Below, piece by piece: positions 1-64,000 of a stretch of DNA of 64,000 bases. Below the pieces are notes generated by a model. That model was not told the DNA's origin and ran no database searches. It was given only the letters and a program-made list of their open reading frames with translations. Position 1 is the stretch's first letter. Each line of letters opens with the position of its first letter. This stretch comes from Micromonospora inositola (lineage in GTDB: Bacteria > Actinomycetota > Actinomycetes > Mycobacteriales > Micromonosporaceae), in assembly GCF_900090285.1 (NCBI RefSeq), contig NZ_LT607754.1:1054001-1118000 (forward strand), read 5' to 3'. A program made the position numbers and the translations under genes.

Positions 1-1728
1 CGCGGCGAGATCGCCGTCCGCGTCATCCGCGCCTGCCGCGACGCCGGTCTGGGCAGCGTCGCCGTCTACGCGGACTCCGACCGGGACGCCCTGCACGTCA
101 CCCTCGCCGACGAGGCGTACGCGCTCGGCGGCGACACCGCGGCGGAGAGCTACCTGCGGATCGACAAGCTGATCGACATCGCCGGGAAGGCCGGCGCCGA
201 CGCGGTGCACCCCGGCTACGGCTTCCTCTCCGAGAACGCCGACTTCGCCCAGGCCGTCATCGACGCCGGGCTGACCTGGATCGGCCCCACCCCGCAGGCC
301 ATCCGCGACCTCGGGGACAAGGTGACCGCCCGGCACATCGCCCAGCGGGCCGGGGCGCCGCTGGTCCCCGGCACCCCGGACCCGGTGGGCAGCCCGGACG
401 AGGTGATGGCCTTCGCCGTCGACCACGGCCTGCCGGTGGCCATCAAGGCCGCCTTCGGCGGCGGCGGTCGCGGCCTCAAGGTCGCCCGCACCATGGAGGA
501 GATCCCGCAGCTCTTCGAGTCGGCCACCCGCGAGGCGGTCGCCGCGTTCGGCCGGGGCGAGTGCTTCGTCGAGCGGTACCTCGACAAGCCCCGCCACGTC
601 GAGGCTCAGGTCCTCGCCGACCAGCACGGCAACGTGATCCTGGTCGGCACCCGGGACTGCTCGCTGCAGCGCCGGCACCAGAAGCTGGTCGAGGAGGCCC
701 CCGCGCCGTTCCTCACCGAGGCGCAGCGCACCCAGATCCACGACAGCGCCAAGGCGATCTGCCGGGAGGCCGGCTACCACGGCGCCGGCACCGTCGAGTA
801 CCTGGTCGGCGCGGACGCCACCATCTCCTTCCTCGAGGTCAACACCCGGCTCCAGGTGGAGCACCCGGTGACCGAGGAGACCGCCGGCATCGACCTGGTC
901 CGCGAGCAGTTCCGGATCGCAGACGGCGAGAAGCTGCGGTTCACCGAGGACCCGACCCCGCGCGGCCACTCCATCGAGTTCCGGATCAACGGCGAGGACC
1001 CGGGCCGCAACTTCCTGCCCGCCCCGGGCACCGTCACCGCGCTGCGACTCCCCACCGGCCCGGGCGTCCGGGTGGACACCGGCATCTCGGCCGGCGACGT
1101 GATCGGGGGCAACTTCGACTCGCTGCTGGCCAAGGTGATCATCACCGGCGAGACCCGGGCCGAGGCGATCGAGCGGGCCCGCCGGGCGCTCGACGAGATG
1201 GTCGTCGACGGCATGGCGACCGCGCTGCCCTTCCACCGGCTGGTGGTCCGGGACGACGCGTTCACCGCCGAGCCGTTCACCGTGCACACCCGGTGGATCG
1301 AGACCGAGTTCGACAACACCGTGCCGGCGTTCACCGCCGCCGCCGGTGCCGCCGAGGCGCCGGCCGAGCGCGAGACCGTCGTGGTCGAGGTGGGTGGCAA
1401 GCGGCTGGAGGTGAGTTTGCCCGCCGGCCTGGGCGCCGGTACGACCACCGCCGCGCCCGCCGCGAAGAAGCCGGCCCGCCGGGGTGGCGGGGCCAAGGCG
1501 GGCGCCGCGGTCAGCGGTGACGCGCTCACCTCCCCCATGCAGGGCACCATCGTGAAGATCGCCGTGGCGGACGGGGACACCGTCGCCGAGGGGGACCTGG
1601 TAGTCGTCCTGGAGGCGATGAAGATGGAGCAGCCGCTGCACGCCCACAAGGCCGGCACGGTCAGCGGCCTCTCCGCCGAGGTCGGCGCGGTCATCACCGC
1701 CGGCGCCGCCATCTGCACCATCGCCTGA
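1..1728 (+). CDS. Acyl-CoA (acetyl/propionyl-CoA) carboxylase alpha subunit, biotin carboxylase plus BCCP, 5'-truncated by the window edge
   Basis: The reading frame is open from base 1, so the first few codons of the gene lie outside the window. The product carboxylates its own biotin with ATP and bicarbonate and passes CO2 to a carboxyltransferase beta subunit, making malonyl- or methylmalonyl-CoA. Visible parts are the biotin carboxylase N-terminal fold, the ATP-grasp domain with a glycine-rich loop ([11 protein letters not shown]), the [14 protein letters not shown] active-site segment, and a C-terminal biotinyl domain with EAMKM, whose biotin-accepting lysine codon is 1621-1623. A low-complexity Ala/Lys linker (about 1440-1510) joins the two. 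This layout is typical of actinobacterial AccA-type subunits; substrate choice sits in the beta subunit, which is not in the window. Confidence 0.95.
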
Positions 1729-3273
<1,545 letters not shown>

Positions 3274-3304
3274 CCGGCGAGCCGACGTCCACCACGGGGC
3301 GGGG

Positions 3305-3859
3305 TCACTCGAAGAGGCGGCGGATGACCGCGCGGGCGGCGGCCTCCGGGTCCCGCCCGGCGTCGGACGGCAGCGCGCCGGCCAGCCAGAGCGTGGCGAA
3401 GCCGTGGACGATCGACCAGGCCGCGAGCGCGTCCCGGGCGGGCTCGACGGCCGGCCGGTCGGGCAGGGTGGCGACCCCGCCGCGCAGCGCCGCCCCGGCC
3501 CGGGCGCGCGCGGCCGCCACCTCGGGGTCGTCGGCCCGGTAGAGCCCCGGCGCGAACATCACCTCGAAGTGGGCGCGGTGGTCGACCGCGAAGCGGACGT
3601 ACGCCACGCCGATCTCGAGCAGGTCGTCGCCGGCCCACCCGAGCGCCTCGGCGAGCAGGTCGAAGCCCTCGACGGCGAGCGCGGTGAGCAGGCCGGCCTT
3701 GTCGCCGAAGTGGTGCGCGGGCGCGGCGTGCGAGACGCCCGCCCGCCGGGCCAGGTCACGCAGGCTCAGCGCGGCCGGCCCGGATTCGTCGATCGCCTCG
3801 ACCGCCGCGGCGAGCAGGGCCCGCCGCAGGTCGCCATGGTGGTATCCGCGGGTCGTCAT
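3305..3859 (-). CDS. TetR/AcrR family transcriptional regulator
   Basis: A 184-aa repressor with the N-terminal TetR helix-turn-helix (about residues 10-55: ALSLRDLARRAGVSHAAPAHHFGDKAGLL) and an all-helical ligand-binding C-terminus resembling the TetR_C_33/WHG type. The ATG at 3859 is chosen because the preceding 40 codons of the open frame run through the divergent promoter region and do not resemble TetR proteins. It faces away from the MarR/ABC exporter operon, and a palindrome lies 13 bp upstream of its start, so autoregulation is likely and control of the neighbour possible. The ligand is unknown. Confidence 0.88.
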   Translation of the reverse strand: MTTRGYHHGDLRRALLAAAVEAIDESGPAALSLRDLARRAGVSHAAPAHHFGDKAGLLTALAVEGFDLLAEALGWAGDDLLEIGVAYVRFAVDHRAHFEVMFAPGLYRADDPEVAAARARAGAALRGGVATLPDRPAVEPARDALAAWSIVHGFATLWLAGALPSDAGRDPEAAARAVIRRLFE

Positions 3860-3871
3860 ACCCCGGACCAT

Positions 3872-3890
3872 ATCTTGCCAACGACAAGAT
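3872..3890. promoter_or_regulatory. Inverted repeat, probable TetR operator
   Basis: ATCTTGccaacgaCAAGAT has 6-bp perfect arms and one further paired position inside a 7-bp spacer. It lies between the divergent TetR (start 3859) and MarR (start 3945) genes, in the usual place for an autoregulatory TetR site. Binding is inferred, not shown. Confidence 0.55.
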
Positions 3891-3908
3891 GGGGTGTCTC
3901 GAATTAGT

Positions 3909-3937
3909 TTGGCCCCTGACGGTCCGGTAGCTAACCT
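3909..3937 (+). promoter_or_regulatory. Candidate promoter of the MarR/ABC operon, leaderless
   Basis: TTGGCC (3909-3914), a 17-bp spacer and TAACCT (3932-3937) sit 7 nt in front of the GTG at 3945. No Shine-Dalgarno sequence is visible, so transcription would start at or just before the start codon. Confidence 0.45.
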
Positions 3938-3944
3938 GACGACT

Positions 3945-4472
3945 GTGAAGATGGAACCGCTCGTCCGCTTCCCCGACATGCTCCAGCACGCGCCGCTCGG
4001 TCGACTGCTCGCGATCGCCGGCCATGTCGTCGAGCAGCACTGGGGGCGCTACCTGGCCGAGCACCACGGGCTCACCTCGGCCGGCATGCGGGTGCTGTTC
4101 ATCCTGAGCCGCGCCGGTGACAGCACCCACCGGGAGGTCGCCGAGCGGTGCTTCGTCCGGCCCGCCACCCTCACCGGCATCGTCGACACACTCGAACGCG
4201 ACGGCTTCGTCGAGCGTCGCCGGGACGCCGCCGACCGCCGCACCGTGCAACTGACCCTGACCGACAAGGGCCGCCGGCACGCCCAGCACCTCACCGAACT
4301 GATCCACAGCGACCGCCCGCTCACCTCCGTCGACGCCGACCCGGCGAAGAAGGCGGTGATCCGGGAGTTCCTGACCGAGCTGATCACGAGCATGTCCGAC
4401 GGGGAGGTCGGTCGGTTGAACCAACACGAGGATTCCGCAACCGACCCGACGCCGGGGAGCCGTCCATGTTGA
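3945..4472 (+). CDS. MarR family transcriptional regulator of the downstream ABC exporter
   Basis: About 175 aa with the winged helix-turn-helix of MarR proteins (THREVAERCFVRPATLTGIVD recognition region and a DAADRRTVQLTLTDKGR wing). GTG 3945 is chosen from the leaderless promoter geometry; ATG 3951 is a close alternative. The open frame extends upstream into the TetR promoter but lacks homology there. Its stop overlaps the start of the ABC transporter gene (ATG 4466), so the two are translationally coupled. MarR genes in this position usually repress the exporter until a drug-like ligand binds. Confidence 0.88.
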   Translation: MKMEPLVRFPDMLQHAPLGRLLAIAGHVVEQHWGRYLAEHHGLTSAGMRVLFILSRAGDSTHREVAERCFVRPATLTGIVDTLERDGFVERRRDAADRRTVQLTLTDKGRRHAQHLTELIHSDRPLTSVDADPAKKAVIREFLTELITSMSDGEVGRLNQHEDSATDPTPGSRPC

Positions 4473-6199
4473 TCCGCATGCTCCGCCACCAGCTGCGTTC
4501 GTACCGCCGGCCGCTGGTCGCGGTGGTGCTGCTCCAGTTCGTCGGCACGATGGCCTCGCTCTATCTGCCGAGTCTGAACGCCGACATCATCGACCTCGGC
4601 GTGGCCAGGGGCGACACCGACTACATCATGCGCACCGGCGGCTGGATGCTGGGGGTCAGCCTGGTCCAGATCGCCTGCTCGATCGCCGCGGTGTACCTGG
4701 GCGCGCGGACCGCGATGGGGTTCGGACGGGACGTACGCGCGGCCATCTTCGGGCACGTCAACCGCTTTTCGGCCCGCGAGGTCGCCCGGTTCGGCGCACC
4801 GTCGCTGATCACCCGCAACACCAACGACGTGCAGCAGGTGCAGATGCTCGTCCTGATGAGCTGCACCATGCTGGTCGCCGCGCCGATCATGAGCGTCGGC
4901 GGGGTGGTGATGGCGCTCAACGAGGACGTCGGGCTCTCCTGGCTGATGTTGGTCTGCGTGCCGGTGCTGGCCGTCGCGCTGGGCCTGATCATCCGGCGGA
5001 TGGTGCCCGGCTTTCGGCTGATGCAGACCCGGATCGACACCGTCAACCGGGTGCTGCGCGAGCAGATCACCGGCATCCGGGTGGTCCGCGCATTCGTCCG
5101 GGAGCCGTACGAGACGGCGCGCTTCGGCGTCGCGAACGCCGACCTGACCGCGACCGCGCTGCGCGTCGGCCGGCTGATGGCCCTGATCTTCCCGGTCGTG
5201 ATGCTGGTGCTCAACGTCTCCAGCGTCGCGGTGCTCTGGTTCGGCGCGCAGCGGGTCGACGCCGGCCAGATCCAGATCGGCGCGCTGACCGCGTTCCTGC
5301 AGTACCTGATGCAGATCCTGATGGCCGTCATGATGGCCACCTTCATGCTGATGATGGTGCCGCGCGCGGCGGTCTGCGCCGAACGGATCGTCGAGGTGCT
5401 GGACACCGAGTCGTCGGTGGTGCCGCCGGCCGAGCCGATGATCGCGATGACCAGGCACGCCGAGCTGGAGCTCCGCCGCGTCGCCTTCCAGTACCCCGGG
5501 GCGAGCGCGCCCGTGCTGCACGACATCTCGTTCCGCACCGGGCCCGGCCGGACCACGGCCATCATCGGCTCCACCGGCGCCGGCAAGACCACCCTGCTCA
5601 CCCTGATCCCCCGGCTGGTCGACCCGACCGCCGGCGCGGTGCTGGTCGACGGGGTTGACGTGCGGCTGCTGGAACCGGACGAGGTGTGGCGCCGGATCGG
5701 GCTGGTGCCGCAGCGGCCGTACCTGTTCAGCGGAACGGTGGCCAGCAACCTGCGGTACGGCAACCCGGACGCCACCGACGCCGAGCTGTGGGCGGCGCTG
5801 GAGATCGCCCAGGCGCGGGACTTCGTGGCCGAGATGCCGGGCGGGCTGGACGCCCCGATCGCGCAGGGCGGCACGAACGTCTCCGGCGGCCAGCGGCAAC
5901 GGCTGGCCATCGCCCGGGCGCTGGTCCGCCAGCCGGAGATCTACCTCTTCGACGACTCGTTCTCGGCGCTCGACCTCAGCACCGACGCCCGGCTCCGGGC
6001 GGCGCTGCGGCCGGTCACCGCGGACGCGGCGGTGGTGATCGTGGCCCAGCGGGTCTCCACGATCGTCGACGCCGACCAGATCATCGTGCTCGAGGACGGG
6101 GGCGTCGTCGGTATGGGACGACATGCGGACCTGCTGAAGAACTGCCCGACGTACGCCGAAATCGTGGCGTCCCAGCAGGCGGCGGAGGTGACCGCGTGA
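4466..6199 (+). CDS. ABC exporter half-transporter, degenerate-site subunit (multidrug type)
   Basis: A 577-aa TMD-NBD fusion: six predicted membrane helices (about residues 15-310), then an ATPase domain with Walker A GSTGAGKTT, signature NVSGGQRQRLAIARAL and Walker B IYLFDDSFSALD. The residue after the Walker B aspartate is Asp, not the catalytic Glu, as in the degenerate half of heterodimeric exporters such as TM287/288. ATG 4466 has a GGGGAG ribosome site and overlaps the MarR stop. The catalytically complete partner follows at 6273. Substrate unknown; drug or lipid export is the usual role. Confidence 0.9.
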   Translation: MLIRMLRHQLRSYRRPLVAVVLLQFVGTMASLYLPSLNADIIDLGVARGDTDYIMRTGGWMLGVSLVQIACSIAAVYLGARTAMGFGRDVRAAIFGHVNRFSAREVARFGAPSLITRNTNDVQQVQMLVLMSCTMLVAAPIMSVGGVVMALNEDVGLSWLMLVCVPVLAVALGLIIRRMVPGFRLMQTRIDTVNRVLREQITGIRVVRAFVREPYETARFGVANADLTATALRVGRLMALIFPVVMLVLNVSSVAVLWFGAQRVDAGQIQIGALTAFLQYLMQILMAVMMATFMLMMVPRAAVCAERIVEVLDTESSVVPPAEPMIAMTRHAELELRRVAFQYPGASAPVLHDISFRTGPGRTTAIIGSTGAGKTTLLTLIPRLVDPTAGAVLVDGVDVRLLEPDEVWRRIGLVPQRPYLFSGTVASNLRYGNPDATDAELWAALEIAQARDFVAEMPGGLDAPIAQGGTNVSGGQRQRLAIARALVRQPEIYLFDDSFSALDLSTDARLRAALRPVTADAAVVIVAQRVSTIVDADQIIVLEDGGVVGMGRHADLLKNCPTYAEIVASQQAAEVTA

Positions 6200-6276
6200 G
6201 CGGGCGCCGTGAGCGGATCAGGCAGCTCAGTCGCGGAGGCCATGGCGGCGCCGAGCGCAGCGAGGTGGTGGCATGA
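6196..6276 (+). other. Possible 26-codon linker ORF between the two ABC genes
   Basis: A GTG overlapping the stop of the first ABC gene (GTGA) opens a 26-codon frame that ends in the ATGA of the second ABC gene. Such a frame could couple translation of the two subunits. The peptide is Arg/Gly-rich with no recognisable domain, and chance overlap is possible. Confidence 0.2.
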
Positions 6277-8336
6277 CGCCCGTACCCGAGCAGAAGCCGG
6301 CCGCAGGCCAGCAGCCCGCCGGCCGGCAGCCGGCCGCCGACGCGCGGACGCCGAAGCGACTGCCCCCGGGCGGGCAGCGCGGCGGCCCGCCGTGGATGGG
6401 CGCCGCCATGCCGGCGGAGAAGTCGATGAACTTCGGGCCGTCCGCCAAGCGGCTGCTGGGCCGGCTGCGACCGCACCGGCTGCAGCTGGCCGCCATCATC
6501 ACCCTGGCGGTGGCGAGCGTCGCGGCCAGCGTGGTCGGTCCGAAGCTTCTCGGCCACGCCACCGACCTGATCTTCAGCGGGGTGATCGGCCGGCAGCTGC
6601 CCGCCGGGACCAGCACGGAGCAGGCCGCGGCGGCGGCCCGGGCGGCCGGCAACGACAACTTCGCCGACATGCTGGCCCGGATGGACGTGGTGCCCGGCGT
6701 CGGCATCGACTTCGACGCGCTCGGCCGGGTGCTGCTGCTCGCACTCGGCCTCTACCTGGTGGCCAGCCTGCTGTCCTGGTGGCAGGGCTGGCTGCTCAAC
6801 GGGTTGGTGCAGCGGACCGTGCTGCGGCTGCGCGCCGAGGTGCAGGAGAAGCTCAACCGGCTGCCGCTGCCGTACTTCGACCGGCAGCCCCGGGGCGAGC
6901 TGCTCAGCCGGGTCACCAACGACATCGACAACATCTCGCAGACCCTCTCGCAGACGCTCAGCCAGCTGCTCACCTCGCTGCTGACCCTGATCGGCGTGCT
7001 GGCGATGATGTTCTGGATCTCGCCGCTGCTGGCGCTGGTCGCCCTGGTCGCGGTGCCACTGTCGGTGATCGTCACCCAGCAGATCGCCAAGCGGTCGCAG
7101 CGCAGGTTCATGGCCCAGTGGCGGCACACCGGTGAGCTGAACGGCCAGATCGAGGAGGCGTACACCGGCCACGAGCTGGTCAAGGTCTTCGGCCGGCAGC
7201 GCGAGGTGCAGGCCGCCTTCGCGGCCAAGAACGAGGAGCTGTTCCAGGCCAGCTTCGGGGCCCAGTTCATCTCCGGGATCATCATGCCGGCGATGATGTT
7301 CGTCGGGAACCTCAGCTACGTCGCGATCGCCGTGGTCGGCGGGCTGCGGGTGGCCTCCGGGTCGATGAGCCTCGGCGACGTGCAGGCGTTCATCCAGTAC
7401 TCGCGGCAGTTCACCCAGCCGCTCACCCAGGTCGCCTCGATGGCGAACCTGCTCCAGTCCGGGGTGGCCTCCGCCGAGCGGGTCTTCGCGGTGCTCGACG
7501 CCGAGGAGCAGACCCCGGACCGGCCCGCACCGGCCCGGGTCACCGGCAGGGTCGAGTTCTCGCACGTCTCCTTCCGGTACGACCCGGACAAGCCGCTGAT
7601 CGACGACCTGTCGCTGGTCGCCGAGCCGGGCCACACGGTGGCGATCGTCGGCCCGACCGGCGCCGGCAAGACCACCCTGGTCAATCTGGTCATGCGGTTC
7701 TACGAGCTGGACTCCGGCTGGATCACTCTGGACGGGGTGGACATCACCTCGATGCCCCGGGACGAGCTGCGCGGCCGGATCGGCATGGTGCTCCAGGACA
7801 CCTGGCTCTTCGGCGGCACCATCCGGGACAACATCGCCTACGGCCGGCCGGGCGCCAGCGAGGAGGAGATCCTCGCCGCGGCCCGGGCGACCTTCGTGGA
7901 CCGCTTCGTCCGCAGCCTCCCCGACGGGTACGACACCGTGATCGACGAGGAGGGCAGCAACGTCAGCGCCGGTGAGAAGCAGCTGATCACCATCGCCCGG
8001 GCGTTCCTGGCCGAACCGTCGCTGCTCATCCTGGACGAGGCGACCAGCTCGGTGGACACCCGCACCGAGGTACTGCTCCAACGGGCCATGGCCGCGCTGC
8101 GCTCGGACCGGACCAGCTTCGTCATCGCACACCGGCTCTCCACCATCCGGGACGCCGACCTGATCCTGATGATGGAGCACGGCCGGATCGTCGAGCAGGG
8201 CACCCACGAGCAACTGCTCGCCGCGCAGGGGGCGTACCACCGGCTGTACCGCTCCCAGTTCACCGGCGCCGTGGTCGACGACGAGGCCGACGAGGCCCCC
8301 CGGACACCGTCGGTCCAGGGGGCGCTGTCGTCGTGA
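6273..8336 (+). CDS. ABC exporter half-transporter, catalytic subunit (multidrug type)
   Basis: 687 aa: a polar Pro/Ala/Gln-rich N-terminus of about 50 residues, six membrane helices with a long extracytoplasmic insertion after the first (about residues 85-145), then an NBD with Walker [10 protein letters not shown], signature [17 protein letters not shown] and Walker [13 protein letters not shown] with the catalytic Glu. The signature departs from LSGGQ, which fits: in degenerate heterodimers the weak signature of this subunit faces the Asp-bearing Walker B of the other. It is the third gene of the MarR operon and almost touches the convergent thrS-like gene. Confidence 0.92.
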
Positions 8337-8341
8337 CGGGC

Positions 8342-9559
8342 TCAGGCTCCCGGAAGCAGATCGGGCGCGCGGCTGGCGACCGCCCGGCCGATCAGGGCGA
8401 GCGCGTCGGCGGCGGGCATCGGCTCCAGCCCGCGACCGTCGCGCAGGCGCAGGGTGACCCGGTCGTCGGCCGCCTCCCGGACGCCCAGCACCCCGACGTA
8501 CGGGATGCGGTGGCGGGCGGCGTCGCGGATCCGGGCGCCCAGCGAGCCGGCCACGTCGACCTCGGCCCGCAGCCCGGCCGCCTCGGCCCGGCGGACCAGG
8601 TCGACCGCCGCGTCGGCCTGCCCCTCGTCGACCGGGAGCAGCACCAGCTGCACCGGGGCGTACCAGGCCGGGAAGGCGCCGGCGTGCACCTCGATCAGGT
8701 ACGCGAAGAGCCGCTCCATGCTCCCGACCAGGCTCCGGTGCACCAGCACCGGCCGCCGCCGCGACCCGTCCGCGTCGGTGTACGACAGGTCGAACTTCTC
8801 CGGCTTGTCGAAGTCGAGCTGGATGGTGGAGATGGTGGACTTCCGGCCGGCCGCGTCGACGATCTGGATGTCGATCTTCGGGCCGTAGAAGGCGGCCTCG
8901 CCGGGCGCCTCGGTGAAGTCCACCCCGTCGAGCGCGGCGCGGAGCAGCTCCTCGGCCCGCGCCCACGAGCCGTCGTCCCCGACGTACTTCTCCCCCGGCC
9001 CGCGCAGCGACAGCCGGAACCCGGCCGGTCGTACGCCGAGCGCGGCGTGCGCCTCGCGGATCAGCCGCAGGATCTCGCGTACCTCGTCGCCGACCTGGTC
9101 GAGGGCGCAGAAGTTGTGAGCGTCGTTCAGGGAGATGGCGCGGACCCGGGACAGCCCGCCCAGCACGCCGGAGCGTTCCGCCCGGTACATCCCGCCCAGC
9201 TCGGCGATCCGCAGCGGCAGCTCCCGGTAGGAGCGTCCCCGGGCGCGGAACACCAGCGCGTGGTGCGGGCAGAGCGCCGGCCGGAGCACGAACTCGTCGT
9301 CGGCGCTCAGTCGCATCGGCGGGAACATGTCGTCGGCGAAGTAGCCCAGGTGCCCGGAGATCTCGAACAGCTCTCGTTTGCCCAGCGGCGGCGAGTAGAC
9401 GTGCCGGTAGCCGGCCCGGCGCTCCAGCTCGCGGACGTACTCCTCGACGGCGTGCCGGGCGGCGGCGCCGGCCGGCAGCCAGATGGGCAGACCGGAGCCC
9501 GCGAGCGGGTCGGAGACGAACAGCTCCAGCTCCCGGCCGAGCCTGCGGTGGTCGATCAT
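8342..9559 (-). CDS. Threonyl-tRNA synthetase paralogue lacking the TGS and editing domains
   Basis: 405 aa, against about 640-690 for full ThrRS. It starts where the class II catalytic domain starts (MIDHRRLGRELELF) and continues through the anticodon-binding domain, so the N-terminal TGS and Ser-editing domains are absent. The active-site zinc ligands are kept: Cys97 (PALCPHH), His148 (NDAHNFC) and His274 (VLVHRSLVGS). Motif 2 (PLRIAELGGMYRAERSG) and motif 3 are recognisable. ATG 9559 has AAGGAG upstream. It probably charges tRNA-Thr without proofreading, or works as a stress, metal-limitation or inhibitor-resistant paralogue; a full thrS is expected elsewhere. A leader with Thr codons precedes it. 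Confidence 0.88.
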   Translation of the reverse strand: MIDHRRLGRELELFVSDPLAGSGLPIWLPAGAAARHAVEEYVRELERRAGYRHVYSPPLGKRELFEISGHLGYFADDMFPPMRLSADDEFVLRPALCPHHALVFRARGRSYRELPLRIAELGGMYRAERSGVLGGLSRVRAISLNDAHNFCALDQVGDEVREILRLIREAHAALGVRPAGFRLSLRGPGEKYVGDDGSWARAEELLRAALDGVDFTEAPGEAAFYGPKIDIQIVDAAGRKSTISTIQLDFDKPEKFDLSYTDADGSRRRPVLVHRSLVGSMERLFAYLIEVHAGAFPAWYAPVQLVLLPVDEGQADAAVDLVRRAEAAGLRAEVDVAGSLGARIRDAARHRIPYVGVLGVREAADDRVTLRLRDGRGLEPMPAADALALIGRAVASRAPDLLPGA

Positions 9560-9611
9560 GTCGCTCTCCTTGATCGGGTACGACCCGAAGGCGACGCGGC
9601 CCGGAACGCCG

Positions 9612-9644
9612 CGAGGCCCCGGGGCGGTTCGCCCCGGGGCCTCG
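9612..9644 (-). terminator. 15-bp GC hairpin in the thrS-like leader, candidate attenuator
   Basis: A perfect 15-bp stem (CGAGGCCCCGGGGCG and its complement) with a 3-nt loop lies 52 nt before the thrS-like start. No gene ends here on either strand, so it is not an ordinary 3' terminator. There is no U-run after it, which weakens the call. Confidence 0.55.
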
Positions 9645-9656
9645 TCGACGGTTACG

Positions 9657-9710
9657 TCAGTGCGGCGCGCCGGGGATTCCCGGCGTCGTGGTCACCACCG
9701 CGCTGCGCAT
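9657..9710 (-). CDS. Candidate threonine leader peptide (MRSAVVTTTPGIPGAPH)
   Basis: A 17-codon frame upstream of the thrS-like gene with three consecutive Thr codons (ACC ACG ACG, 9684-9692) and a stop 13 nt before the attenuator hairpin. An in-frame ATG 12 codons further upstream is an alternative start. The arrangement of codon run, pause hairpin and terminator-like hairpin is that of a ribosome-mediated attenuator sensing charged tRNA-Thr. The ribosome site is weak. The function is inferred. Confidence 0.45.
   Translation of the reverse strand: MRSAVVTTTPGIPGAPH
9669..9684 (-). promoter_or_regulatory. Pause-type hairpin inside the leader peptide frame
   Basis: GCCGGG-aatc-CCCGGC on the transcribed strand forms a 6-bp stem directly after the Thr codons. 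Its CCCCGG could alternatively pair with CCGGGG in the arm of the 9612-9644 hairpin, giving mutually exclusive folds. Confidence 0.4.
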
Positions 9711-10082
9711 GCGGCGACGGTACGTCCGCCTCGACGGGTCGCGCATCCGGATTTCGTGGCGCCGTCGCGGGGATGCCCGCACGCGGAGAGGGGGCGGGTC
9801 GCCGGCACGGGACCTGCCGGCGACCCGCGGCGGCCCGGTCGTCAGGAACGGGGGACCCGACGTCCGTGGGGCCGCGCGCCGACAACGGTACGCCGACGAA
9901 GGCGGATCCGCCGCCCGCCGTCGCGCCGCGCGCCACGCCGACGTCCCGTCACATCGGGCGTCGCCGTCTCGTTGTCATTCAGTGGTCCTGCCGCGTCAGG
10001 GGTCACCACCGGCCAGGGCCACGCCCGGTGACGCCGGACACGCCGTCAGGCTCGGTGCAGGCAATCGGGGGAAACCGGCGAG
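9711..10082. other. Intergenic region between the thrS-like leader and the DedA gene
   Basis: About 370 bp without a convincing gene. It holds one strong hairpin, 9794-9828: 14-bp perfect arms (GCGGGTCGCCGGCA and complement) and a 7-nt loop. It lies upstream of the leader peptide on the minus strand, so it may belong to the same structured 5' RNA. A 9-codon minus-strand frame with two Thr codons starts at 9978 behind AGGA, but may be chance. No clear promoter for either flanking gene is visible. Confidence 0.4.
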
Positions 10083-10700
10083 GTGGCAGTCGTGCCCGAA
10101 CTCATCACTGACGTCGCGTCGCCTACGTGGGCGTACCTCGTGCTGCTGGCGCTGCTGGTCGCCGACGCCTTCGTACCGGTCATCCCGACCCAGGTAGTCA
10201 TGATCACCAGCGGCGCGCTGACCGTCTACGGCGGGCTGAGCCTGCCGCTCACCATCGCCGTCGGCGCGCTCGGCGTCTTCGCCGGCGACCTGGCCTGCTA
10301 CCTGATCGGGCGCGGCGCCCCGGACCGCCGGGAGGCCCGGCACGCCATGCCTGGCCGGGCCCGCCGGATGGCCGGCCGGGTCACCCGGGGGCTGCGCGAA
10401 CCGGGACCACTGGTGATCCTGCTCTGCCGGTTCGTGCCGGGCGGCCGGATGGCGGCCTGCTTCTCCGCCGGGCGCAGCCGCTACCCGTACCGGCTCTTCC
10501 TGCTCTACGAGGCCGCCGCGGCGGCCGGCTGGGCGACGTACGGGACCCTGGTCGGGCACCTGGGCGGGACCGCGCTGACCCAGTCGGCCTGGCGGCTGGC
10601 GCTGATCGGCGGCGCGGCGGCGGCCGGGTTCGCGGGCGCCGGCTGGGCGATGACCGCGATCAGCGCCCGCAACAGCCGCCCCGAGGTCCCGGTCGACTGA
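10083..10700 (+). CDS. DedA family membrane protein
   Basis: 205 aa with the DedA (SNARE-associated/VTT) pattern: a re-entrant, Pro-containing first segment (LVADAFVPVIPTQVVMITSGAL), a G-rich helix ending in YLIGRG, an amphipathic middle, the conserved RFVPGGRMAACFSAG motif (about residues 118-133) and two further membrane helices. Family members act in lipid or undecaprenyl-phosphate flipping and envelope integrity. The start is GTG at 10083 (GTG 10092 possible). It is followed by an unrelated DUF998 gene and has no obvious operon partner. Confidence 0.82.
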   Translation: MAVVPELITDVASPTWAYLVLLALLVADAFVPVIPTQVVMITSGALTVYGGLSLPLTIAVGALGVFAGDLACYLIGRGAPDRREARHAMPGRARRMAGRVTRGLREPGPLVILLCRFVPGGRMAACFSAGRSRYPYRLFLLYEAAAAAGWATYGTLVGHLGGTALTQSAWRLALIGGAAAAGFAGAGWAMTAISARNSRPEVPVD

Positions 10701-10816
10701 CCGCCATCGCGGAGGCCGGCGAGGTCGTGAGCCATGTCCTCTAGGGGGCGACCCCGGGATCGATGTCGGTGGCGGTCCCGGATCCGCTTCGGGTGCCTGC
10801 GGCGACAGGCTGGGGC

Positions 10817-11413
10817 ATGCCTGGAATTCGGACCCGCGCGCTGCTCGCCCTCGGCGGGATCGCCCTGGCGGCGGCGCTCGCCGTACTCGGTCATCTCGAG
10901 GTGAACGACGACCTGGACCCGTGGTCGCTGACCGTCAGCGACTTCGCCGTCTCCGACCGGGGCGGGGTCATCGACGCGGCCATGGCGGTGCTCGCCGCGG
11001 CCACCGCGGTTCTGATCCCGGTCCTCCCCCGGGTCGGGGCGGGTCGGCCGGCGGAGGTTCTACTCGCGGCGTGGACCGCCGGACTGGTGGTCGCCGCGCT
11101 GGTGCCGACCAACGAGCCGGGTGCGCCCATGGACACCGCCGCCTACCTGCACCGGTACGCCTCGGTGGTCGCCTTCCTCGCCCTGCCGCTCGCCGGCTGG
11201 CTGCTCGCCCGGCACCAGGGCCGGGCCGCCCCCTGGCTGCGTGCCCTCGCCCTGACCAGCCTGGCGTTTGCCGCGGCCATGGTCTGGTCCGCCTACCCCG
11301 GCGACCGGGTGCTGATCGGCCTCGCCGAACGGCTGCTGATCCTCACCGAGGTCGGCCTGCTCGCCGTGGTCGCGGCGAGCTGCGCGGCCGTCACTCCAGT
11401 TCGTGGAGCATGA
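10817..11413 (+). CDS. DUF998 family integral membrane protein
   Basis: About 198 aa with six predicted membrane helices, beginning at MPGIRTRALLALGGIALAAALAVLGHL. The DUF998 hallmarks are the DPWSLTVSDFAV start of the second segment, the PTNEPG turn and the HRYASVVAFLALPLAGWLLAR helix. ATG 10817 directly precedes the first membrane segment; ATG 10763 would add an 18-residue polar extension. The 3' end overlaps the convergent lpdA gene by 23 bp. Function unknown. Confidence 0.72.
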   Translation: MPGIRTRALLALGGIALAAALAVLGHLEVNDDLDPWSLTVSDFAVSDRGGVIDAAMAVLAAATAVLIPVLPRVGAGRPAEVLLAAWTAGLVVAALVPTNEPGAPMDTAAYLHRYASVVAFLALPLAGWLLARHQGRAAPWLRALALTSLAFAAAMVWSAYPGDRVLIGLAERLLILTEVGLLAVVAASCAAVTPVRGA

Positions 11414-12794
11414 GCTGGCGGGCGGCCTCGGTGATCGAGCCGGAGAGGCTCGGGTAGATGGTGATGGTCTGGGCCAGCTCGTTCACCGTGAGGTTGTTCT
11501 CCACCGCCATGGTGATCGGGAGGATCAGCTCACTGGCCTTGGGGGCCACCACCACGCCGCCGATCACCTGGCCGCTGGCCGGGCGGCAGAAGAGCTTGAC
11601 GAAACCGTCGGCCAGGTCGTCCATCTTCGCCCGGGCGTTGCCCGACAGCGGCAGCATCACCTGGCGCGCCGGGGTCTTGCCGGCGTCCACCTCGTCCTGC
11701 GAGACGCCGACGGTGGCCAGCTCCGGATCGGTGAAGACGTTCGCCGCGACGGTACGCAGCCGCAGTGGCCGGACCGCCTCGCCGAGCGCGTGCCACATCG
11801 CGATCCGGCCCTGCATGGCCGCGACGCTGGCCAGCGGCAGCACGCCGGTGCAGTCGCCGGCGGCGTAGACGCCGGGGACGTTGGTCCGGGACACCCGGTC
11901 GACGGTGACGTAGCCGCCCCGGGCCAGCTCCACGCCGTACTCGGCGAGGCCCAGGTTGGCGGTGTTCGGGATCGAGCCGACGGCGATCAGCGCGTGCGTG
12001 CCGTACACCTTGCGACCGTCGGAGAGCTCGACCTCGACGCCGTCCTCGGTCCGCCGGACCGCGTTCGCCCGGGAGTTGTTGAGGATGCTCATGCCCCGGT
12101 TGCGGAACACCCGCTCGATCGCCATCGCCGCGTCGGCGTCCTCGTGCGGCATCACCCGGTCCCGGCTGGAGACCAGGGTGACCTCGACGCCCATGGCCAG
12201 GTAGGCGGAGGCGAACTCGGCGCCGGTCACGCCGGAACCGACCACGATCAGGTGCTCGGGCAGCTCCGGCAGGTCGTACACCTGGCGCCAGGTCAGGATG
12301 CGCTCGCCGTCCGGCACGGCGGTGGGGAGCTGGCGTGGGGTCGCACCGGTGGCGACCAGCACGGTGGAGGCGGCGATGGAGTACTCCTCGGCGCCGTCGG
12401 CCGGGGTCACGACCACCCGGTGGGTGTGACCGAGGGTGTCCTCGCCGAGCCGGGCGACGCCGGCGACGAACTCCACCCCGGCCTTGATCAGCTTGGCGTG
12501 GATGTCGGCGGACTGGGCCAGCGCGAGCCGCTTCACCCGCTCGTGCACCGTTCGGGCGTCGACGGTGACCGCCTCCAGCCCGTCGGAGTGCACCCCGAAC
12601 TCCTCGGTGTCCCGGTAGCCGGTCACCACCTCTGAGCTGGCGATGAAGGTCTTCGACGGGACGCAGTCGGAGAGCACGCAGGCGCCGCCGGCCCCCTCCG
12701 CCTCCACCACGGTGACATCGGCGTCGAGCTGGGCGGCGACCAGCGCCGCCTCGTACCCGGCCGGCCCCCCGCCGATGATCACGATCTGGCTCAC
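11391..12794 (-). CDS. lpdA: NAD(P)H-quinone dehydrogenase of the LpdA/flavoprotein disulfide reductase family
   Basis: 467 aa: FAD-binding GGGPAGYEAAL at the N-terminus, the CVLSDC segment in the redox-disulfide position, an NAD(P)-binding GSGVTGAEFA (about residue 185), the second FAD motif VYAAGDCTG and the C-terminal dimerisation domain. The C-terminus reads IYPSLSGS where true lipoamide dehydrogenases have HPTLSE, so the His-Glu base pair is missing. This is the pattern of Mycobacterium LpdA (Rv3303c), which reduces quinones rather than lipoamide. It is a single gene with its start 106 bp from the divergent GGCT gene. Confidence 0.85.
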   Translation of the reverse strand: MSQIVIIGGGPAGYEAALVAAQLDADVTVVEAEGAGGACVLSDCVPSKTFIASSEVVTGYRDTEEFGVHSDGLEAVTVDARTVHERVKRLALAQSADIHAKLIKAGVEFVAGVARLGEDTLGHTHRVVVTPADGAEEYSIAASTVLVATGATPRQLPTAVPDGERILTWRQVYDLPELPEHLIVVGSGVTGAEFASAYLAMGVEVTLVSSRDRVMPHEDADAAMAIERVFRNRGMSILNNSRANAVRRTEDGVEVELSDGRKVYGTHALIAVGSIPNTANLGLAEYGVELARGGYVTVDRVSRTNVPGVYAAGDCTGVLPLASVAAMQGRIAMWHALGEAVRPLRLRTVAANVFTDPELATVGVSQDEVDAGKTPARQVMLPLSGNARAKMDDLADGFVKLFCRPASGQVIGGVVVAPKASELILPITMAVENNLTVNELAQTITIYPSLSGSITEAARQLMLHELE

Positions 12795-12900
12795 AGCGCT
12801 CGCCCCTCGTCAGTGCTCACAGTGACTTTCTTCTTCCCAACGCGCTCGACACGCACCGTCGTATTCTCCCCCACCCGCCGGCCGGGCTATCGTCATCGCC

Positions 12901-13356
12901 GTGCGTCATTACGCCGCTTACGGCTCAAACCTCGACCCCGCCCGGATGCGCGCCTACTGCCCGCATTCGCCGATGGTGGGCACCGGCTGGCTGGAGGGCT
13001 GGCGGCTCACCTTCGCGGGCGAGGACGTCATCGGCTGGGAGGGCTCGGTCAGCACCGTGGTCGAGTCCCCGGGTGACCGGGTCTTCGTGGCGCTCTACGA
13101 CATCCACCCGTACGACGCCGCCCAGCTCGACGAGCTCGAGGGCGTGGCCGCCGGGACGTACCGCAAGCTCACCGTCCGCGTCTCGACCCTGGACGGGGAC
13201 GTGACCGCCTGGGTCTACGTCTTCGACGGGTACGAGGGCGGCCTGCCGACGTCGTGGTACCTGTCGGAGATCGCGAACGCGGCCGAGAAGGCGGGCGCGC
13301 CGGACGACTACGTCACCGACCTGCGGTCCCGCCCCACCGGCACCGCGTCGGCGTAG
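12901..13356 (+). CDS. Gamma-glutamylcyclotransferase-fold protein
   Basis: 151 aa with the GGCT fold signature YAAYGSNL at the N-terminus, followed by the GTGWLEGWRLTF strand pair and YDIHPYDAAQLDELEG, which carries the catalytic acidic residue. Family members cyclise gamma-glutamyl amines or peptides to 5-oxoproline; the substrate here is unknown. The start is GTG 12901. A TATCGT -10 element (12888-12893) lies 7 nt before it and no ribosome site is present, so the mRNA is probably leaderless. Confidence 0.82.
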   Translation: MRHYAAYGSNLDPARMRAYCPHSPMVGTGWLEGWRLTFAGEDVIGWEGSVSTVVESPGDRVFVALYDIHPYDAAQLDELEGVAAGTYRKLTVRVSTLDGDVTAWVYVFDGYEGGLPTSWYLSEIANAAEKAGAPDDYVTDLRSRPTGTASA

Positions 13357-13480
13357 CGCGTATCGCACGCCTCCAGTCTGCTCCGGCCGTCGCCCCGACC
13401 GGCCGCCGACCCCGGACCGGGTCGCCTATCACACACCGTGGTGACCCAGTCGGGGCCGGAACGGGCCGGGCGGGAAGAGA

Positions 13481-14440
13481 TCAGCCGGCGGCCGGGACGA
13501 CCACCTGGTACATGTCGACGATGCGTACGTCGCGCAGCCCGACCGAGCGGTACAGCGACATCGGGACGGTCGGGTTGGCCAAGTCGACCCCGAGCCCCGC
13601 GCTCGCCCGGCCCTTGGCCGCGTACCTCGCGAAGGCGTGGCCGAGCAGTGCTGCGCCGACCCCCCGACGCCGTCGCATGGGTAGCACCGCCACGTTCTTG
13701 ACCCAGCCCTGGTCCTGGTCGAGCGCTTGGTCGGAGGACTGCAGGATGCCAGCCGGCTCCCCGTCCACCTCGGCCACGAACCACTCGTCCCAGGCGTTGC
13801 CGTCGCCGATTCGGGCCCGCCATCGTTCATAGTCAAGCGGCTCGTAGTCCGGGGTGTCCCGGAACGCCGTGTCGTAGATCCCGTGGAAGGTCCGCAGGTC
13901 GGCGTCGTCGTCGCGGCGTACCGGCCGGACCGTGACACCGGCCGGCGGGGCGGGAGGCTCGGCGGGCACGCCGGCCAACGACCGGCTCATCCGGACGTAC
14001 CGCTTGGCCAGGGTGAACCCGGCGTCGAGGAGGATCGCCAACCACTCCGTCTCCGGCTCGTAGACCGCGCAGCGGACGGCGAGCGCCGGCAGGCCCCGCT
14101 CGGCGGCCCGCTCGCCGACCCGGTCCAGCTGCCGGGCGAGCAGCGGGCCGCGCAGCGGCCGGCCCTGGTCGGGATCGACGTACACCTCGACGAACTCCCG
14201 CCCCACGCCGGTCGGGTTGTCGATGATCGCCCAGGCGACCACCGTGCCGTCCGGATCGAGGCCGAGCCAGGAGTCGGCGGCCGGATCGACGTACGGCGCG
14301 GTCAGGCACTCCGCCACGTCCTCGGCCGAGAAGTCGGGGTACCCGATGGCGAAGGTGTCGGCGGCGTGCACCACCGCCAGGATCGCCGGTACGTCATCCA
14401 GGGTGGGTCGGCGGGCGGTCCAGCCGGCGGGAAGCGTCAC
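13481..14440 (-). CDS. Tandem GNAT N-acetyltransferase
   Basis: About 319 aa made of two GNAT folds. The N-terminal one (residues 1-150) has a weak acetyl-CoA loop; the C-terminal one (165-319) has a clear motif A, VLPMRRRRGVGAALLGHAFARY. GTG 14440 is taken as the start because homology begins at LPAGWTARRPTLDD, although the open frame runs much further upstream in a shadow of the next gene. AGGATC lies about 7 nt upstream. The acceptor is unknown. The tandem layout resembles MshD-like and aminoglycoside-type double GNATs, but nothing specific supports either. Confidence 0.82.
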   Translation of the reverse strand: MTLPAGWTARRPTLDDVPAILAVVHAADTFAIGYPDFSAEDVAECLTAPYVDPAADSWLGLDPDGTVVAWAIIDNPTGVGREFVEVYVDPDQGRPLRGPLLARQLDRVGERAAERGLPALAVRCAVYEPETEWLAILLDAGFTLAKRYVRMSRSLAGVPAEPPAPPAGVTVRPVRRDDDADLRTFHGIYDTAFRDTPDYEPLDYERWRARIGDGNAWDEWFVAEVDGEPAGILQSSDQALDQDQGWVKNVAVLPMRRRRGVGAALLGHAFARYAAKGRASAGLGVDLANPTVPMSLYRSVGLRDVRIVDMYQVVVPAAG

Positions 14441-14494
14441 GCCGCAGATCCTGGCAGCCCGCCCGCCGACCGCGCCGCCGATTTTCGCCGAGGG

Positions 14495-14524
14495 CCGGCG
14501 GCCGCTGACGCCACCGGCCGCCGG
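14495..14524 (-). terminator. 10-bp GC hairpin downstream of the SCO6745-type gene
   Basis: CCGGCGGCCG and its perfect complement around a 10-nt loop lie 68 nt past the 14593 stop and before the next minus-strand gene. No T-run is present, as is usual for actinobacterial hairpin terminators. Confidence 0.5.
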
Positions 14525-14592
14525 GTTGCTCAGCTGGCAGGTCCGGTACCGGAAGCGCTCTCGCTGAACCGAGCAGGCGGCGCCGCGCCCCC

Positions 14593-15339
14593 TCAGCCGG
14601 CGGAACCGCGCAGGTGCAGCCGGGTGGCGGTGAGCAGGTCGAGCAGCTCCGCCCCCTCCCCCGGGCCGAGCGCCCGGAACGCGGTCGAGGCCAACCGGTC
14701 GGTCACCGCCTCGGCCCAGAGCCGCCGCCGGACCAGCGGCCCCACCGGCGGGTACGGCGGCGGCCAGCCGCAGGCGGCGGCGCCCGCCTCGCCCTCCGGC
14801 CCGGCCAGGACCGCCTCCAGCGGGGTCATCCCCGCCGCCCGGACGGCGAGCAGGTACGCCCCGGCGAAGTGCTCGCGGAGCAGGAGCAGCCCGACGGCCG
14901 TCCGGGCCCCGGGCGACCGGTCCGGCACCGGCATGGCGCGCCAGGCGGCGAAGAGCGGCGTCCCGCTGGCCTCCGCCGCGTCGACGACCCGCTCCAGCAG
15001 CCCGACCAGCCGGGCCACCCCCGGCGCGTCGCCGAGATGCTGGGCGCCCCAGCGGCAGCACTCGGCCAGGTTCGCCGCGGCCACCTCCACCGGTCGGATG
15101 GTACGGGCCGCGGCGTCCCAGCCGTCGGCGACCGCGTCGGGGGCGATGAAACCGAGGGCGGCGGCGACCGTCTCGGCGCCTACGTCGCCGAGCGCGCCGG
15201 CCCGGCCGGTGATGTAGAACGCCCAGCCGGAGATGCCGAGCAGGCGGGCCCGGCGCAGGGTCCCCGGGCAGCGCCGGAACGCCTCCCCGAGCTCCAGCAC
15301 CAGCGGCTTGCTGGCGGCGGCGACCTGCTCGGGGGTCAT
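14593..15339 (-). CDS. SCO6745-like helical protein
   Basis: About 248 aa, largely helical. It matches my recollection of the actinobacterial SCO6745 family: EAFRRCPGTLRRARLLGISGWAFYITGRAGALG near the N-terminus, GFIAPDAVADGWDAA in the middle and a conserved FRALGPGEGAELLDLL end. ATG 15339 is used because the preceding 31 residues are Arg-rich and unlike the family. It sits in a minus-strand run with the coiled-coil and metallo-hydrolase genes. Function unknown. Confidence 0.65.
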   Translation of the reverse strand: MTPEQVAAASKPLVLELGEAFRRCPGTLRRARLLGISGWAFYITGRAGALGDVGAETVAAALGFIAPDAVADGWDAAARTIRPVEVAAANLAECCRWGAQHLGDAPGVARLVGLLERVVDAAEASGTPLFAAWRAMPVPDRSPGARTAVGLLLLREHFAGAYLLAVRAAGMTPLEAVLAGPEGEAGAAACGWPPPYPPVGPLVRRRLWAEAVTDRLASTAFRALGPGEGAELLDLLTATRLHLRGSAG

Positions 15340-15400
15340 GCGCCGGACACCGCAGCGGGAGGCGCGGACACCGTCCGTCCACCGTGGTCGTCCATCTCGG

Positions 15401-16339
15401 TCAGTCTGCCTCCTGACCGCCGCCGGCGGCATCCCCCTCTTCGGCGTCCAGCGCCTCCACCGCGCCCTCGACCTCGCCGGTGCGCCGGCGGGCGGCGGTG
15501 ACCGCCCGCTCGGCGGCGCGACGGGCCAGCTTGGCGCGGCTCAGCTCCTGCTCGGCGACGGCCCGCCGGCGCTCCAGCTCGGCGAGTTCGGTCTCGATCC
15601 GGTCCAGCTCGGCCGCGCCGTCCTGGGCGGACCGCACCGCGCCGGTCAGCTCCGCCTCGGCGCGTTCCTGGTCGGCCCGGGCCCGGGCCAGTTCGCGGTC
15701 CAGCGCCCGGCGGCGTTTCGCCCGCTCGGCCCGGGCGGCCCGTTCCGCCGCCCGTTCGTCCCGCGCCCGCCGGGTCTCGGCCCGCTCGGCCGCCCGGTCC
15801 GGTACGGCGGGCTCCTCAGCGCCCCCGGTGACCAGTCGCAGCTGGGGGCGGGGCACCTCGCCGAAGCCGGCGTAGCTGGTGGCCCGGAGCAGTCGGCCGG
15901 AGCGGACCTGCTCGGCCACCTCGGGGTCGGAGAGCGCCGCGTTGAGGGTCGCCTCGACCTCGGCCAGCGGCAGCTTCCCGGCCGGCGGGGCGTCCCCGGT
16001 CTCGGCGGCGAGTTTGCGTACCTCGGCCACCAGGGCACCGACCACGGCCCGGCGCTGCGCGGACAGCTCGCGAAGCTTGCCGCCGCGCAGGTCGCGCTGG
16101 GCGGCGCGGAGCGCGTCGGCGAGCTGCGCCAGGTCGGCCACCAGCTCGGGCCGGCGGATGGCCAGCAGGTTGATCAGCCAGGCCGCCACGGTGGGCCGGC
16201 GCAGCCGGGCGATCTCCCGGGCGGCGGCCCGGTCACCGGCCCGGCGCGCCTCTTCGACGGCGGCGTCCCGGGCCGCGACGAACCGGTCCGGCGGCGTCGC
16301 GTAGAGCCGCTGGATCAGCTCTCGGGAGGGGCCGGCCAC
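15401..16339 (-). CDS. Actinobacterial coiled-coil protein of unknown function
   Basis: 312 aa beginning at GTG 16339. The first 150 residues are a helical domain (RLYATPPDRFVAARD, RLRRPTVAAWLINLLA, VRSGRLLRATSYAGFGEV). Residues 175-300 form a long, very Arg/Ala/Glu-rich coiled coil. The conserved N-terminal half suggests a real actinobacterial family; I cannot assign a function. It lies 3 nt after the stop-side end of the metallo-hydrolase gene and is probably co-transcribed with it. Confidence 0.7.
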   Translation of the reverse strand: MAGPSRELIQRLYATPPDRFVAARDAAVEEARRAGDRAAAREIARLRRPTVAAWLINLLAIRRPELVADLAQLADALRAAQRDLRGGKLRELSAQRRAVVGALVAEVRKLAAETGDAPPAGKLPLAEVEATLNAALSDPEVAEQVRSGRLLRATSYAGFGEVPRPQLRLVTGGAEEPAVPDRAAERAETRRARDERAAERAARAERAKRRRALDRELARARADQERAEAELTGAVRSAQDGAAELDRIETELAELERRRAVAEQELSRAKLARRAAERAVTAARRRTGEVEGAVEALDAEEGDAAGGGQEAD

Positions 16340-16342
16340 GGG

Positions 16343-16972
16343 TCAGGCGTCGAACCGGGAGCCCGGTTCGAGCCGCTGGTACTCGGTGTTCGACAGCGTC
16401 TTGTACTGGCGGTCGAGCACGGCGAACCCGGTGCTGTTGAGCAGGCCGTCGTGCAGCGCGTACGCGCGGCGCGGGGCGACCGCCCGGATGAAGTCGACCA
16501 CCTCGGAAAACTTCGACCAGGGCGCGTGGATCGGCGCGAAGAGGGTGTCCACCTGGACCTCCTCGGGAACGACCAGCGAGTCCCCCGGGTGGTAGACCAC
16601 GTCGTTGATCAGGTAGCCCAGGTTCTCGACCACGGGGATGTCGGGGTGGATGACGGCGTGCTGGCCGCCGTACGCGCGGACCGCCACCCCGGCGGCGGTG
16701 AACGACTCCCCCGGCGCGACCACGGTCAGCGCCTCGGCCGCGTCACCGAGGACGCCGGCGAGCGAGGCCGGACCGTTGACGGTGAACGGCCGACGCTCCA
16801 GCGCCCGGGCGAGCGTCTCCGGGTTCACGTGGTCCGGGTGCTGGTGGGTGATCAGCACCGCGTCCGCCCCGTCCAACGCCTCGGGCTCGCTGAACACGCC
16901 GGGGTCGACGACGAGCACTCCCCCGTCGTGCTCCACCCGGACACAGGAGTGGGCGTACTTGGTGACCTGCAT
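16343..16972 (-). CDS. Metallo-beta-lactamase-fold hydrolase, UlaG-like
   Basis: 209 aa with the zinc-binding HQHPDH motif (about residues 42-47) in a LITHQHPDHVN context, the GQHAVIHPDIP loop and VYHPGDS carrying further ligands. It is a short single-domain member of the UlaG/YtnP-like branch. ATG 16972 is preceded by GAGGAG at good spacing; the longer open frame upstream is not coding-like. Substrate unknown. It is first of a minus-strand pair with the coiled-coil protein. The octamer GTCACGAT occurs twice just upstream of the start. Confidence 0.85.
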   Translation of the reverse strand: MQVTKYAHSCVRVEHDGGVLVVDPGVFSEPEALDGADAVLITHQHPDHVNPETLARALERRPFTVNGPASLAGVLGDAAEALTVVAPGESFTAAGVAVRAYGGQHAVIHPDIPVVENLGYLINDVVYHPGDSLVVPEEVQVDTLFAPIHAPWSKFSEVVDFIRAVAPRRAYALHDGLLNSTGFAVLDRQYKTLSNTEYQRLEPGSRFDA

Positions 16973-17089
16973 CGTGACTCCTCGATTATCGAATCGTGAC
17001 GTCCTGAGCGCAGTCTGCCGGAACCGGCGCGGCACCGCGCCGCGTCCGACGTATCGCCCCGATGCGGGGCCGTGAGGATCGGGGCGGGG

Positions 17090-18040
17090 ATGAGCGTACG
17101 AGGAAAAGGGCGTCGGGGCGTACCCCTGGCGGCGGTGGGCCTGGTCGCGGTGCTGTTCGCGGGGGGTTGCAGCGCGGGCGACGCGACGAGTGACAACGGT
17201 TCGGCGGCGCAGGCGCCGGCCGGGGGCGCGGCCGACCGCGGCGAGGCGGCGCCGGGCCAGGCCGGCGCGGGCGCGCCGGACCTGCGGGTCGACCAGCGGT
17301 CGATCATCTACACCGGAACGATGCAGGTGCGGGTGGACGACGTGGAGCGGGCCGCCCGGGAGGCGATCGCCACGGCGAGCGCGGCGGGCGGGTTCGTCGG
17401 CGGCGACCAGCGCCGCAGCGAGTCGGCGGACGCGCGGGCCGAGCTGGAGCTGCGGGTGCCGGCGGCGAAGTTCACCGCGGTGGTCGACGAGCTGGCGAAG
17501 CTCGGCCGGCAGCAGCGGCGCGAGGTGCACACCCAGGACGTCACCGAGGAGACGGTCGACCTGGACGCCCGGATCACCAGCCAGCGGGCCCGGGTGGAGA
17601 GCGCCCGCAAGCTGCTGGACCGGGCGACCTCGACGAGCGAGCTGGTGAACCTGGAGAACGAGCTGGGGCGGCGGGAGGCCGACCTCGCCTCGCTGGAGGC
17701 GAAGAAGCGCCGGCTGGCCGACCTGACCGCGCTCTCCACCATCACGGTGACGTTCGTCGGGACGGACGCCTCCACCGAGGAGGAGCAGACCGACATCGGG
17801 TTCCTGGTCGGGCTGCGGGGCGGCTGGCAGGTCTTCGTCGCCTCGGTGACCGTGCTGCTCACCGTGCTCGGCGCGCTGCTGCCGTGGCTGGTGGCGGTCG
17901 GCGTACCGGTGGCCCTGCTGATCCGGGTGCTGCGCCGCCGCCGGCGGCGGACGCCGCCGGCCGGGCCGACGCCGCCGGCCGGCCAGCCGGGTGGTCCTAC
18001 CGCGCCGCCGCCAGTGCCCGCAACGCGGTCTGCACCATGA
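17090..18040 (+). CDS. DUF4349 lipoprotein with C-terminal membrane anchor
   Basis: About 316 aa. The N-terminus is an Arg-rich signal with a lipobox-like LFAGGC (Cys about residue 27). A Gly/Ala-rich spacer follows, then the DUF4349 domain (about residues 70-235: RSIIYTGTMQVRVDDVERAAREA; RLDLDAR-type segments ending in a coiled coil, LENELGRREADLASLEAKKRRL), one membrane helix (about 245-275) and a short Pro-rich cytoplasmic tail. GTG 17072 is an alternative start. The domain is predicted to be outside the cell; function unknown. The 3' end overlaps the convergent M20 gene by 44 bp. Confidence 0.8.
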   Translation: MSVRGKGRRGVPLAAVGLVAVLFAGGCSAGDATSDNGSAAQAPAGGAADRGEAAPGQAGAGAPDLRVDQRSIIYTGTMQVRVDDVERAAREAIATASAAGGFVGGDQRRSESADARAELELRVPAAKFTAVVDELAKLGRQQRREVHTQDVTEETVDLDARITSQRARVESARKLLDRATSTSELVNLENELGRREADLASLEAKKRRLADLTALSTITVTFVGTDASTEEEQTDIGFLVGLRGGWQVFVASVTVLLTVLGALLPWLVAVGVPVALLIRVLRRRRRRTPPAGPTPPAGQPGGPTAPPPVPATRSAP

Positions 18041-19256
18041 GGCGTACGCCGGCCGGGATGGCCCGCTCGTCCACGTCGAACGAGGCCCGGTGCAGGTCCA
18101 CGTTGGGACCGGCCCGGCCGACGCCGAGGCGGGCGAGCGCGCCGGGCACGTGCTCCAGGTACCAGGAGAAGTCCTCGCCGCCCATGCTCTGTGGGGTCTC
18201 CGCGATCCCCTCGGGGCCGAGCGCGGCGGCGGTCGCGGCGGTCAGCACCCCGATGGCCCGGGCGTCGTTGCTGACGGGCGGGCGGCCGCGCAGGTATTCC
18301 AGGTCGACCGTCGCGCCGGTGGGGGCGATGACGTCCCGGACCACCTGAGCGACGATCTTCGGGGCCTGCTCCCAGGTGTCGCGGTCCATCACCCGCAGGG
18401 TGCCGGCGGCGCAGGCCTCGGACGGGATGACGTTGTAACGGGTGCCGGCCGAGGCGTGGCCGAACACCAGCAGCAGCCCGCTGTTGGCCGGCACCCGGCG
18501 GCTGACCAGGGCGGGCACCTCGGTGACCAGCCGGCCGAGCGCGTCGACCAGGTCGACGGTCAGGTGCGGGCGGGCGGTGTGCCCACCCGGCCCGGTGAGC
18601 CGGACGGTGACGTTGTCGGCCGCGGCGGTGATCGGGCCGACCCGCAGGCCGACCCTGCCCACCGGCAGGTTCGGGTCGCAGTGCACGGCGAAGATCTGCA
18701 CGACGTCGTCGAGGCCGCCGGCCTCGATGACCTCCAGAGAGCCGCAGGGCAGGATCTCCTCGGCCGGCTGGAAGATCAGCCGGACCCGGCCGTCGAGCTG
18801 ACCCAGGTCGGCGAGCTGGGCCAGCAGCATGCCGACGCCGAGCATCACGGAGGTGTGCACGTCGTGGCCACAGGCGTGGCAGACGCCGGCCACGGTGGAC
18901 CGGTACGGCACGTCCTTCGGGTCGGTCAGCGGCAGCGCGTCGATGTCGGCGCGGAGCGCGACCACCGGGCCGTCCGGCCGCCCGTCGATGTCGCAGATGA
19001 CGCCGTTGCCCTTGGGCAGCAGGCGCGGGTTCAGCCCGGCCAGGGAGAGTTCCCGGGCGATCAGGGCCGCCGTCTCGAACTCCTCGCCGGAGAGCTCCGG
19101 GTGGGAGTGGATGTGACGCCGGGTGGCGATGAGGCCGGGTACCCGGAGGGCGAGCAGATGGTCGAGCTCGAAGGGCAGGGGCTGGGACCCGGATGGCGCC
19201 TCCGGCCAGGACGACGCCAGCTGGCCGCTGGTGGGCAGCGTCAACGCACTCGTCAC
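17997..19256 (-). CDS. M20 family amidohydrolase / carboxypeptidase
   Basis: About 419 aa, in the amidohydrolase (AbgB/HipO-like) branch of M20: RRHIHSHPELSGEEFETA at the N-terminus, the metal motif CHACGHDVHTSVMLG, FQPAEE, and a lid domain around HTARPHLTVDLV. It would cleave an N-acyl or peptide bond in a small substrate. GTG 19256 is preferred because homology begins shortly after it, while the 62 upstream in-frame codons have far lower GC at third positions than any neighbour. An ATG at 19442 has an excellent AGGAGG, so a longer form or an upstream peptide cannot be excluded. Confidence 0.8.
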   Translation of the reverse strand: MTSALTLPTSGQLASSWPEAPSGSQPLPFELDHLLALRVPGLIATRRHIHSHPELSGEEFETAALIARELSLAGLNPRLLPKGNGVICDIDGRPDGPVVALRADIDALPLTDPKDVPYRSTVAGVCHACGHDVHTSVMLGVGMLLAQLADLGQLDGRVRLIFQPAEEILPCGSLEVIEAGGLDDVVQIFAVHCDPNLPVGRVGLRVGPITAAADNVTVRLTGPGGHTARPHLTVDLVDALGRLVTEVPALVSRRVPANSGLLLVFGHASAGTRYNVIPSEACAAGTLRVMDRDTWEQAPKIVAQVVRDVIAPTGATVDLEYLRGRPPVSNDARAIGVLTAATAAALGPEGIAETPQSMGGEDFSWYLEHVPGALARLGVGRAGPNVDLHRASFDVDERAIPAGVRLMVQTALRALAAAR

Positions 19257-19507
19257 GTCGAATTCTCGATCACTAGAGATGGATGGATCATCGGGGAGGA
19301 CAGCAGACAGCCTAGACCTCCGGCGGTGACGCTGGGCAACATCTTTCCCGTAGCGATCGGACCGCACAGCGTCACGAATGCCCTGGTGAGAGGGCTCGAA
19401 TATCTGCGGGACAGCAGGTAGATCGCGGTCGAACGCCGTCATCTGCCCCCCACCTCCTACAACGCGTAACCGTTTCGGCGGTCACGAAAACCCGGGCCGT
19501 CGTTCCG

Positions 19508-19552
19508 AATTGTCGCATTAGTCGCGACAATTAACTGCCGCTCCGACAATTA
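19508..19552. promoter_or_regulatory. Palindrome plus third half-site, candidate operator for the M20 gene
   Basis: AATTGTCGC (19508-19516), a 7-bp spacer and GCGACAATT (19524-19532) form a perfect 9-bp inverted repeat. The half-site CGACAATTA recurs as a direct repeat at 19544-19552, 19 bp further on, about two helical turns. The AT-rich core stands out from its surroundings. No regulator gene is adjacent. Confidence 0.5.
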
Positions 19553-19717
19553 GCCGACGACGCTCGGGGGCCGAACGACTCCCGACGGTGACATGATCGG
19601 CCGGTACGCGACCGCACAGGCTGTCCGTCCCGATCACCCGACCGGGTTTACCCGCATTCCCGATCCGCACACTCACGCGGGCGGCGGGCCCCACTGCCCC
19701 GGGGCCGGGCGGACGGG

Positions 19718-19735
19718 CCGGGCGACGTCGCCCGG
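19718..19735 (-). terminator. 18-bp perfect palindrome, possible terminator of the mutase gene
   Basis: CCGGGCGACGTCGCCCGG is a perfect palindrome about 100 nt past the mutase stop. It could form a hairpin on either strand. Confidence 0.3.
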
Positions 19736-19838
19736 GAGGTCCGCACCGCGCCTCCGCTCCGCGGAGAACACCGACTGTAGCGCCGCTCGACGACCTTCGG
19801 CGACGCCCGTTTTCGCAGCTCGGAAGCGCTGACGAGGA

Positions 19839-21422
<1,584 letters not shown>

Positions 21423-21496
21423 CACCGGATGGTAGGACGCGCCGGGACGTCGGTGGGTGAGGGATACCGCACACCCAGGTCAACGCAGATCGACGA

Positions 21497-21510
21497 CAGG
21501 TGAACACCTG
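21497..21510. promoter_or_regulatory. Inverted repeat between the mutase and kinase genes
   Basis: CAGGTGaaCACCTG is a perfect 6-2-6 inverted repeat in the 167-bp divergent intergenic region. It may be an operator for either gene; no dedicated regulator is adjacent. Confidence 0.3.
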
Positions 21511-21589
21511 GCCACATACCGTCGAGTTGGTAAACGTCGGCCGCGTCGGGTTTCGCATCGGCCGTCGGAACCAGCAAGATAGGGGGGTT

Positions 21590-23686
21590 GTGTCCCAGCC
21601 CCCCTCGATATCCCCCGGTGGCTTTTCTGTGACTCAGATCCCGACGTGGAGCGGCGGACCAGTCAGTCCCCCCAACGGACGTGCGGCACCCGGCACCACC
21701 ATCGGTGGTCGCTACTCGCTGCGGTCCCCGGTGGGCAACGGCGGCATGGGCACGGTCTGGCGCGCCACAGACACGCTGCTCCGCCGCGACGTGGCGGTCA
21801 AGGAGGTCGTCCTCCCGCCCGGGTTGGCCCCGAGCGACCGCGACGCGATGTACGAACGGACCCTGCGCGAGGCCCGCGCCGCCGCCGCGATCCAGCACCC
21901 CGCCGTGGTGCAGGTGTACGACGTGGTCACCGAGGGTGGCCGGCCGTGGATCGTGATGGAGCTGCTGGACGCCCGCAGCCTCGCCGACATGGTCATCGAG
22001 GACGGGCCGGTGGCGCCCCGCGCGGTCGCCAAGATCGGCATCGCCCTGCTCGGCGCCCTGGAGGTGGCGCACGCGATCGGCGTGCTGCACCGGGACGTCA
22101 AGCCGGCCAACGTGCTGATCTGCTCCGACGGTCGCTGCGTGCTGACCGACTTCGGGGTGGCCCGGATGCCCACCGACGTGCAGCTCACCACCCCCGGCAT
22201 GGTGCTCGGCTCACCGCACTTCATCTCGCCGGAACGGGCGATGGGCCAGGAGTTCGGACCGCCGAGCGACCTCTTCTCGTTGGGCGTCACGCTCTACACC
22301 GCGGTGGAGGGGCGTCCGCCGTTCGACAAGGGCGACCCGATCGAGACCATGCACTCCGTGGTCGAGGACCCGCCGGCCACGCCGCAGCGCAGCGGCCCGC
22401 TGACCCGGGTGCTGATGGGGCTGCTGGAGAAGGACCCGGCCCGCCGGCTGGACGTGCACACCGCGCGGGCGATGCTCCGCGAGCTGCTCGCCGGCCCGCT
22501 GACCAGCACCGCGACCGCGGTCAACTCGGTCACCGACCCGTACGCCGTGGTGCCGGTGCAGCGGCCGTCCGCGCCGCCGCCCCCGGCCGCGCCGGAGCCG
22601 AAGCCGAGCGGCCAGATCGGCGGCCGGGCCATGATCGGGCCGGGCGAGTCGCTGACCGACCGGCTCGCCGCCCTGCGCGGGGGCGAGCGCGCCGAGCCGG
22701 CCGGCGGGAGCGGCGCCGCGCTCGACGAGACCAGCGCGGACGCCCTGGCCGGTCCGCTGCACACGCCGACCGGGGCGATGCCCACCCCGGGGCGCGGCGG
22801 CACCGCATACGGCACCCCGGACGCGACCCAGCGGATCTCCCCCGACGCCACCCGGCGCCTCGGCCACGCGGCGCCGGAGGCCACCCAGCGGATCGGCACC
22901 GGCCACCCGGACGCCACCCAGCCGGTGTACGGCCGCGCCCTCGAGGCCACCCAGCCCGTGTACGGCGGCGGCCAGTGGTCGGTGCCGGGCACCGGGCAGC
23001 CGTGGACCTCGCCGGCCGACGCGTCCGGCGGTTCCGGCTCGGATGGCGCGCTGAAGGGCGCCGGCGGCAAGGTGGTCGGCGCCGTGAAGGGCTGGCCGCG
23101 CAAGATGCAGCTCGCCGCGGCCGGCGGGCTGGCGGTGCTGCTGCTGATCGGCGCGGTCGTGCTGTTCAGCGGCGACGGCGAGCCGAACCGGCAGATCGTC
23201 ACGTCACTGCCGAGCGCCACCGCGCCGGCCGGGCCGGGCGTGGAGATGCAGGAGCACTCGGCCAAGGGCGTCACCGTCCAGGTGCCGAAGGGTTGGGAGC
23301 GGAAGACCGGCGGGGTCTTCGTCGACTACGTCGACCCACAGGACAGCGGGCGCAAGGTGCGGATCCTCGCCGAGGCGTGGAGCGGCACCTCGGCCAGCTG
23401 GGCGCAATTCGCCTCGCGGAACCTCCGGGACAAGAGCAAGTCCTGCGCCGAGCCCTACAACCAGCTCTCGATGTCCCAGCAGCAGGAGCTCGCCGGCGAG
23501 CCGGCGGCCGAGTTCGAGTACACCTGCGGCGACGGCGCGACCAAGCGGCACGGCGTGTGGCGCGGAGCGGTGAAGGACGGCAAGGTCTACTCGTTCTACC
23601 TGACCGCCAACGATGCCGAGTTCGCCGCGAGCCGGCCGATCTTCGACGCGATGGCGAACTCGTTCCAGTTCAGCGGAGCCAACTGA
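21590..23686 (+). CDS. Transmembrane Ser/Thr protein kinase (PknB-like)
   Basis: About 698 aa. The kinase domain (residues 40-305) is complete: GNGGMGTV loop, AVKEV lysine, HRDVKPANV catalytic loop and DFG in LTDFGVAR. A Pro/Ala-rich juxtamembrane linker follows with five DATQ/EATQ-type repeats (about residues 410-460), whose threonines are plausible autophosphorylation or FHA-docking sites. One membrane helix (about residues 505-525) leads to an extracytoplasmic domain of about 140 residues with two cysteines and no PASTA repeat. GTG 21590 is chosen; GTG 21629 is possible, since both ribosome sites are weak. The ligand is unknown. Confidence 0.87.
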   Translation: MSQPPSISPGGFSVTQIPTWSGGPVSPPNGRAAPGTTIGGRYSLRSPVGNGGMGTVWRATDTLLRRDVAVKEVVLPPGLAPSDRDAMYERTLREARAAAAIQHPAVVQVYDVVTEGGRPWIVMELLDARSLADMVIEDGPVAPRAVAKIGIALLGALEVAHAIGVLHRDVKPANVLICSDGRCVLTDFGVARMPTDVQLTTPGMVLGSPHFISPERAMGQEFGPPSDLFSLGVTLYTAVEGRPPFDKGDPIETMHSVVEDPPATPQRSGPLTRVLMGLLEKDPARRLDVHTARAMLRELLAGPLTSTATAVNSVTDPYAVVPVQRPSAPPPPAAPEPKPSGQIGGRAMIGPGESLTDRLAALRGGERAEPAGGSGAALDETSADALAGPLHTPTGAMPTPGRGGTAYGTPDATQRISPDATRRLGHAAPEATQRIGTGHPDATQPVYGRALEATQPVYGGGQWSVPGTGQPWTSPADASGGSGSDGALKGAGGKVVGAVKGWPRKMQLAAAGGLAVLLLIGAVVLFSGDGEPNRQIVTSLPSATAPAGPGVEMQEHSAKGVTVQVPKGWERKTGGVFVDYVDPQDSGRKVRILAEAWSGTSASWAQFASRNLRDKSKSCAEPYNQLSMSQQQELAGEPAAEFEYTCGDGATKRHGVWRGAVKDGKVYSFYLTANDAEFAASRPIFDAMANSFQFSGAN

Positions 23687-23735
23687 GTCGAGGGCAACGG
23701 ACAGTGGTGATCCGCCGCCGTGCTATCAAGAGGCA

Positions 23736-25403
23736 ATGGCGGCGGAAACCACTGACTTTGACGAACTTCGCGAGCAGGCCCGGCGGTGGCTCGACGACGA
23801 CCCCGACCCGACCAGCCGGGATGAGCTGCGGATGGTCCTCGACGGGCTGCCGGCCAGCGCGCCGGAGCTCGCCGACCGGTTCGCCGGGCCGCTGACCTTC
23901 GGCACCGCCGGGCTGCGCGGCCCGCTGCGCGCCGGCCCGAACGGGATGAACCTCGCGGTGGTCACCCAGGCCGCCGCGGGGTTGGTCGGCTGGCTCGCCG
24001 CCCAGGGCGGGACCGGTCCGCTGGTGATCGGGTACGACGCCCGGTACGGTTCCCGGGCCTTCGCCGAGCGCACCGCGCAGGTGGCCACCGGGGCGGGGCG
24101 TCCCGCGCTGCTGCTGCCCCGGCCGCTGCCCACGCCGGTGCTCGCGTACGCGGTGCGGGCCCTCGGCGCGGTGGCCGGGGTGATGGTCACCGCCAGCCAC
24201 AACCCGCCGCAGGACAACGGCTACAAGGTCTACCTGGGCGCGCAGCTCGGCGGGGAACTCGGCGCGGGCGCGCAGATCGTGCCGCCGGCCGACGCCGGCA
24301 TCGAGGCGGCGATCCGGGCGGTCGGTCCGCTGGCGCAGGTGCCGCTCGGCCCGGCCGGCGAGGTGCTCGGCGACGACCTCGTCGCGTCGTACGTGGAGCG
24401 GGCCGCCGCGGTGATCGACCCGGACGGCCCCCGGGACCTGAAGGTGGCGTACACGCCGCTGCACGGGGTGGGCGGGGCGGTGCTGACCGCCGCCTTCGCC
24501 CGGGCCGGCTTCCCGGTGCCGGGGGTGGTGCCCGACCAGGCCGAGCCGGACCCGGCCTTCCCGACGGTGGGCTTCCCCAACCCGGAGGAGCCGGGCGCGG
24601 TGGACCGGCTGGTCGCGCTGGCCGACTCGACGGGTGCCGACCTCGCGATCGCCAACGACCCGGACGCCGACCGCTGTGCGGTGGCCATCCGCGACGATTC
24701 CGCCGGCTGGCGGATGCTGCGCGGGGACGAGGTGGGCGCGCTGCTCGCCGACCACCTGATGCGCCGGGGCGTGACCGGCCTGTACGCCACCACCATCGTG
24801 TCGTCGTCCCTGCTCCGGGCGATGTGCGTGGCCCGGGGCCTGCCGTACGACGAGACGCTGACCGGGTTCAAGTGGATCGTCCGGGCCGGTGGCGGGGCGG
24901 AGCCGCTGGTCTTCGGGTACGAGGAGGCGCTCGGCTACTGCGTGGCGCCGGAGCACGTCCGCGACAAGGACGGGATCACCGCCGCGCTGACCGTCGCCGA
25001 GCTGGCCGCCGGCCTGAAGGCGCAGGGCCGCACGCTCACCGACCGGCTCGACGAGCTGGCCGCCGAGTTCGGGGTGCACCACACCGACCAGCTCTCGGTG
25101 CGGGTGGAGGACCTGCGGGTGATCGCCGAGATGATGACCCGAATCCGGGCGGCCACCCCGACGAGCCTGCTCGGGCACCCGGTCACCGAGGCGACGGACC
25201 TGCTGCCCGAGGCCGACGTGGTGATCCTGCACACCGACGCGGCCCGGGTGGTGATCCGCCCCTCGGGCACCGAGCCGAAGCTGAAGGCGTACCTGGAGGT
25301 GGTGGAGCCGGTCGCGGACGCCGACGTGCCCGGGGCCCGGCAGCGTGCGGCCGCCGCGATCTCGGCGCTCCGCAGCGAGATTGCCACCGCCCTCGGCGTC
25401 TGA
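23736..25403 (+). CDS. Phospho-sugar mutase (phosphoglucomutase/phosphomannomutase family)
   Basis: About 555 aa with all four alpha-D-phosphohexomutase signatures: active-site phosphoserine in VTASHNPPQDNGYKVY, metal loop NDPDADRCAV, sugar loop GYEEALGY and phosphate loop RPSGTEPKLKAY. The length and FGTAGLRG start match the PGM2/PmmB branch, which converts hexose or pentose 1- and 6/5-phosphates. In this salvage-rich window a phosphopentomutase-like role linking DeoA or Add products to DeoC is conceivable, but only by context. ATG 23736 follows AAGAGG closely. It lies 49 bp after the kinase gene, probably in the same transcript. Confidence 0.88.
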   Translation: MAAETTDFDELREQARRWLDDDPDPTSRDELRMVLDGLPASAPELADRFAGPLTFGTAGLRGPLRAGPNGMNLAVVTQAAAGLVGWLAAQGGTGPLVIGYDARYGSRAFAERTAQVATGAGRPALLLPRPLPTPVLAYAVRALGAVAGVMVTASHNPPQDNGYKVYLGAQLGGELGAGAQIVPPADAGIEAAIRAVGPLAQVPLGPAGEVLGDDLVASYVERAAAVIDPDGPRDLKVAYTPLHGVGGAVLTAAFARAGFPVPGVVPDQAEPDPAFPTVGFPNPEEPGAVDRLVALADSTGADLAIANDPDADRCAVAIRDDSAGWRMLRGDEVGALLADHLMRRGVTGLYATTIVSSSLLRAMCVARGLPYDETLTGFKWIVRAGGGAEPLVFGYEEALGYCVAPEHVRDKDGITAALTVAELAAGLKAQGRTLTDRLDELAAEFGVHHTDQLSVRVEDLRVIAEMMTRIRAATPTSLLGHPVTEATDLLPEADVVILHTDAARVVIRPSGTEPKLKAYLEVVEPVADADVPGARQRAAAAISALRSEIATALGV

Positions 25404-25407
25404 CGGC

Positions 25408-25438
25408 GGTCCCGGGCGCCGTCGCGGCGCCCGGGACC
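25408..25438. terminator. 13-bp GC hairpin between convergent genes
   Basis: GGTCCCGGGCGCC and its exact complement around a 5-nt loop start 5 nt after the mutase stop, facing the convergent GPP34 gene. A bidirectional terminator is likely. Confidence 0.75.
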
Positions 25439-25506
25439 ACTCCCACCGCGCCGTGCCGGCGTCCGCGGCGCCCGCCGGAGGGCCGACGCCGCCCGCCCGC
25501 CGAGGG

Positions 25507-26184
25507 TCAGGCGCGCTTGCCCAGGGCGGCGTCGACGGCTTTGCCCAGGGCGGCGACGACCAGGCCGACCGAGGGGCGGACCACGGAGTCGTCCAGGCTC
25601 ACGTTGCCGGAGAAGCCGGCGCTGCCGGCGATCTCCTCCAGCCGGCGGCGGGCGTCCCGGGCCTCGTCGCCGGTCAACCCCAGCGCCGGCTCCATCCGCA
25701 GCACGGCCACCAGGGTGGCGAGTGCGGCGGTCCGCTCGTCCGGCAGCTGCCCGTTGGTCAGCGCCTCGGCCAGCCGGCGGCGGATGTCCACCTCCACCGA
25801 GGCGTCCGCCACCGGGTAGCGGTGCACGTGGATGAAGCCCAGCTCGGTCTCGTCGACGTCCCGGACCACGCCCTGGCCGCACAGGTCGCCGAGGATCCGG
25901 TCGCGCAGGCCGTGCCGCAGCCGCTGCACCCAGGAGGACGGCGTGTGCGGGGTGTCGGCGGCGATCCGGGCGAGGACCTCGTCGGCGACCGGCACGCCGG
26001 TGGGCGCCGGGTCGGTCACCGCCAGGGAACCCTCGGCGTACGCGATCCGGCCGGCCAGGGCCAGCTCGATCAGCACCGCGGCGGCCATCCCGAGGTCGAG
26101 GCTGATCCGCGGCATGGTCGCCTTGCCGGTTTCGTCGTCATAGGCGAGGAGCAGCAACTCTTCGGCGAGCGCAACACCAGTCAT
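25507..26184 (-). CDS. GPP34 (GOLPH3/Vps74-like) family protein
   Basis: 225 aa, helical, beginning ALAEELLLLAYDDETGKA and continuing with DLGMAAAVLIELALAGRI, the pattern of the GPP34 family. The eukaryotic members bind PI4P and retain glycosyltransferases in the Golgi. Actinobacterial homologues are common and of unknown function; membrane-lipid binding is only an inference. ATG 26184 is used, since the 26 preceding in-frame residues are not family-like. It is a single gene between the convergent mutase and the co-directional upp gene. Confidence 0.78.
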   Translation of the reverse strand: MTGVALAEELLLLAYDDETGKATMPRISLDLGMAAAVLIELALAGRIAYAEGSLAVTDPAPTGVPVADEVLARIAADTPHTPSSWVQRLRHGLRDRILGDLCGQGVVRDVDETELGFIHVHRYPVADASVEVDIRRRLAEALTNGQLPDERTAALATLVAVLRMEPALGLTGDEARDARRRLEEIAGSAGFSGNVSLDDSVVRPSVGLVVAALGKAVDAALGKRA

Positions 26185-26246
26185 GGCCCGAGACGGTAGC
26201 GGTTGTCCGCATCCCCCCGCACGGCAACTCGCCCGGTCGACCCGTC

Positions 26247-26272
26247 CGGCCCGCCGGGTCATCGGCGGGCCG
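26247..26272 (-). terminator. 9-bp hairpin downstream of upp
   Basis: CGGCCCGCC and its complement around an 8-nt loop lie 11 nt past the upp stop on the minus strand. Probable terminator. Confidence 0.55.
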
Positions 26273-26282
26273 ACCGGTCCGG

Positions 26283-26915
26283 TCAGAAGCGGGGCATGCC
26301 GCCGAACTGGCGGTCGCCCGCGTCACCGAGGCCGGGGACGATGAACATCCGGTCGTTGAGGCCCTCGTCGATCGAGGCGGTGACCAGGCGCAGCGGCAGG
26401 CCCGACTTCTTCAGCCGTTCGATGCCGGCCGGGGCGGCCAGCACGCAGAGCACCGTGATGTCGGTGCAGCCGCGGTCGGCGAGCAGCCGGCAGCCGTGCT
26501 CCAGCGAGCCGCCGGTGGCCAGCATCGGGTCGAGCACCAGCACCGGCAGGCCGGTCAGGTCGCGGGGCAGTGACTCCATGTACGCGCGCGGCTCGTACGT
26601 CCGCTCGTCACGGGCCAGCCCGACGAAGCCCATCGAGGACTCCGGCAGCAGGCCGAGCGCGGCGTCGGCCATGCCGAGGCCGGCCCGCAGCACCGGCACC
26701 AGCAGCGGCGGGTTGGCCAGCCGGGTGCCCTCGGCGTTGGTGACCGGGGTCTGGATCGGGTACTTCTCGACCGGGAAGGAGCGCGCGGCCTCGTACACCA
26801 GCATGGTGGTGAGTTCGTGCAGCGCGGCCCGGAATGTCGACGAGTCGGTCCGGGCGTCCCGCATGGCGGTCAGCCGCGACTGGGCGAGCGGGTGGTCAAT
26901 GACGTGTACGTCCAC
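26283..26915 (-). CDS. upp: Uracil phosphoribosyltransferase
   Basis: 210 aa, full length for the family. It makes UMP from uracil and PRPP. The PRPP-binding segment [17 protein letters not shown], the uracil-binding C-terminus ([15 protein letters not shown]) and the [12 protein letters not shown] segment are all intact. The start is GTG 26915. It diverges from deoC, 134 bp away, and these two form the first of several pyrimidine and nucleoside salvage loci in the window. Confidence 0.95.
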
Positions 26916-27049
26916 GATCGCTCAACCTACCGGTCCGCGCGCGTCGGCACTGCGGGTGCCGGCTGACCAGCGACGCCGCTCACGCGGCGCCGCCGACGGT
27001 GTCCAGGTGACCAAGATCACTCGACGCGCGGATGCGTAGTATTCGAGGC

Positions 27050-28009
27050 ATGACGGCGACAGCGACGTCGGCCCGGTCGGACCTCTCCGAGCTGGGACGA
27101 TCCGAGACCGCTCTGCGGACCTTCCTGCACGGCCTGCCCGGCGTGGACCAGGTGGGCGCGGAGCAGCGGGCGGCACAGCTCGGCACCCGCTCCATCAAGA
27201 CCACCGCCAAGGCCCAGGCCATCGACCTGGCGATCCGAATGGTCGACCTGACCACCCTCGAAGGAGCGGACACCCCCGGCAAGGTGCGGGCGCTCGCCGC
27301 CAAGGCGGTTCGCCCCGACCCGGCGGACCCGTCCTGCCCGCACGTCGGCGCGGTCTGCGTCTACCCCTCGATGGTCCCGTACGTGGCCGAGGTGCTGCGC
27401 GGCAGCGGCGTGCACCTGGCCAGCGTGGCGACCGCCTTCCCGTCCGGCCAGGCGCCGCTGGAGATCAAGCTGGCGGACGTCCGGGCAGCCGTCGAGGCCG
27501 GCGCCGACGAGATCGACATGGTGATCAACCGGGGCACGTTCCTGGCCGGACGCTACAAGGAGGTCTACGACGAGATCGTGGCCACCAAGGAGGCCTGCGG
27601 GGCCGCCCATCTCAAGGTGATCCTGGAGACCAGCGAGCTGGCCACCTACGACAACGTGCGCCGGGCCTCCTGGCTGGCCATGCTGGCCGGCGGCGACTTC
27701 ATCAAGACCTCCACCGGCAAGGTCCCGATCGCCGCGACGATGCCGGTGACCCTGGTGATGCTGGAGGCGGTCCGCGACTTCCGCGCCGCCACCGGACGGC
27801 AGGTCGGCGTGAAGCCGGCCGGCGGCATCCGGACCACCAAGGACGCGATCAAGTACCTGGTCATGGTCAACGAGACCGTCGGCGCGGACTGGCTGGACCC
27901 GGACTGGTTCCGGTTCGGCGCGTCCAGCCTGCTGAACGACCTGCTCATGCAGCGCACCAAACTGACGACCGGCGTCTACTCCGGTCCCGACTACTTCACC
28001 CTGGACTGA
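27050..28009 (+). CDS. deoC: Deoxyribose-phosphate aldolase
   Basis: 319 aa, the long DeoC type. It cleaves deoxyribose 5-phosphate to glyceraldehyde 3-phosphate and acetaldehyde. The Schiff-base lysine is Lys219 in FIKTSTGK, with the second conserved lysine in GVKPAGGIRT. ATG 27050 has TAGTAT (27037-27042) exactly 7 nt upstream and no ribosome site, so the transcript is probably leaderless. The ALDH gene follows after 6 nt, so deoC and the two ALDH genes should be one operon that can remove the acetaldehyde. Confidence 0.95.
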   Translation: MTATATSARSDLSELGRSETALRTFLHGLPGVDQVGAEQRAAQLGTRSIKTTAKAQAIDLAIRMVDLTTLEGADTPGKVRALAAKAVRPDPADPSCPHVGAVCVYPSMVPYVAEVLRGSGVHLASVATAFPSGQAPLEIKLADVRAAVEAGADEIDMVINRGTFLAGRYKEVYDEIVATKEACGAAHLKVILETSELATYDNVRRASWLAMLAGGDFIKTSTGKVPIAATMPVTLVMLEAVRDFRAATGRQVGVKPAGGIRTTKDAIKYLVMVNETVGADWLDPDWFRFGASSLLNDLLMQRTKLTTGVYSGPDYFTLD

Positions 28010-28015
28010 GAGCCG

Positions 28016-29446
28016 ATGTTCGAATACGCGCCCGCCCCCGAGTCCCGCTCGGTGGTGGATCTGAAAGCCTCCTACGGGCTGTTCATCAACGGGGAATTCG
28101 TCGACCCCACCGACGGCGGCAGCTTCAAGTCGATCAACCCGGCCTCCGAGGAGGTCCTCGCGGAGGTCGCCGAGGCCGGCAGCCAGGACGTGGACCGCGC
28201 GGTCCGTGCCGCCCGGGAGGCGTACGACAAGGTCTGGGGTCCGATGCCGGGCCGCGACCGGGCCAAGTACCTGTTCCGGATCGCTCGGATCATCCAGGAG
28301 CGCTCCCGCGAGCTGGCCGTGCTGGAGTCGCTGGACAACGGCAAGCCGATCAAGGAGTCCCGCGACGTCGACGTGCCGCTGGTCGCCGCGCACTTCTTCT
28401 ACTACGCCGGCTGGGCCGACAAGCTGGAGCACGCGGGCTTCGGGCCGAACGCGCGGCCGCTCGGCGTCGCGGCGCAGGTCATCCCGTGGAACTTTCCGCT
28501 GCTGATGCTGGCCTGGAAGATCGCCCCGGCCCTCGCCGCCGGCAACACGGTGGTGCTGAAGCCGGCCGAGACCACCCCGCTGACCGCGCTGCTGTTCGCC
28601 GAGATCTGCCAGCAGGCCGACCTGCCGGCCGGCGTGGTCAACATCGTCACCGGCGCCGGCGACACCGGCCGTGCCCTGGTCGAGCACCCGGGCGTGGACA
28701 AGGTCGCCTTCACCGGCTCCACCGAGGTCGGCCGCGCGATCGCCCGGTCGGTCGCCGGCACCCGCAAGAAGCTCACCCTGGAGCTCGGCGGCAAGGCCGC
28801 CAACGTCGTCTTCGACGACGCCCCGATCGACCAGGCCGTCGAGGGGATCGTCAACGGCATCTTCTTCAACCAGGGGCACGTCTGCTGCGCCGGCTCCCGG
28901 CTGCTGGTCCAGGAGTCGGTCGCCGACCGGGTGCTGGAGTCGCTGAAGCGGCGGATGGCCCAGCTGCGGGTCGGCGACCCGCTGGACAAGAACACCGACA
29001 TCGGCGCGATCAACTCGGCCGCCCAGCTGGCGCGGATCCGCGAGCTCTCCGACGCCGGCTCCGCCGAGGGCGCCGAGCGCTGGTCGCCGCCGTGCGAGCT
29101 GCCCGACCGGGGCTTCTGGTTCGCGCCGACGATCTTCACCGGGGTCACCCAGGCGCACCGGATCGCCCGGGAGGAGATCTTCGGCCCGGTGCTGTCGGTG
29201 CTCACCTTCCGCACCCCGGCCGAGGCCGTGGAGAAGGCGAACAACACGCCGTACGGGCTGTCGGCCGGGATCTGGACCGACAAGGGCTCCCGGATCCTCT
29301 GGATGGCCGACCGGCTCCGCGCCGGCGTGGTCTGGGCCAACACGTTCAACAAGTTCGACCCCACCTCGCCGTTCGGCGGGTACAAGGAGTCGGGCTACGG
29401 TCGCGAGGGCGGCCGGCACGGGCTGGAGGGCTACCTCAATGTCTGA
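28016..29446 (+). CDS. Aldehyde dehydrogenase, catalytic half of an ALDH16-like pair
   Basis: 476 aa with a complete ALDH fold: substrate-channel Asn in PWNFPLLM, the NAD loop FTGSTEVGRAI, general-base Glu in LELGGKAANVV, nucleophile Cys in NQGHVCCAGSR and EEIFGPVLSV. It follows deoC after 6 nt and overlaps the next ALDH-like gene by 8 bp. Together the two resemble the halves of single-chain ALDH16, whose second domain lacks the catalytic Cys. Acetaldehyde from DeoC is the obvious substrate by context. Confidence 0.9.
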   Translation: MFEYAPAPESRSVVDLKASYGLFINGEFVDPTDGGSFKSINPASEEVLAEVAEAGSQDVDRAVRAAREAYDKVWGPMPGRDRAKYLFRIARIIQERSRELAVLESLDNGKPIKESRDVDVPLVAAHFFYYAGWADKLEHAGFGPNARPLGVAAQVIPWNFPLLMLAWKIAPALAAGNTVVLKPAETTPLTALLFAEICQQADLPAGVVNIVTGAGDTGRALVEHPGVDKVAFTGSTEVGRAIARSVAGTRKKLTLELGGKAANVVFDDAPIDQAVEGIVNGIFFNQGHVCCAGSRLLVQESVADRVLESLKRRMAQLRVGDPLDKNTDIGAINSAAQLARIRELSDAGSAEGAERWSPPCELPDRGFWFAPTIFTGVTQAHRIAREEIFGPVLSVLTFRTPAEAVEKANNTPYGLSAGIWTDKGSRILWMADRLRAGVVWANTFNKFDPTSPFGGYKESGYGREGGRHGLEGYLNV

Positions 29447-30263
29447 GCGGGTCGCGGTACGCAAGACGTACAAGCTCTTCATCGGCGGGAAGTTCCCACG
29501 CAGCGAGTCGGGACGGTCGTACATCGTGCAGGACTCCAACGTCGCCCTCTCCTCCCGCAAGGACGCCCGGGACGCGGTCGTCGCCGCCCGCGCCGCCGTG
29601 AAGGGCTGGGCCGGGGCGACCGCGTACAACCGGGGTCAGATCCTCTACCGGGTCGCCGAGATGCTGGAGGGCCGGCGCGAGCAGTTCGTCGCGCTCGGCT
29701 CGTCGGCGGACGAGGTCGACGCGGCCATCGACCGCTGGGTCTGGTACGCCGGCTGGTCGGACAAGCTGGCCCAGGTGTACGGCGGCGCGAACCCGGTCGC
29801 CGGGCCGTACTTCAACCTGTCGGCGCCCGAGCCGACCGGCGTGGTGGCCGTGGTCGCCCCCGAGGCGCCGGCCCTGCTCGGCCTGGTCAGCGTGATCGCC
29901 CCGGCGATCGTGACCGGCAACACGGTGGTGGTGGCGGCCTCGCCGGCGCAGCCGCTCGCGGCGGTGACCCTCGCCGAGGTGCTGGCCACCTCCGACCTGC
30001 CTGGCGGCGTGGTCAACATCCTCACCGGTCGCCTGTCGGAGACCGTGCCGACGCTGGCCGCGCACATGGACGTCAACGCGATCGACCTGACCGGGGTGGC
30101 CGACGCTGAGCTGGCGGCCGAGCTGGAGGTCAAGGCGGCGGAGAACCTGAAGCGGGTGCTCCGGCCGGCGCCGGTCGACCACGACTGGTTCGCGGACCCG
30201 GGCCTGGCCCGGATGACCACGCTGCTGGAGACGAAGACGGTCTGGCATCCCAAGGGGGTGTGA
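29439..30263 (+). CDS. Truncated, Cys-less aldehyde dehydrogenase homologue (ALDH16 second-domain-like)
   Basis: 274 aa matching only the N-terminal, NAD-binding part of ALDHs (KLFIGGKFPRSESGRSYIV; GVVAVVAPEAPALLGLVSVIAPAIVTGNTVVV). The catalytic domain with Glu and Cys is missing, and the Rossmann loop is degraded (IDLTGVADAELAAEL). It ends with a short, distinct C-terminus (KTVWHPKGV). The open, native-looking frame and the 8-bp overlap with the catalytic gene argue for a functional partner rather than decay. It likely forms a heteromer like ALDH16, giving structural or substrate-channel roles. Confidence 0.8.
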   Translation: MSERVAVRKTYKLFIGGKFPRSESGRSYIVQDSNVALSSRKDARDAVVAARAAVKGWAGATAYNRGQILYRVAEMLEGRREQFVALGSSADEVDAAIDRWVWYAGWSDKLAQVYGGANPVAGPYFNLSAPEPTGVVAVVAPEAPALLGLVSVIAPAIVTGNTVVVAASPAQPLAAVTLAEVLATSDLPGGVVNILTGRLSETVPTLAAHMDVNAIDLTGVADAELAAELEVKAAENLKRVLRPAPVDHDWFADPGLARMTTLLETKTVWHPKGV

Positions 30264-30321
30264 GGTCTCGTCCCCGGTCCGCGGCGAGGGTTCAGCTCAG
30301 GGGTGCTGCCCTGGGAGGGCT

Positions 30322-30340
30322 CTACTACGCGGGGTAGGAT
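30322..30340. promoter_or_regulatory. BlaI-type operator overlapping the -10 of blaI
   Basis: CTACTAC-gcggg-GTAG carries the same 7-mer half-site and 5-bp spacer as the operator in front of cydA. The right half runs into TAGGAT (30335-30340), the -10 of the leaderless blaI start, so binding would block transcription. Confidence 0.6.
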
Positions 30341-30346
30341 TGCGGC

Positions 30347-30808
30347 GTGACTCGGTTGGGCGATCTTGAGCGTGCGGTGATGGACGTGTTGTGGGACTTG
30401 GTGCCCGCCACGTCCGGTGGGGTGACCGTGCGGGAGGTCGCGGACGCGCTGGACGGGCGTGAGCTGGCCTACACGACGGTGATGACCGTGCTGGACCGGC
30501 TCGCCGGCAAGGGCATGGTGCAGCGCGAGCGGGAGGGGCGGGCCTGGCGCTACCGGGCCGCCGCCAGCCGCGAGGCGCACATCGCCCAGCTCATGCTCGA
30601 CGCGCTCGACCTCGGTGGCAGCCGGGATGCCGCGCTGGTGCGCTTCGCCCGCTCGGTCACCGGCACCGAGGCCGAGGTGCTCCGGGCCGCCCTGGGCGCC
30701 GAGGCGGGGCTGGCCCGGCCCGCCGACCGCCAGGCCGGGCTGACCGACCGGGTCGACGACCCCTGGGCCGACCGGCCGCGGCGCGTCGACGAGGCGACGG
30801 ACCGGTAG
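30347..30808 (+). CDS. blaI: BlaI/MecI/CopY family repressor
   Basis: 153 aa with the winged-helix of BlaI proteins (GDLERAVMDVLWD; VREVADALDGRELAYTTVMTVLDRLAGKGMVQRER) and a helical dimerisation half. A polar tail of about 35 residues extends past the usual end. GTG 30347 has TAGGAT 6 nt upstream and no ribosome site. It is followed after 10 nt by an M56 peptidase gene, the normal BlaI-BlaR order, and then by cydABDC, whose promoter carries a perfect BlaI-type operator. Confidence 0.92.
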   Translation: MTRLGDLERAVMDVLWDLVPATSGGVTVREVADALDGRELAYTTVMTVLDRLAGKGMVQREREGRAWRYRAAASREAHIAQLMLDALDLGGSRDAALVRFARSVTGTEAEVLRAALGAEAGLARPADRQAGLTDRVDDPWADRPRRVDEATDR

Positions 30809-30818
30809 GGCGGCCGCC

Positions 30819-31724
30819 GTGCCGTACGCCCTGCACTTCGCCGCGTCGATGCTGGCCTGCTATCTCACCGCGCAGGTCCTCTCCCAGTCGACCTGGACGT
30901 GGGCAGCCCCCCGGGTCGCCATCGTGTGCTGGCAGGCGGTCGGACTGGCGCTCGGCCTCTCCGCGATGGGCGTGCCGATGGCGCTCGGCCTGGCCCCGTA
31001 CGACCGGCCGACCGGCAGCGCCCTGCTGGCGCTCGCCACCGACCTGATCCACGGCACCCTCCCGGCCGGACTGGGCGCCGTGCACCTCGGACTGGTCGGG
31101 GTCGGCTTCGGCATCGGTGCGGTGCTGGTCACCACGACCGCCCGCAGCATCCACGCGACCGTTCGCGCCCAGCGCCGGCACCGCGACCTGCTCACCCTGG
31201 TCGCCCGCCGCGACCCCACGGCGCCCGGAGCGCTGGTGCTCGACCACCCGAGCGCGGCGGCGTACTGCCTGCCCGGGGTGAAGCCGCGGGTGGTGGTCAG
31301 CGCCGGGACGCTGAGCCTGCTCGACCGGGCCGAGCTGGCGGCGGTGCTCACCCACGAGCGGGCGCACGCGCAGGAGAGGCACGACCTGGTGCTGCTGCCG
31401 TTCACCGCGCTCTGCCGGGCGCTGCCCTGGTTCCGCTGGGTCCGCGACGCGCACGAGCGGGTGGCCCTGCTGGTCGAGATGCGGGCCGACGACAAGGCCC
31501 GCGAACTGCACGCCGAGGCCCCGCTGGCCGGCGCGCTGCGTCGTTTCGCCGCCTGCGGCGACCGGATCACCCCGGCCGGCGCCCTCGGCGTGGGGGACCG
31601 CGACCTGGACGTCCGGGTGCAACGGCTGCTGGTCGCCGACCGCACGCCCCGGCTGCTCGGCGCGACCGCGCTGGCCGTGGCGACCACCCTGGTCGCCCTG
31701 CCGATCTCCCTCTTTCTGAGCTGA
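30819..31724 (+). CDS. M56 family membrane metallopeptidase (BlaR1/MecR1-like protease)
   Basis: 301 aa: membrane helices at both ends and in the first 110 residues, a cytoplasmic zinc-protease domain with HERAH (in LTHERAHAQERHD) and a distal acidic ligand region. It lacks the penicillin-binding sensor domain of BlaR1. Family members cleave or inactivate the cognate BlaI, so this protein should relieve BlaI repression in response to a membrane signal of unknown kind. The start is GTG 30819, just after the blaI stop. Confidence 0.88.
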   Translation: MPYALHFAASMLACYLTAQVLSQSTWTWAAPRVAIVCWQAVGLALGLSAMGVPMALGLAPYDRPTGSALLALATDLIHGTLPAGLGAVHLGLVGVGFGIGAVLVTTTARSIHATVRAQRRHRDLLTLVARRDPTAPGALVLDHPSAAAYCLPGVKPRVVVSAGTLSLLDRAELAAVLTHERAHAQERHDLVLLPFTALCRALPWFRWVRDAHERVALLVEMRADDKARELHAEAPLAGALRRFAACGDRITPAGALGVGDRDLDVRVQRLLVADRTPRLLGATALAVATTLVALPISLFLS

Positions 31725-31760
31725 CCGGGGTCCGATCCACTTCCTGGCGACCCCGCGCGC

Positions 31761-31777
31761 CGGACCACTACGGTCCG
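31761..31777 (+). terminator. Short hairpin between the M56 gene and the cyd promoter
   Basis: CGGACC-actac-GGTCCG, a 6-bp stem 37 nt past the M56 stop. Weak terminator candidate; it would separate the regulatory and cyd transcripts. Confidence 0.3.
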
Positions 31778-31789
31778 TCGTAAGGTTTA

Positions 31790-31842
31790 CTACTACATGG
31801 CGTAGTAGATATGCGTAGGGATTCTACGTGTAGGCTCGCTAC
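31790..31842. promoter_or_regulatory. Cluster of three BlaI-type inverted repeats in front of cydA
   Basis: The main site is a perfect 7-5-7 inverted repeat, CTACTACatggcGTAGTAG (31790-31808). Two more inverted pairs with the same 5-bp spacer follow in opposite polarity: GTAG-ggatt-CTAC (31815-31827) and GTAG-gctcg-CTAC (31830-31842). TAGGCT (31831-31836) is a possible -10. BlaI proteins bind TAC/GTA-rich dyads of this kind. Confidence 0.7.
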
Positions 31843-31873
31843 GACACGCGAGTCAACCCGGGGGAGATCGACC

Positions 31874-33121
31874 ATGGACACCCTGCTCCTCGCCCGTCTG
31901 CAGTTCGCCACCACCACCTCGATCCACTTTCTCTTCGTGGTGGTCACGCTGGGCCTGGTCACCCTGCTGGTCGGGCTGCAGACCGCCGGCTACCTCACCG
32001 GCAAGCCGATCTACGAACGGCTGACCCGCTTCTGGGGCCAGCTCTACGTGATCAACTACGTGCTCGGCATCGCCACCGGCATCGTGATGGAGTTCCAGTT
32101 CGGGCTGAACTGGAGCGGGCTGTCCCGCTACGTCGGCAACGTCTTCGGCGCGCCGCTGGCCATCGAGACGCTGGTGGCGTTCTTCCTGGAGTCCACGCTC
32201 CTCGGCATGTGGATCTTCGGCTGGCACCGGCTGGGCCGGGGCGTACACCTCGCGCTGCTGTGGGGGGTGGCCCTGACCGCGTACGCGTCGGCCTTCTGGA
32301 TCATGGTGGCGAACTCCTGGCTCCAGCACCCGGTCGGCTACGAGCTACGCGACGGAGTCGCCCACCTGACCGACTTCGGCGCGCTGCTCACCAACCCCAC
32401 CCTCGGCTTCGCCTTCGCCCACGTCGTCTCGGCGAGCCTGGTCACCGGCGGCATGCTGATGGCGGCAGTGAGCGCCTGGCACCTGGTCCGGCGTACCCCC
32501 GACTTCGCGCTCTTCCGCAAGTCGCTCCGGCTCGGGCTGCTCACCGCCGCGCCCGCGGTGGTCCTTCTGATCGGCTTCGGATTCGCCCAGTTCGGCCCGG
32601 TCGGCCGCGTGCAGCCGACCAAGTTCGGCGGCGGTCCCGAGCGGGACGCCCTGATCGCCGGCTGGACCGCGAAGTTCGGCCCCGGCGACTACACACCGCC
32701 GCCGCTCTCCAGCGTCGGCCTCGGCTTCATGATCCTGATCGGGTTCACGCTCTTCTTCGGCACCCTGCTGCTGCCGCTGCTCTGGCGGGACTGGATCATC
32801 CGGCTGCGGTTCCCGCTCTGGCTGATCCTGCTGGCCCTGCCGCTACCCTTCGCCGCGGTGCTCCTCGGTTGGATCGCCCGGGAAGTGGGCCGCCAGCCCT
32901 GGGTCGCGTACGGGCTGCTGCCGACCGGGCAGGCGGTCTCCCCGGTCGGCGCCGCAGCGATGCTCACCTCGCTGATCGGCTTCAGCCTGCTGCTCGGCGC
33001 CCTCGCCGTCACGAACTGGGTGCTGCTCGCCCGGCAGGCCGCCCGCGGCGCGGCCGACCCGGCCCTCGGCCGCCCGCCCGCGCCCGACCCCGACATCCGC
33101 CCCGAACCCGCGTTCGCCTGA
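31874..33121 (+). CDS. cydA: Cytochrome bd ubiquinol/menaquinol oxidase subunit I
   Basis: 415 aa, nine membrane helices, the short Q-loop form. Haem ligands are visible at His18 (TSIHFLF) and His183 (FAFAHVVSAS). The quinol-site QPTKFGGGPE segment and the family motif GRQPW (339-343) are intact. The enzyme reduces O2 to water with quinol and works at low oxygen or when the bc1-aa3 branch is inhibited. ATG 31874 has GGGGAG 7-8 nt upstream. It is the first gene of a tight cydABDC operon with a BlaI-type operator. Confidence 0.96.
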   Translation: MDTLLLARLQFATTTSIHFLFVVVTLGLVTLLVGLQTAGYLTGKPIYERLTRFWGQLYVINYVLGIATGIVMEFQFGLNWSGLSRYVGNVFGAPLAIETLVAFFLESTLLGMWIFGWHRLGRGVHLALLWGVALTAYASAFWIMVANSWLQHPVGYELRDGVAHLTDFGALLTNPTLGFAFAHVVSASLVTGGMLMAAVSAWHLVRRTPDFALFRKSLRLGLLTAAPAVVLLIGFGFAQFGPVGRVQPTKFGGGPERDALIAGWTAKFGPGDYTPPPLSSVGLGFMILIGFTLFFGTLLLPLLWRDWIIRLRFPLWLILLALPLPFAAVLLGWIAREVGRQPWVAYGLLPTGQAVSPVGAAAMLTSLIGFSLLLGALAVTNWVLLARQAARGAADPALGRPPAPDPDIRPEPAFA

Positions 33122-33132
33122 GGGAGCCCGCC

Positions 33133-34140
33133 GTGGAACTCGCCTGGTACGCCCTGCTCGGCCTCTTCTTCGCCACCTACCTCGTTCTCGGCGGCTACGA
33201 CTACGGCGTCGGGCTGCTGCTGGCCCGGCGCGCCACCCCGGCCGCCCGGCGGGCGACGCTCGCCGCCGTCGGGCCGTTCTTCCTCGGCAACGAGGTCTGG
33301 CTGGTCGCCACCGTCGGCATCCTCTTCGGCGCCTTCCCCACCCTGGAGGGCGAGCTGCTCTCCGGGCTCTACCCGGCCGTGCTCGGCGCGCTGGCCGGGG
33401 TGGTCCTGGTGACCGCCGGGGTGCAGCTGCGCAGCAGACCGGACGGCGAGCGGGCCCGGGCCGGCTGGGACCGGGTGGTCGTCGCCGGCAGCGCCCTCGC
33501 CGCGCTGGGCTGGGGCGCATTGCTCGCCGGGCTGCTGCAGGGCGTACCGCTGCGGGCCGACGGGCACGTCGCCGGGATGACCCACCTCCTCACCCCGTTC
33601 GCGGCCGCCGCCGCGCTGGCCATGCTGTCGCTGGTCGCTGTGCAGGGTGCGACGTTCCTCACGCTCCGGCTACCGGCCACCGAGGTCACGCCGGTCGCCC
33701 GGCTGGCCCGCCGGCTGATCCCGGTGGCGCTCGCCGCGGTCGGCGCGGCCACCGTCCTCGGCCTGCTCTCCGACCGGGTACGCGCCGCGGCAGCGCAGCC
33801 GGCGGCGGCCGTACTGCTGCCGTTGGTGCTGGTGGCGGCGCTGCTGGCAGCGCGGACGGCGCTCCGCTGGCGGCGACCCGGGCTGGCCTTCGCCGCCACC
33901 AGCGCGGCGCTGGCGCTGCCGGTGGTGCTGATCGGGGCGGCGCTCTGGCCCTGGGCGCTGGTCTCCACGGTCGAGCCGGGGGCCGGGCTGACCGTGGCCG
34001 ACGCCGCGGCGAGCGGGCCCACCCTGCGGCTGCTGGGTTGGCTCGCGCTGCCGCTCCTGCCGGCCCTACTAGGCTTTCAGGCGATGTGCTGGTGGGTGTT
34101 CCGGGGAAGGACCGACGGCAGGGCACCGGTGTACTGGTGA
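33133..34140 (+). CDS. cydB: Cytochrome bd oxidase subunit II
   Basis: 335 aa with eight to nine membrane helices. Hallmarks are LVLGGYDYGVGLLL near the N-terminus and FFLGNEVWLVATVGILFGAFP, with the conserved acidic and Trp residues. The start is GTG 33133, 11 nt after cydA, with AGGGAG upstream. Its stop overlaps the cydD GTG. It forms the membrane heterodimer with CydA. Confidence 0.95.
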   Translation: MELAWYALLGLFFATYLVLGGYDYGVGLLLARRATPAARRATLAAVGPFFLGNEVWLVATVGILFGAFPTLEGELLSGLYPAVLGALAGVVLVTAGVQLRSRPDGERARAGWDRVVVAGSALAALGWGALLAGLLQGVPLRADGHVAGMTHLLTPFAAAAALAMLSLVAVQGATFLTLRLPATEVTPVARLARRLIPVALAAVGAATVLGLLSDRVRAAAAQPAAAVLLPLVLVAALLAARTALRWRRPGLAFAATSAALALPVVLIGAALWPWALVSTVEPGAGLTVADAAASGPTLRLLGWLALPLLPALLGFQAMCWWVFRGRTDGRAPVYW

Positions 34141-35816
34141 ACCGCCGCCCGTTCGACCCGCGTCTGCTGCGCCGGGTCCCCGCGGCCCGGCGCGACCTCG
34201 CCGTGCTCGCGGTCCTCGGCGGGCTCACCGCGCTGCTGGTGGTCGCGCAGGCCACCGCGCTGGCCACGCTGCTGGCGACCGCGGTCGACGGGCGGCTGCA
34301 CCGGCCGGCGTTGGCCGGCTTCGTGGCGGCGGTCGCCGCCCGGGCGCTGGTCAGCTGGGCCCAGGGCACGGTGGCGGCCCGGGCCGCGGCGACGGTGAAG
34401 GCGGCGCTCCGCGCGGACCTGCTCCGCGCCGTCGGCCGGCACGGCCCAGGCTGGGTCGCCGGCCAGCAGGCCGGGCAGCTGGCCACCCTCGTCGGGCGCG
34501 GCCTCGACGCGCTGGACGCCTACTTCACCGGCTACCTCCCCCAGCTCGTGCTCAGCGTCACCGTGCCGCTCGCCGTGCTGGCCCGGATCGTCCTCGCCGA
34601 CTGGAGCTCGGCGCTGATCATCGCGCTGACCATCCCGCTCATCCCGGTCTTCGGGGCGCTGCTCGGCTGGCAGGCGCAGGCCGCCACCGAACGGCAGTGG
34701 CGCCGGCTCTCCCGCCTCGGCGGGCACTTCCTCGACATGGTCGCCGGGCTGCCGACGCTGCGCGCGTTCGGCCGGGCCCGGGCGCAGGTCGACGTGGTCC
34801 GCCGGATGGCCGACGGGCACCGGCAGGCCACCATGCGGACGCTACGGATCGCCTTCCTCTCCGCGCTCGTGCTGGAACTGGTCGCCACCCTCTCGGTGGC
34901 GCTGGTCGCCGTGCCGGTGGGCATCCGGCTGCTCGGCGGCGGGATCACCCTCTCCACCGCGCTGCTGGTGCTGCTGCTCACCCCGGAGGCGTATCTGCCG
35001 CTGCGGGCAGCGGGCAGCCGGTTCCACGCCAGCATGGAGGGGCTCACCGCGCTGGACGAGGCGCTGACCCTCTCCGCCGCTCCGGACGCCGCCGCGCCGA
35101 CCGCCGTGCGGGCCCCGGCGCCCGCCGGTGCCGGCGAGATCCGCTTCGAGGGCGTGACCGTCGAGTACGAGCGGACCACCGCGCTGCGGGACGTCACCCT
35201 GACCATCCGCCCCGGCGAGCGGATCGCGGTCATCGGCCCGAGCGGCGCCGGCAAGAGCACCCTGCTCGCCCTACTGCTCGGCTTCGTCACGCCGACTGCC
35301 GGCCGGGTCACCGTGGCCGGGGTCGACCTGGCCGACGTCGACCTCGACGCCTGGCGCCGCCAGCTGGCCTGGGTGCCGCAGCGGGCGCACCTCTTCGCCG
35401 CCTCGCTGGCCGACAACATCCGCCTCGGCGCGCCGGACACCACCGACGCCGCGCTCGGCGGGGCGGTCACCGACGCCGCGCTGGACGAGGTGGTCGCCGC
35501 CCTGCCCGACGGGCTGGCGACCGAGCTCGGCGAGCGCGGGCACGGCCTCTCCAGCGGCCAGCGGCAGCGGGTGGCGCTGGCCCGGGCGTTCCTCCGGGAC
35601 GCCTCGGTGGTGCTCCTCGACGAGCCCACCGCCCGGCTCGACTCCGCCAGCGAGGCGGTCGTGCTGGCCGCCACCCGCCGGCTGGTCGCCGGGCGTACGG
35701 CGCTGCTCGTCGCGCACCGGCCGGCGCTGCTGGAGGACGCCGACCGGATCATCCGCGTCGAGGACGGTCGGGTCACCGAGCTGACCCCGGCACCGGCCGG
35801 GAAGGCGACCCGATGA
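34137..35816 (+). CDS. cydD: Thiol reductant ABC exporter subunit CydD
   Basis: 559 aa, six membrane helices followed by an NBD with Walker A GPSGAGKST, signature GLSSGQRQRVALARAF and Walker B VVLLDEPTARLD. CydDC exports cysteine/glutathione-type thiols or transports haem and is needed to assemble cytochrome bd. GTG 34137 overlaps the cydB stop by 4 bp, and the stop overlaps cydC (ATGA), so the four genes are coupled. Synteny and sequence support CydD over a generic exporter. Confidence 0.93.
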   Translation: MNRRPFDPRLLRRVPAARRDLAVLAVLGGLTALLVVAQATALATLLATAVDGRLHRPALAGFVAAVAARALVSWAQGTVAARAAATVKAALRADLLRAVGRHGPGWVAGQQAGQLATLVGRGLDALDAYFTGYLPQLVLSVTVPLAVLARIVLADWSSALIIALTIPLIPVFGALLGWQAQAATERQWRRLSRLGGHFLDMVAGLPTLRAFGRARAQVDVVRRMADGHRQATMRTLRIAFLSALVLELVATLSVALVAVPVGIRLLGGGITLSTALLVLLLTPEAYLPLRAAGSRFHASMEGLTALDEALTLSAAPDAAAPTAVRAPAPAGAGEIRFEGVTVEYERTTALRDVTLTIRPGERIAVIGPSGAGKSTLLALLLGFVTPTAGRVTVAGVDLADVDLDAWRRQLAWVPQRAHLFAASLADNIRLGAPDTTDAALGGAVTDAALDEVVAALPDGLATELGERGHGLSSGQRQRVALARAFLRDASVVLLDEPTARLDSASEAVVLAATRRLVAGRTALLVAHRPALLEDADRIIRVEDGRVTELTPAPAGKATR

Positions 35817-37972
35817 GCCCCGGACCGGCCGTCCCCGACCGCCCCGACCAGCCGGGACGGGCCGTGCCGGGTGGTGTCTCGGCCGACGGGACCACGCCGG
35901 CCGCGCGCGACCCGGGACCGCCCACCCCGGCCGAGACCCTCCCGCCGGAGCTGGCGCCCGGTGCCGTACCCACCGCGCCGGCCCCCGACGAGGCCGTACC
36001 CACCGGGCCGGCCCCGGACGATGCCGTACCCACCGGGCCGGCCGCCGTCGAGGCCGGCGCGGCCGGGGCGGTGGGCGCCGATGCGACGACCGCCGGAGTC
36101 CCACCCGCCCGTCCGGCCGGCGCGCGGGCGGTGCCGGCCGGGGCCGGAGGCGTCCGGGCTGAGCGGACGGTGCTGCGGCTGGCGCGGCCGTACCTGGGCC
36201 GGCTCGTCGGGGCCGGGCTGCTCGCCGCCGCCACCGAGTTCGCCGGGCTGGCGCTGATGGCCACCGCCACCTGGCTGCTGATGAGCGCCGCCGGCCGGCC
36301 CCCGCTGGACCGGCTGACCGTGGCCATCGTGGCGGTCCGGGCGCTCGCCATCAGCCGGGGCGTGTTCCGCTACGTCGAACGGCTCGCCGGGCACGACGCC
36401 GTGCTCCGCATGATCACCGACGTCCGGGCCCGGGTGTTCGGCACCCTCGCCGCCCGCCGGGACACCGCCCCGGAGCGCTCCGGTGACGCGCTGAGCCGAC
36501 TCGTGTCCGACGTGGAGGCCGTGCAGGACCTGCTGCTGCGGGTGCTGGTGCCGGGAGCGGCCGCCGGGCTGGTGAGCGTGCTCGCGGTCGGCGGGGCCGC
36601 GCTGATCTCGCTCCCCGCAGCCGGGGCGCTGGCCGCCGGGCTGCTGGTCGCCGGGGTGGCGCTGCCCGCGCTGGCCACCGTGCTCACCCGGCGGGCCGCC
36701 GACGAGGTGGCCCCGCTGCGCGGCGCGCTCGCCGTGGACGCGGTCGACCTGACCCACGGCGCCGCCGACCTGGCCGCCTTCGGCGCCACCGGCGCGGCGC
36801 TCGCGGCGGCCGACCGGCGCGCCCGACGTCTCGCCCGGCTGGAGCGCCGGCTCGCCGCGGCCGGCTTCGCGGTCGACGGGGCCGGGGTCCTGGTCGGCGG
36901 GCTCACCGCCGCCGCCGTGGTGGTCGTCGCGCTCCGCGCCGACGTCGGCGGGGTGCTGGTCGGGGTGCTGGCCGTCGGCGCGCTCGCCGCCGTGGAGGTC
37001 GCGCTGGCGCTGGTCGGCGCGGCGCGGCAGCGCACCCAGCTCCGCGCCGGCCTGGAGCGGGTCGCCGCGCTGCTCACCGGGCCCGTCCCGGCGGCCGGCC
37101 CGGCCCCGGCGCCGGGAAGGGGCACCGGGACCGCCGCGAGCCCGTCGATCGGCACGGCCGGGACGACGGGCCGGACCCGGGCGGGCACGACGGCCGGCGC
37201 TGGTTCGGCGGGCCACGACGTGCGATTCGACGAGGTGACCGTCCGGTACCGGGCGGGGGCGGCACCCGCCCTGGACCGGATCAGCCTCGACCTGCCCGCC
37301 GGCCGTCGGGTCGCCGTGGTCGGGCCGAGCGGCGCCGGCAAGAGCACCCTCGCGGCGGTGCTCACCGGCGCGGTACGCCCCGACGCCGGCCGGGTCACGC
37401 TGGACGGGGTGGACGTGTCCGCGTACCCGGCCGAGGAGCTGCCCCGGGCGGTCGGGGGGCTGCTCGCCGAGGCGTACGTCTTCCACGCCTCCGTCCGCGA
37501 GAACCTCCTGCTCGGACGCCCCCGGGCGGGCGAGGCGGAGCTGACCGCCGCGACCCGGGCGGCCGGCCTGCTCGACTGGGTACGCGCCCAGCCGGCGGGC
37601 TGGGACACCGTGGTCGGCGAGGAGGGCGGGCAGCTCTCCGGCGGGCAGCGACAGCGGCTCGCGCTGGCCCGGGCGCTGCTGGCCGCGCCGGCCGTACTGG
37701 TGCTGGACGAGCCCACCGAGGGCCTCGACCCGGCTGCGGCCGACGCGGTGCTCGCCTCGGCGTTGGCCGCCGCCCCGGCCGGGCACTCCGTGCTGCTGAT
37801 CAGCCACCGGCTCAGCGGCCTGGCGGGCCTGGACGAGATCGTGGTGCTCGACGCCGGTCGGGTGGTGCGGCGTGGCCGGCACGCCGAGCTGGTGGCCCGG
37901 CCCGGCTGGTACCGGGAGCAGTGGCTGCTCCAGGAGGCGGCCGAGCGCGGCTACCTGGCCCTGGCCCCCTGA
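35813..37972 (+). CDS. cydC: Thiol reductant ABC exporter subunit CydC with N-terminal low-complexity extension
   Basis: 719 aa; usual CydC is about 550-600. Residues 1-115 form a Pro/Ala-rich disordered extension containing three 10-residue AVPT repeats. The ABC exporter proper starts near AERTVLRLARPYLGRL, with Walker A GPSGAGKST, signature QLSGGQRQRLALARAL and Walker B VLVLDEPTEGLD. ATG 35813 overlaps the cydD stop (ATGA). A start nearer the first helix would remove the extension, but GC-rich coding bias continues through it. Confidence 0.92.
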   Translation: MSPGPAVPDRPDQPGRAVPGGVSADGTTPAARDPGPPTPAETLPPELAPGAVPTAPAPDEAVPTGPAPDDAVPTGPAAVEAGAAGAVGADATTAGVPPARPAGARAVPAGAGGVRAERTVLRLARPYLGRLVGAGLLAAATEFAGLALMATATWLLMSAAGRPPLDRLTVAIVAVRALAISRGVFRYVERLAGHDAVLRMITDVRARVFGTLAARRDTAPERSGDALSRLVSDVEAVQDLLLRVLVPGAAAGLVSVLAVGGAALISLPAAGALAAGLLVAGVALPALATVLTRRAADEVAPLRGALAVDAVDLTHGAADLAAFGATGAALAAADRRARRLARLERRLAAAGFAVDGAGVLVGGLTAAAVVVVALRADVGGVLVGVLAVGALAAVEVALALVGAARQRTQLRAGLERVAALLTGPVPAAGPAPAPGRGTGTAASPSIGTAGTTGRTRAGTTAGAGSAGHDVRFDEVTVRYRAGAAPALDRISLDLPAGRRVAVVGPSGAGKSTLAAVLTGAVRPDAGRVTLDGVDVSAYPAEELPRAVGGLLAEAYVFHASVRENLLLGRPRAGEAELTAATRAAGLLDWVRAQPAGWDTVVGEEGGQLSGGQRQRLALARALLAAPAVLVLDEPTEGLDPAAADAVLASALAAAPAGHSVLLISHRLSGLAGLDEIVVLDAGRVVRRGRHAELVARPGWYREQWLLQEAAERGYLALAP
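35963..36052 (+). repeat. Three tandem 30-bp repeats in the cydC 5' region
   Basis: Three in-frame 30-bp units, each encoding AVPT(A/G)PA followed by three variable residues. They encode part of the disordered N-terminus of CydC and could vary in number between strains. Confidence 0.85.
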
Positions 37973-38029
37973 GCGGTCTCCGGGAAATCCCCGGACGCGC
38001 CGGGCCGCGCCGGGTGGCAGGGTGAGGCC

Positions 38030-38698
38030 ATGCGGGGGTACGACGGCGTGCTCGTGGAGGAGCGCCTGCGGGAGCTGGCCGGGCACCTGCGTGGGCCGGC
38101 CAGGTTGAAGACCGACCTGCTCACCGAGGCGCGGCACGCGCTGCTGGACGCCGCCGAGGCGTACCGGGAGGACGGCCTGCCGACCACGGAGGCCGAGCGG
38201 CGCGCGGTGGCCGAGTTCGGCAGCAACGCCCAGCTCGCGCCGGCTTACCAGGCCGAGCTGACGGCCGGGGCGCTGCGCGGGCTGGCGCTGCGGGCGCTGG
38301 CGGTGGCGGTGGCGTTGATGGCCGGCGGCGATCTGACCTGGCGGGGCGCCCACTGGCGGGGCGGTCCGCCGCCCGAGGGCTACCGGCTGCTGTCCGCCTC
38401 GCTGAACGGGATCTGGGGCCTGGTCGCCGGGCTGGCGCTGGCCGGGCTGCTGCTGGGTTTCCTCGCCGCGCGGTACGGGTCGCCCCGGTTGCCCCGCCTG
38501 GGGCGCGCGGTGGGCTTCGGCCTGACCGGCGCGCTGGGCCTGGGCGCGCTCGCCGGCAGCGCTCTGCTCGCCTGGTCGATCGGCCTCTGGGAGGCGGCGC
38601 TCACCTGGCCGCCGATGATCTTCGGGACGGTGCTGGTGAGCGTGGCCTGGTTCGCGCTGGCGCGGGCCGCCCGCTGCTGGCTGCTGACCACCCGGTGA
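38030..38698 (+). CDS. Permease-prefix-domain membrane protein
   Basis: 222 aa. The first 75 residues are the helical permease prefix domain (VEERLRELAGHLRGPARLKTDLLTEARHALLDAAEAYREDGL..EAERRAVAEFG), usually found before ABC permeases and next to PadR genes. Four membrane helices follow. Such proteins are thought to link membrane components to PadR regulators. Here the PadR gene lies convergently downstream, not in the same operon. ATG 38030 has GGTGAGG upstream. Function unknown. Confidence 0.78.
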   Translation: MRGYDGVLVEERLRELAGHLRGPARLKTDLLTEARHALLDAAEAYREDGLPTTEAERRAVAEFGSNAQLAPAYQAELTAGALRGLALRALAVAVALMAGGDLTWRGAHWRGGPPPEGYRLLSASLNGIWGLVAGLALAGLLLGFLAARYGSPRLPRLGRAVGFGLTGALGLGALAGSALLAWSIGLWEAALTWPPMIFGTVLVSVAWFALARAARCWLLTTR

Positions 38699-38726
38699 CA
38701 CGCCGCCGGTGAGCCGCCGTCCGAGG

Positions 38727-39068
38727 TCAGGCAGGTGCGGTCGGCGGTTGGTCGGCGCCGAGGAACCGGCCCACGGTCGCGCTGAACTCGCGCCAGCCGG
38801 CCCGCTCGCCGGCCAGCGCGCGCCCGCCGGCCTCGGTGAGCTGGTAGGTCCGTCGTTCCCGGCCGTTGACGGTGCTCCACGAGCTGGCGACGTAGCCCGC
38901 CCGTTCCAGTCGGCGCAGCGCCGGGTAGATGGTGCCCGTGGGCAGGTCCAGCGTGCCGTCGCTCCGCGCCCGGAGCGCCTCGATGATCGCGTACCCGTGG
39001 AGTTCGCCCTGCTCCAGGACCGCCAGCAGCAGCGCGTCCAGATGTCCGTGCAGCGCCTGGGCCTTCAT
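38727..39068 (-). CDS. PadR family transcriptional regulator
   Basis: 113 aa with the PadR winged helix: HLDALLLAVLEQGELHGYAIIEALR, the LPTGTIYPALRRLERAGYV recognition region and the GRERRTYQLTEAG wing. ATG 39068 is chosen because the family starts there (MKAQALHGH) and a palindromic operator directly abuts it. TAGCGT inside that palindrome lies 8 nt before the ATG, so the gene is probably leaderless and autorepressed. The likely partner is the convergent permease-prefix protein. Confidence 0.9.
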   Translation of the reverse strand: MKAQALHGHLDALLLAVLEQGELHGYAIIEALRARSDGTLDLPTGTIYPALRRLERAGYVASSWSTVNGRERRTYQLTEAGGRALAGERAGWREFSATVGRFLGADQPPTAPA

Positions 39069-39085
39069 AAGTAGCAACGCTACTT
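39069..39085. promoter_or_regulatory. 17-bp palindrome abutting the PadR start codon
   Basis: AAGTAGCaacGCTACTT is a perfect 7-3-7 inverted repeat that ends at the base before the PadR ATG. It covers the probable -10, so PadR binding would shut off its own promoter. Confidence 0.65.
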
Positions 39086-39140
39086 GTCCGCCCGCCGGGA
39101 CGCCACCGGGGTGCGGTCCCGGCCTCGCCGGGTCGCCCAC

Positions 39141-39217
39141 TAGGGTATGTGCGCAGAGTCACTCGGCGACCGAAGGTGTCGCCGGGTGGGCAAACCCGAA
39201 AGCACACGGAGGTCAGC
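39141..39217 (+). promoter_or_regulatory. Promoter -10 and structured 5' UTR of the acidic protein gene
   Basis: TAGGGT (39141-39146) is a probable -10. The following roughly 65-nt leader holds the hairpin CGGCGAC-cgaaggt-GTCGCCG (39164-39184), then GGAGG before GTG 39218. The 16-mer GGTGTCGCCGGGTGGG (39175-39190) recurs at 42657-42672, just before another start codon. Confidence 0.45.
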
Positions 39218-40147
39218 GTGGCCCGCCAGTCGCCCCAACGGCCCGACGCCGACGAGCCCGAGCTCGATGAGAACACCGCGTCGTCGGCAGCAGACGAGGT
39301 CGACATCGACCGCCCGGCCGCCGACCGCGCGCTCTGGGACGAGCTGCGGATCGACCCGGTGGAGATCGCCCTGCCCGCCGGCACCGGCTTCACCCTGCGC
39401 GCGTACCGGCCGGCGCGGGAGTTGACCCCGACCGACGTCGCCGAGCGCGACGAGGACGACCCCTTCCTGGCCCGCCGCCAGGTCGTCGAGGCCGAGGACG
39501 CGGACGAGGAGGTGGTGATCCTCGACGAGGAGTTCGCCGCCCTGTCCGCGGAGAAGGACGAGGACGAGGAGCGGCCCGCGGGGCGCCGGCGCGGCGCCGC
39601 CGAGGAGGCGGAGGAGCTGGCCGAGGCCGACGAGGACGAGGACGAGGAGGCCGCGGGTGACGAGGAGGTGCCGATCTTCCTCAGCCACCGCGGCCGGCTG
39701 CTGCTGTTCAAGACGCCGGAGTCGCTGGTCAGCTTCGTCCGTTCCGGTGCGCCCAACGACCTGTCTCAACTGGACAGCTGGAGTGAACTGTCCGAACGGG
39801 TGGAACCGGCCGACATCGCCCCGCTGGACGAGGACACCTACGAGCTCGACCTGGTGGTGGAGAACCTCCGCGGCGGGCACGACACGTGGGACCCGACGCT
39901 CCTGATCGAGGCCGGCGAGGTCGCCCGTGACCTTGCGTACGCGCTGCGGCTACCGGCGGTGCTGGACATGCTCTCCGCGGGTTCCAGCCTGGACGACCTG
40001 GACGAGGCGCTGCGGGCCTCTGTCAACGGCGGAATCGGTGCATTTCTGGGCCGGCGGCGCCTCAAGAAAATCGGGGCACAAACCGCAAGTTTGGGTTGGC
40101 GCACCATTGTCGGCAAGATCTCTGCTGTCGTGGACTGGCGCGACTGA
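39218..40147 (+). CDS. Acidic actinobacterial protein of unknown function
   Basis: 309 aa with a very acidic first half (Asp/Glu runs around residues 85-145, ending DEDEDEEAAGDEEV) and a compact C-terminal half (about 150-309: PIFLSHRGRLLLFKTPESLVSFVRSG; YELDLVVENLRGGHDTWDPTLLIEAGEVARDLAYAL; LGRRRLKKIGAQTASLGWRTIVGKISAVVDWRD). GTG 39218 has GGAGG at 6 nt; earlier in-frame starts lie in the UTR. It is followed after 66 bp by the IS110-like gene and is probably co-transcribed with it. I do not recognise a characterised family. Confidence 0.75.
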   Translation: MARQSPQRPDADEPELDENTASSAADEVDIDRPAADRALWDELRIDPVEIALPAGTGFTLRAYRPARELTPTDVAERDEDDPFLARRQVVEAEDADEEVVILDEEFAALSAEKDEDEERPAGRRRGAAEEAEELAEADEDEDEEAAGDEEVPIFLSHRGRLLLFKTPESLVSFVRSGAPNDLSQLDSWSELSERVEPADIAPLDEDTYELDLVVENLRGGHDTWDPTLLIEAGEVARDLAYALRLPAVLDMLSAGSSLDDLDEALRASVNGGIGAFLGRRRLKKIGAQTASLGWRTIVGKISAVVDWRD

Positions 40148-40213
40148 CCCGTAGCGGGGAGCATCAGTCTCTGGCAGAAGTAACGACCTGTGTCCCGGGA
40201 GGAGGACGACGCC

Positions 40214-42553
40214 GTGGCGCTCGTGCGCGTGTACTGCGGTCTGGCCTCGGCGGATCCGGCCGACCGACCGGCTTCGGCCGGTTCGGCGCTGACGTCCGCT
40301 GTGGTCGACGACGCAGGCCGTCTGCTGCATGTCTGCGAGATCAGCGACGACCCGGCGGGCTACGCCCAGCTGGTCGCGCTGCTCGTGGAGCGGTCGGGCG
40401 GGCCGAGCGGTGCGGCCATCGCCGCCGACAGCGACGACCACACGGTCACCTCGCTGCTCAGCGCCGCGGGTCGTCCCCTGGCGATCGCCGACGACGACTC
40501 GGTGGACGACTTCGCCGAGCGCTTCGCCGACGACGACTCCCTGGAGGAGATGAACTCGCCGGCGGCCGAGCGTCGCGCCGTCGGGCTGGCCCGGGCGCTG
40601 CAGGCCGGCGCGCTCTCCGCGGTCACCCTGCCCGCACCCCGTGACCTGGCCAACTACAAGCAGGTCCTCGCCGCGCACGCCGCCCTGGCCAACGGGCGGC
40701 ACTCCGCCGCGGTAGCGCTGCGCGAGGTGCTGCGGGAGCTCTACCCGGCCGCCCTGCGGGCCTACCCGGACCCGGCCGAGCCGGTCTCGCTGGCGGTCCT
40801 CGACGCGCTGCCGGAGCCGGGCATGCTCGCCGGCACCGTCACCCGGGGCCGCGAGGTCTCGGTCGCCGCGGACGCCGTCGCCGCGCACCTCGCCGCCGAG
40901 GGCGTCGCGAGCGCCGGCCAGATCAACGACGCGATCACCGCCCTGCGGGTCGCCATCTCCGAGACGCCCCGCCGGGCCACGGTCAACCGGGTGCTCACCT
41001 CGGCCGTCGCGGAGACCGTGCGGCAGGCGGTCGCCTCCGTCCGGGCCTGCGACGCCGGCTGCGAGGCCCTCGTCAGCGCCCTCGGCGCCCGGGTCACCAC
41101 GCCCGCCCCGGTTCCCGGCCGGCGGGCCGCCGCCCGTCGTGGCGAGCAGGTCGGCGAGCTCGCCGGTCTGACCGGCACCACCGCGACCGGCCTGCGGACG
41201 ATCCGGCCCGCGGAGCCCGAGCCGGTGGGCCGCCGCAGCCGTCCCGAGCCGCTCACCGGCGGCGCGGCGCCGCTGCCGCCCCGGCCGCTCGGCCCGCCGC
41301 CGGTCGCCCCGGCCCCGGTCACGCCGCCGCCGGTCGCCCCGGCGCCGGTCATCCCGGCCGCCGCCAGCGGCACGCCGATCTCCGCACCGCCCTCGCGCCG
41401 GGAACCGGTCCCGCCGATGCCGCACCGGGTGGACGCGCCGACCAACCGTCCGGTCTCCGCGCCGCCCCCGCCGCCCCCGGGCATCACCCCGATCGCCCCG
41501 GCGCAGCGCGGCAACATTCCGCCGGCCGAGGCCGGCGAGCCGTTCCGGCCCACGCTGACCACCGCGGCGATCAACAGCGCCCGCGCCGAACGGCAGCGGA
41601 CGATCATCCCGCCGCGCCCCAAGACCACCCCCGAGCCGGCGCCGCCCACCGGCGGCTTCAGCGCGACCGACCTGACCATCCCGGTGCCGACCCCCCGTCC
41701 CGGCCAGGAGTCCGCCCCGCCGGGGTCCCGGGCCAACTGGCCGCTGGTCAACAACGGCGACGACCTCGCCGACGGCCCCGCCGACGCGCCGTCCGGCTAC
41801 CCCTACGGCGACCGGGGCGGACGGAAGGTCGACGCGCCGACCGACCCGGGCAAGGGTCGAGTCACCCCGCCCTGGCTCGCCGACGACCTGCCCCAGGAGC
41901 CCCCGATGCTGCGGCTGGTCGAGCCGCCACCGCTGGCCGACCGGGCGCTGCGGGACGGCCAGAACCCGCGGACCGATCCCGGTCTGGAGGCTCCGCCGTT
42001 GCGGTTGGTCGAGCGGGCCGCGGCGGACCGCGGCGGCCGGCCCGGACCCCGTGCCGATCTTCCCGAGCCGCTGGAGCGGCGGCCCGAGCCGCTGGAGCAC
42101 CGGCCCCCGCCGGTCTCCGACGAGGGCGACGGCGACCTGCTCATCTTCGCCCAGGCGAAGTCCGCCTGGTTCGTCGGCCACGCCGAAGAGTCCGAGTTGG
42201 ACTGGTCGACCACCGCGGACACCGGCTGGCAGGCCGCCGAGCAGGCGGCCCGCCCGGCCGTGGGCGACGAGACGTCGGCGGGCCTGCCGAAGCGGGTCCC
42301 CAAGGCCAACCTGGTCCCCGGCTCGCCGCTGCGCGAGGAGCGTCCACTGCGGATCGTCCGGAACGCGGCGAGCCTCGCCGAGAACACCACCGGTTACTTC
42401 CGTGGCTGGCGGCGCGGCCAGGAGATCGGCGGGTTCGCGGTCGGCGGTCGCCCCGGCCGGGAGTCGGCCGGCGGCTGGGACTTCAGCCGCGACACCGGCG
42501 ACCGGGACGACGACCGGGAGTACGAGTACCGCTCCGCCGGCTACCGGTCCTGA
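40214..42553 (+). CDS. IS110-transposase-like protein with conservon-kinase-like C-terminal tail
   Basis: 779 aa. Residues 1-290 resemble IS110-family transposases in layout: an N-terminal RNase-H-like part (VRVYCGLASADPADR; LHVCEISDDPAGYAQLVALL), then VGLARALQAGALSAVTLPAPRDLANYKQVLAAH and a YP-P-containing helical end. The first acidic residue of the DEDD set appears lost. Residues 300-640 are Pro-rich and disordered. Residues 640-750 carry LLIF..SAWF, GWQAA, GLPKRVPKANLVPG and YFRGWRRG, all shared in order with the C-terminus of CvnA. GTG 40214 has GGAGGAGG; GTG 40190 is an alternative. Probably a domesticated, non-mobile protein. Confidence 0.7.
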   Translation: MALVRVYCGLASADPADRPASAGSALTSAVVDDAGRLLHVCEISDDPAGYAQLVALLVERSGGPSGAAIAADSDDHTVTSLLSAAGRPLAIADDDSVDDFAERFADDDSLEEMNSPAAERRAVGLARALQAGALSAVTLPAPRDLANYKQVLAAHAALANGRHSAAVALREVLRELYPAALRAYPDPAEPVSLAVLDALPEPGMLAGTVTRGREVSVAADAVAAHLAAEGVASAGQINDAITALRVAISETPRRATVNRVLTSAVAETVRQAVASVRACDAGCEALVSALGARVTTPAPVPGRRAAARRGEQVGELAGLTGTTATGLRTIRPAEPEPVGRRSRPEPLTGGAAPLPPRPLGPPPVAPAPVTPPPVAPAPVIPAAASGTPISAPPSRREPVPPMPHRVDAPTNRPVSAPPPPPPGITPIAPAQRGNIPPAEAGEPFRPTLTTAAINSARAERQRTIIPPRPKTTPEPAPPTGGFSATDLTIPVPTPRPGQESAPPGSRANWPLVNNGDDLADGPADAPSGYPYGDRGGRKVDAPTDPGKGRVTPPWLADDLPQEPPMLRLVEPPPLADRALRDGQNPRTDPGLEAPPLRLVERAAADRGGRPGPRADLPEPLERRPEPLEHRPPPVSDEGDGDLLIFAQAKSAWFVGHAEESELDWSTTADTGWQAAEQAARPAVGDETSAGLPKRVPKANLVPGSPLREERPLRIVRNAASLAENTTGYFRGWRRGQEIGGFAVGGRPGRESAGGWDFSRDTGDRDDDREYEYRSAGYRS

Positions 42554-42684
42554 CCGGGCGCCGACCGCCCGCCACCTGCGTGTTCCTGCCCACACCCGGA
42601 TAATTTGACGCCGGGTCGGGGCGGCCGGAGGAATACCGGCGAAACTGCCGGCGGCGGGTGTCGCCGGGTGGGAAGGCGACTCCA

Positions 42685-43012
42685 ATGGCGACACCGGCAA
42701 TCGACTCCTCCGTGCTGACCCGTCGAGGCGTCCTCGCCGCGGCGGCGGGCACGCTGCTGCTCAGCGCCTGCGGTGCCGGCCGGGCCGCAGGATCAGGCCA
42801 GCACCGGCAGCAGCGCGGCTGCAGCTGCTCGCCACGGCGGCCCGGTTGGCCAGCAGCGTCGACCGGGACGGCTGCGCGCGTATCTGCAGACCGAGGTGAC
42901 CGAGGGCATCGCCGGCGGGTACGCCTTCGCGCCGATCCGGCACGGCGGCATGGAGCGGGACTCCCTCGGCGTCTACGTGGTCACCCAGGGCACCTGGACG
43001 CCGTACGCCTGA
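42685..43012 (+). pseudogene. Frameshifted small lipoprotein gene
   Basis: ATG 42685 opens a twin-arginine-type lipoprotein signal (LTRRGVLAAAAGTLLLSAC, cleavage before Cys). After about 42780 this frame turns into Arg-rich non-native sequence. A coherent frame offset by one base continues as LRAYLQTEVTEGIAGGYAF...VYVVTQGTWTPYA and stops at 43012. Together they would give a protein of about 109 aa, so one indel between about 42780 and 42870 seems likely. It may be a decayed gene or a sequencing error. Function unknown. Confidence 0.55.
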
Positions 43013-43067
43013 CGGCTGGCGGCCCGCTCTCCGGTGGACGGCGGGCCGCCACCCCGGACAGCGAGCA

Positions 43068-43101
43068 GCGCCCGGTGACGGCCGAGGCTGTCACCGGGCG
43101 C
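43068..43101. terminator. 12-bp hairpin downstream of the conservon
   Basis: GCGCCCGGTGAC and its exact complement around a 10-nt loop lie 13 nt past the cvnD stop. A second 7-bp hairpin (43021-43047) is adjacent. Likely terminates the cvn operon and the facing gene. Confidence 0.7.
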
Positions 43102-43114
43102 GTCCTGACGCCGG

Positions 43115-43708
43115 TCAGGCGGGCGCGACCGCCCGCGAGCGACGCATGGTCAGCACATACTCGACCAGCGAGATCAGCACGTGCTTGGTCGACTCCCGGT
43201 TCCGGGCGTCACAGGCCACCACGGGCACGTCGCTGGAGATGGCCAGCGCGTCCCGGACGTCCTGCGGGTCGTGGTACTGCATGCCGTCGAAGCAGTTGAT
43301 GGCCACCAGGTACGGCAGCCGCCGGTGCTCGAAGAAGTCGATGGCGGCGAAGCAGTCGGCCAGCCGGCGGGTGTCCACCAGCACCACGGCGCCGATGGCG
43401 CCGCGGACCAGTTCGTCCCACATGAACCAGAACCGCGTCTGACCCGGCGTACCGAACAGGTACAGGATCAGGTCCCGGTCGATCGAGATACGACCGAAGT
43501 CCATCGCCACCGTGGTCGTCGTCTTGCCCGGCACCTGCCGGGTGTCGTCGACGCCCACGCCGGCGGAAGTCATGATCGCCTCGGTGGTCAGCGGCGTGAT
43601 CTCCGAGACCGAGCCGACCAGCGTCGTCTTGCCGACGCCGAATCCACCGGCGATAACGATCTTCGCCGACGTCACGCGCCCGCTCGGGGTCGGCGGCCGG
43701 TGCGACAT
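43115..43708 (-). CDS. cvnD: Conservon GTP-binding protein (CvnD, MglA-like)
   Basis: About 197 aa, a small Ras-like GTPase. G1 is GGFGVGKTTLV, G2 lies around TVAMDFG, and G3 is LFGTPGQTRFWFMW. G4 is NCFD instead of NKxD, as in many conservon GTPases. ATG 43708 starts one base after the cvnC stop; GTG 43729 overlapping cvnC is an alternative. It acts with CvnA-C as a membrane-associated signalling assembly; its GAP is expected to be the roadblock protein CvnB. Confidence 0.9.
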   Translation of the reverse strand: MSHRPPTPSGRVTSAKIVIAGGFGVGKTTLVGSVSEITPLTTEAIMTSAGVGVDDTRQVPGKTTTTVAMDFGRISIDRDLILYLFGTPGQTRFWFMWDELVRGAIGAVVLVDTRRLADCFAAIDFFEHRRLPYLVAINCFDGMQYHDPQDVRDALAISSDVPVVACDARNRESTKHVLISLVEYVLTMRRSRAVAPA

Positions 43709-43709
43709 G

Positions 43710-44087
43710 TCAGAGCCTGCGAAGTCCACTCAGCACCCTCTCCAGCAGTTCAGTGCCCACCGCGTCGTCAGAGTCGTCCAAAATGGTCGGCTCGTGGACC
43801 GCGACCAGGCCGTCCGTCGCCATGTCGGCGATGAGCACCCGGGCCACGCCGAGCGGAAGCTGCAGCCGCGCCGCGATCTCGGCGAGCGACTGCACACGTC
43901 CGTCACACAGCGCGGCGATGTACTGGTGCTCACGACCCTGGCCGCCATTCCCACTGGCAGCGGCCCGGCCGCGCACCGTCGTCTCGACGAGCGCCTCCAG
44001 CGCGATCTCGAGTCGGGGACGGGTACGACCGCGGGTCACGGCGTATGGACGGACCAACGCTCCGGTCGGTTCGTCACGATCGGCCAT
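43710..44087 (-). CDS. cvnC: Conservon DUF742 protein (CvnC)
   Basis: About 125 aa of the DUF742 family: ALVRPYAVTRGRTRP near the N-terminus, EHQYIAALCDGRVQSLAEIAARLQLPLGVARVLIADM (a winged-helix-like middle) and an LERVLSGLRRL end. ATG 44087 has GGAGGTGA at good spacing. It is the third gene of cvnABCD. It may bind DNA or bridge the other Cvn proteins; the molecular role is unsettled. Confidence 0.9.
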   Translation of the reverse strand: MADRDEPTGALVRPYAVTRGRTRPRLEIALEALVETTVRGRAAASGNGGQGREHQYIAALCDGRVQSLAEIAARLQLPLGVARVLIADMATDGLVAVHEPTILDDSDDAVGTELLERVLSGLRRL

Positions 44088-44189
44088 GTCGCCGCTCACC
44101 TCCTTCGCACCCGGCACCGGCTCTCGCCCGGTGGTTCCCGTCGTTGTTTTCGTGTAGTTCCTGCCGTGCCGACCCGCCGGTCAGCTCGG

Positions 44190-44594
44190 TCAGCCCATCA
44201 TTCCGACAGCCGTACGCGGCTGCGGGGTCAACGCGTCGCCCACCCGGTCGACGAGCAGGGCCATCTCGTAGCCGACCTGCCCGACGTCGCAGCTGCGCGC
44301 CGCCAGGACGGCGAACGATGAGCCGTCCGAGATGGACATCAGGAAGAGAAAGCCGTTGTCCATCTCCACGACGGTCTGCAGGACCGCCCCGCCCTCGAAG
44401 CAGCGAGCGGCGCCCTGGGTCAGGCTGACCAGTCCGGACGAGATCGCGGCGAGCTGGTCCGCCCGGTCCCGCGGAAGGTCACGAGACGACGCGAGGAGCA
44501 GGCCGTCGGCGGAGACGGCGACCGCGTGCGCGACACCGGGCACCCGGTCGGCGAAGTTGGCCAGCAGCCATCCGAGATCCTGCGTAGTTGTCAT
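44190..44594 (-). CDS. cvnB: Conservon roadblock/LC7 protein (CvnB)
   Basis: 134 aa with the roadblock fold: [32 protein letters not shown], a Gly-rich central strand region and [33 protein letters not shown]. MglB-like proteins of this family act as GTPase-activating partners of CvnD-type GTPases. ATG 44594 overlaps the cvnA stop (ATGA), so it is translationally coupled to the kinase. Confidence 0.93.
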
Positions 44595-47500
44595 CCTTGT
44601 TGCTCCTTCTGCCCGCTCCCGGCCACCGGCCCAGAGCCAGACTGCGAGGACTGCTGCCCGCCCGGGGTCGCCTCCGGGCCGGTCGAGTTGCTGTCGGTCG
44701 GGTTGTGACGCCCCCGCTGCACGCCCCGATGGTAGGCCGAGAGCAGACCGCGTACGCCTTCCGGCGTCCGGCGCTGCACCGAGGTCGATGGCTTCTCCAC
44801 CCCACCCGGGACGAGCTGCGCCATTGGCGTCCGCTTGGGCAGCCCCTTCTGGGTGGTCTCCTCCACCGGTACCTCGATGGCCGCCGAGGCGGCCCGCCAG
44901 CCGTCGTCGGCCGCGGTCTGCCAGCCACCGGGCGGCGGCTGCGGCCGCCGGTTCGGCAGCGCCTCGGCAGGGCCGGGGCGGACGCCGCCGTTGGTGCCCG
45001 TCCCGTTGTCGCGCGGCGCTCCACCGGCCGTCGGAGTGTGTGCCATCGGTGCGTTACCTGTCGTCCCGGGTGGTGTCTGCCGGCCGGCCCGACCGGCGGC
45101 GTCGACCTTGGCGAACTGCTGGGTCGCGGCGCCGGGCGCAGGGGCGGCGGCCTCCTCCGGCCCGGGCCGGCGGGTGCGGAACCACGCCGACTCGAGCTCC
45201 CGGAAGATCGGCAGCTCCATCGTCTCGTCGGCGTACCGCTGGCGGTTCCCGGCCTGCTGCGGCGTCGTCGGCCGGTTGGCGGCCGGCGGCCGGTTGGCGC
45301 CCGGGGGCATGGCGGCCGGCGGAGCGGCCTCCGGGCGCTGCACCCGGGGCAGCTCGGTGGTCATGTCCAGGGCGGCGGCGAGCCGCTCCGGAACCGGCGG
45401 GGTGGCCGCGTCCCGGTCGGGCGCGGCGACCGGCGGCCAGGCCGGCGGCGCGCCGGCGGTCGGCGGAGCCTGCGGCGGCAGCTGACCCTGGGCGGGCGGC
45501 GCGGAGTACGGCCGACCCTGAGCAGGCGGCGCCGAGAACGGCTGACCCTGAGCAGGCGGCGCGGAGAACGGCTGGCCCGGGGCGGGCGCGGCCGACACCG
45601 GCTGACCGGAGTACGGCTGGCCCGAGTACGGCTGGCTGGAGACCGGGTGGCCGGACACCGGCGATGCCGACATCGGGACGCCGGAGATCGGCGGCAGCGG
45701 CGGGGCGGAGACCGGCGGCGGGTTGTACGGACGTGTCTCCGGGCTGCTGGGCAGCTGCCGCGGGATCGCCGGCTGCTGCCCGGTGCCGGACGGGTCACCG
45801 TCACCGGCGTTGCGGCGCTGCGGCAGTGGGTCGATCGGCTGCCCGTTGGAGGTCCGCGGCGCGAACGAGTCGCTGCCGTTGATCCCGCTGGCGCCGGTGA
45901 GATCCGACCAGGCGGGCATCGAGCGCATGCCGCCGGGCGTGGCCGGGGCGCCGGAGCCGTTGCGCGGGGCCGGGTCGAACGGGCGACCGCCAAGGGTCAC
46001 CTGGTTGCCCGTCTCACCCGGGCGCGGGGCCGGTGGCGTGGCCGGGCCGTTGCTCAGGGCCGCCAGAGCGCCGAAGGCGGGGGCCGGGCCGACCGGCTGG
46101 GGGCCGCCGAAGGCCGGCGCCGGACCGGCGGCCGCGGGGAGCGCCGCGGGCTGCTGGCCCCGCCCGGAGAGGGCGCGCGGCACCAGGACCGAGGTGGGCA
46201 GCGTGACGTCGGCGACCGTGCCCCGGTCGGCGCCGGGCCGCAGCTCGGCCTTGACGCCGTGCCGGGAGGCCAGCCGGGCGACCACGACCAGACCCATCAT
46301 CCGGGAGACGGCCACGTCCACCTGCGGCGGCGTGGCGAGCCGCTCGTTGAGGTCACGCAGCTGCTCGCCGCTGATGCCGATGCCCCGGTCCTCGACGTAG
46401 AGGGAGGCGCGGTCACCCACCCGCCGGGCCTCCACCATGACCTGCGAGTCCGGCGGAGAGAAGGCGGTGGCGTTGTCGAACAGCTCGGCGACCAGGTGCA
46501 CCAGGTCGTTGACCGCGTGCGCGGCGACCTCGATGTCCCGGTCGATCACGCCGAACTCGATCCGGGTGTAGTGCTCGACCTCGGACTGCGCGGCGCGGAG
46601 CACGTCGATCAGGGCGGCCGGCTCGCGCTGCACGCGGGTCGAGTCGGCGCCGGCGAGGACCAGCAGGTTCTCGTCGTTGCGGCGCATCCGGGTGGCGAGG
46701 TGGTCGAGCTGGAACAGCTCGGCCAGCCGGTCCGGGTCTTCCTCGCCGCGCTCCAGCCGGTCCAGGTGACCGATCAGCCGGTCGACCAGGATCTGTGAAC
46801 GGCGGGCCAGGTTGACGAACATCGTCGCGACGGAGGCGCGCAGCGCGGCCTGCTCGGCGGCGGTGCGGACGGCCTCCAGGTGGACGGCGTTGAACGCCTC
46901 GGTCACCTGGCCGAACTCGTCCTTGCTCCGGACCGGCAGCGGCTCGGCGATCTGGTTGGCCAGCTGCACCGGGGTGAGCTGCCCGGTGACCTGCGGGTCG
47001 CGCAGCCGGGCCACCGCCTGCGGCAGGCCGTACTGGGCCACCGAGAGGGCGCCCTGCCGCAGGTCGCGCAGCGACCTGGCCATCGAACGGGCGACCAGGT
47101 ACGCGAAGAGGATCGCCAGCAGCAGCACGCTCAGCAGCAGGCCGGTCTCCAGGAAGACCTGGCGCTGCACGTCCGACCGCAGCTTGTCGGCCTGCTTGAC
47201 CACGTCGCCGTCGAGCTTCGACTCGACGGTACGGATCAGCTTGGCGTTGCCGACCACCGCGGAGTCCCACTCCTTCGGACCGAAGGAGAGGGTAGACAGG
47301 TCACCGGTCTCGTTGCTGGCGATCTGGCCCTGGTAGGAGAGCACCTCGCGCAGGTCGCCCCCGGCGACGGTCTGCTGGTAGAACTCGGCCTCGGAGCGGT
47401 TGGCGATGGCGGAGAAGGCCTCCTGCGCCTGCCCTCCGGCGGTGACGCTGGCGATGTAGTCCTGGCGCAGGCTCGGGCTGAGCCGTTTGAGGTCAAGTGC

Positions 47501-48154
47501 GCGGTGCACCACCACCCGGCGCTCGGAGAGGAACTCCTTGGTGCGGGCGATGGCGGCGGCGGCGCGCATCCGGTCGCTCAGGTCGCTGTCGCCGGCGAGC
47601 TGGGTGCTCGAGTCGCGGATCGCCAGCAGGTCGCTGATCAGGCCCTCGTACTCCCTGATCGCCTGGCTGGTCACCATCTTGCCGTTGATGACCTGACTGC
47701 GGGTGCCGGGCAGGTCGGTGAGGTTCTGGTCGATCCCGTCAAGGAGGTTATCCAGCGTGGCGGGCAGGTCGTTCAGCTTGGCGCGCTGCTGCGAGTACTG
47801 ATCCTTGGCGTGGTCGACCTTCGTGTTCACCTGGTCGTACGCCGCGGTGTACGGCGTCTTGGCCTGGGCGGTGTCGGCACTCAGCAGCAGCACGGCGGCG
47901 GTCCGCTCGTCCTGCAGGGTGTCGATCAGCTCACCCGAGTAGCCGATCAGGTTGGCCAGGTCGCCGGTCCGGTTGGCATTGTTGAGCGTCTGCAGATGGT
48001 CGACCAGACCAGTGGTGCCGACCACGACCGTGGCGATGGTCGGCACGATCATGATCAGACCGAGCTTGGACCAGATCGGCATGTCGCGGAGCCGGCTGGC
48101 CGGCCGGCGCAGACGCGACAGGAAGGAGCCCGCCGTCTTCGGCCGTTTGCTCAC
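44591..48154 (-). CDS. cvnA: Conservon sensor histidine kinase with nitrate/nitrite-sensing-type domain (CvnA)
   Basis: 1187 aa. A first membrane helix (about residues 30-52) precedes an extracytoplasmic NIT-type helical domain (to about 330); a second helix ([23 protein letters not shown]) is followed by HAMP and an ATPase domain with N-box [15 protein letters not shown] and G1 VEDRGIGI. The His-phosphoacceptor region is not the classical type. Residues 700-1187 are Pro-rich and disordered with tandem QPxS repeats and a conserved tail ([36 protein letters not shown]). The start is GTG 48154. First gene of cvnABCD; no CvnE P450 follows. Confidence 0.92.
45481..45660 (-). repeat. Tandem 30-bp and 15-bp coding repeats in cvnA
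   Basis: Four exact-length 30-bp units (45481-45600; peptide [10 protein letters not shown] and variants) are followed without a gap by four 15-bp units (45601-45660; QPYSG-type pentapeptides). All stay in frame. The 30-bp unit looks like a doubled 15-bp ancestor. They encode a flexible Pro-rich spacer between kinase core and C-terminal tail. Confidence 0.85.
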
Positions 48155-48346
48155 GTCACCGCCCTCGCATCACAGCGTTCGTGCGTCGCCAGGGGCAACG
48201 CCGAGCGACCGACCCGGCGGGTCGGACCTCCGAGATTCCATCACGCCGCCTCGCAAAGAGAAAGCCCAGGTTGTCCCTCGCCGGAGGTGTGATGAGATGT
48301 TGATGCAATTTGCTAGCAATCCGTCTGGCCGGAGTCACTCAAAGTA

Positions 48347-48954
48347 ATGGAAAATCGTCACCGTGTCGTCCTGCTCGCCGGCCCTTCCGGCTCCGGAAAG
48401 TCCTATATAGCGCAGCGAACCGGACTTCCTGTCCTGTGTCTGGACGACTTCTACAAGGACGGCGATGACCCCACGTTGCCGCGTCGAAACGGACAGGTCG
48501 ACTGGGAGTCTCCCGGGTCCTGGGATGCCGAGACGGCGGTGGAAACAATCGCCCGGCTGGCCCGGCACGGCAAGGCCGAAGTGCCGGTTTATGCGATCGG
48601 CGCGGACCGGAGGGTGGCCACTCGGCCATTCGACGTCGCCGGATCGCCACTTTTCGTCGCCGAAGGGATCTTCGCGGCCGAGATCGTCGAGGAGTGCCGC
48701 CGCCGCGGCCTCCTGGCCGGGGCGTACGCGCTGCACCGGCCGCGCGGGGCGACCTTCCTCCGCCGGCTCGCCCGCGACCTGGCCGAGCAGCGCAAGGCGC
48801 CACGGGTGCTGCTGAGCCGCGGGGTGGCCCTGCTCCGCGCCGAGCCGGCCGTGCTGCGCCGGCAGACCGGGTTGGGCGCCGAGGCGGCCCGGCCCGGGAG
48901 GTACTGCGCCGGGTGGCCGCCCTGCTCGCCGGCCACCCGCACCGGCACCCGTGA
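48347..48954 (+). CDS. Uridine kinase-like P-loop protein with apparent frameshift near its 3' end
   Basis: The first 180 codons encode a P-loop kinase of the uridine kinase fold: AGPSGSGKSYIA Walker A, LDDFYKDGDD and the VDWESPGSWD substrate segment. After about 48892 the frame becomes non-native and would run antisense into add up to 49081. The frame one base earlier continues naturally (REVLRRVAALLAGHPHRHP) to TGA 48952-48954, directly abutting add. One missing G in the run near 48892 explains this, so either a real mutation or a sequence error. It would phosphorylate uridine/cytidine; the exact nucleoside is unproven. Start ATG 48347. Confidence 0.75.
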
Positions 48955-50031
48955 TCAGCCGATCAGCTTCCCGTACGCCGGCTTGATCACCTCGTCGATG
49001 ATCTTCAGTCGCTCGTCGAACGGGATGAACGCGCTCTTCATCGCGTTGATGGTGAACCACTGGAGCTCCTTCCAGCCGTAGCCGAAGGCCTCCACCAGCA
49101 GCGCCATCTCCCGAGACATCGAGGTACCACTCATCAGCCGGTTGTCGGTGTTGACCGTCACCCGGAAGCGCAGATCCCGGAGCAGTCCGATCGGGTGCTC
49201 CACGATCGACGGGGCGGCGCCGGTCTGCACGTTCGACGACGGGCACAGCTCCAGCGGGATCCGCTTGTCCCGCACGTACGCGGCCAGCCGGCCGAGCACC
49301 GGCTCCGGGCCCGGGACGATGTCGTCGACGATCCGCACCCCGTGACCGAGCCGGTCGGCGCCGCACCACTGGATCGCCTGCCAGATCGAGGGCAGCCCGA
49401 ACGCCTCGCCGGCGTGGATGGTGAAGTGGAAGTTCTCCCGCTGGAGGTACTCGAAGGCGTCCAGGTGGCGGGTGGGCGGGAAGCCCGCCTCCGCGCCGGC
49501 GATGTCGAAGCCGACCACGCCGGCGTCCCGGTGCCGAACGGCCAGTTCGGCGATCTCCTGGGAGCGGGCGGCGTGCCGCATCGCGGTGAGCAGGGTGCCG
49601 ACCCGGATCGGGGTGCCGGCGTGGGCGGCCTGCGCGCTCCCCTCCACGAACCCGGCGACGACCGCCTCGACCACCTCGTCCAGGGTGAGGTTCTGTTCCA
49701 GGTGCTGCTCCGGGGCGAACCGGACCTCGGCGTAGACGACCCCGTCGGCGGCCAGGTCGAGCGCGCACTCCCGGGCGACCCGGCGCAGCGCGGGCGCGGT
49801 CTGCATCACCGCCACGGTGTGCGCGAACGTCTCCAGGTAGCGCTCCAGCGAACCCGAGTTCGCCGCCTCGGCGAACCAGCGGCCGAGCGCCACCGGGTCG
49901 GTGGTGGGCAGCTCGTGGCCGACCTCGGCGGCCAGCTCGACGATCGTCGCGGGCCGCAGACCGCCGTCCAGGTGATCGTGCAGCAGCGCCTTCGGGACCT
50001 TGACGATGTCCTCGTACCGGATTGCGACCAT
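48955..50031 (-). CDS. add: Adenosine deaminase
   Basis: 358 aa, full length. It deaminates adenosine and deoxyadenosine to inosine. Zinc ligands and catalytic residues are visible: HDHLDG (about residues 18-23), HAGEAFG with the catalytic Glu, GHGVRI and NTDNR. ATG 50031 has TAATGT 6 nt upstream and no ribosome site, so it is probably leaderless. Its stop abuts the convergent uridine kinase gene. Confidence 0.95.
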
Positions 50032-50086
50032 GCTCAGACATTAGTCATCGGTGCCCGCGGGACGAGACCGGACCGGGCCGGGCGGG

Positions 50087-50500
50087 TCAGGGGCGCCAGC
50101 CGTACACCCGCTCCACCGCGAGGCGGACCACCAGCCGGCCGTCGGCCACTATCGCCGCCCGGTACTCCGCCCAGTCGGGGTGCTCGCCGCGGATCCGCCG
50201 GTAGACCTCGACCAGCTCCTCGACGGTGGCGTCGTCGGCCGCCGCGGCCGGCGGGGTGAGCGTCACCGTCCCCTCGGCCACCGCGTACGCCCCGCCGTCG
50301 GCGGTCGTCACGTGGAAGCTGGCCCGGGGGTCGCGGCGCAGGTTGCGGACCTTGGCCCGGTCGCCGGTGGTGGAGCAGCGGATCAGCCCCGGCTCGGCGA
50401 GGTAGTCGACGTTCGACAGCTGCGGCCGGCCGTCCCGACGCAGGGTGACCACCACCCCGCGCCCCCGCTCGCCGAACAGCTCCCACAGCCGGGCGCTCAC
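50087..50500 (-). CDS. PPOX-class F420-dependent oxidoreductase
   Basis: 137 aa with the split beta-barrel of the PNPOx/F420-binding family: GRGVVVTLRRDGRPQLSNVDYLAE, KVRNLRRDPRASFHV and the VDRLVVRLAVERVYGWRP-type end. Members reduce diverse substrates with F420H2 or bind FMN; F420 is favoured by the actinobacterial setting. GTG 50500 overlaps the stop of the FMN reductase gene (GTGA), so it is the last gene of a coupled three-gene operon. Confidence 0.82.
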   Translation of the reverse strand: MSARLWELFGERGRGVVVTLRRDGRPQLSNVDYLAEPGLIRCSTTGDRAKVRNLRRDPRASFHVTTADGGAYAVAEGTVTLTPPAAAADDATVEELVEVYRRIRGEHPDWAEYRAAIVADGRLVVRLAVERVYGWRP

Positions 50501-51066
50501 GCCGCCACCCGCAGCGGCGCGAGGGCGGCGGCCAGCCGGGCCAACTGGTCGAGCATCAGGTCGGCGGCCTCGTCGCGCCCCGGGTCGGGCCGCAGCTCGC
50601 CGCCGGAGTCCAGCGCCTGCCGCAGGAAGACGGTCACCGCCTCGTTGACCGGCACCATGTTCAGCGTGGTCACCACCTGCTTGATCATCTGCACGGCGCG
50701 CAGCCCGCCGGAGGTCATGCCGTAGCTGACGAAGCCGACCGGCTTGTGCCGCCACTCTTGGTAGAGGTAGTCGATCGCGTTCTTCAGCGGCGCGCTGAAG
50801 CCGTAGTTGTACTCCGGCATCACGAGGACGAAGGCGTCCGCCGCGGCGGTCGTCGCGCTCCACTCCAGGGTGTGCCGGTGCAGGTAGTTCCCCTCCGAGG
50901 GGTGGTGCGGCTCGTCGTGGAAGGGCAGCCCGAGCTCGGCGAGGTCGACCAGGCGTACGTCGTCGAAGCCGCCGTGCCGGACGGCGGCCGCGGTGAACCA
51001 GTCACCGATCCGCCGGCCCACCCGGCCGGGGCGGGTGCTGGCGACGATCACGTTCAGGCGGGACAT
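50497..51066 (-). CDS. NADPH-dependent FMN reductase / NAD(P)H oxidoreductase
   Basis: 189 aa flavodoxin-like fold: VIVASTRPGRVGRRIGDWF phosphate-binding start, FVLVMPEYNYGFSAPLKNAIDYLY (the PEYN motif) and FVSYGMTSGGLRAVQ. It likely reduces FMN, quinones or xenobiotics. It overlaps the upstream membrane protein gene by 13 bp and the downstream PPOX gene by 4 bp, forming one operon under the MarR operators at 51678-51718. Confidence 0.88.
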   Translation of the reverse strand: MSRLNVIVASTRPGRVGRRIGDWFTAAAVRHGGFDDVRLVDLAELGLPFHDEPHHPSEGNYLHRHTLEWSATTAAADAFVLVMPEYNYGFSAPLKNAIDYLYQEWRHKPVGFVSYGMTSGGLRAVQMIKQVVTTLNMVPVNEAVTVFLRQALDSGGELRPDPGRDEAADLMLDQLARLAAALAPLRVAA

Positions 51067-51683
51067 GGCGGGGTCACTCCTGTCGGGGCGGGTCGGCCGG
51101 GGGCCGGCACGGCGAGTCGGGGGATGAGGAACTGGGCGAGCGGTCCGATGCTCAGCGCGTAGAGCACGGTGCCGACGCCGACGGTGCCGCCGAGCAGCCA
51201 GCCGACGGCGAGCACGCTCAGCTCGATCAGGGTGCGGACGCGGCCGATCGGCAGGCCGCGGGCGGCCAGGCCGGTCATCAGCCCGTCGCGGGGGCCGGGG
51301 CCGAGCCGGGCGCCGAGGTAGAGGGCGGTGGCGACCCCGTTGAGCAGGACGCCGAGGAGCAGCAGGCCGACCCGGACCGGGAGCGCGTGCACCGGCGGGA
51401 GCACCGCCAGCACCGCGTCGAGCGCCACCCCGACCAGCGCGACGTTGACCACGGTGCCCACGCCGGGGCGCTGGCGCAGCGGCAGCCAGAGCAGCAGGAC
51501 CACCAGCGCCACGCCGTTGACCACCCAGCCCAGCGGCAGGCCGGACCGGGTGGCCAGGCCCTGGTGCAGCACGTCCCAGGACGACAGGCCGAGGTCCGCG
51601 CGGACCATCAGCGCGATGCTGGCGCCGAAGAGGGCCAGGCCGAGCAGGAGGCGGACCAGCCGTACGGGCAATCTGGTTGACAT
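51054..51683 (-). CDS. YczE/YitT-type membrane protein
   Basis: About 209 aa with five to six membrane helices; ALMVRADLGLSSWDVLHQGLA and GARLGPGPRDGLMTGL are typical of the YczE group. The ATG at 51683 lies 7 nt after a good -10 and inside a MarR-type palindrome, so the gene is leaderless. The longer frame to 51743 would cross its own promoter and the divergent MarR start. Transport or secretion-helper functions are proposed for relatives; the role is unknown. Confidence 0.8.
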   Translation of the reverse strand: MSTRLPVRLVRLLLGLALFGASIALMVRADLGLSSWDVLHQGLATRSGLPLGWVVNGVALVVLLLWLPLRQRPGVGTVVNVALVGVALDAVLAVLPPVHALPVRVGLLLLGVLLNGVATALYLGARLGPGPRDGLMTGLAARGLPIGRVRTLIELSVLAVGWLLGGTVGVGTVLYALSIGPLAQFLIPRLAVPAPGRPAPTGVTPPCPA

Positions 51684-51718
51684 GTCATCGACCGTAGGAT
51701 GGTTTCGATGACATGTCA
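51678..51718. promoter_or_regulatory. Two identical MarR-type palindromes over the yczE-type promoter
   Basis: TGACATGTCA occurs at 51678-51687 and 51709-51718, 31 bp apart (about three helical turns). On the minus strand, TTGACA (51719-51714), 17 bp and TACGGT (51696-51691) form a near-consensus promoter, with the ATG at 51683. One palindrome covers the -35 and the other the start codon, so a bound repressor would block initiation fully. Confidence 0.75.
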
Positions 51719-51741
51719 ACAACTGGGCTAGGATAGTCGGC

Positions 51742-52230
51742 ATGGATGCCCCACGGTGGCTGGACGAGCGGGAGGAGCGGGCCTGGCGCGGCTACCGCCG
51801 GATGCGCCGCCTGCTCGACCTGGAGCTGGCCCGCGAGCTGACCCAGGACGCCGGGCTCTCCGAGCCGGACTACGACGTCCTCTCCGACCTGTCCGAGACG
51901 CCCGACCAGCGGCTGCGCCTCAGCGAGCTGGCCGACCGGATGCTCTGGTCCCGCAGCCGGCTCTCCCACCATCTGACCCGGATGCAGCAGCGCGGCCTCG
52001 TCACCCGCGAGGAGTGCGCGTCCGACGGCCGCGGCTCGGTGGTCGCGCTGACCCCCGCCGGCCGGCGGGCCATCGAGGCGGCGGCCCCCGGACACGTGGC
52101 CGCCGTCCGGCGACACCTGATCGACCTGCTCACCCCCGACGAGGTCGAGGCGCTCGGCGCGCTGACCCACCGGGTGGTGGACCACCTCGCCGGGCACGCC
52201 ACCCCGACCACCAGCCCGCCGGAGGCCTGA
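51742..52230 (+). CDS. MarR family transcriptional regulator
   Basis: 162 aa with the MarR winged helix (LRLSELADRMLWSRSRLSHHLTRMQQRGLVTREEC; GRGSVVALTPAGRRAI). ATG 51742 has TAGGAT 7 nt upstream (51729-51734), again leaderless. It diverges from the membrane protein/FMN reductase/PPOX operon across two identical palindromes and is followed after 1 nt by an rRNA methyltransferase gene. It likely represses both directions in response to a redox-active or drug-like compound. Confidence 0.9.
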   Translation: MDAPRWLDEREERAWRGYRRMRRLLDLELARELTQDAGLSEPDYDVLSDLSETPDQRLRLSELADRMLWSRSRLSHHLTRMQQRGLVTREECASDGRGSVVALTPAGRRAIEAAAPGHVAAVRRHLIDLLTPDEVEALGALTHRVVDHLAGHATPTTSPPEA

Positions 52231-52231
52231 C

Positions 52232-53098
52232 GTGGACGAACGCATCCTCGACCGGCTGCGCTGCCCGGTCTGCGGCGATCCCCTGGCGGAGGTCACCGCG
52301 GGCACCGCCCGCGCGCTGCGCTGCCCGCGCCGGCACAGCTTCGACCTCGCCCGGCAGGGGTACGTCAACCTGCTCGCCGGTCGTGCCCCGCACGCCGGGG
52401 ACAGCGCCGAGATGATCGCCGCCCGCGCCGACTTCCTCGCCGCCGGCCACTACGACACCATCGCCGCCGCCCTCGCCACCACGGCCACCGAGATCGCGTA
52501 CGGCGACCGGACGGGCAGGACGGCGTACCCCCTGGTGGTGGATGCCGGCGCGGGGACCGGACGCTACCTCGCGGCGGTGCTGGCGGCGCTGCCGGACGCC
52601 GTCGGCCTGGCCCTGGACGTCTCCAAGCCGGCGCTGCGCCGCGCGGCCCGGGCCCACCCGCGGGCGGCGGCGGCGCTCGCCGACACCTGGCAGCGGCTGC
52701 CGCTGGCCGACGCCTCCACCACCGTGCTGCTGAACGTCTTCGCCCCGCGCAACGGCGCGGAGTTCCACCGGGTGCTCGACCCGGCGGGCGCGCTGCTGGT
52801 GGTCACCCCGGCCGAGGAGCACCTGGTCGAGCTCGTCGACGCCCTGGACCTGCTGAAGGTGGACCCGGCCAAGGCGGACCGGGTCGCCGGCAGCCTGGCC
52901 GGGCACTTCACCGAGGCGTCGACCGAGGTGCGCCGGGCCCGGCTCGCGCTCACCCGCACGGAGGTGGCCACCCTGGTCGGAATGGGCCCGAGCGCCTGGC
53001 ACACCGACCCGGCCCGGCTCGCCGAGCGGATCGCCGCCCTGCCCGAGCCGGTGCCGGTGACGCTCGCTGTCCGGCTGGGCGTGCACCGGCCGCGCTGA
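52232..53098 (+). CDS. RlmA-type 23S rRNA (guanine-N1) methyltransferase
   Basis: 288 aa. The N-terminal zinc finger (CPVCGDPL..CPRRHSFDLARQGYVNLL) is the RlmA hallmark. The SAM-binding motif I is VVDAGAGTGRYLAAVL, and NVFAPRNGAEFHRVL is the conserved catalytic region. Family members methylate G745 (RlmAI) or G748 (RlmAII/TlrB, tylosin resistance); I cannot tell which. GTG 52232 is 1 nt after the MarR stop, so the pair is one operon and drug-inducible expression is plausible. Confidence 0.85.
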   Translation: MDERILDRLRCPVCGDPLAEVTAGTARALRCPRRHSFDLARQGYVNLLAGRAPHAGDSAEMIAARADFLAAGHYDTIAAALATTATEIAYGDRTGRTAYPLVVDAGAGTGRYLAAVLAALPDAVGLALDVSKPALRRAARAHPRAAAALADTWQRLPLADASTTVLLNVFAPRNGAEFHRVLDPAGALLVVTPAEEHLVELVDALDLLKVDPAKADRVAGSLAGHFTEASTEVRRARLALTRTEVATLVGMGPSAWHTDPARLAERIAALPEPVPVTLAVRLGVHRPR

Positions 53099-53103
53099 CC
53101 TGG

Positions 53104-53784
53104 TCAGGTGGAGAGGTCGACCTCTTCCCAGCCGGGCGGCTCGTCGTGGTACGGGCCGCGGAGCATCACCGCCCACTCCAGCGCCCACCGGCGCTGCCCG
53201 ATCGCGTTCCCGTCGACCAGCCCGGGCAGCGGTCGGCCGGCCCGCTCCGTCTCCAGGTACGCCCAGTCCAGGCAGTAGTGCAGGTCGAGCAGGGCCGCCG
53301 CGTCGGCGGGATGCTGCGGAGCGGCCAGGATCCGGGACCGCCACTGGGCGAAGGTCTCCCCACCGCCGACGTGCGGCATCCGCTCCACCAGCCGCTCGTC
53401 CACCGGCACCGTCGGGTCGAGCACCTTGGTCAGCCCGAGCACCCAGGCCAGCGAGAAGAGCGCGTCGTGATGCAGCACGAACGACCGGTGGTCGCCCTTG
53501 CCGCCCATCACGAACTGCCACTCCGGCGGCGTCACCATGTCCACCAGGTGCGAGCCGAGCAGCCAGCTCATCGCCGCCTGCGGGGGCATCCCGAAGCACC
53601 TGGCCAGGATCAGGTGCAGCACCGCGATCCGGGCCTCGATCTCGACGGTGGGTCGCAGCTCGATCTCGTCGCCCGGCTCCCACACCAGCGGGAACTGGGA
53701 CGGCGGAAGTGGCAGGCCCAGCCGGGACAGCTCGTCGAGGCTCGCCTCACGGACGGCCCGGGGATCGGGGGCGGGTACGCGCAC
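53104..53784 (-). CDS. DUF4272 family protein
   Basis: 226 aa matching the DUF4272 pattern: EIEARIAVLHLILARCFGMP, ALFSLAWVLGLT, DLHYCLDWAYLETERAG and VDGNAIGQRRWALEWAV. Soluble, no signal or membrane helix. GTG 53784 has AGGGA upstream. It is convergent with the methyltransferase gene, with 5 bp between the stops. Function unknown. Confidence 0.78.
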   Translation of the reverse strand: MRVPAPDPRAVREASLDELSRLGLPLPPSQFPLVWEPGDEIELRPTVEIEARIAVLHLILARCFGMPPQAAMSWLLGSHLVDMVTPPEWQFVMGGKGDHRSFVLHHDALFSLAWVLGLTKVLDPTVPVDERLVERMPHVGGGETFAQWRSRILAAPQHPADAAALLDLHYCLDWAYLETERAGRPLPGLVDGNAIGQRRWALEWAVMLRGPYHDEPPGWEEVDLST

Positions 53785-53895
53785 GGCTCAGGTCCCTGTC
53801 TGCTCGCATCGGCTCATCGCCGGTCTGTCCCCCCTGGGCAGGGAGGATAGCGGCTCCCGATGATCAGCACCACGGCACCTCATGACCGGAATTGA

Positions 53896-55176
53896 TCAGC
53901 TGATGCGCTCGATGACCAGCGGCGTCGCCGCCGGCGCGTCCGGCGCGATCCGGACCGCGCGCTCCGCCTCGGCCAGCGCCGCCGGGATCCGCTCCGCGTG
54001 CTCGGCCCGCAGCTCGTAGAGGGGGTCGCCGACGCGTACCGGGTCACCGGGGCGCTTGTGCAGGACCACCCCGGCCGGGATGCTCACCGGGTCCTCCTTG
54101 CGGGCCCGCCCGGCGCCGAGCCGCCACGCGGCCACCCCGATGGCGTACGCGTCGACGGAGGCGACGAAGCCGTCCTCGGCGGCCCGGACCACCTCGACCT
54201 CGTTGGCGCTCGGCATCGGAGCGTCCGGGTCGCCGCCCTGCGCCCGGATCATCGTCCGCCAGACGTCCATCGCGCGGCCGTCGCGCAGCGCCGCCTCCGG
54301 GTCGGCGTCCGGCAGGCCGGCCGCGGCCAGCATCTCCCGGGCCAGGGCCAGGGTCAGCTCCACCACGTCCGCCGGACCACCGCCGGCCAGCACCTCGACC
54401 GACTCGGTCACCTCGACCGCGTTGCCGACGGTCAGGCCGAGCGGGGTGGACATGTCGGTGAGCAGGGCGACCGTCTTCACGCCCTGCGCGCCGCCCAGCT
54501 CCACCATGGTCCGGGCCAGCTCGCGGGCGTCGTCCACGGACTTCATGAACGCGCCCGAGCCGACCTTCACGTCGAGCACCAGCGCGCCGGTGCCCTCGGC
54601 GATCTTCTTGCTCATGATCGAGCTGGCGATCAGCGGGATCGCCTCGACGGTGCCGGTGACGTCGCGCAGCGCGTACAGCTTGCGGTCCGCCGGGGCCAGC
54701 CCCTCGCCGGCGGCGCAGATCACCGCGCCGACGTCGCGGAGCTGCGCGATGAACTCGTCGTTGGTCAGCGCGGCCCGCCAGCCGGGGATCGACTCCAGCT
54801 TGTCCAGGGTGCCGCCGGTGTGGCCCAGCCCGCGCCCGGACAGCTGCGGCACCGCGCCGCCGCAGGCGGCGACCAGCGGGGTGAGCGGCAGGGTGATCTT
54901 GTCACCGACGCCGCCGGTGGAGTGCTTGTCCGCGGTCGGCCGGGACACCGAGGAGAGGTCCAGCCGCTCCCCGCTGGCGATCATCGCGGCGGTCCACCGG
55001 GCGATCTCCGGCGCGGTCATGCCGCGCAGCAGGATCGCCATGGCCAGCGCCGACATCTGCTCGTCGGCCACCAGTCCCTTGGTGTACGCGTCGACCACCC
55101 AGTCGATCTGCCCGTCGCTCAGCACCCCCCCGTCCCGCTTGGCCCGGATGACATCGACTGCTGTAAAAGCACTCAT
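53896..55176 (-). CDS. deoA: Thymidine phosphorylase
   Basis: 426 aa. Phosphorolyses thymidine and deoxyuridine to base and deoxyribose 1-phosphate. The family signature SGRGLGHTGGTLDKLESIPG is intact, as are the phosphate/Lys region KHSTGGVGDK and the C-terminal domain. ATG 55176 (MSAFTAVDVIRAKRDGG) has AGGGAAGA upstream; earlier in-frame starts are not family-like. It is the last gene of the nucleoside operon, separated from cdd by a strong hairpin. Confidence 0.93.
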   Translation of the reverse strand: MSAFTAVDVIRAKRDGGVLSDGQIDWVVDAYTKGLVADEQMSALAMAILLRGMTAPEIARWTAAMIASGERLDLSSVSRPTADKHSTGGVGDKITLPLTPLVAACGGAVPQLSGRGLGHTGGTLDKLESIPGWRAALTNDEFIAQLRDVGAVICAAGEGLAPADRKLYALRDVTGTVEAIPLIASSIMSKKIAEGTGALVLDVKVGSGAFMKSVDDARELARTMVELGGAQGVKTVALLTDMSTPLGLTVGNAVEVTESVEVLAGGGPADVVELTLALAREMLAAAGLPDADPEAALRDGRAMDVWRTMIRAQGGDPDAPMPSANEVEVVRAAEDGFVASVDAYAIGVAAWRLGAGRARKEDPVSIPAGVVLHKRPGDPVRVGDPLYELRAEHAERIPAALAEAERAVRIAPDAPAATPLVIERIS

Positions 55177-55239
55177 TAGATGATCTTCCCTCGTCGTCAT
55201 TGCGGATACCGACCCGCGGCCCGCTACCACCGAGGGATT

Positions 55240-55301
55240 GGGCCCACCGCGCCCGGCGGAGGGATCAAGCCTGACCGCCCGGAGCCGGGCACGGTGGGCC
55301 C
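55240..55301 (-). terminator. 18-bp stem (one mismatch) between cdd and deoA
   Basis: Arms 55240-55257 and 55284-55301 pair over 18 positions with one C-A mismatch and a 26-nt loop, starting 12 nt past the cdd stop. It may terminate or attenuate transcription before deoA, or stabilise the upstream mRNA. Confidence 0.6.
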
Positions 55302-55313
55302 GATCCCCAAAGC

Positions 55314-56018
55314 TCAGCCACCCCAGCGGATCGGTATCTCCATCGGCGGCTCACCCTCACCGGCCCAGAAGATCGCGCCCGAAGCGTCCACCACCACCAC
55401 CCGCGGCGTACGGGCCAGCCCCCAGGTGACCGCCTCCGCCGGATCGTCCCAGCTCGGCCCCTCCTCCAGCACGCCGGTCTCGGCGCCCTCGGTGTCCCCG
55501 GCGGACCGCTCCCAGTACGCCGTCCAGACCTGCTGCCCGGCGGAGAGGTCCGGGTGGACGAAGACGCTGCCCCGCCCCCGCCAGGCGGCCAGCCGCTCCG
55601 GCACCACCGGCAGCGGGGTCTCGCCGACGACGGACTCCAGGTCCTCCACGCCGAAGGCGTGTGGCAGCAGCTCGGCCATCCGCAGCGGCCGGCCCTTCGT
55701 CTCGACCAGGCACTCCGGGCCGCCGTTCTCCCACAGCAGCTGCCGGCACCGGCCGCAGGGCATCAGCGGCTCACCGTTGGCGTCGACGCAGGACATGGCG
55801 ACCAGCCGGCCACCGCCGGTGGCGTGCAGCGAGGTGACCACCCCGCACTCGGCGCAGAGGGTGACGCCGTACGCGGCGTTCTCCACGTTGCAGCCGACCA
55901 CCACCCGGCCGTCGTCGACCAGGGCGGCCGCCCCGACGGGGAACTTCGAGTACGGCGCGTACGCGTGCCGCATCGCCTCCGTGGCCGCGGCCCGCAGCCG
56001 CTCCCAGTCGATCTCCAC
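55314..56018 (-). CDS. cdd: Cytidine deaminase with extra C-terminal domain
   Basis: 234 aa; ordinary Cdd is about 130. Residues 1-125 are a complete deaminase: CNVENAAYGVTLCAECGVV with the catalytic Glu and zinc Cys, and PCGRCRQLLWE with the other two Cys. Residues 130-234 are an added domain (WRGRGSVFVHPDLSAGQQ; EGPSWDDPAEAVTWGLARTPRVVVVDASGAIFWAGEGE) that I do not recognise. GTG 56018 starts 13 nt after the second permease gene, so it belongs to the transporter operon and would act on imported (deoxy)cytidine. Confidence 0.9.
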   Translation of the reverse strand: MEIDWERLRAAATEAMRHAYAPYSKFPVGAAALVDDGRVVVGCNVENAAYGVTLCAECGVVTSLHATGGGRLVAMSCVDANGEPLMPCGRCRQLLWENGGPECLVETKGRPLRMAELLPHAFGVEDLESVVGETPLPVVPERLAAWRGRGSVFVHPDLSAGQQVWTAYWERSAGDTEGAETGVLEEGPSWDDPAEAVTWGLARTPRVVVVDASGAIFWAGEGEPPMEIPIRWGG

Positions 56019-56031
56019 GTGCTTACCCCCG

Positions 56032-57312
56032 TCAGCCCTTGATGTACGGCTTGCCGTCCGCGGCCGGCGCCCGGACCCGGCCGACCAGCCCGGCCACCGC
56101 CAGGATCGTCGCCAGGTACGGCAGCATCGCCAGGAACTGGCTGGGGATGCTGCTGCCGATCGCGCCGAGGTAGGTGGCGAGCTGGTCGGCGAAGCCGAAG
56201 AAGAGCGCCGCGAGCAGCGCGCCGGTCGGGCTCCACCGGCCGAAGATCAGCGCGGCCAGGGCGATGAAGCCCTTACCGCCGATCATGTTCTTGGTGAAGG
56301 AGTAGAGCGCGAGCGTGTACGAGGCGCCGCCGACGCCGGCGACCAGCCCGGCCATGAGCACGTTGCGGTAGCGCAGGCGCAGCACCTTCACGCCGACCGT
56401 GTCGGCAGCCGTCGGGTGCTCGCCGACCGAGCGGGTCCGCAGGCCCCACCGGGTCCGGAACAGCGCCAGGTGGATGACCAGCACCAGCAGCAGGCCGAGG
56501 TAGAGGAAGATGTTGCCGCGGAACAGCGCCGGACCGATCAGCGGGATGTCCTTGAGCAGCGGGATCTCCCAGTTGCTGAACCGGGGCGCGCTGTTGTACT
56601 TCGTCGCGTCGGTCTGCATCAGCCGCTCGTACAGGAAGCCGGTGATGCCGACCGCCAGCAGGTTGAGCACGATGCCCAAGACCACCTGGTCGACCAGGTA
56701 GCGGATGGCGAAGACGGCGAGCAGCAGCGAGATGAACGCGCCGCCGATCGCGGCGGCGACCAGCCCGACCCAGACGTTGCCGGAGATGCTGCCGAAGAGC
56801 GCGCCGGAGAAGGCCCCCATCAGCAGCTGGCCCTCGATCGCCACGTTCACCACGCCGGTCCGCTCGCAGAGCACCCCGGCGAGCGCGCCGAAGATCAGCG
56901 GCAGGGCCAGGATGAACGTGCCGCGGACGACATTCACCAGCGGCATGAAGTTGCGGCCCGCAGGGGCGGCGGAGACCTGCCAGCACAGGAAGCTCAGCAC
57001 GAAGGCGACCAGCCCGACCCCGAGCACCAGGGTGAACCAGCGCTTCGGCACCCCGGCGAGCAGGGCGGCGCCGGCCGCGGCGGCGATGACCCCGAACAGG
57101 ATCGCGCCGACCGTGCCGTTGATCCCCAGGGCGGCGCCGCCCTCGGTCTCGCTGAGCGTGAACCGGGCCTGCTGGTCGGTGGCGAGCGCGCCGAACAGCG
57201 CCGCCGCGAGCACGCCCAGCGCCAGCAGGACGGCCCCGGTCTTGCGGGCGCGCGTCCAGAAGCCCTCGTCGACCGTGGTCACCGCGACCTCGGGGACAGC
57301 GGTGGTGGACAT
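56032..57312 (-). CDS. Nucleoside ABC transporter permease (second, YufQ-like)
   Basis: 426 aa, BPD_transp_2 (LivH/RbsC-type) permease. Hallmarks are GVLCERTGVVNVAIEGQLLMGA, GLRTRSVGEHPTAADTVGVKVLRLRYRNVLMAG (the ATPase-contact loop) and GKGFIALAALIFGRWSPTGALLAALFFG. An N-terminal extension with extra hydrophobic segments makes it longer than typical relatives of about 310 aa. ATG 57312 lies 2 nt after the stop of the first permease gene. Confidence 0.9.
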   Translation of the reverse strand: MSTTAVPEVAVTTVDEGFWTRARKTGAVLLALGVLAAALFGALATDQQARFTLSETEGGAALGINGTVGAILFGVIAAAAGAALLAGVPKRWFTLVLGVGLVAFVLSFLCWQVSAAPAGRNFMPLVNVVRGTFILALPLIFGALAGVLCERTGVVNVAIEGQLLMGAFSGALFGSISGNVWVGLVAAAIGGAFISLLLAVFAIRYLVDQVVLGIVLNLLAVGITGFLYERLMQTDATKYNSAPRFSNWEIPLLKDIPLIGPALFRGNIFLYLGLLLVLVIHLALFRTRWGLRTRSVGEHPTAADTVGVKVLRLRYRNVLMAGLVAGVGGASYTLALYSFTKNMIGGKGFIALAALIFGRWSPTGALLAALFFGFADQLATYLGAIGSSIPSQFLAMLPYLATILAVAGLVGRVRAPAADGKPYIKG

Positions 57313-57314
57313 GC

Positions 57315-58649
57315 TCACCAGCCCTTCGCGAGGCTCGTCTGCAGCCGGGCCGCGCGGGCCGCCCGGAGCTGGAAGATCGCCTTCACCAGGGCCGGCGCGG
57401 CGATGAAGATGACGATCAGCGCCTGGAGCACGGTTACCAGCTCCAGCGAGATCCCGGAGTACGACTGCATCCGGTTGCCGCCGGCCTGGAGCGCGCCGAA
57501 CAGCAGCGCGGCCAGCAGCACGCCCCACGGCTTCACCCGGCCGAGCAGCGCGACCAGGATGCCGTCGAAGCCGATCTGCGCGATCACCAGCGGGGTCAAC
57601 GCGTCCGCGGTCGAGCCGAGCACCATGTTCGACCCGCCGAGGCCGGCCAGCAGACCCGAGATCACCATGACCAGCACATACGTCTTGGTGACGCTGATGC
57701 CGGCGGTCCGGGCGGCGTCCGGGTTGTCGCCGACCGCGCGCAGCTCGAAGCCGATCGTCGAGCGGTTCAGCAGCCAGGCGATGAACCAGGTGACCAGCAC
57801 CGCGAGCAGGATGCCGGAGTGCACCCGCAGGTTGTCGCCGAGCAGCCGGGGCAGCTGCGCCGAGGACTCGACCGGCTTGCTGATCGCGTCCGACCGGTTC
57901 GGGTTCTGCACCCCGTTCTGGACGATGATCCAGGACAGGAAGTAGACCGCGACGTAGTTGAGCATGATCGTGGTGATCACCTCGTGGGCGCCGGTCCGCG
58001 CCTTGAGGATGCCCGGGATGAAGCCCCAGAGCGCGCCGCCGGCCGCGCCGGCGATCAGCGCGACGAGCAGGTGCAGCACCGGCGGCAGCGGCAGCGCGAA
58101 GCCGGCAACCGCGGCGAGGATGACGCCGATGGTCGCCTGGCCCTGAGAGCCGATGTTGAACAGGCCGCCGCGGAAGGCGAGCGCGACCGAAAGGCCGGTG
58201 AAGGCCAGCGGCGCGGTGTACGTGAGCGTCTCCGAGATCGGGCTCAGCGCGGCGGTGAAGCCGGACGCCTGCGGGTCGAAGATCGCGCCCTTGAACAGGT
58301 TCGCGTACGCCTCGCTGACCGCGGTCCAGCTGGAGTTGAGGGCGTCGGCCGGGCGGGCGGTGATGTAGCTGTAGGTGGCCAGCACCTCCGGGTCGGAGAC
58401 GATGATCAGCACCGCGCCGACGAGCAGCGCCAGGCCCACCGCGAGCACCGTGACGGTGACCGTGTTGGCGGCCCAGAGGTTGTCCAGGAACAGCCTGCCC
58501 AGCGTGGGACGGGGGCGCTCCTCGGGCCGCTTCGGGGCGGTGGCGGTCGTGGCCGCGCGGTCGGTGTTGCCGACCGCGTTCTGCGCCGCCTGGGACTCGG
58601 TCGCCGGCTCCTTGTCGGGGGAGCCCGACACCGGGTTCGGGTTGGTCAT
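57315..58649 (-). CDS. Nucleoside ABC transporter permease (first, YufP-like)
   Basis: 444 aa with about ten membrane helices after a polar 50-residue N-terminus. [45 protein letters not shown] and [29 protein letters not shown] are typical of the permease of Bmp-type nucleoside importers (YufP/NupP). ATG 58649 overlaps the stop of the ATPase gene (ATGA). Confidence 0.92.
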
Positions 58650-60220
58650 GCCTCGTCCTCGCTACCAGGGCCCTCGGGGGCCGGCGCCGCCGTGGCCGTC
58701 CCGGCCTCGGCCGTCTCCGGGGTGATGCCGGCCATCAGCAGGCCGATCTCCTCGCGCGGGGTGTCCGGGCCGACGATGCCGATGATCCGGCCCCGGTACA
58801 TCACCGCGATCCGGTCGGCGAGGCCGACCACCTCGTCCAGCTCGCTGGAGACGACCATGACCGCGGTGCCGATGTCCCGCTCCCGGATCACCCGGGAGTG
58901 GATGAACTCGATCGAGCCGACGTCGACGCCCCGGGTGGGCTGGGTGGCGATGAAGAGCTTCAGCGGCCGGGACAGCTCCCGGGCCACGATCACCTTCTGC
59001 TGGTTGCCGCCGGAGAGGGTGCCCACCGGCGCGTCCGCCGACGAGGTACGGATGTCGAACTGCTCGATCCGCTCCTTGGCCGACTTCGCGATGGCGTCCG
59101 GCTTGAGCGACAGCCCCTTGCCGAACGGCGGCCGGTCGTAGATGTCCAGCACCAGGTTCTCCGCGACGGAGAACTCCTTGACCAGGCCGTCGACGCTGCG
59201 ATCCTCCGGCACGTAGCCGACCCCGGCGCGCAGCACCTTCTTGGTCGGCCAGCCGTGCACGGCCTCGCCGTCGAGGGTCACCGTGCCGGCGAGCGTCGGC
59301 CGCAGGCCCATGATCGCCTCGATCAGCTCGGTCTGGCCGTTGCCCTGGACGCCCGCGACGCCGAGCACCTCGCCGGCGTGCACGGTCAGGTCGACGCCGT
59401 CGACCGCGCGGATCTGCCGGTCGTCGTCGACGACCAGGCCGGCGACCTCCAGGATCGGCCGGCCCGGGGTGGCCGGCTGCTTCTCCACGGTCAGTCGGAC
59501 GCTTCGGCCGACCATCAGCGCGGCCAGCTCGTCCCGGCTGGCGGTCGGCGAGGCGGTGCCGACCGTCTTTCCGCGCCGGATCACGGTGATCCGGTCGGCG
59601 ATGGCCTTGACCTCGCCCAGCTTGTGGGTGATGAAGACGATCGACTTGCCGGCGGCCTTGAGCGACCGCATGACCGCGAGCAGTTCCTCGGTCTCCTGCG
59701 GGGTGAGCACAGCGGTCGGCTCGTCCAGGATCAGCAGGTCGACGTCGCGGGTGAGCGCCTTGACGATCTCCACCCGCTGCTGGATGCCGACCGGCAGGTC
59801 CTCGATCACCGCGTCCGGGTCGACCCGGAGGTTGTACCGCTCGGAGACCTCGGCGACCTCCCGCCGGGCCCGCCGGCGGTCGAGGAAGCCGGCGAAGGCC
59901 CCCTTGACCTGTTCCGCGCCGAGCATGACGTTCTCCGCCACGGTGAAGACCGGCACCAGCATGAAGTGCTGGTGCACCATGCCGATCCCGGCCGCGATGG
60001 CGTCCGATGGTCCCCTCAGCTTCAGCGGCTTCCCGTCGACCAGGATCTCGCCCTCGTCGGGCTGGTAGAGCCCGTAGAGCACGTTCATCAGGGTCGACTT
60101 GCCGGCGCCGTTCTCGCCGAGCAGGGCGTGGATCTCTCCAGGCTCCACCGTCAGGTCGATGTGGTCGTTGGCGACCAGATCACCGAACCGCTTGGTGATG
60201 CCGCGCAGTTCGAGTCTCAG
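58646..60220 (-). CDS. Nucleoside ABC transporter ATPase, two NBDs, probable CTG start
   Basis: About 524 aa with two ABC domains: Walker [11 protein letters not shown] and signature [12 protein letters not shown] in the first; a degenerate Walker A ([10 protein letters not shown]) and signature [15 protein letters not shown] in the second, as in RbsA/YufO ATPases. The first common start codon (GTG 60148) would cut off the first beta strands. The family N-terminus, [18 protein letters not shown], begins at CTG 60220, which has AGGAGG (60231-60226) 5 nt upstream, and no ATG, GTG or TTG lies in frame near it. Confidence 0.85.
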
Positions 60221-60370
60221 CGCAACCTCCTGGAGTGCGAGCGATGGTGCAGCGTAGCGGCTGCCGCGCCGGGTGCCGAGCCGGCCCGGCCCCGGGGTGG
60301 AGCGGATCGGCCGCCCCGGCGGCGCGGGTGTCCCCGCGTACGCCGAGGCGGCCGGATCGTGATGCCTGGT

Positions 60371-60418
60371 GCCCGCCGGCCTCCGCTGCCGATGATCTCA
60401 CCGCGGCGGCCGGCGGAC
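60371..60418 (-). terminator. Hairpin between the bmpA lipoprotein and ATPase genes
   Basis: GCCCGCCGGCC and GGCCGGCGGAC pair with one mismatch across a 26-nt loop, 3 nt past the lipoprotein stop. It may be a partial terminator that keeps the binding protein more abundant than the membrane complex. Confidence 0.5.
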
Positions 60419-60421
60419 AGG

Positions 60422-61510
60422 TCACTTGGTCGGCTGGGCCTTCGAGGTGACCGTGATGGTGCCGGCGGCGATGTCCGCCTTGATCTTGTCGACCTCGGCC
60501 TTGAGGTCCGCCGGGACCTTGCTGTCGAAGTCGTGGTACGGGGCGATCGAGACGCCGTTGTTGGCCAGGGTGCCGACGAAGCCCGGCTTGGCCTGGAGCT
60601 TCTCACCACCGGCGGCCTTGAGCACGGCCTCCTTGACGGCGTCCGGGATGTTCTTGACGACCGTGGTCACCAGCGCCGGGCAGTTCGGGGTGCTCTCGCA
60701 ACCGTCGACGTCCACCCAGATCACCGAGTACTTGCCGCCCGAGGCCTGGGCGGCGGCGGTGGTGCCGAGGCCCGAGCCGCCGGCGACCGGCATGATGATG
60801 TCCGCGCCCTGGGCGACCAGCGCGTCGGAGACCTTCTTGCCCTCGTCCTGCTTGACGAAGTCGTTGGTGAAGGAACCCTTCTGGGTCGCCTTGTCCCAGC
60901 CGAGGACCTGGACGTTCTTGCCCTTGGCCTTGTTGTAGTACGCCACGCCGTCGGCGAAGCCGTCCATGAAGATGGTCACCGGCGGGATCGGCAGACCGCC
61001 GTAGGTGCCGACCTTGCCGGACTTGCTCATCCCGGCGGCCAGGTAGCCGGCCTGGAACGCGGCCTGCGCGGTGTCGAACTGCATCGGGTAGACGTTGTCG
61101 ACGCCCGGGTTGGAGTCGACGATGCCGAACTGCTGGTTCGGGTTCGCGGTCGCGGCCTTCTTGGTCGCGTCCGACATCAGGCCGCCGACGGCCAGGATGA
61201 AGTCGCACTTCTGGTTGACGAACCCGGTCAGGTTGACCTCGTAGTCCGCCTCGGCCTTCGACTGGACGTTCTTGATGTCGATGTTGTCGTTGGCCTTCTT
61301 GGCCTCCTGCAGACCCTTCCAGGCCGAGGTGTTGAACGACTTGTCGTCGATGCCGCCGACGTCGGTCACCATGCAGGCGCTGTACTTCTTGGCGCCGTTG
61401 CCACCGGCGTTGTCGTCCTTCTTGGGGGCCTCACCACACGCGGCGGCGCCCAGCACGAGCCCACCCGCCACGAAGGCGGAGGCGATCCGCATCCCACGCA
61501 CAGAGCGCAA
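60422..61510 (-). CDS. BmpA/Med family substrate-binding lipoprotein (nucleoside)
   Basis: About 362 aa. Signal peptide with lipobox GAAAC (Cys about residue 25), then the BmpA fold: VTDVGGIDDKSFNTSAWKGL, FILAVGGLMSDATKKAA, GIVDSN and ADIIMPVAGGSGLGTTAAAQ. Relatives (BmpA, PnrA) bind purine and pyrimidine nucleosides. TTG 61510 is chosen because AAGGAG lies 6 nt upstream; ATG 61531 would place that site inside the gene. It leads the operon of ATPase, two permeases, cdd and deoA, which supports nucleoside import. Confidence 0.92.
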   Translation of the reverse strand: MRSVRGMRIASAFVAGGLVLGAAACGEAPKKDDNAGGNGAKKYSACMVTDVGGIDDKSFNTSAWKGLQEAKKANDNIDIKNVQSKAEADYEVNLTGFVNQKCDFILAVGGLMSDATKKAATANPNQQFGIVDSNPGVDNVYPMQFDTAQAAFQAGYLAAGMSKSGKVGTYGGLPIPPVTIFMDGFADGVAYYNKAKGKNVQVLGWDKATQKGSFTNDFVKQDEGKKVSDALVAQGADIIMPVAGGSGLGTTAAAQASGGKYSVIWVDVDGCESTPNCPALVTTVVKNIPDAVKEAVLKAAGGEKLQAKPGFVGTLANNGVSIAPYHDFDSKVPADLKAEVDKIKADIAAGTITVTSKAQPTK

Positions 61511-61635
61511 GACGTCTCCTTCCCATTGCACACCGCGTTCCCAGCGGTGGCAGCCCTTGAGCCGGCCTGCGCTTGCCGCCGGCGTCCCACGTTACGGACG
61601 GGAGCGTACGCCCGCGCCCACCCACCGGCCGACAA

Positions 61636-61645
61636 TCGTGCACGA
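61636..61645. promoter_or_regulatory. Palindrome in the bmpA upstream region
   Basis: TCGTGCACGA is a perfect 10-bp palindrome about 125 nt before the lipoprotein start. A minus-strand ACGGAT (-10-like, about 61660-61665) lies just upstream of it, so it would sit close to the transcription start. Operator candidate only. Confidence 0.25.
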
Positions 61646-61768
61646 ACGTTGAGTGCCCGTTATCCGTACGTAACCGTCGGGTGGGGCAGATCACCATTCG
61701 TGCCGCTACCGTCCGGGAGCGAATGCCGCGAACGTCCGTTTCCCGTGGCCTTTCCCCTACCCCCGACG

Positions 61769-62119
61769 CTACCGCCAGAACACCGCCACCGCCGCGTTGA
61801 CCAGGGTCAAGCCGATGATCGCGAGGAAGTGGCCACGGTTGACCGACTCCCGCTTACGGGAAAAGAAGACCATGACAAAGATCAGCAGCGCGAGCACCAA
61901 CTTGGTAACAAGTTTGGCGGGTGCCGGCTCGTCGCCGTCACGCAGCGGGGCGGCGAGGCCCAGGCCGGTCAGCAGACCGATCACCGAGCCCCACAGCATG
62001 GCGGCGTTGATCCGCAGCCGGCCGCTGACGTACTGGGCGATCGAGCCGCCGAGCAGCAGCGCGAACCCGATCAGATGGACGTAGAGAAGTACCAGCCGAA
62101 GAGCTTCCACGACGGGCAT
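61769..62119 (-). CDS. Small membrane protein of unknown function
   Basis: 116 aa with four membrane helices: LRLVLLYVHLIGFALLLGGSIA, AAMLWGSVIGLLTGLGLAA, LVTKLVLALLIFVMVFFS and FLAIIGLTLVNAAVAVFW. The YVHLIGFALLLGG helix with a central His recalls small haem-copper-like or CopD-like membrane proteins, but I do not assign one. ATG 62119 sits directly on GGGGGAGG; GTG 62110 has better spacing and may be the true start. Confidence 0.75.
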   Translation of the reverse strand: MPVVEALRLVLLYVHLIGFALLLGGSIAQYVSGRLRINAAMLWGSVIGLLTGLGLAAPLRDGDEPAPAKLVTKLVLALLIFVMVFFSRKRESVNRGHFLAIIGLTLVNAAVAVFWR

Positions 62120-62210
62120 CCTCCCCCATCAACGACGGTTTGTAGTAGGCGGCCCGCCGAGCCGATCTCATACCGTGACCTCGGCCGCCCGCCCGCCCGG
62201 GGCCGTCGCA

Positions 62211-62248
62211 CCGGCCGACCGGTGCCGGCCGACCGGTGCCGGCCGACC
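62211..62248. repeat. Short tandem repeat, 14-bp unit, 2.7 copies
   Basis: CCGGCCGACCGGTG is repeated twice and then partially a third time in the noncoding gap between the GH13 and small membrane protein genes. The unit is itself nearly self-complementary. No function visible. Confidence 0.8.
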
Positions 62249-62327
62249 GACACCAGGGCGAGGCCGGCGGCCATTGCGAAGAGTCCGTTGCCCCCGCCTC
62301 CCGCCACCAGGAGCCGTCGAGCAGGGG

Positions 62328-64000
62328 TCAGGTCAGGCGCCAGACCTGGAAGGTGGGGCCCTCGGCGGGCAGCAGCACCGCGCCGTCGGCGTCCGGGCGC
62401 AGGGCGGGCGCGCCGCCGTGGACGTTCTCCCCGGCCGGCAGGCCGGCCAGCCGGACCGGGGCACCCGCCGCGCGGCGGGCCAGCACCAGCACCGAGCCGG
62501 TGGGCGCCTCCCGCAGGAAGACCAGGGTGTCCGCGTCGGCGTGCACCCAGCGCAGGCCGCCCTGGCGCAGCGCCGGCTCGGCGCGCCGCAGCGCCAGCAA
62601 CGACCGGTACGCGGCGAAGGTCCGCCGGTCCCAGCTCTCCGGCCGGTGCCACGGCATCGGGGTACGCGAACCCTCCCCGTTGGTGCCGGTCAGCCCCAGC
62701 TCGTCACCGGCGAAGATCACCGGGGTGCCCGGCATGGTGGCCAGCAGGCCGGCGGCGACCTCCTGCCGGGCGGCGTCGCCGACCACCGTCCGGATCCGGG
62801 CCGAGTCGTGCGAGCCGAGCAGTTGCCACGAGTGGACGTACGACCGCCAGGAGATCAGCGACCGGTAGGTGTTCATGGTGGCCAGCACCGCGCCCGCGTC
62901 CCGCCGGGCCACCCCGCCGGGAGTGCCGAGGAAGTTCGGGACCGGGGCGTCACCAAGCCGCAGCCAGGACCAGACCGGGTCGGTGAAGCCGACGTAGTTC
63001 ATCGTGCCGTGCCAGCCGTCGCGGTCCAGGTCACCGGTGTGGTCGTGGCCGTGCTCGGCGAGCAGCAGCCCGTCGGGCCGGGTGTCCGCGACCACCTCGC
63101 GCAGCAGCCGCGCCACCTCGTGGGTGTACGCGTCCGCGCGCCGGCGGCCGGTCATGTTGGCGACGTCCACCCGCCAGCCGTCCAGCCCGTACGGCGGACG
63201 CAGCCAGCGGCGCAGCAGCGAGTCCCCGGCGGTGGCGAAGCGGCGGCGCAGCTCGGCGCTGCCCCAGTTCAGCTTCGGCAGCGACTTGACCCCGTTCCAG
63301 GACTCGTAGTCGCCGGTGGCCTCGTCGAAGTAGTAGAGCTCCCGCTCGGGCGCGCGCACGTCCGCGGCGGCGCTGGTGAACCACTCGTGCGCGTCGCCGG
63401 TGTGGTTGCTGGTGATGTCGCCGAGCAGCCGCCAGCCCCGGGCGCGTACCGCGTCCGCGAGCCGGGCCAGCGCGGCGTCGCCGCCGAGCAGCGGGTCGAC
63501 GGCGTCGAAGCTCGCCGCGTCGTACCGGTGGTTGGAGCGGGCCGGGAAGATCGGAGTGAGGTAGAGGGTGTTCACGCCGAGCCGGTCGAGGTGGTCCAGC
63601 CGCTCGGTGATGCCGTCCAGGTCGCCGCCGTAGAACTGGTGCGGCGTCTCCGGCCCGCGCCCGATGACGGGGGTGTCCCAGTCGCACGGGATCGCCCAGT
63701 CGGGCGCGGTCCGGGTGTCGGCGGCGGCGGAGCGGGCGAACCGGTCGGGGAAGATCTGGTAGATCACCGCATCCCGGGCCCAGGCCGGCGGCGGGGCGTA
63801 GCTGACCAGCTTGAAGTCGCCGTTGTCGGGCACGTCGTGGTCGACCAGCCCGGCCGCGTTCAGCCAGCGGTAGCCCCTGCTGCCGGCGAGCAGGAACCGG
63901 TAGTTGCTGACCGGGTTGCGGACCTCGACGTCGGCCCGCCACCACACCTCGCCGCCCTCGGTGCGGTCGACGGTGGCCTCGGCGAAGCGCGGCTCGCCGT
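62328..64000 (-). CDS. Glycoside hydrolase family 13 (cyclomaltodextrinase/neopullulanase-like), 5' end outside the window
   Basis: The frame is open to the window edge, so the N-terminus (part of a carbohydrate-binding-like beta domain, NPVSNYRFLLAG) is incomplete. The barrel is complete: VIYQIFPDRFARS, DITSNHTGDAHEWF, catalytic Asp in GWRVDVANM, acid Glu in LLAEHGHD and the third Asp in LGSHDSARI. A beta-sandwich C-terminal domain ends the protein (LLPAEGPTFQVWRLT). It hydrolyses alpha-1,4 (and perhaps 1,6) glucan oligosaccharides. No signal peptide can be judged, because the start is missing. No maltodextrin transporter gene lies on this side. Confidence 0.9.
   Translation of the reverse strand, partial: GEPRFAEATVDRTEGGEVWWRADVEVRNPVSNYRFLLAGSRGYRWLNAAGLVDHDVPDNGDFKLVSYAPPPAWARDAVIYQIFPDRFARSAAADTRTAPDWAIPCDWDTPVIGRGPETPHQFYGGDLDGITERLDHLDRLGVNTLYLTPIFPARSNHRYDAASFDAVDPLLGGDAALARLADAVRARGWRLLGDITSNHTGDAHEWFTSAAADVRAPERELYYFDEATGDYESWNGVKSLPKLNWGSAELRRRFATAGDSLLRRWLRPPYGLDGWRVDVANMTGRRRADAYTHEVARLLREVVADTRPDGLLLAEHGHDHTGDLDRDGWHGTMNYVGFTDPVWSWLRLGDAPVPNFLGTPGGVARRDAGAVLATMNTYRSLISWRSYVHSWQLLGSHDSARIRTVVGDAARQEVAAGLLATMPGTPVIFAGDELGLTGTNGEGSRTPMPWHRPESWDRRTFAAYRSLLALRRAEPALRQGGLRWVHADADTLVFLREAPTGSVLVLARRAAGAPVRLAGLPAGENVHGGAPALRPDADGAVLLPAEGPTFQVWRLT

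Follow-up and report, generated by a model that had tools for sequence, protein, structure and literature searches.

P1N, an IS110-derived protein that carries the C-terminal tail of conservon kinases

Micromonospora inositola and nearly all other members of its large family carry a protein, here called P1N, that joins a head derived from IS110 transposases to the C-terminal tail of conservon kinases. We rate P1N as a new type of accessory component of actinobacterial G-protein systems. A transposase head appears to have been enlisted for signal transduction, and almost all genomes of the family have retained it, hidden under the database name transposase, which is how NCBI records of Micromonospora, the source of its nearest named relatives, list it. 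The tail thus occurs on a second head, unrelated to the kinase, that travels with a roadblock gene.

The P1N locus and the tail shared with CvnA

The window (the whole stretch of DNA analysed, 64,000 nucleotides) comes from a genome of 6.7 Mb in one contig. In it, P1N and a SatS-related gene on the plus strand are convergent to a minus-strand operon that forms a complete conservon, with kinase, roadblock, DUF742 and GTPase genes in order. The original prediction placed P1N correctly, as 779 aa from 40214, and the longest frame opens slightly earlier, at 40190. The features, in window positions, are as follows.

39149..40147, plus strand: SatS-related gene, immediately before P1N (partial NF050072 match, E 7.4e-11, 41.6 bits against a cut-off of 700)
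40214..42553, plus strand: P1N gene, consisting of IS110-derived head, Pro-rich linker and conservon tail (779 aa in databases)
40190..42553, plus strand: longest P1N frame (787 aa)
40220..40636, plus strand: P1N RuvC/RNase H-like domain, residues 11-149 of the 787-aa frame
40649..41095, plus strand: P1N helical region, residues 154-302, in the place of the IS110 coiled coil
41099..42124, plus strand: P1N Pro-rich linker, about residues 304-645, predicted disordered (pLDDT <50 nearly throughout)
42143..42172, plus strand: P1N tail motif 1, IFAQAKSAWF
42224..42238, plus strand: P1N tail motif 2, GWQAA
42281..42322, plus strand: P1N tail motif 3, GLPKRVPKANLVPG, which contains LPxR
42395..42418, plus strand: P1N tail motif 4, YFRGWRRG
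43115..43729, minus strand: cvnD, small GTPase
43710..44117, minus strand: cvnC, DUF742 (PF05331, E 1e-30)
44190..44594, minus strand: cvnB, Roadblock/LC7 (PF03259, E 1.9e-22)
44591..48154, minus strand: cvnA, kinase-like protein with NIT, HAMP and HATPase_c (1187 aa)
44711..44734, minus strand: CvnA tail motif 4, YHRGVQRG
44804..44845, minus strand: CvnA tail motif 3, 14 residues
44888..44902, minus strand: CvnA tail motif 2, GWRAA
45179..45208, minus strand: CvnA tail motif 1, 10 residues

Inspection of the sequences bore out the observation from which this work started: the four tail motifs are present in the same order in P1N and CvnA, and the two genes lie on opposite strands, their 3' ends 2.0 kb apart. 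By sequence, the tail is a real module common to both proteins. Searched against the whole genome, the P1N tail (98 aa) retrieved the CvnA of the window locus at E 4.7e-9 and that of a second conservon at E 3.2e-10; of the 15 matches, the next after these two and P1N itself had an E of only 0.045. A 35-row tail profile added two weaker tails from the same genome (E 2.5e-7 and 1.0e-6), both on CvnA-type proteins, and the tail carriers of this genome are conservon kinases and P1N only. Full-length BLASTP of P1N against CvnA did not align the tails as a unit, because the Pro-rich linkers and the spacing differ. Across 35 aligned tails of CvnA and P1N there are 14 invariant columns, and the LPxR arginine is invariant in all 35.

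Among P1N homologues, fixed patterns for motifs 1, 3 and 4 were found in order in 119 of 120 (the 120 listed out of 873, the window protein included), and the sole exception has a spacing that differs by one residue. Another 47 homologues are more distant, and their named members all belong to Glycomyces, Haloglycomyces, Natronoglycomyces or Salininema. Motif 3 is present in 45 of these and motif 4 in 44, two of the sequences being without their end, while the strict motif 1 is found in only 24, the changes being mostly from F to L or M.

CvnA proteins across the class carry the tail. At E ≤1e-5 its profile matched at least 171 of 394 genomes of the class, and at E 0.001 at least 13 of 149 genomes of the phylum; both counts are lower bounds, since the best 14 and the best 38 first-look candidates per genome, respectively, were scored. 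Neither a tail on an unrelated protein, the outcome that the original prediction had named as speaking against it, nor a third protein family with the tail was found in a sample of 56 tail-bearing frames. Two of these frames are P1N of the window's own genus. The CvnA kinase core was visible in 47 of the 54 others (about 500 residues available), and a cvnB gene lies downstream in 51. Four of the seven core-less frames were recognised as CvnA in longer stretches (L113/L141, L120/L138, L169/L287 and L178/L288), a broken frame (L168) has a piece of CvnA in an overlapping frame (L289), and the other two (L115 and L170) are truncated where their contigs begin. Outside the host family, every classifiable sampled tail sits on a conservon kinase. 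That such kinases carry tails of this type was, as originally stated, known in part: a C-terminal extension with a conserved LPxR was described in 2014, in a passage that names only this motif of the tail (PMC4316618). For MfpD, a 2026 preprint reports that the C-terminal part is longer in Actinobacteria but not notably conserved (PMC13015309).

In Streptomyces, the CvnA tail and CvnB share one frame, interrupted by one TAG, at 56 of 80 loci. An AlphaFold model of one such read-through chain, CvnA tail plus CvnB, reached a mean pLDDT of 53 and a pTM of 0.37, too low to speak for or against docking of the tail on the roadblock.

An IS110-derived head without a complete active site

The label IS110-like, given in the original prediction, is correct, as judged from PF01548 matches and from the reach of the P1N family profile to IS110 transposases. 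With E values up to 1 allowed, PF01548 matches eight of the 20 family members scanned, the best E being 1.1e-4; the window protein alone (P0001) gave E 0.21, below cut-off. With the family profile, IS110 transposases from beyond the family were matched at E values as low as about 1e-20, among the best 8 first-look candidates scored per genome. Two of the transposases matched in this way were Pfam-scanned; both have PF01548 and one also has PF02371. The head was missed by a single-sequence Pfam scan at E 0.1 and detected by the profile and per-member scans. Comparison by hhalign with five IS110 frames of the same genome gave 70% probability and E 4e-5, with a poor alignment, and a PDB sequence search with the family profile returned only low-complexity matches to the linker. 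When the predicted model was compared with known structures, the best matches of the head fold were IS621 and ISCro4. Residues 13-290 of the model aligned to residues 5-187 of the IS621 chain 8wt6_C with an rmsd of 15.2, and the model has helices at 154-191 and 263-302. Sequence and predicted fold together indicate that the P1N head is truly IS110-derived.

The four DEDD positions are occupied by A, D, A and R in the window P1N. None of the 30 P1N loci and none of the 167 database homologues, two sets that overlap, has the first catalytic Asp. The Glu is never kept, and Asp stands in its place in 26 of the 30 loci, in all 120 homologues and in 34 of the 47 distant homologues. The third position retains its Asp in four of the 30 loci; the fourth does so in two of the 30 and in 40 of 47 Glycomyces-type rows. 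Glycomyces-type proteins retain a D-x-x-D close to positions three and four, so the active site has not been fully erased. No P1N member examined retains a complete DEDD, and the active site reads as broken.

The second domain of IS110 transposases was also sought. No match to PF02371 (Tnp/serine, Transposase_20) was found among 20 P1N members at E up to 1, and the transposase L148 matches both PF01548 and PF02371. After residue 304, P1N is predicted to be disordered. Pfam scans likewise found no NIT/HAMP/HATPase body in P1N. The gene occurs mostly as one strong match per genome in a conserved place (G055 has a second, at E 7.9e-25), and the window's own genome has ten PF01548 matches above cut-off. 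An Rfam scan of window positions 38500-49000, in which a bridge RNA was sought, gave one chance-level match only. A complete DEDD, the Tnp domain and mobility were tested and found absent: P1N is not an IS110 recombinase, and it is not mobile.

Conservation, synteny and the roadblock companion

Of the 61 family genomes, 60 have the P1N N-domain, as do 43 of 44 genera; it is missing only from G038, a 780-contig assembly. Among 150 tail matches listed, 51 genomes have two convergent, facing tails 1.6-4.7 kb apart. In 49 of these 51, among the matches listed, the N-domain shares a contig with the two tails and lies just upstream of one of them; in the remaining two it is found on another short contig. 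With an additional convergent case in G011 (L283), P1N faces a CvnA-type tail in 50 of the 61 genomes. The other 11 comprise two in which the genes are likely facing, six with P1N away from a conservon, one without P1N, and two (G002 and G019) with P1N at a contig end. The full cvnABCD set is present in the window, in 20 fetched pair loci and in L283. This distribution indicates that P1N is vertically kept. The convergent synteny ties P1N to the conservon and supports in part the proposal that P1N belongs to the Cvn signalling assembly, but the linkage is not absolute, as the six genomes that place P1N elsewhere demonstrate.

In 29 of the 30 loci examined, P1N is preceded by a SatS-like gene; in the window, P1N starts 42-66 bp after that gene. 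Used as a single-sequence query, the SatS-like protein matched one of 14 tail-bearing genomes outside the family. In G013, the SatS-like gene remains beside the conservon and P1N is located elsewhere with a second roadblock gene.

This second, CvnB-like roadblock gene, RB2, directly follows P1N in L051, L055 and L065. It is also found, directly downstream or overlapping, in all six genomes where P1N was seen away from any conservon (G004, G012, G013, G046, G049 and G050). No match to cvnA, cvnC or cvnD was found in the 12-13 kb stretches around these six P1N loci, and in G013 the conservon lies about 16 kb from P1N (L150). The complete P1N loci examined number 27, leaving out L067, where the P1N and CvnA frames are broken in the assembly, and L285 and L286, where P1N is cut by a contig end. 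RB2 is present at ten of them, six away from and four beside a conservon, and the 17 without it all lie beside cvnABCD, so that a roadblock gene is present in 27 of 27. Since P1N lies elsewhere with a private roadblock in six genomes, its constant partner is a roadblock protein and not the whole Cvn assembly. The chance of all six unlinked loci falling among the ten RB2 bearers is 210/296010, or about 7e-4, which is only a guide because the RB2 loci are drawn from few lineages and are non-independent.

RB2 forms a single group (10 rows against 38 CvnB rows) with support of 100/100, although the bootstrap was not fully settled, and the two of ten RB2 proteins scanned have Robl_LC7 (PF03259) above cut-off, at E 4.1e-17 and 3e-16. 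There is no RB2 match in the gap between P1N and the conservon in the window, and the best match in the same genome is CvnB itself, at 39%. The P1N-RB2 partnership is therefore not directly applicable to the window. The simplest history starts from an ancestral unit of SatS, P1N and RB2 that faced a conservon: RB2 would have disappeared where P1N remained next to the conservon roadblock, and persisted where P1N moved away; alternatively, RB2 may have been gained in other lineages. A change from RG to RA in tail motif 4 was considered as a switch for RB2 presence and dropped, as the RB2-bearing L279 and L280 have RG.

Proposed role, alternatives and known systems

Our preferred reading, held with about even confidence, is that P1N is a domesticated IS110 protein whose tail docks on a roadblock protein, making it a soluble second input beside CvnA or a competitor of it. 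Of its transposase ancestor, P1N would retain the RuvC-fold domain and the helical (coiled-coil) region, but neither the active site nor the Tnp domain with its serine; the long disordered linker, with the conservon-kinase tail at its end, would be an addition. The tail would be a series of short linear motifs through which its bearer docks on a roadblock/LC7 protein, either CvnB or the P1N-specific RB2, as the roadblock gene in every complete P1N locus examined suggests. CvnA would offer the tail from the membrane, and P1N the same tail from the cytosol. P1N would probably dimerise by way of the former transposase coiled coil, tentatively so, given the rmsd of the IS621 match. In this arrangement it would give the CvnB/CvnD G-protein switch a second input, a soluble one, or else vie with CvnA for CvnB. 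In the window lineage, where no RB2 match is better than CvnB, the natural target of the tail would be the CvnB of the facing conservon. The conservon operon is without a response regulator, and for the route from kinase to G protein the tail provides a small, precise target as the possible kinase-roadblock link.

The main rival, which we regard as unlikely, treats LPxR as the source of a catalytic arginine for CvnD, with CvnA and P1N as alternative arginine-finger donors and P1N as a soluble GAP-like cofactor. It draws on the invariance of that arginine and on the passages of PMC4316618 that note LPxR on conservon kinases and group-2 MglA/MglB without a conserved arginine finger. In those passages Wuichet and Sogaard-Andersen (2014) are themselves cautious; moreover, the P1N-RB2 pair is without a GTPase gene match in the fetched stretch at six loci, and 14 invariant columns fit docking better than a single finger. 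A somewhat less likely view is that the tail binds CvnC or acts as a localisation signal, its roadblock neighbourhood being an accident of operon history. Gene order near P1N may indeed reflect such history, and the tail could serve CvnC by analogy with CvnA9, which is reported to contact both CvnB9 and CvnC9, the latter in two-hybrid tests, as told in the relevant part of PMC8510531. Mycobacterial homologues of CvnB and CvnC both act on the GTPase, as told in a passage of PMC13343842. The unlinked loci (L151, L279-L282 and L284), however, have a roadblock gene, and their fetched stretches gave no match to CvnC or CvnD.

It seems rather improbable that the disarmed head still binds structured RNA or DNA, much as its ancestor did bridge RNA, and that the tail signals to the roadblock/GTPase switch whether the head is bound; in that case P1N would be a transposon-built, nucleic-acid-sensing arm of a bacterial G-protein system. 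That the tail marks P1N as a client of the upstream SatS-like chaperone, its likeness to CvnA being secondary, is very improbable. Such a relationship would agree with the near-constant upstream gene and with M. tuberculosis SatS, whose operon also encodes its client SapM (PMC6333443), but the tail is class-wide on CvnA, the SatS-like match outside the family is confined to one genome in 14, and in G013 the two genes have parted. Barely credible is an ordinary or decaying IS110 element with a piece of cvnA captured by chance. The transposase name in records and the ten PF01548 matches in the same genome would suit it, whereas the presence of P1N in 60 of 61 genomes and 43 of 44 genera, mostly as a single strong match in the same place with the tail kept, contradicts it; the broken active site and the lack of a Transposase_20 match also count against it.

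Searches of the open-access literature found no published description of P1N as an IS110-derived partner, and a term search of the main text of PMC13343842 found neither transposase nor tail. Several known systems resemble P1N in part. IS110 recombinases (IS621 and ISCro4; PF01548 and PF02371) share the RuvC-like domain and the following helical region, whereas P1N has a broken DEDD, no detectable Tnp/serine domain, no mobility, and an added linker and tail. Tex/Spt6 proteins also have RuvC-like (YqgF) domains, but P1N groups by sequence with IS110 instead. RB2, like the roadblock proteins MglB and CvnB, is a Robl_LC7 protein; in contrast to them, it belongs to a lineage of its own that goes with P1N, and no GTPase gene match adjoins it at the six unlinked loci. 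CvnA has the same tail motifs in the same order as P1N, including the LPxR described in PMC4316618, but has membrane, NIT, HAMP and HATPase parts where P1N has its IS110-derived head. The AGPS accessories CvnE (P450) and CvnF (GAF) are each, like P1N, an extra protein linked to a conservon. According to the relevant sections of PMC13343842, these go overwhelmingly with kinases without a sensor domain, and CvnF acts on the upstream, sensory part of AGPS. P1N has neither the P450 nor the GAF fold, does not occupy the fourth place after cvnA, is transcribed from the opposite strand, and has as its partner not a sensor-less kinase but a CvnA that, in the window, retains its NIT sensor domain. P1N is therefore not a CvnA, not a CvnE and not a CvnF.

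Reduced and possibly composite frames in the window

The gap between cvnD and the gene for P1N, the protein that joins a disarmed IS110-derived head to a conservon-kinase tail, contains nothing but a lipoprotein gene reduced to its start and final ~60 residues. These pieces are matched by frames of 417-454 aa that occupy the same place in six relatives (L050, L053, L054, L057, L058 and L059), and the L054 copy encodes a substrate-binding protein of the Peripla_BP_6 family (E 1.6e-39). The window copy looks to have decayed through internal deletion. The CydC model leaves the first half of a second frame unaccounted for, and this frame is possibly a CydD-CydC fusion.

34697-37972, + strand: 1091-aa frame, CydC match over residues 490-1039
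42685-43012, + strand: lipoprotein gene pieces, between P1N and cvnD

Variant forms of P1N and its locus

Glycomyces-type P1N (L283, L284, P0134-P0174) has lost the first Asp of the DEDD catalytic residues but still carries D-x-x-D close to positions three and four (e.g. KDALDD), as if active-site loss had been caught midway. The SatS-like gene is parted from P1N in only one of 30 loci, that of G013 (L150, L151), where it faces the conservon, and P1N with its private roadblock gene (RB2) lies ~16 kb away. At L067 (G031), P1N is split between adjacent frames in the assembly, as is cvnA, through either sequencing error or real breakage.

Conservon arrangements

Three class relatives from outside the family (G117, G078 and G099; loci L134, L135 and L136) carry a tandem pair of conservons, with the tail on both kinases. 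Among 80 loci (L188-L267), nearly all from Streptomyces, 56 have cvnA and cvnB in one reading frame, separated by a single TAG, an arrangement that would permit translational coupling or read-through of the two genes.
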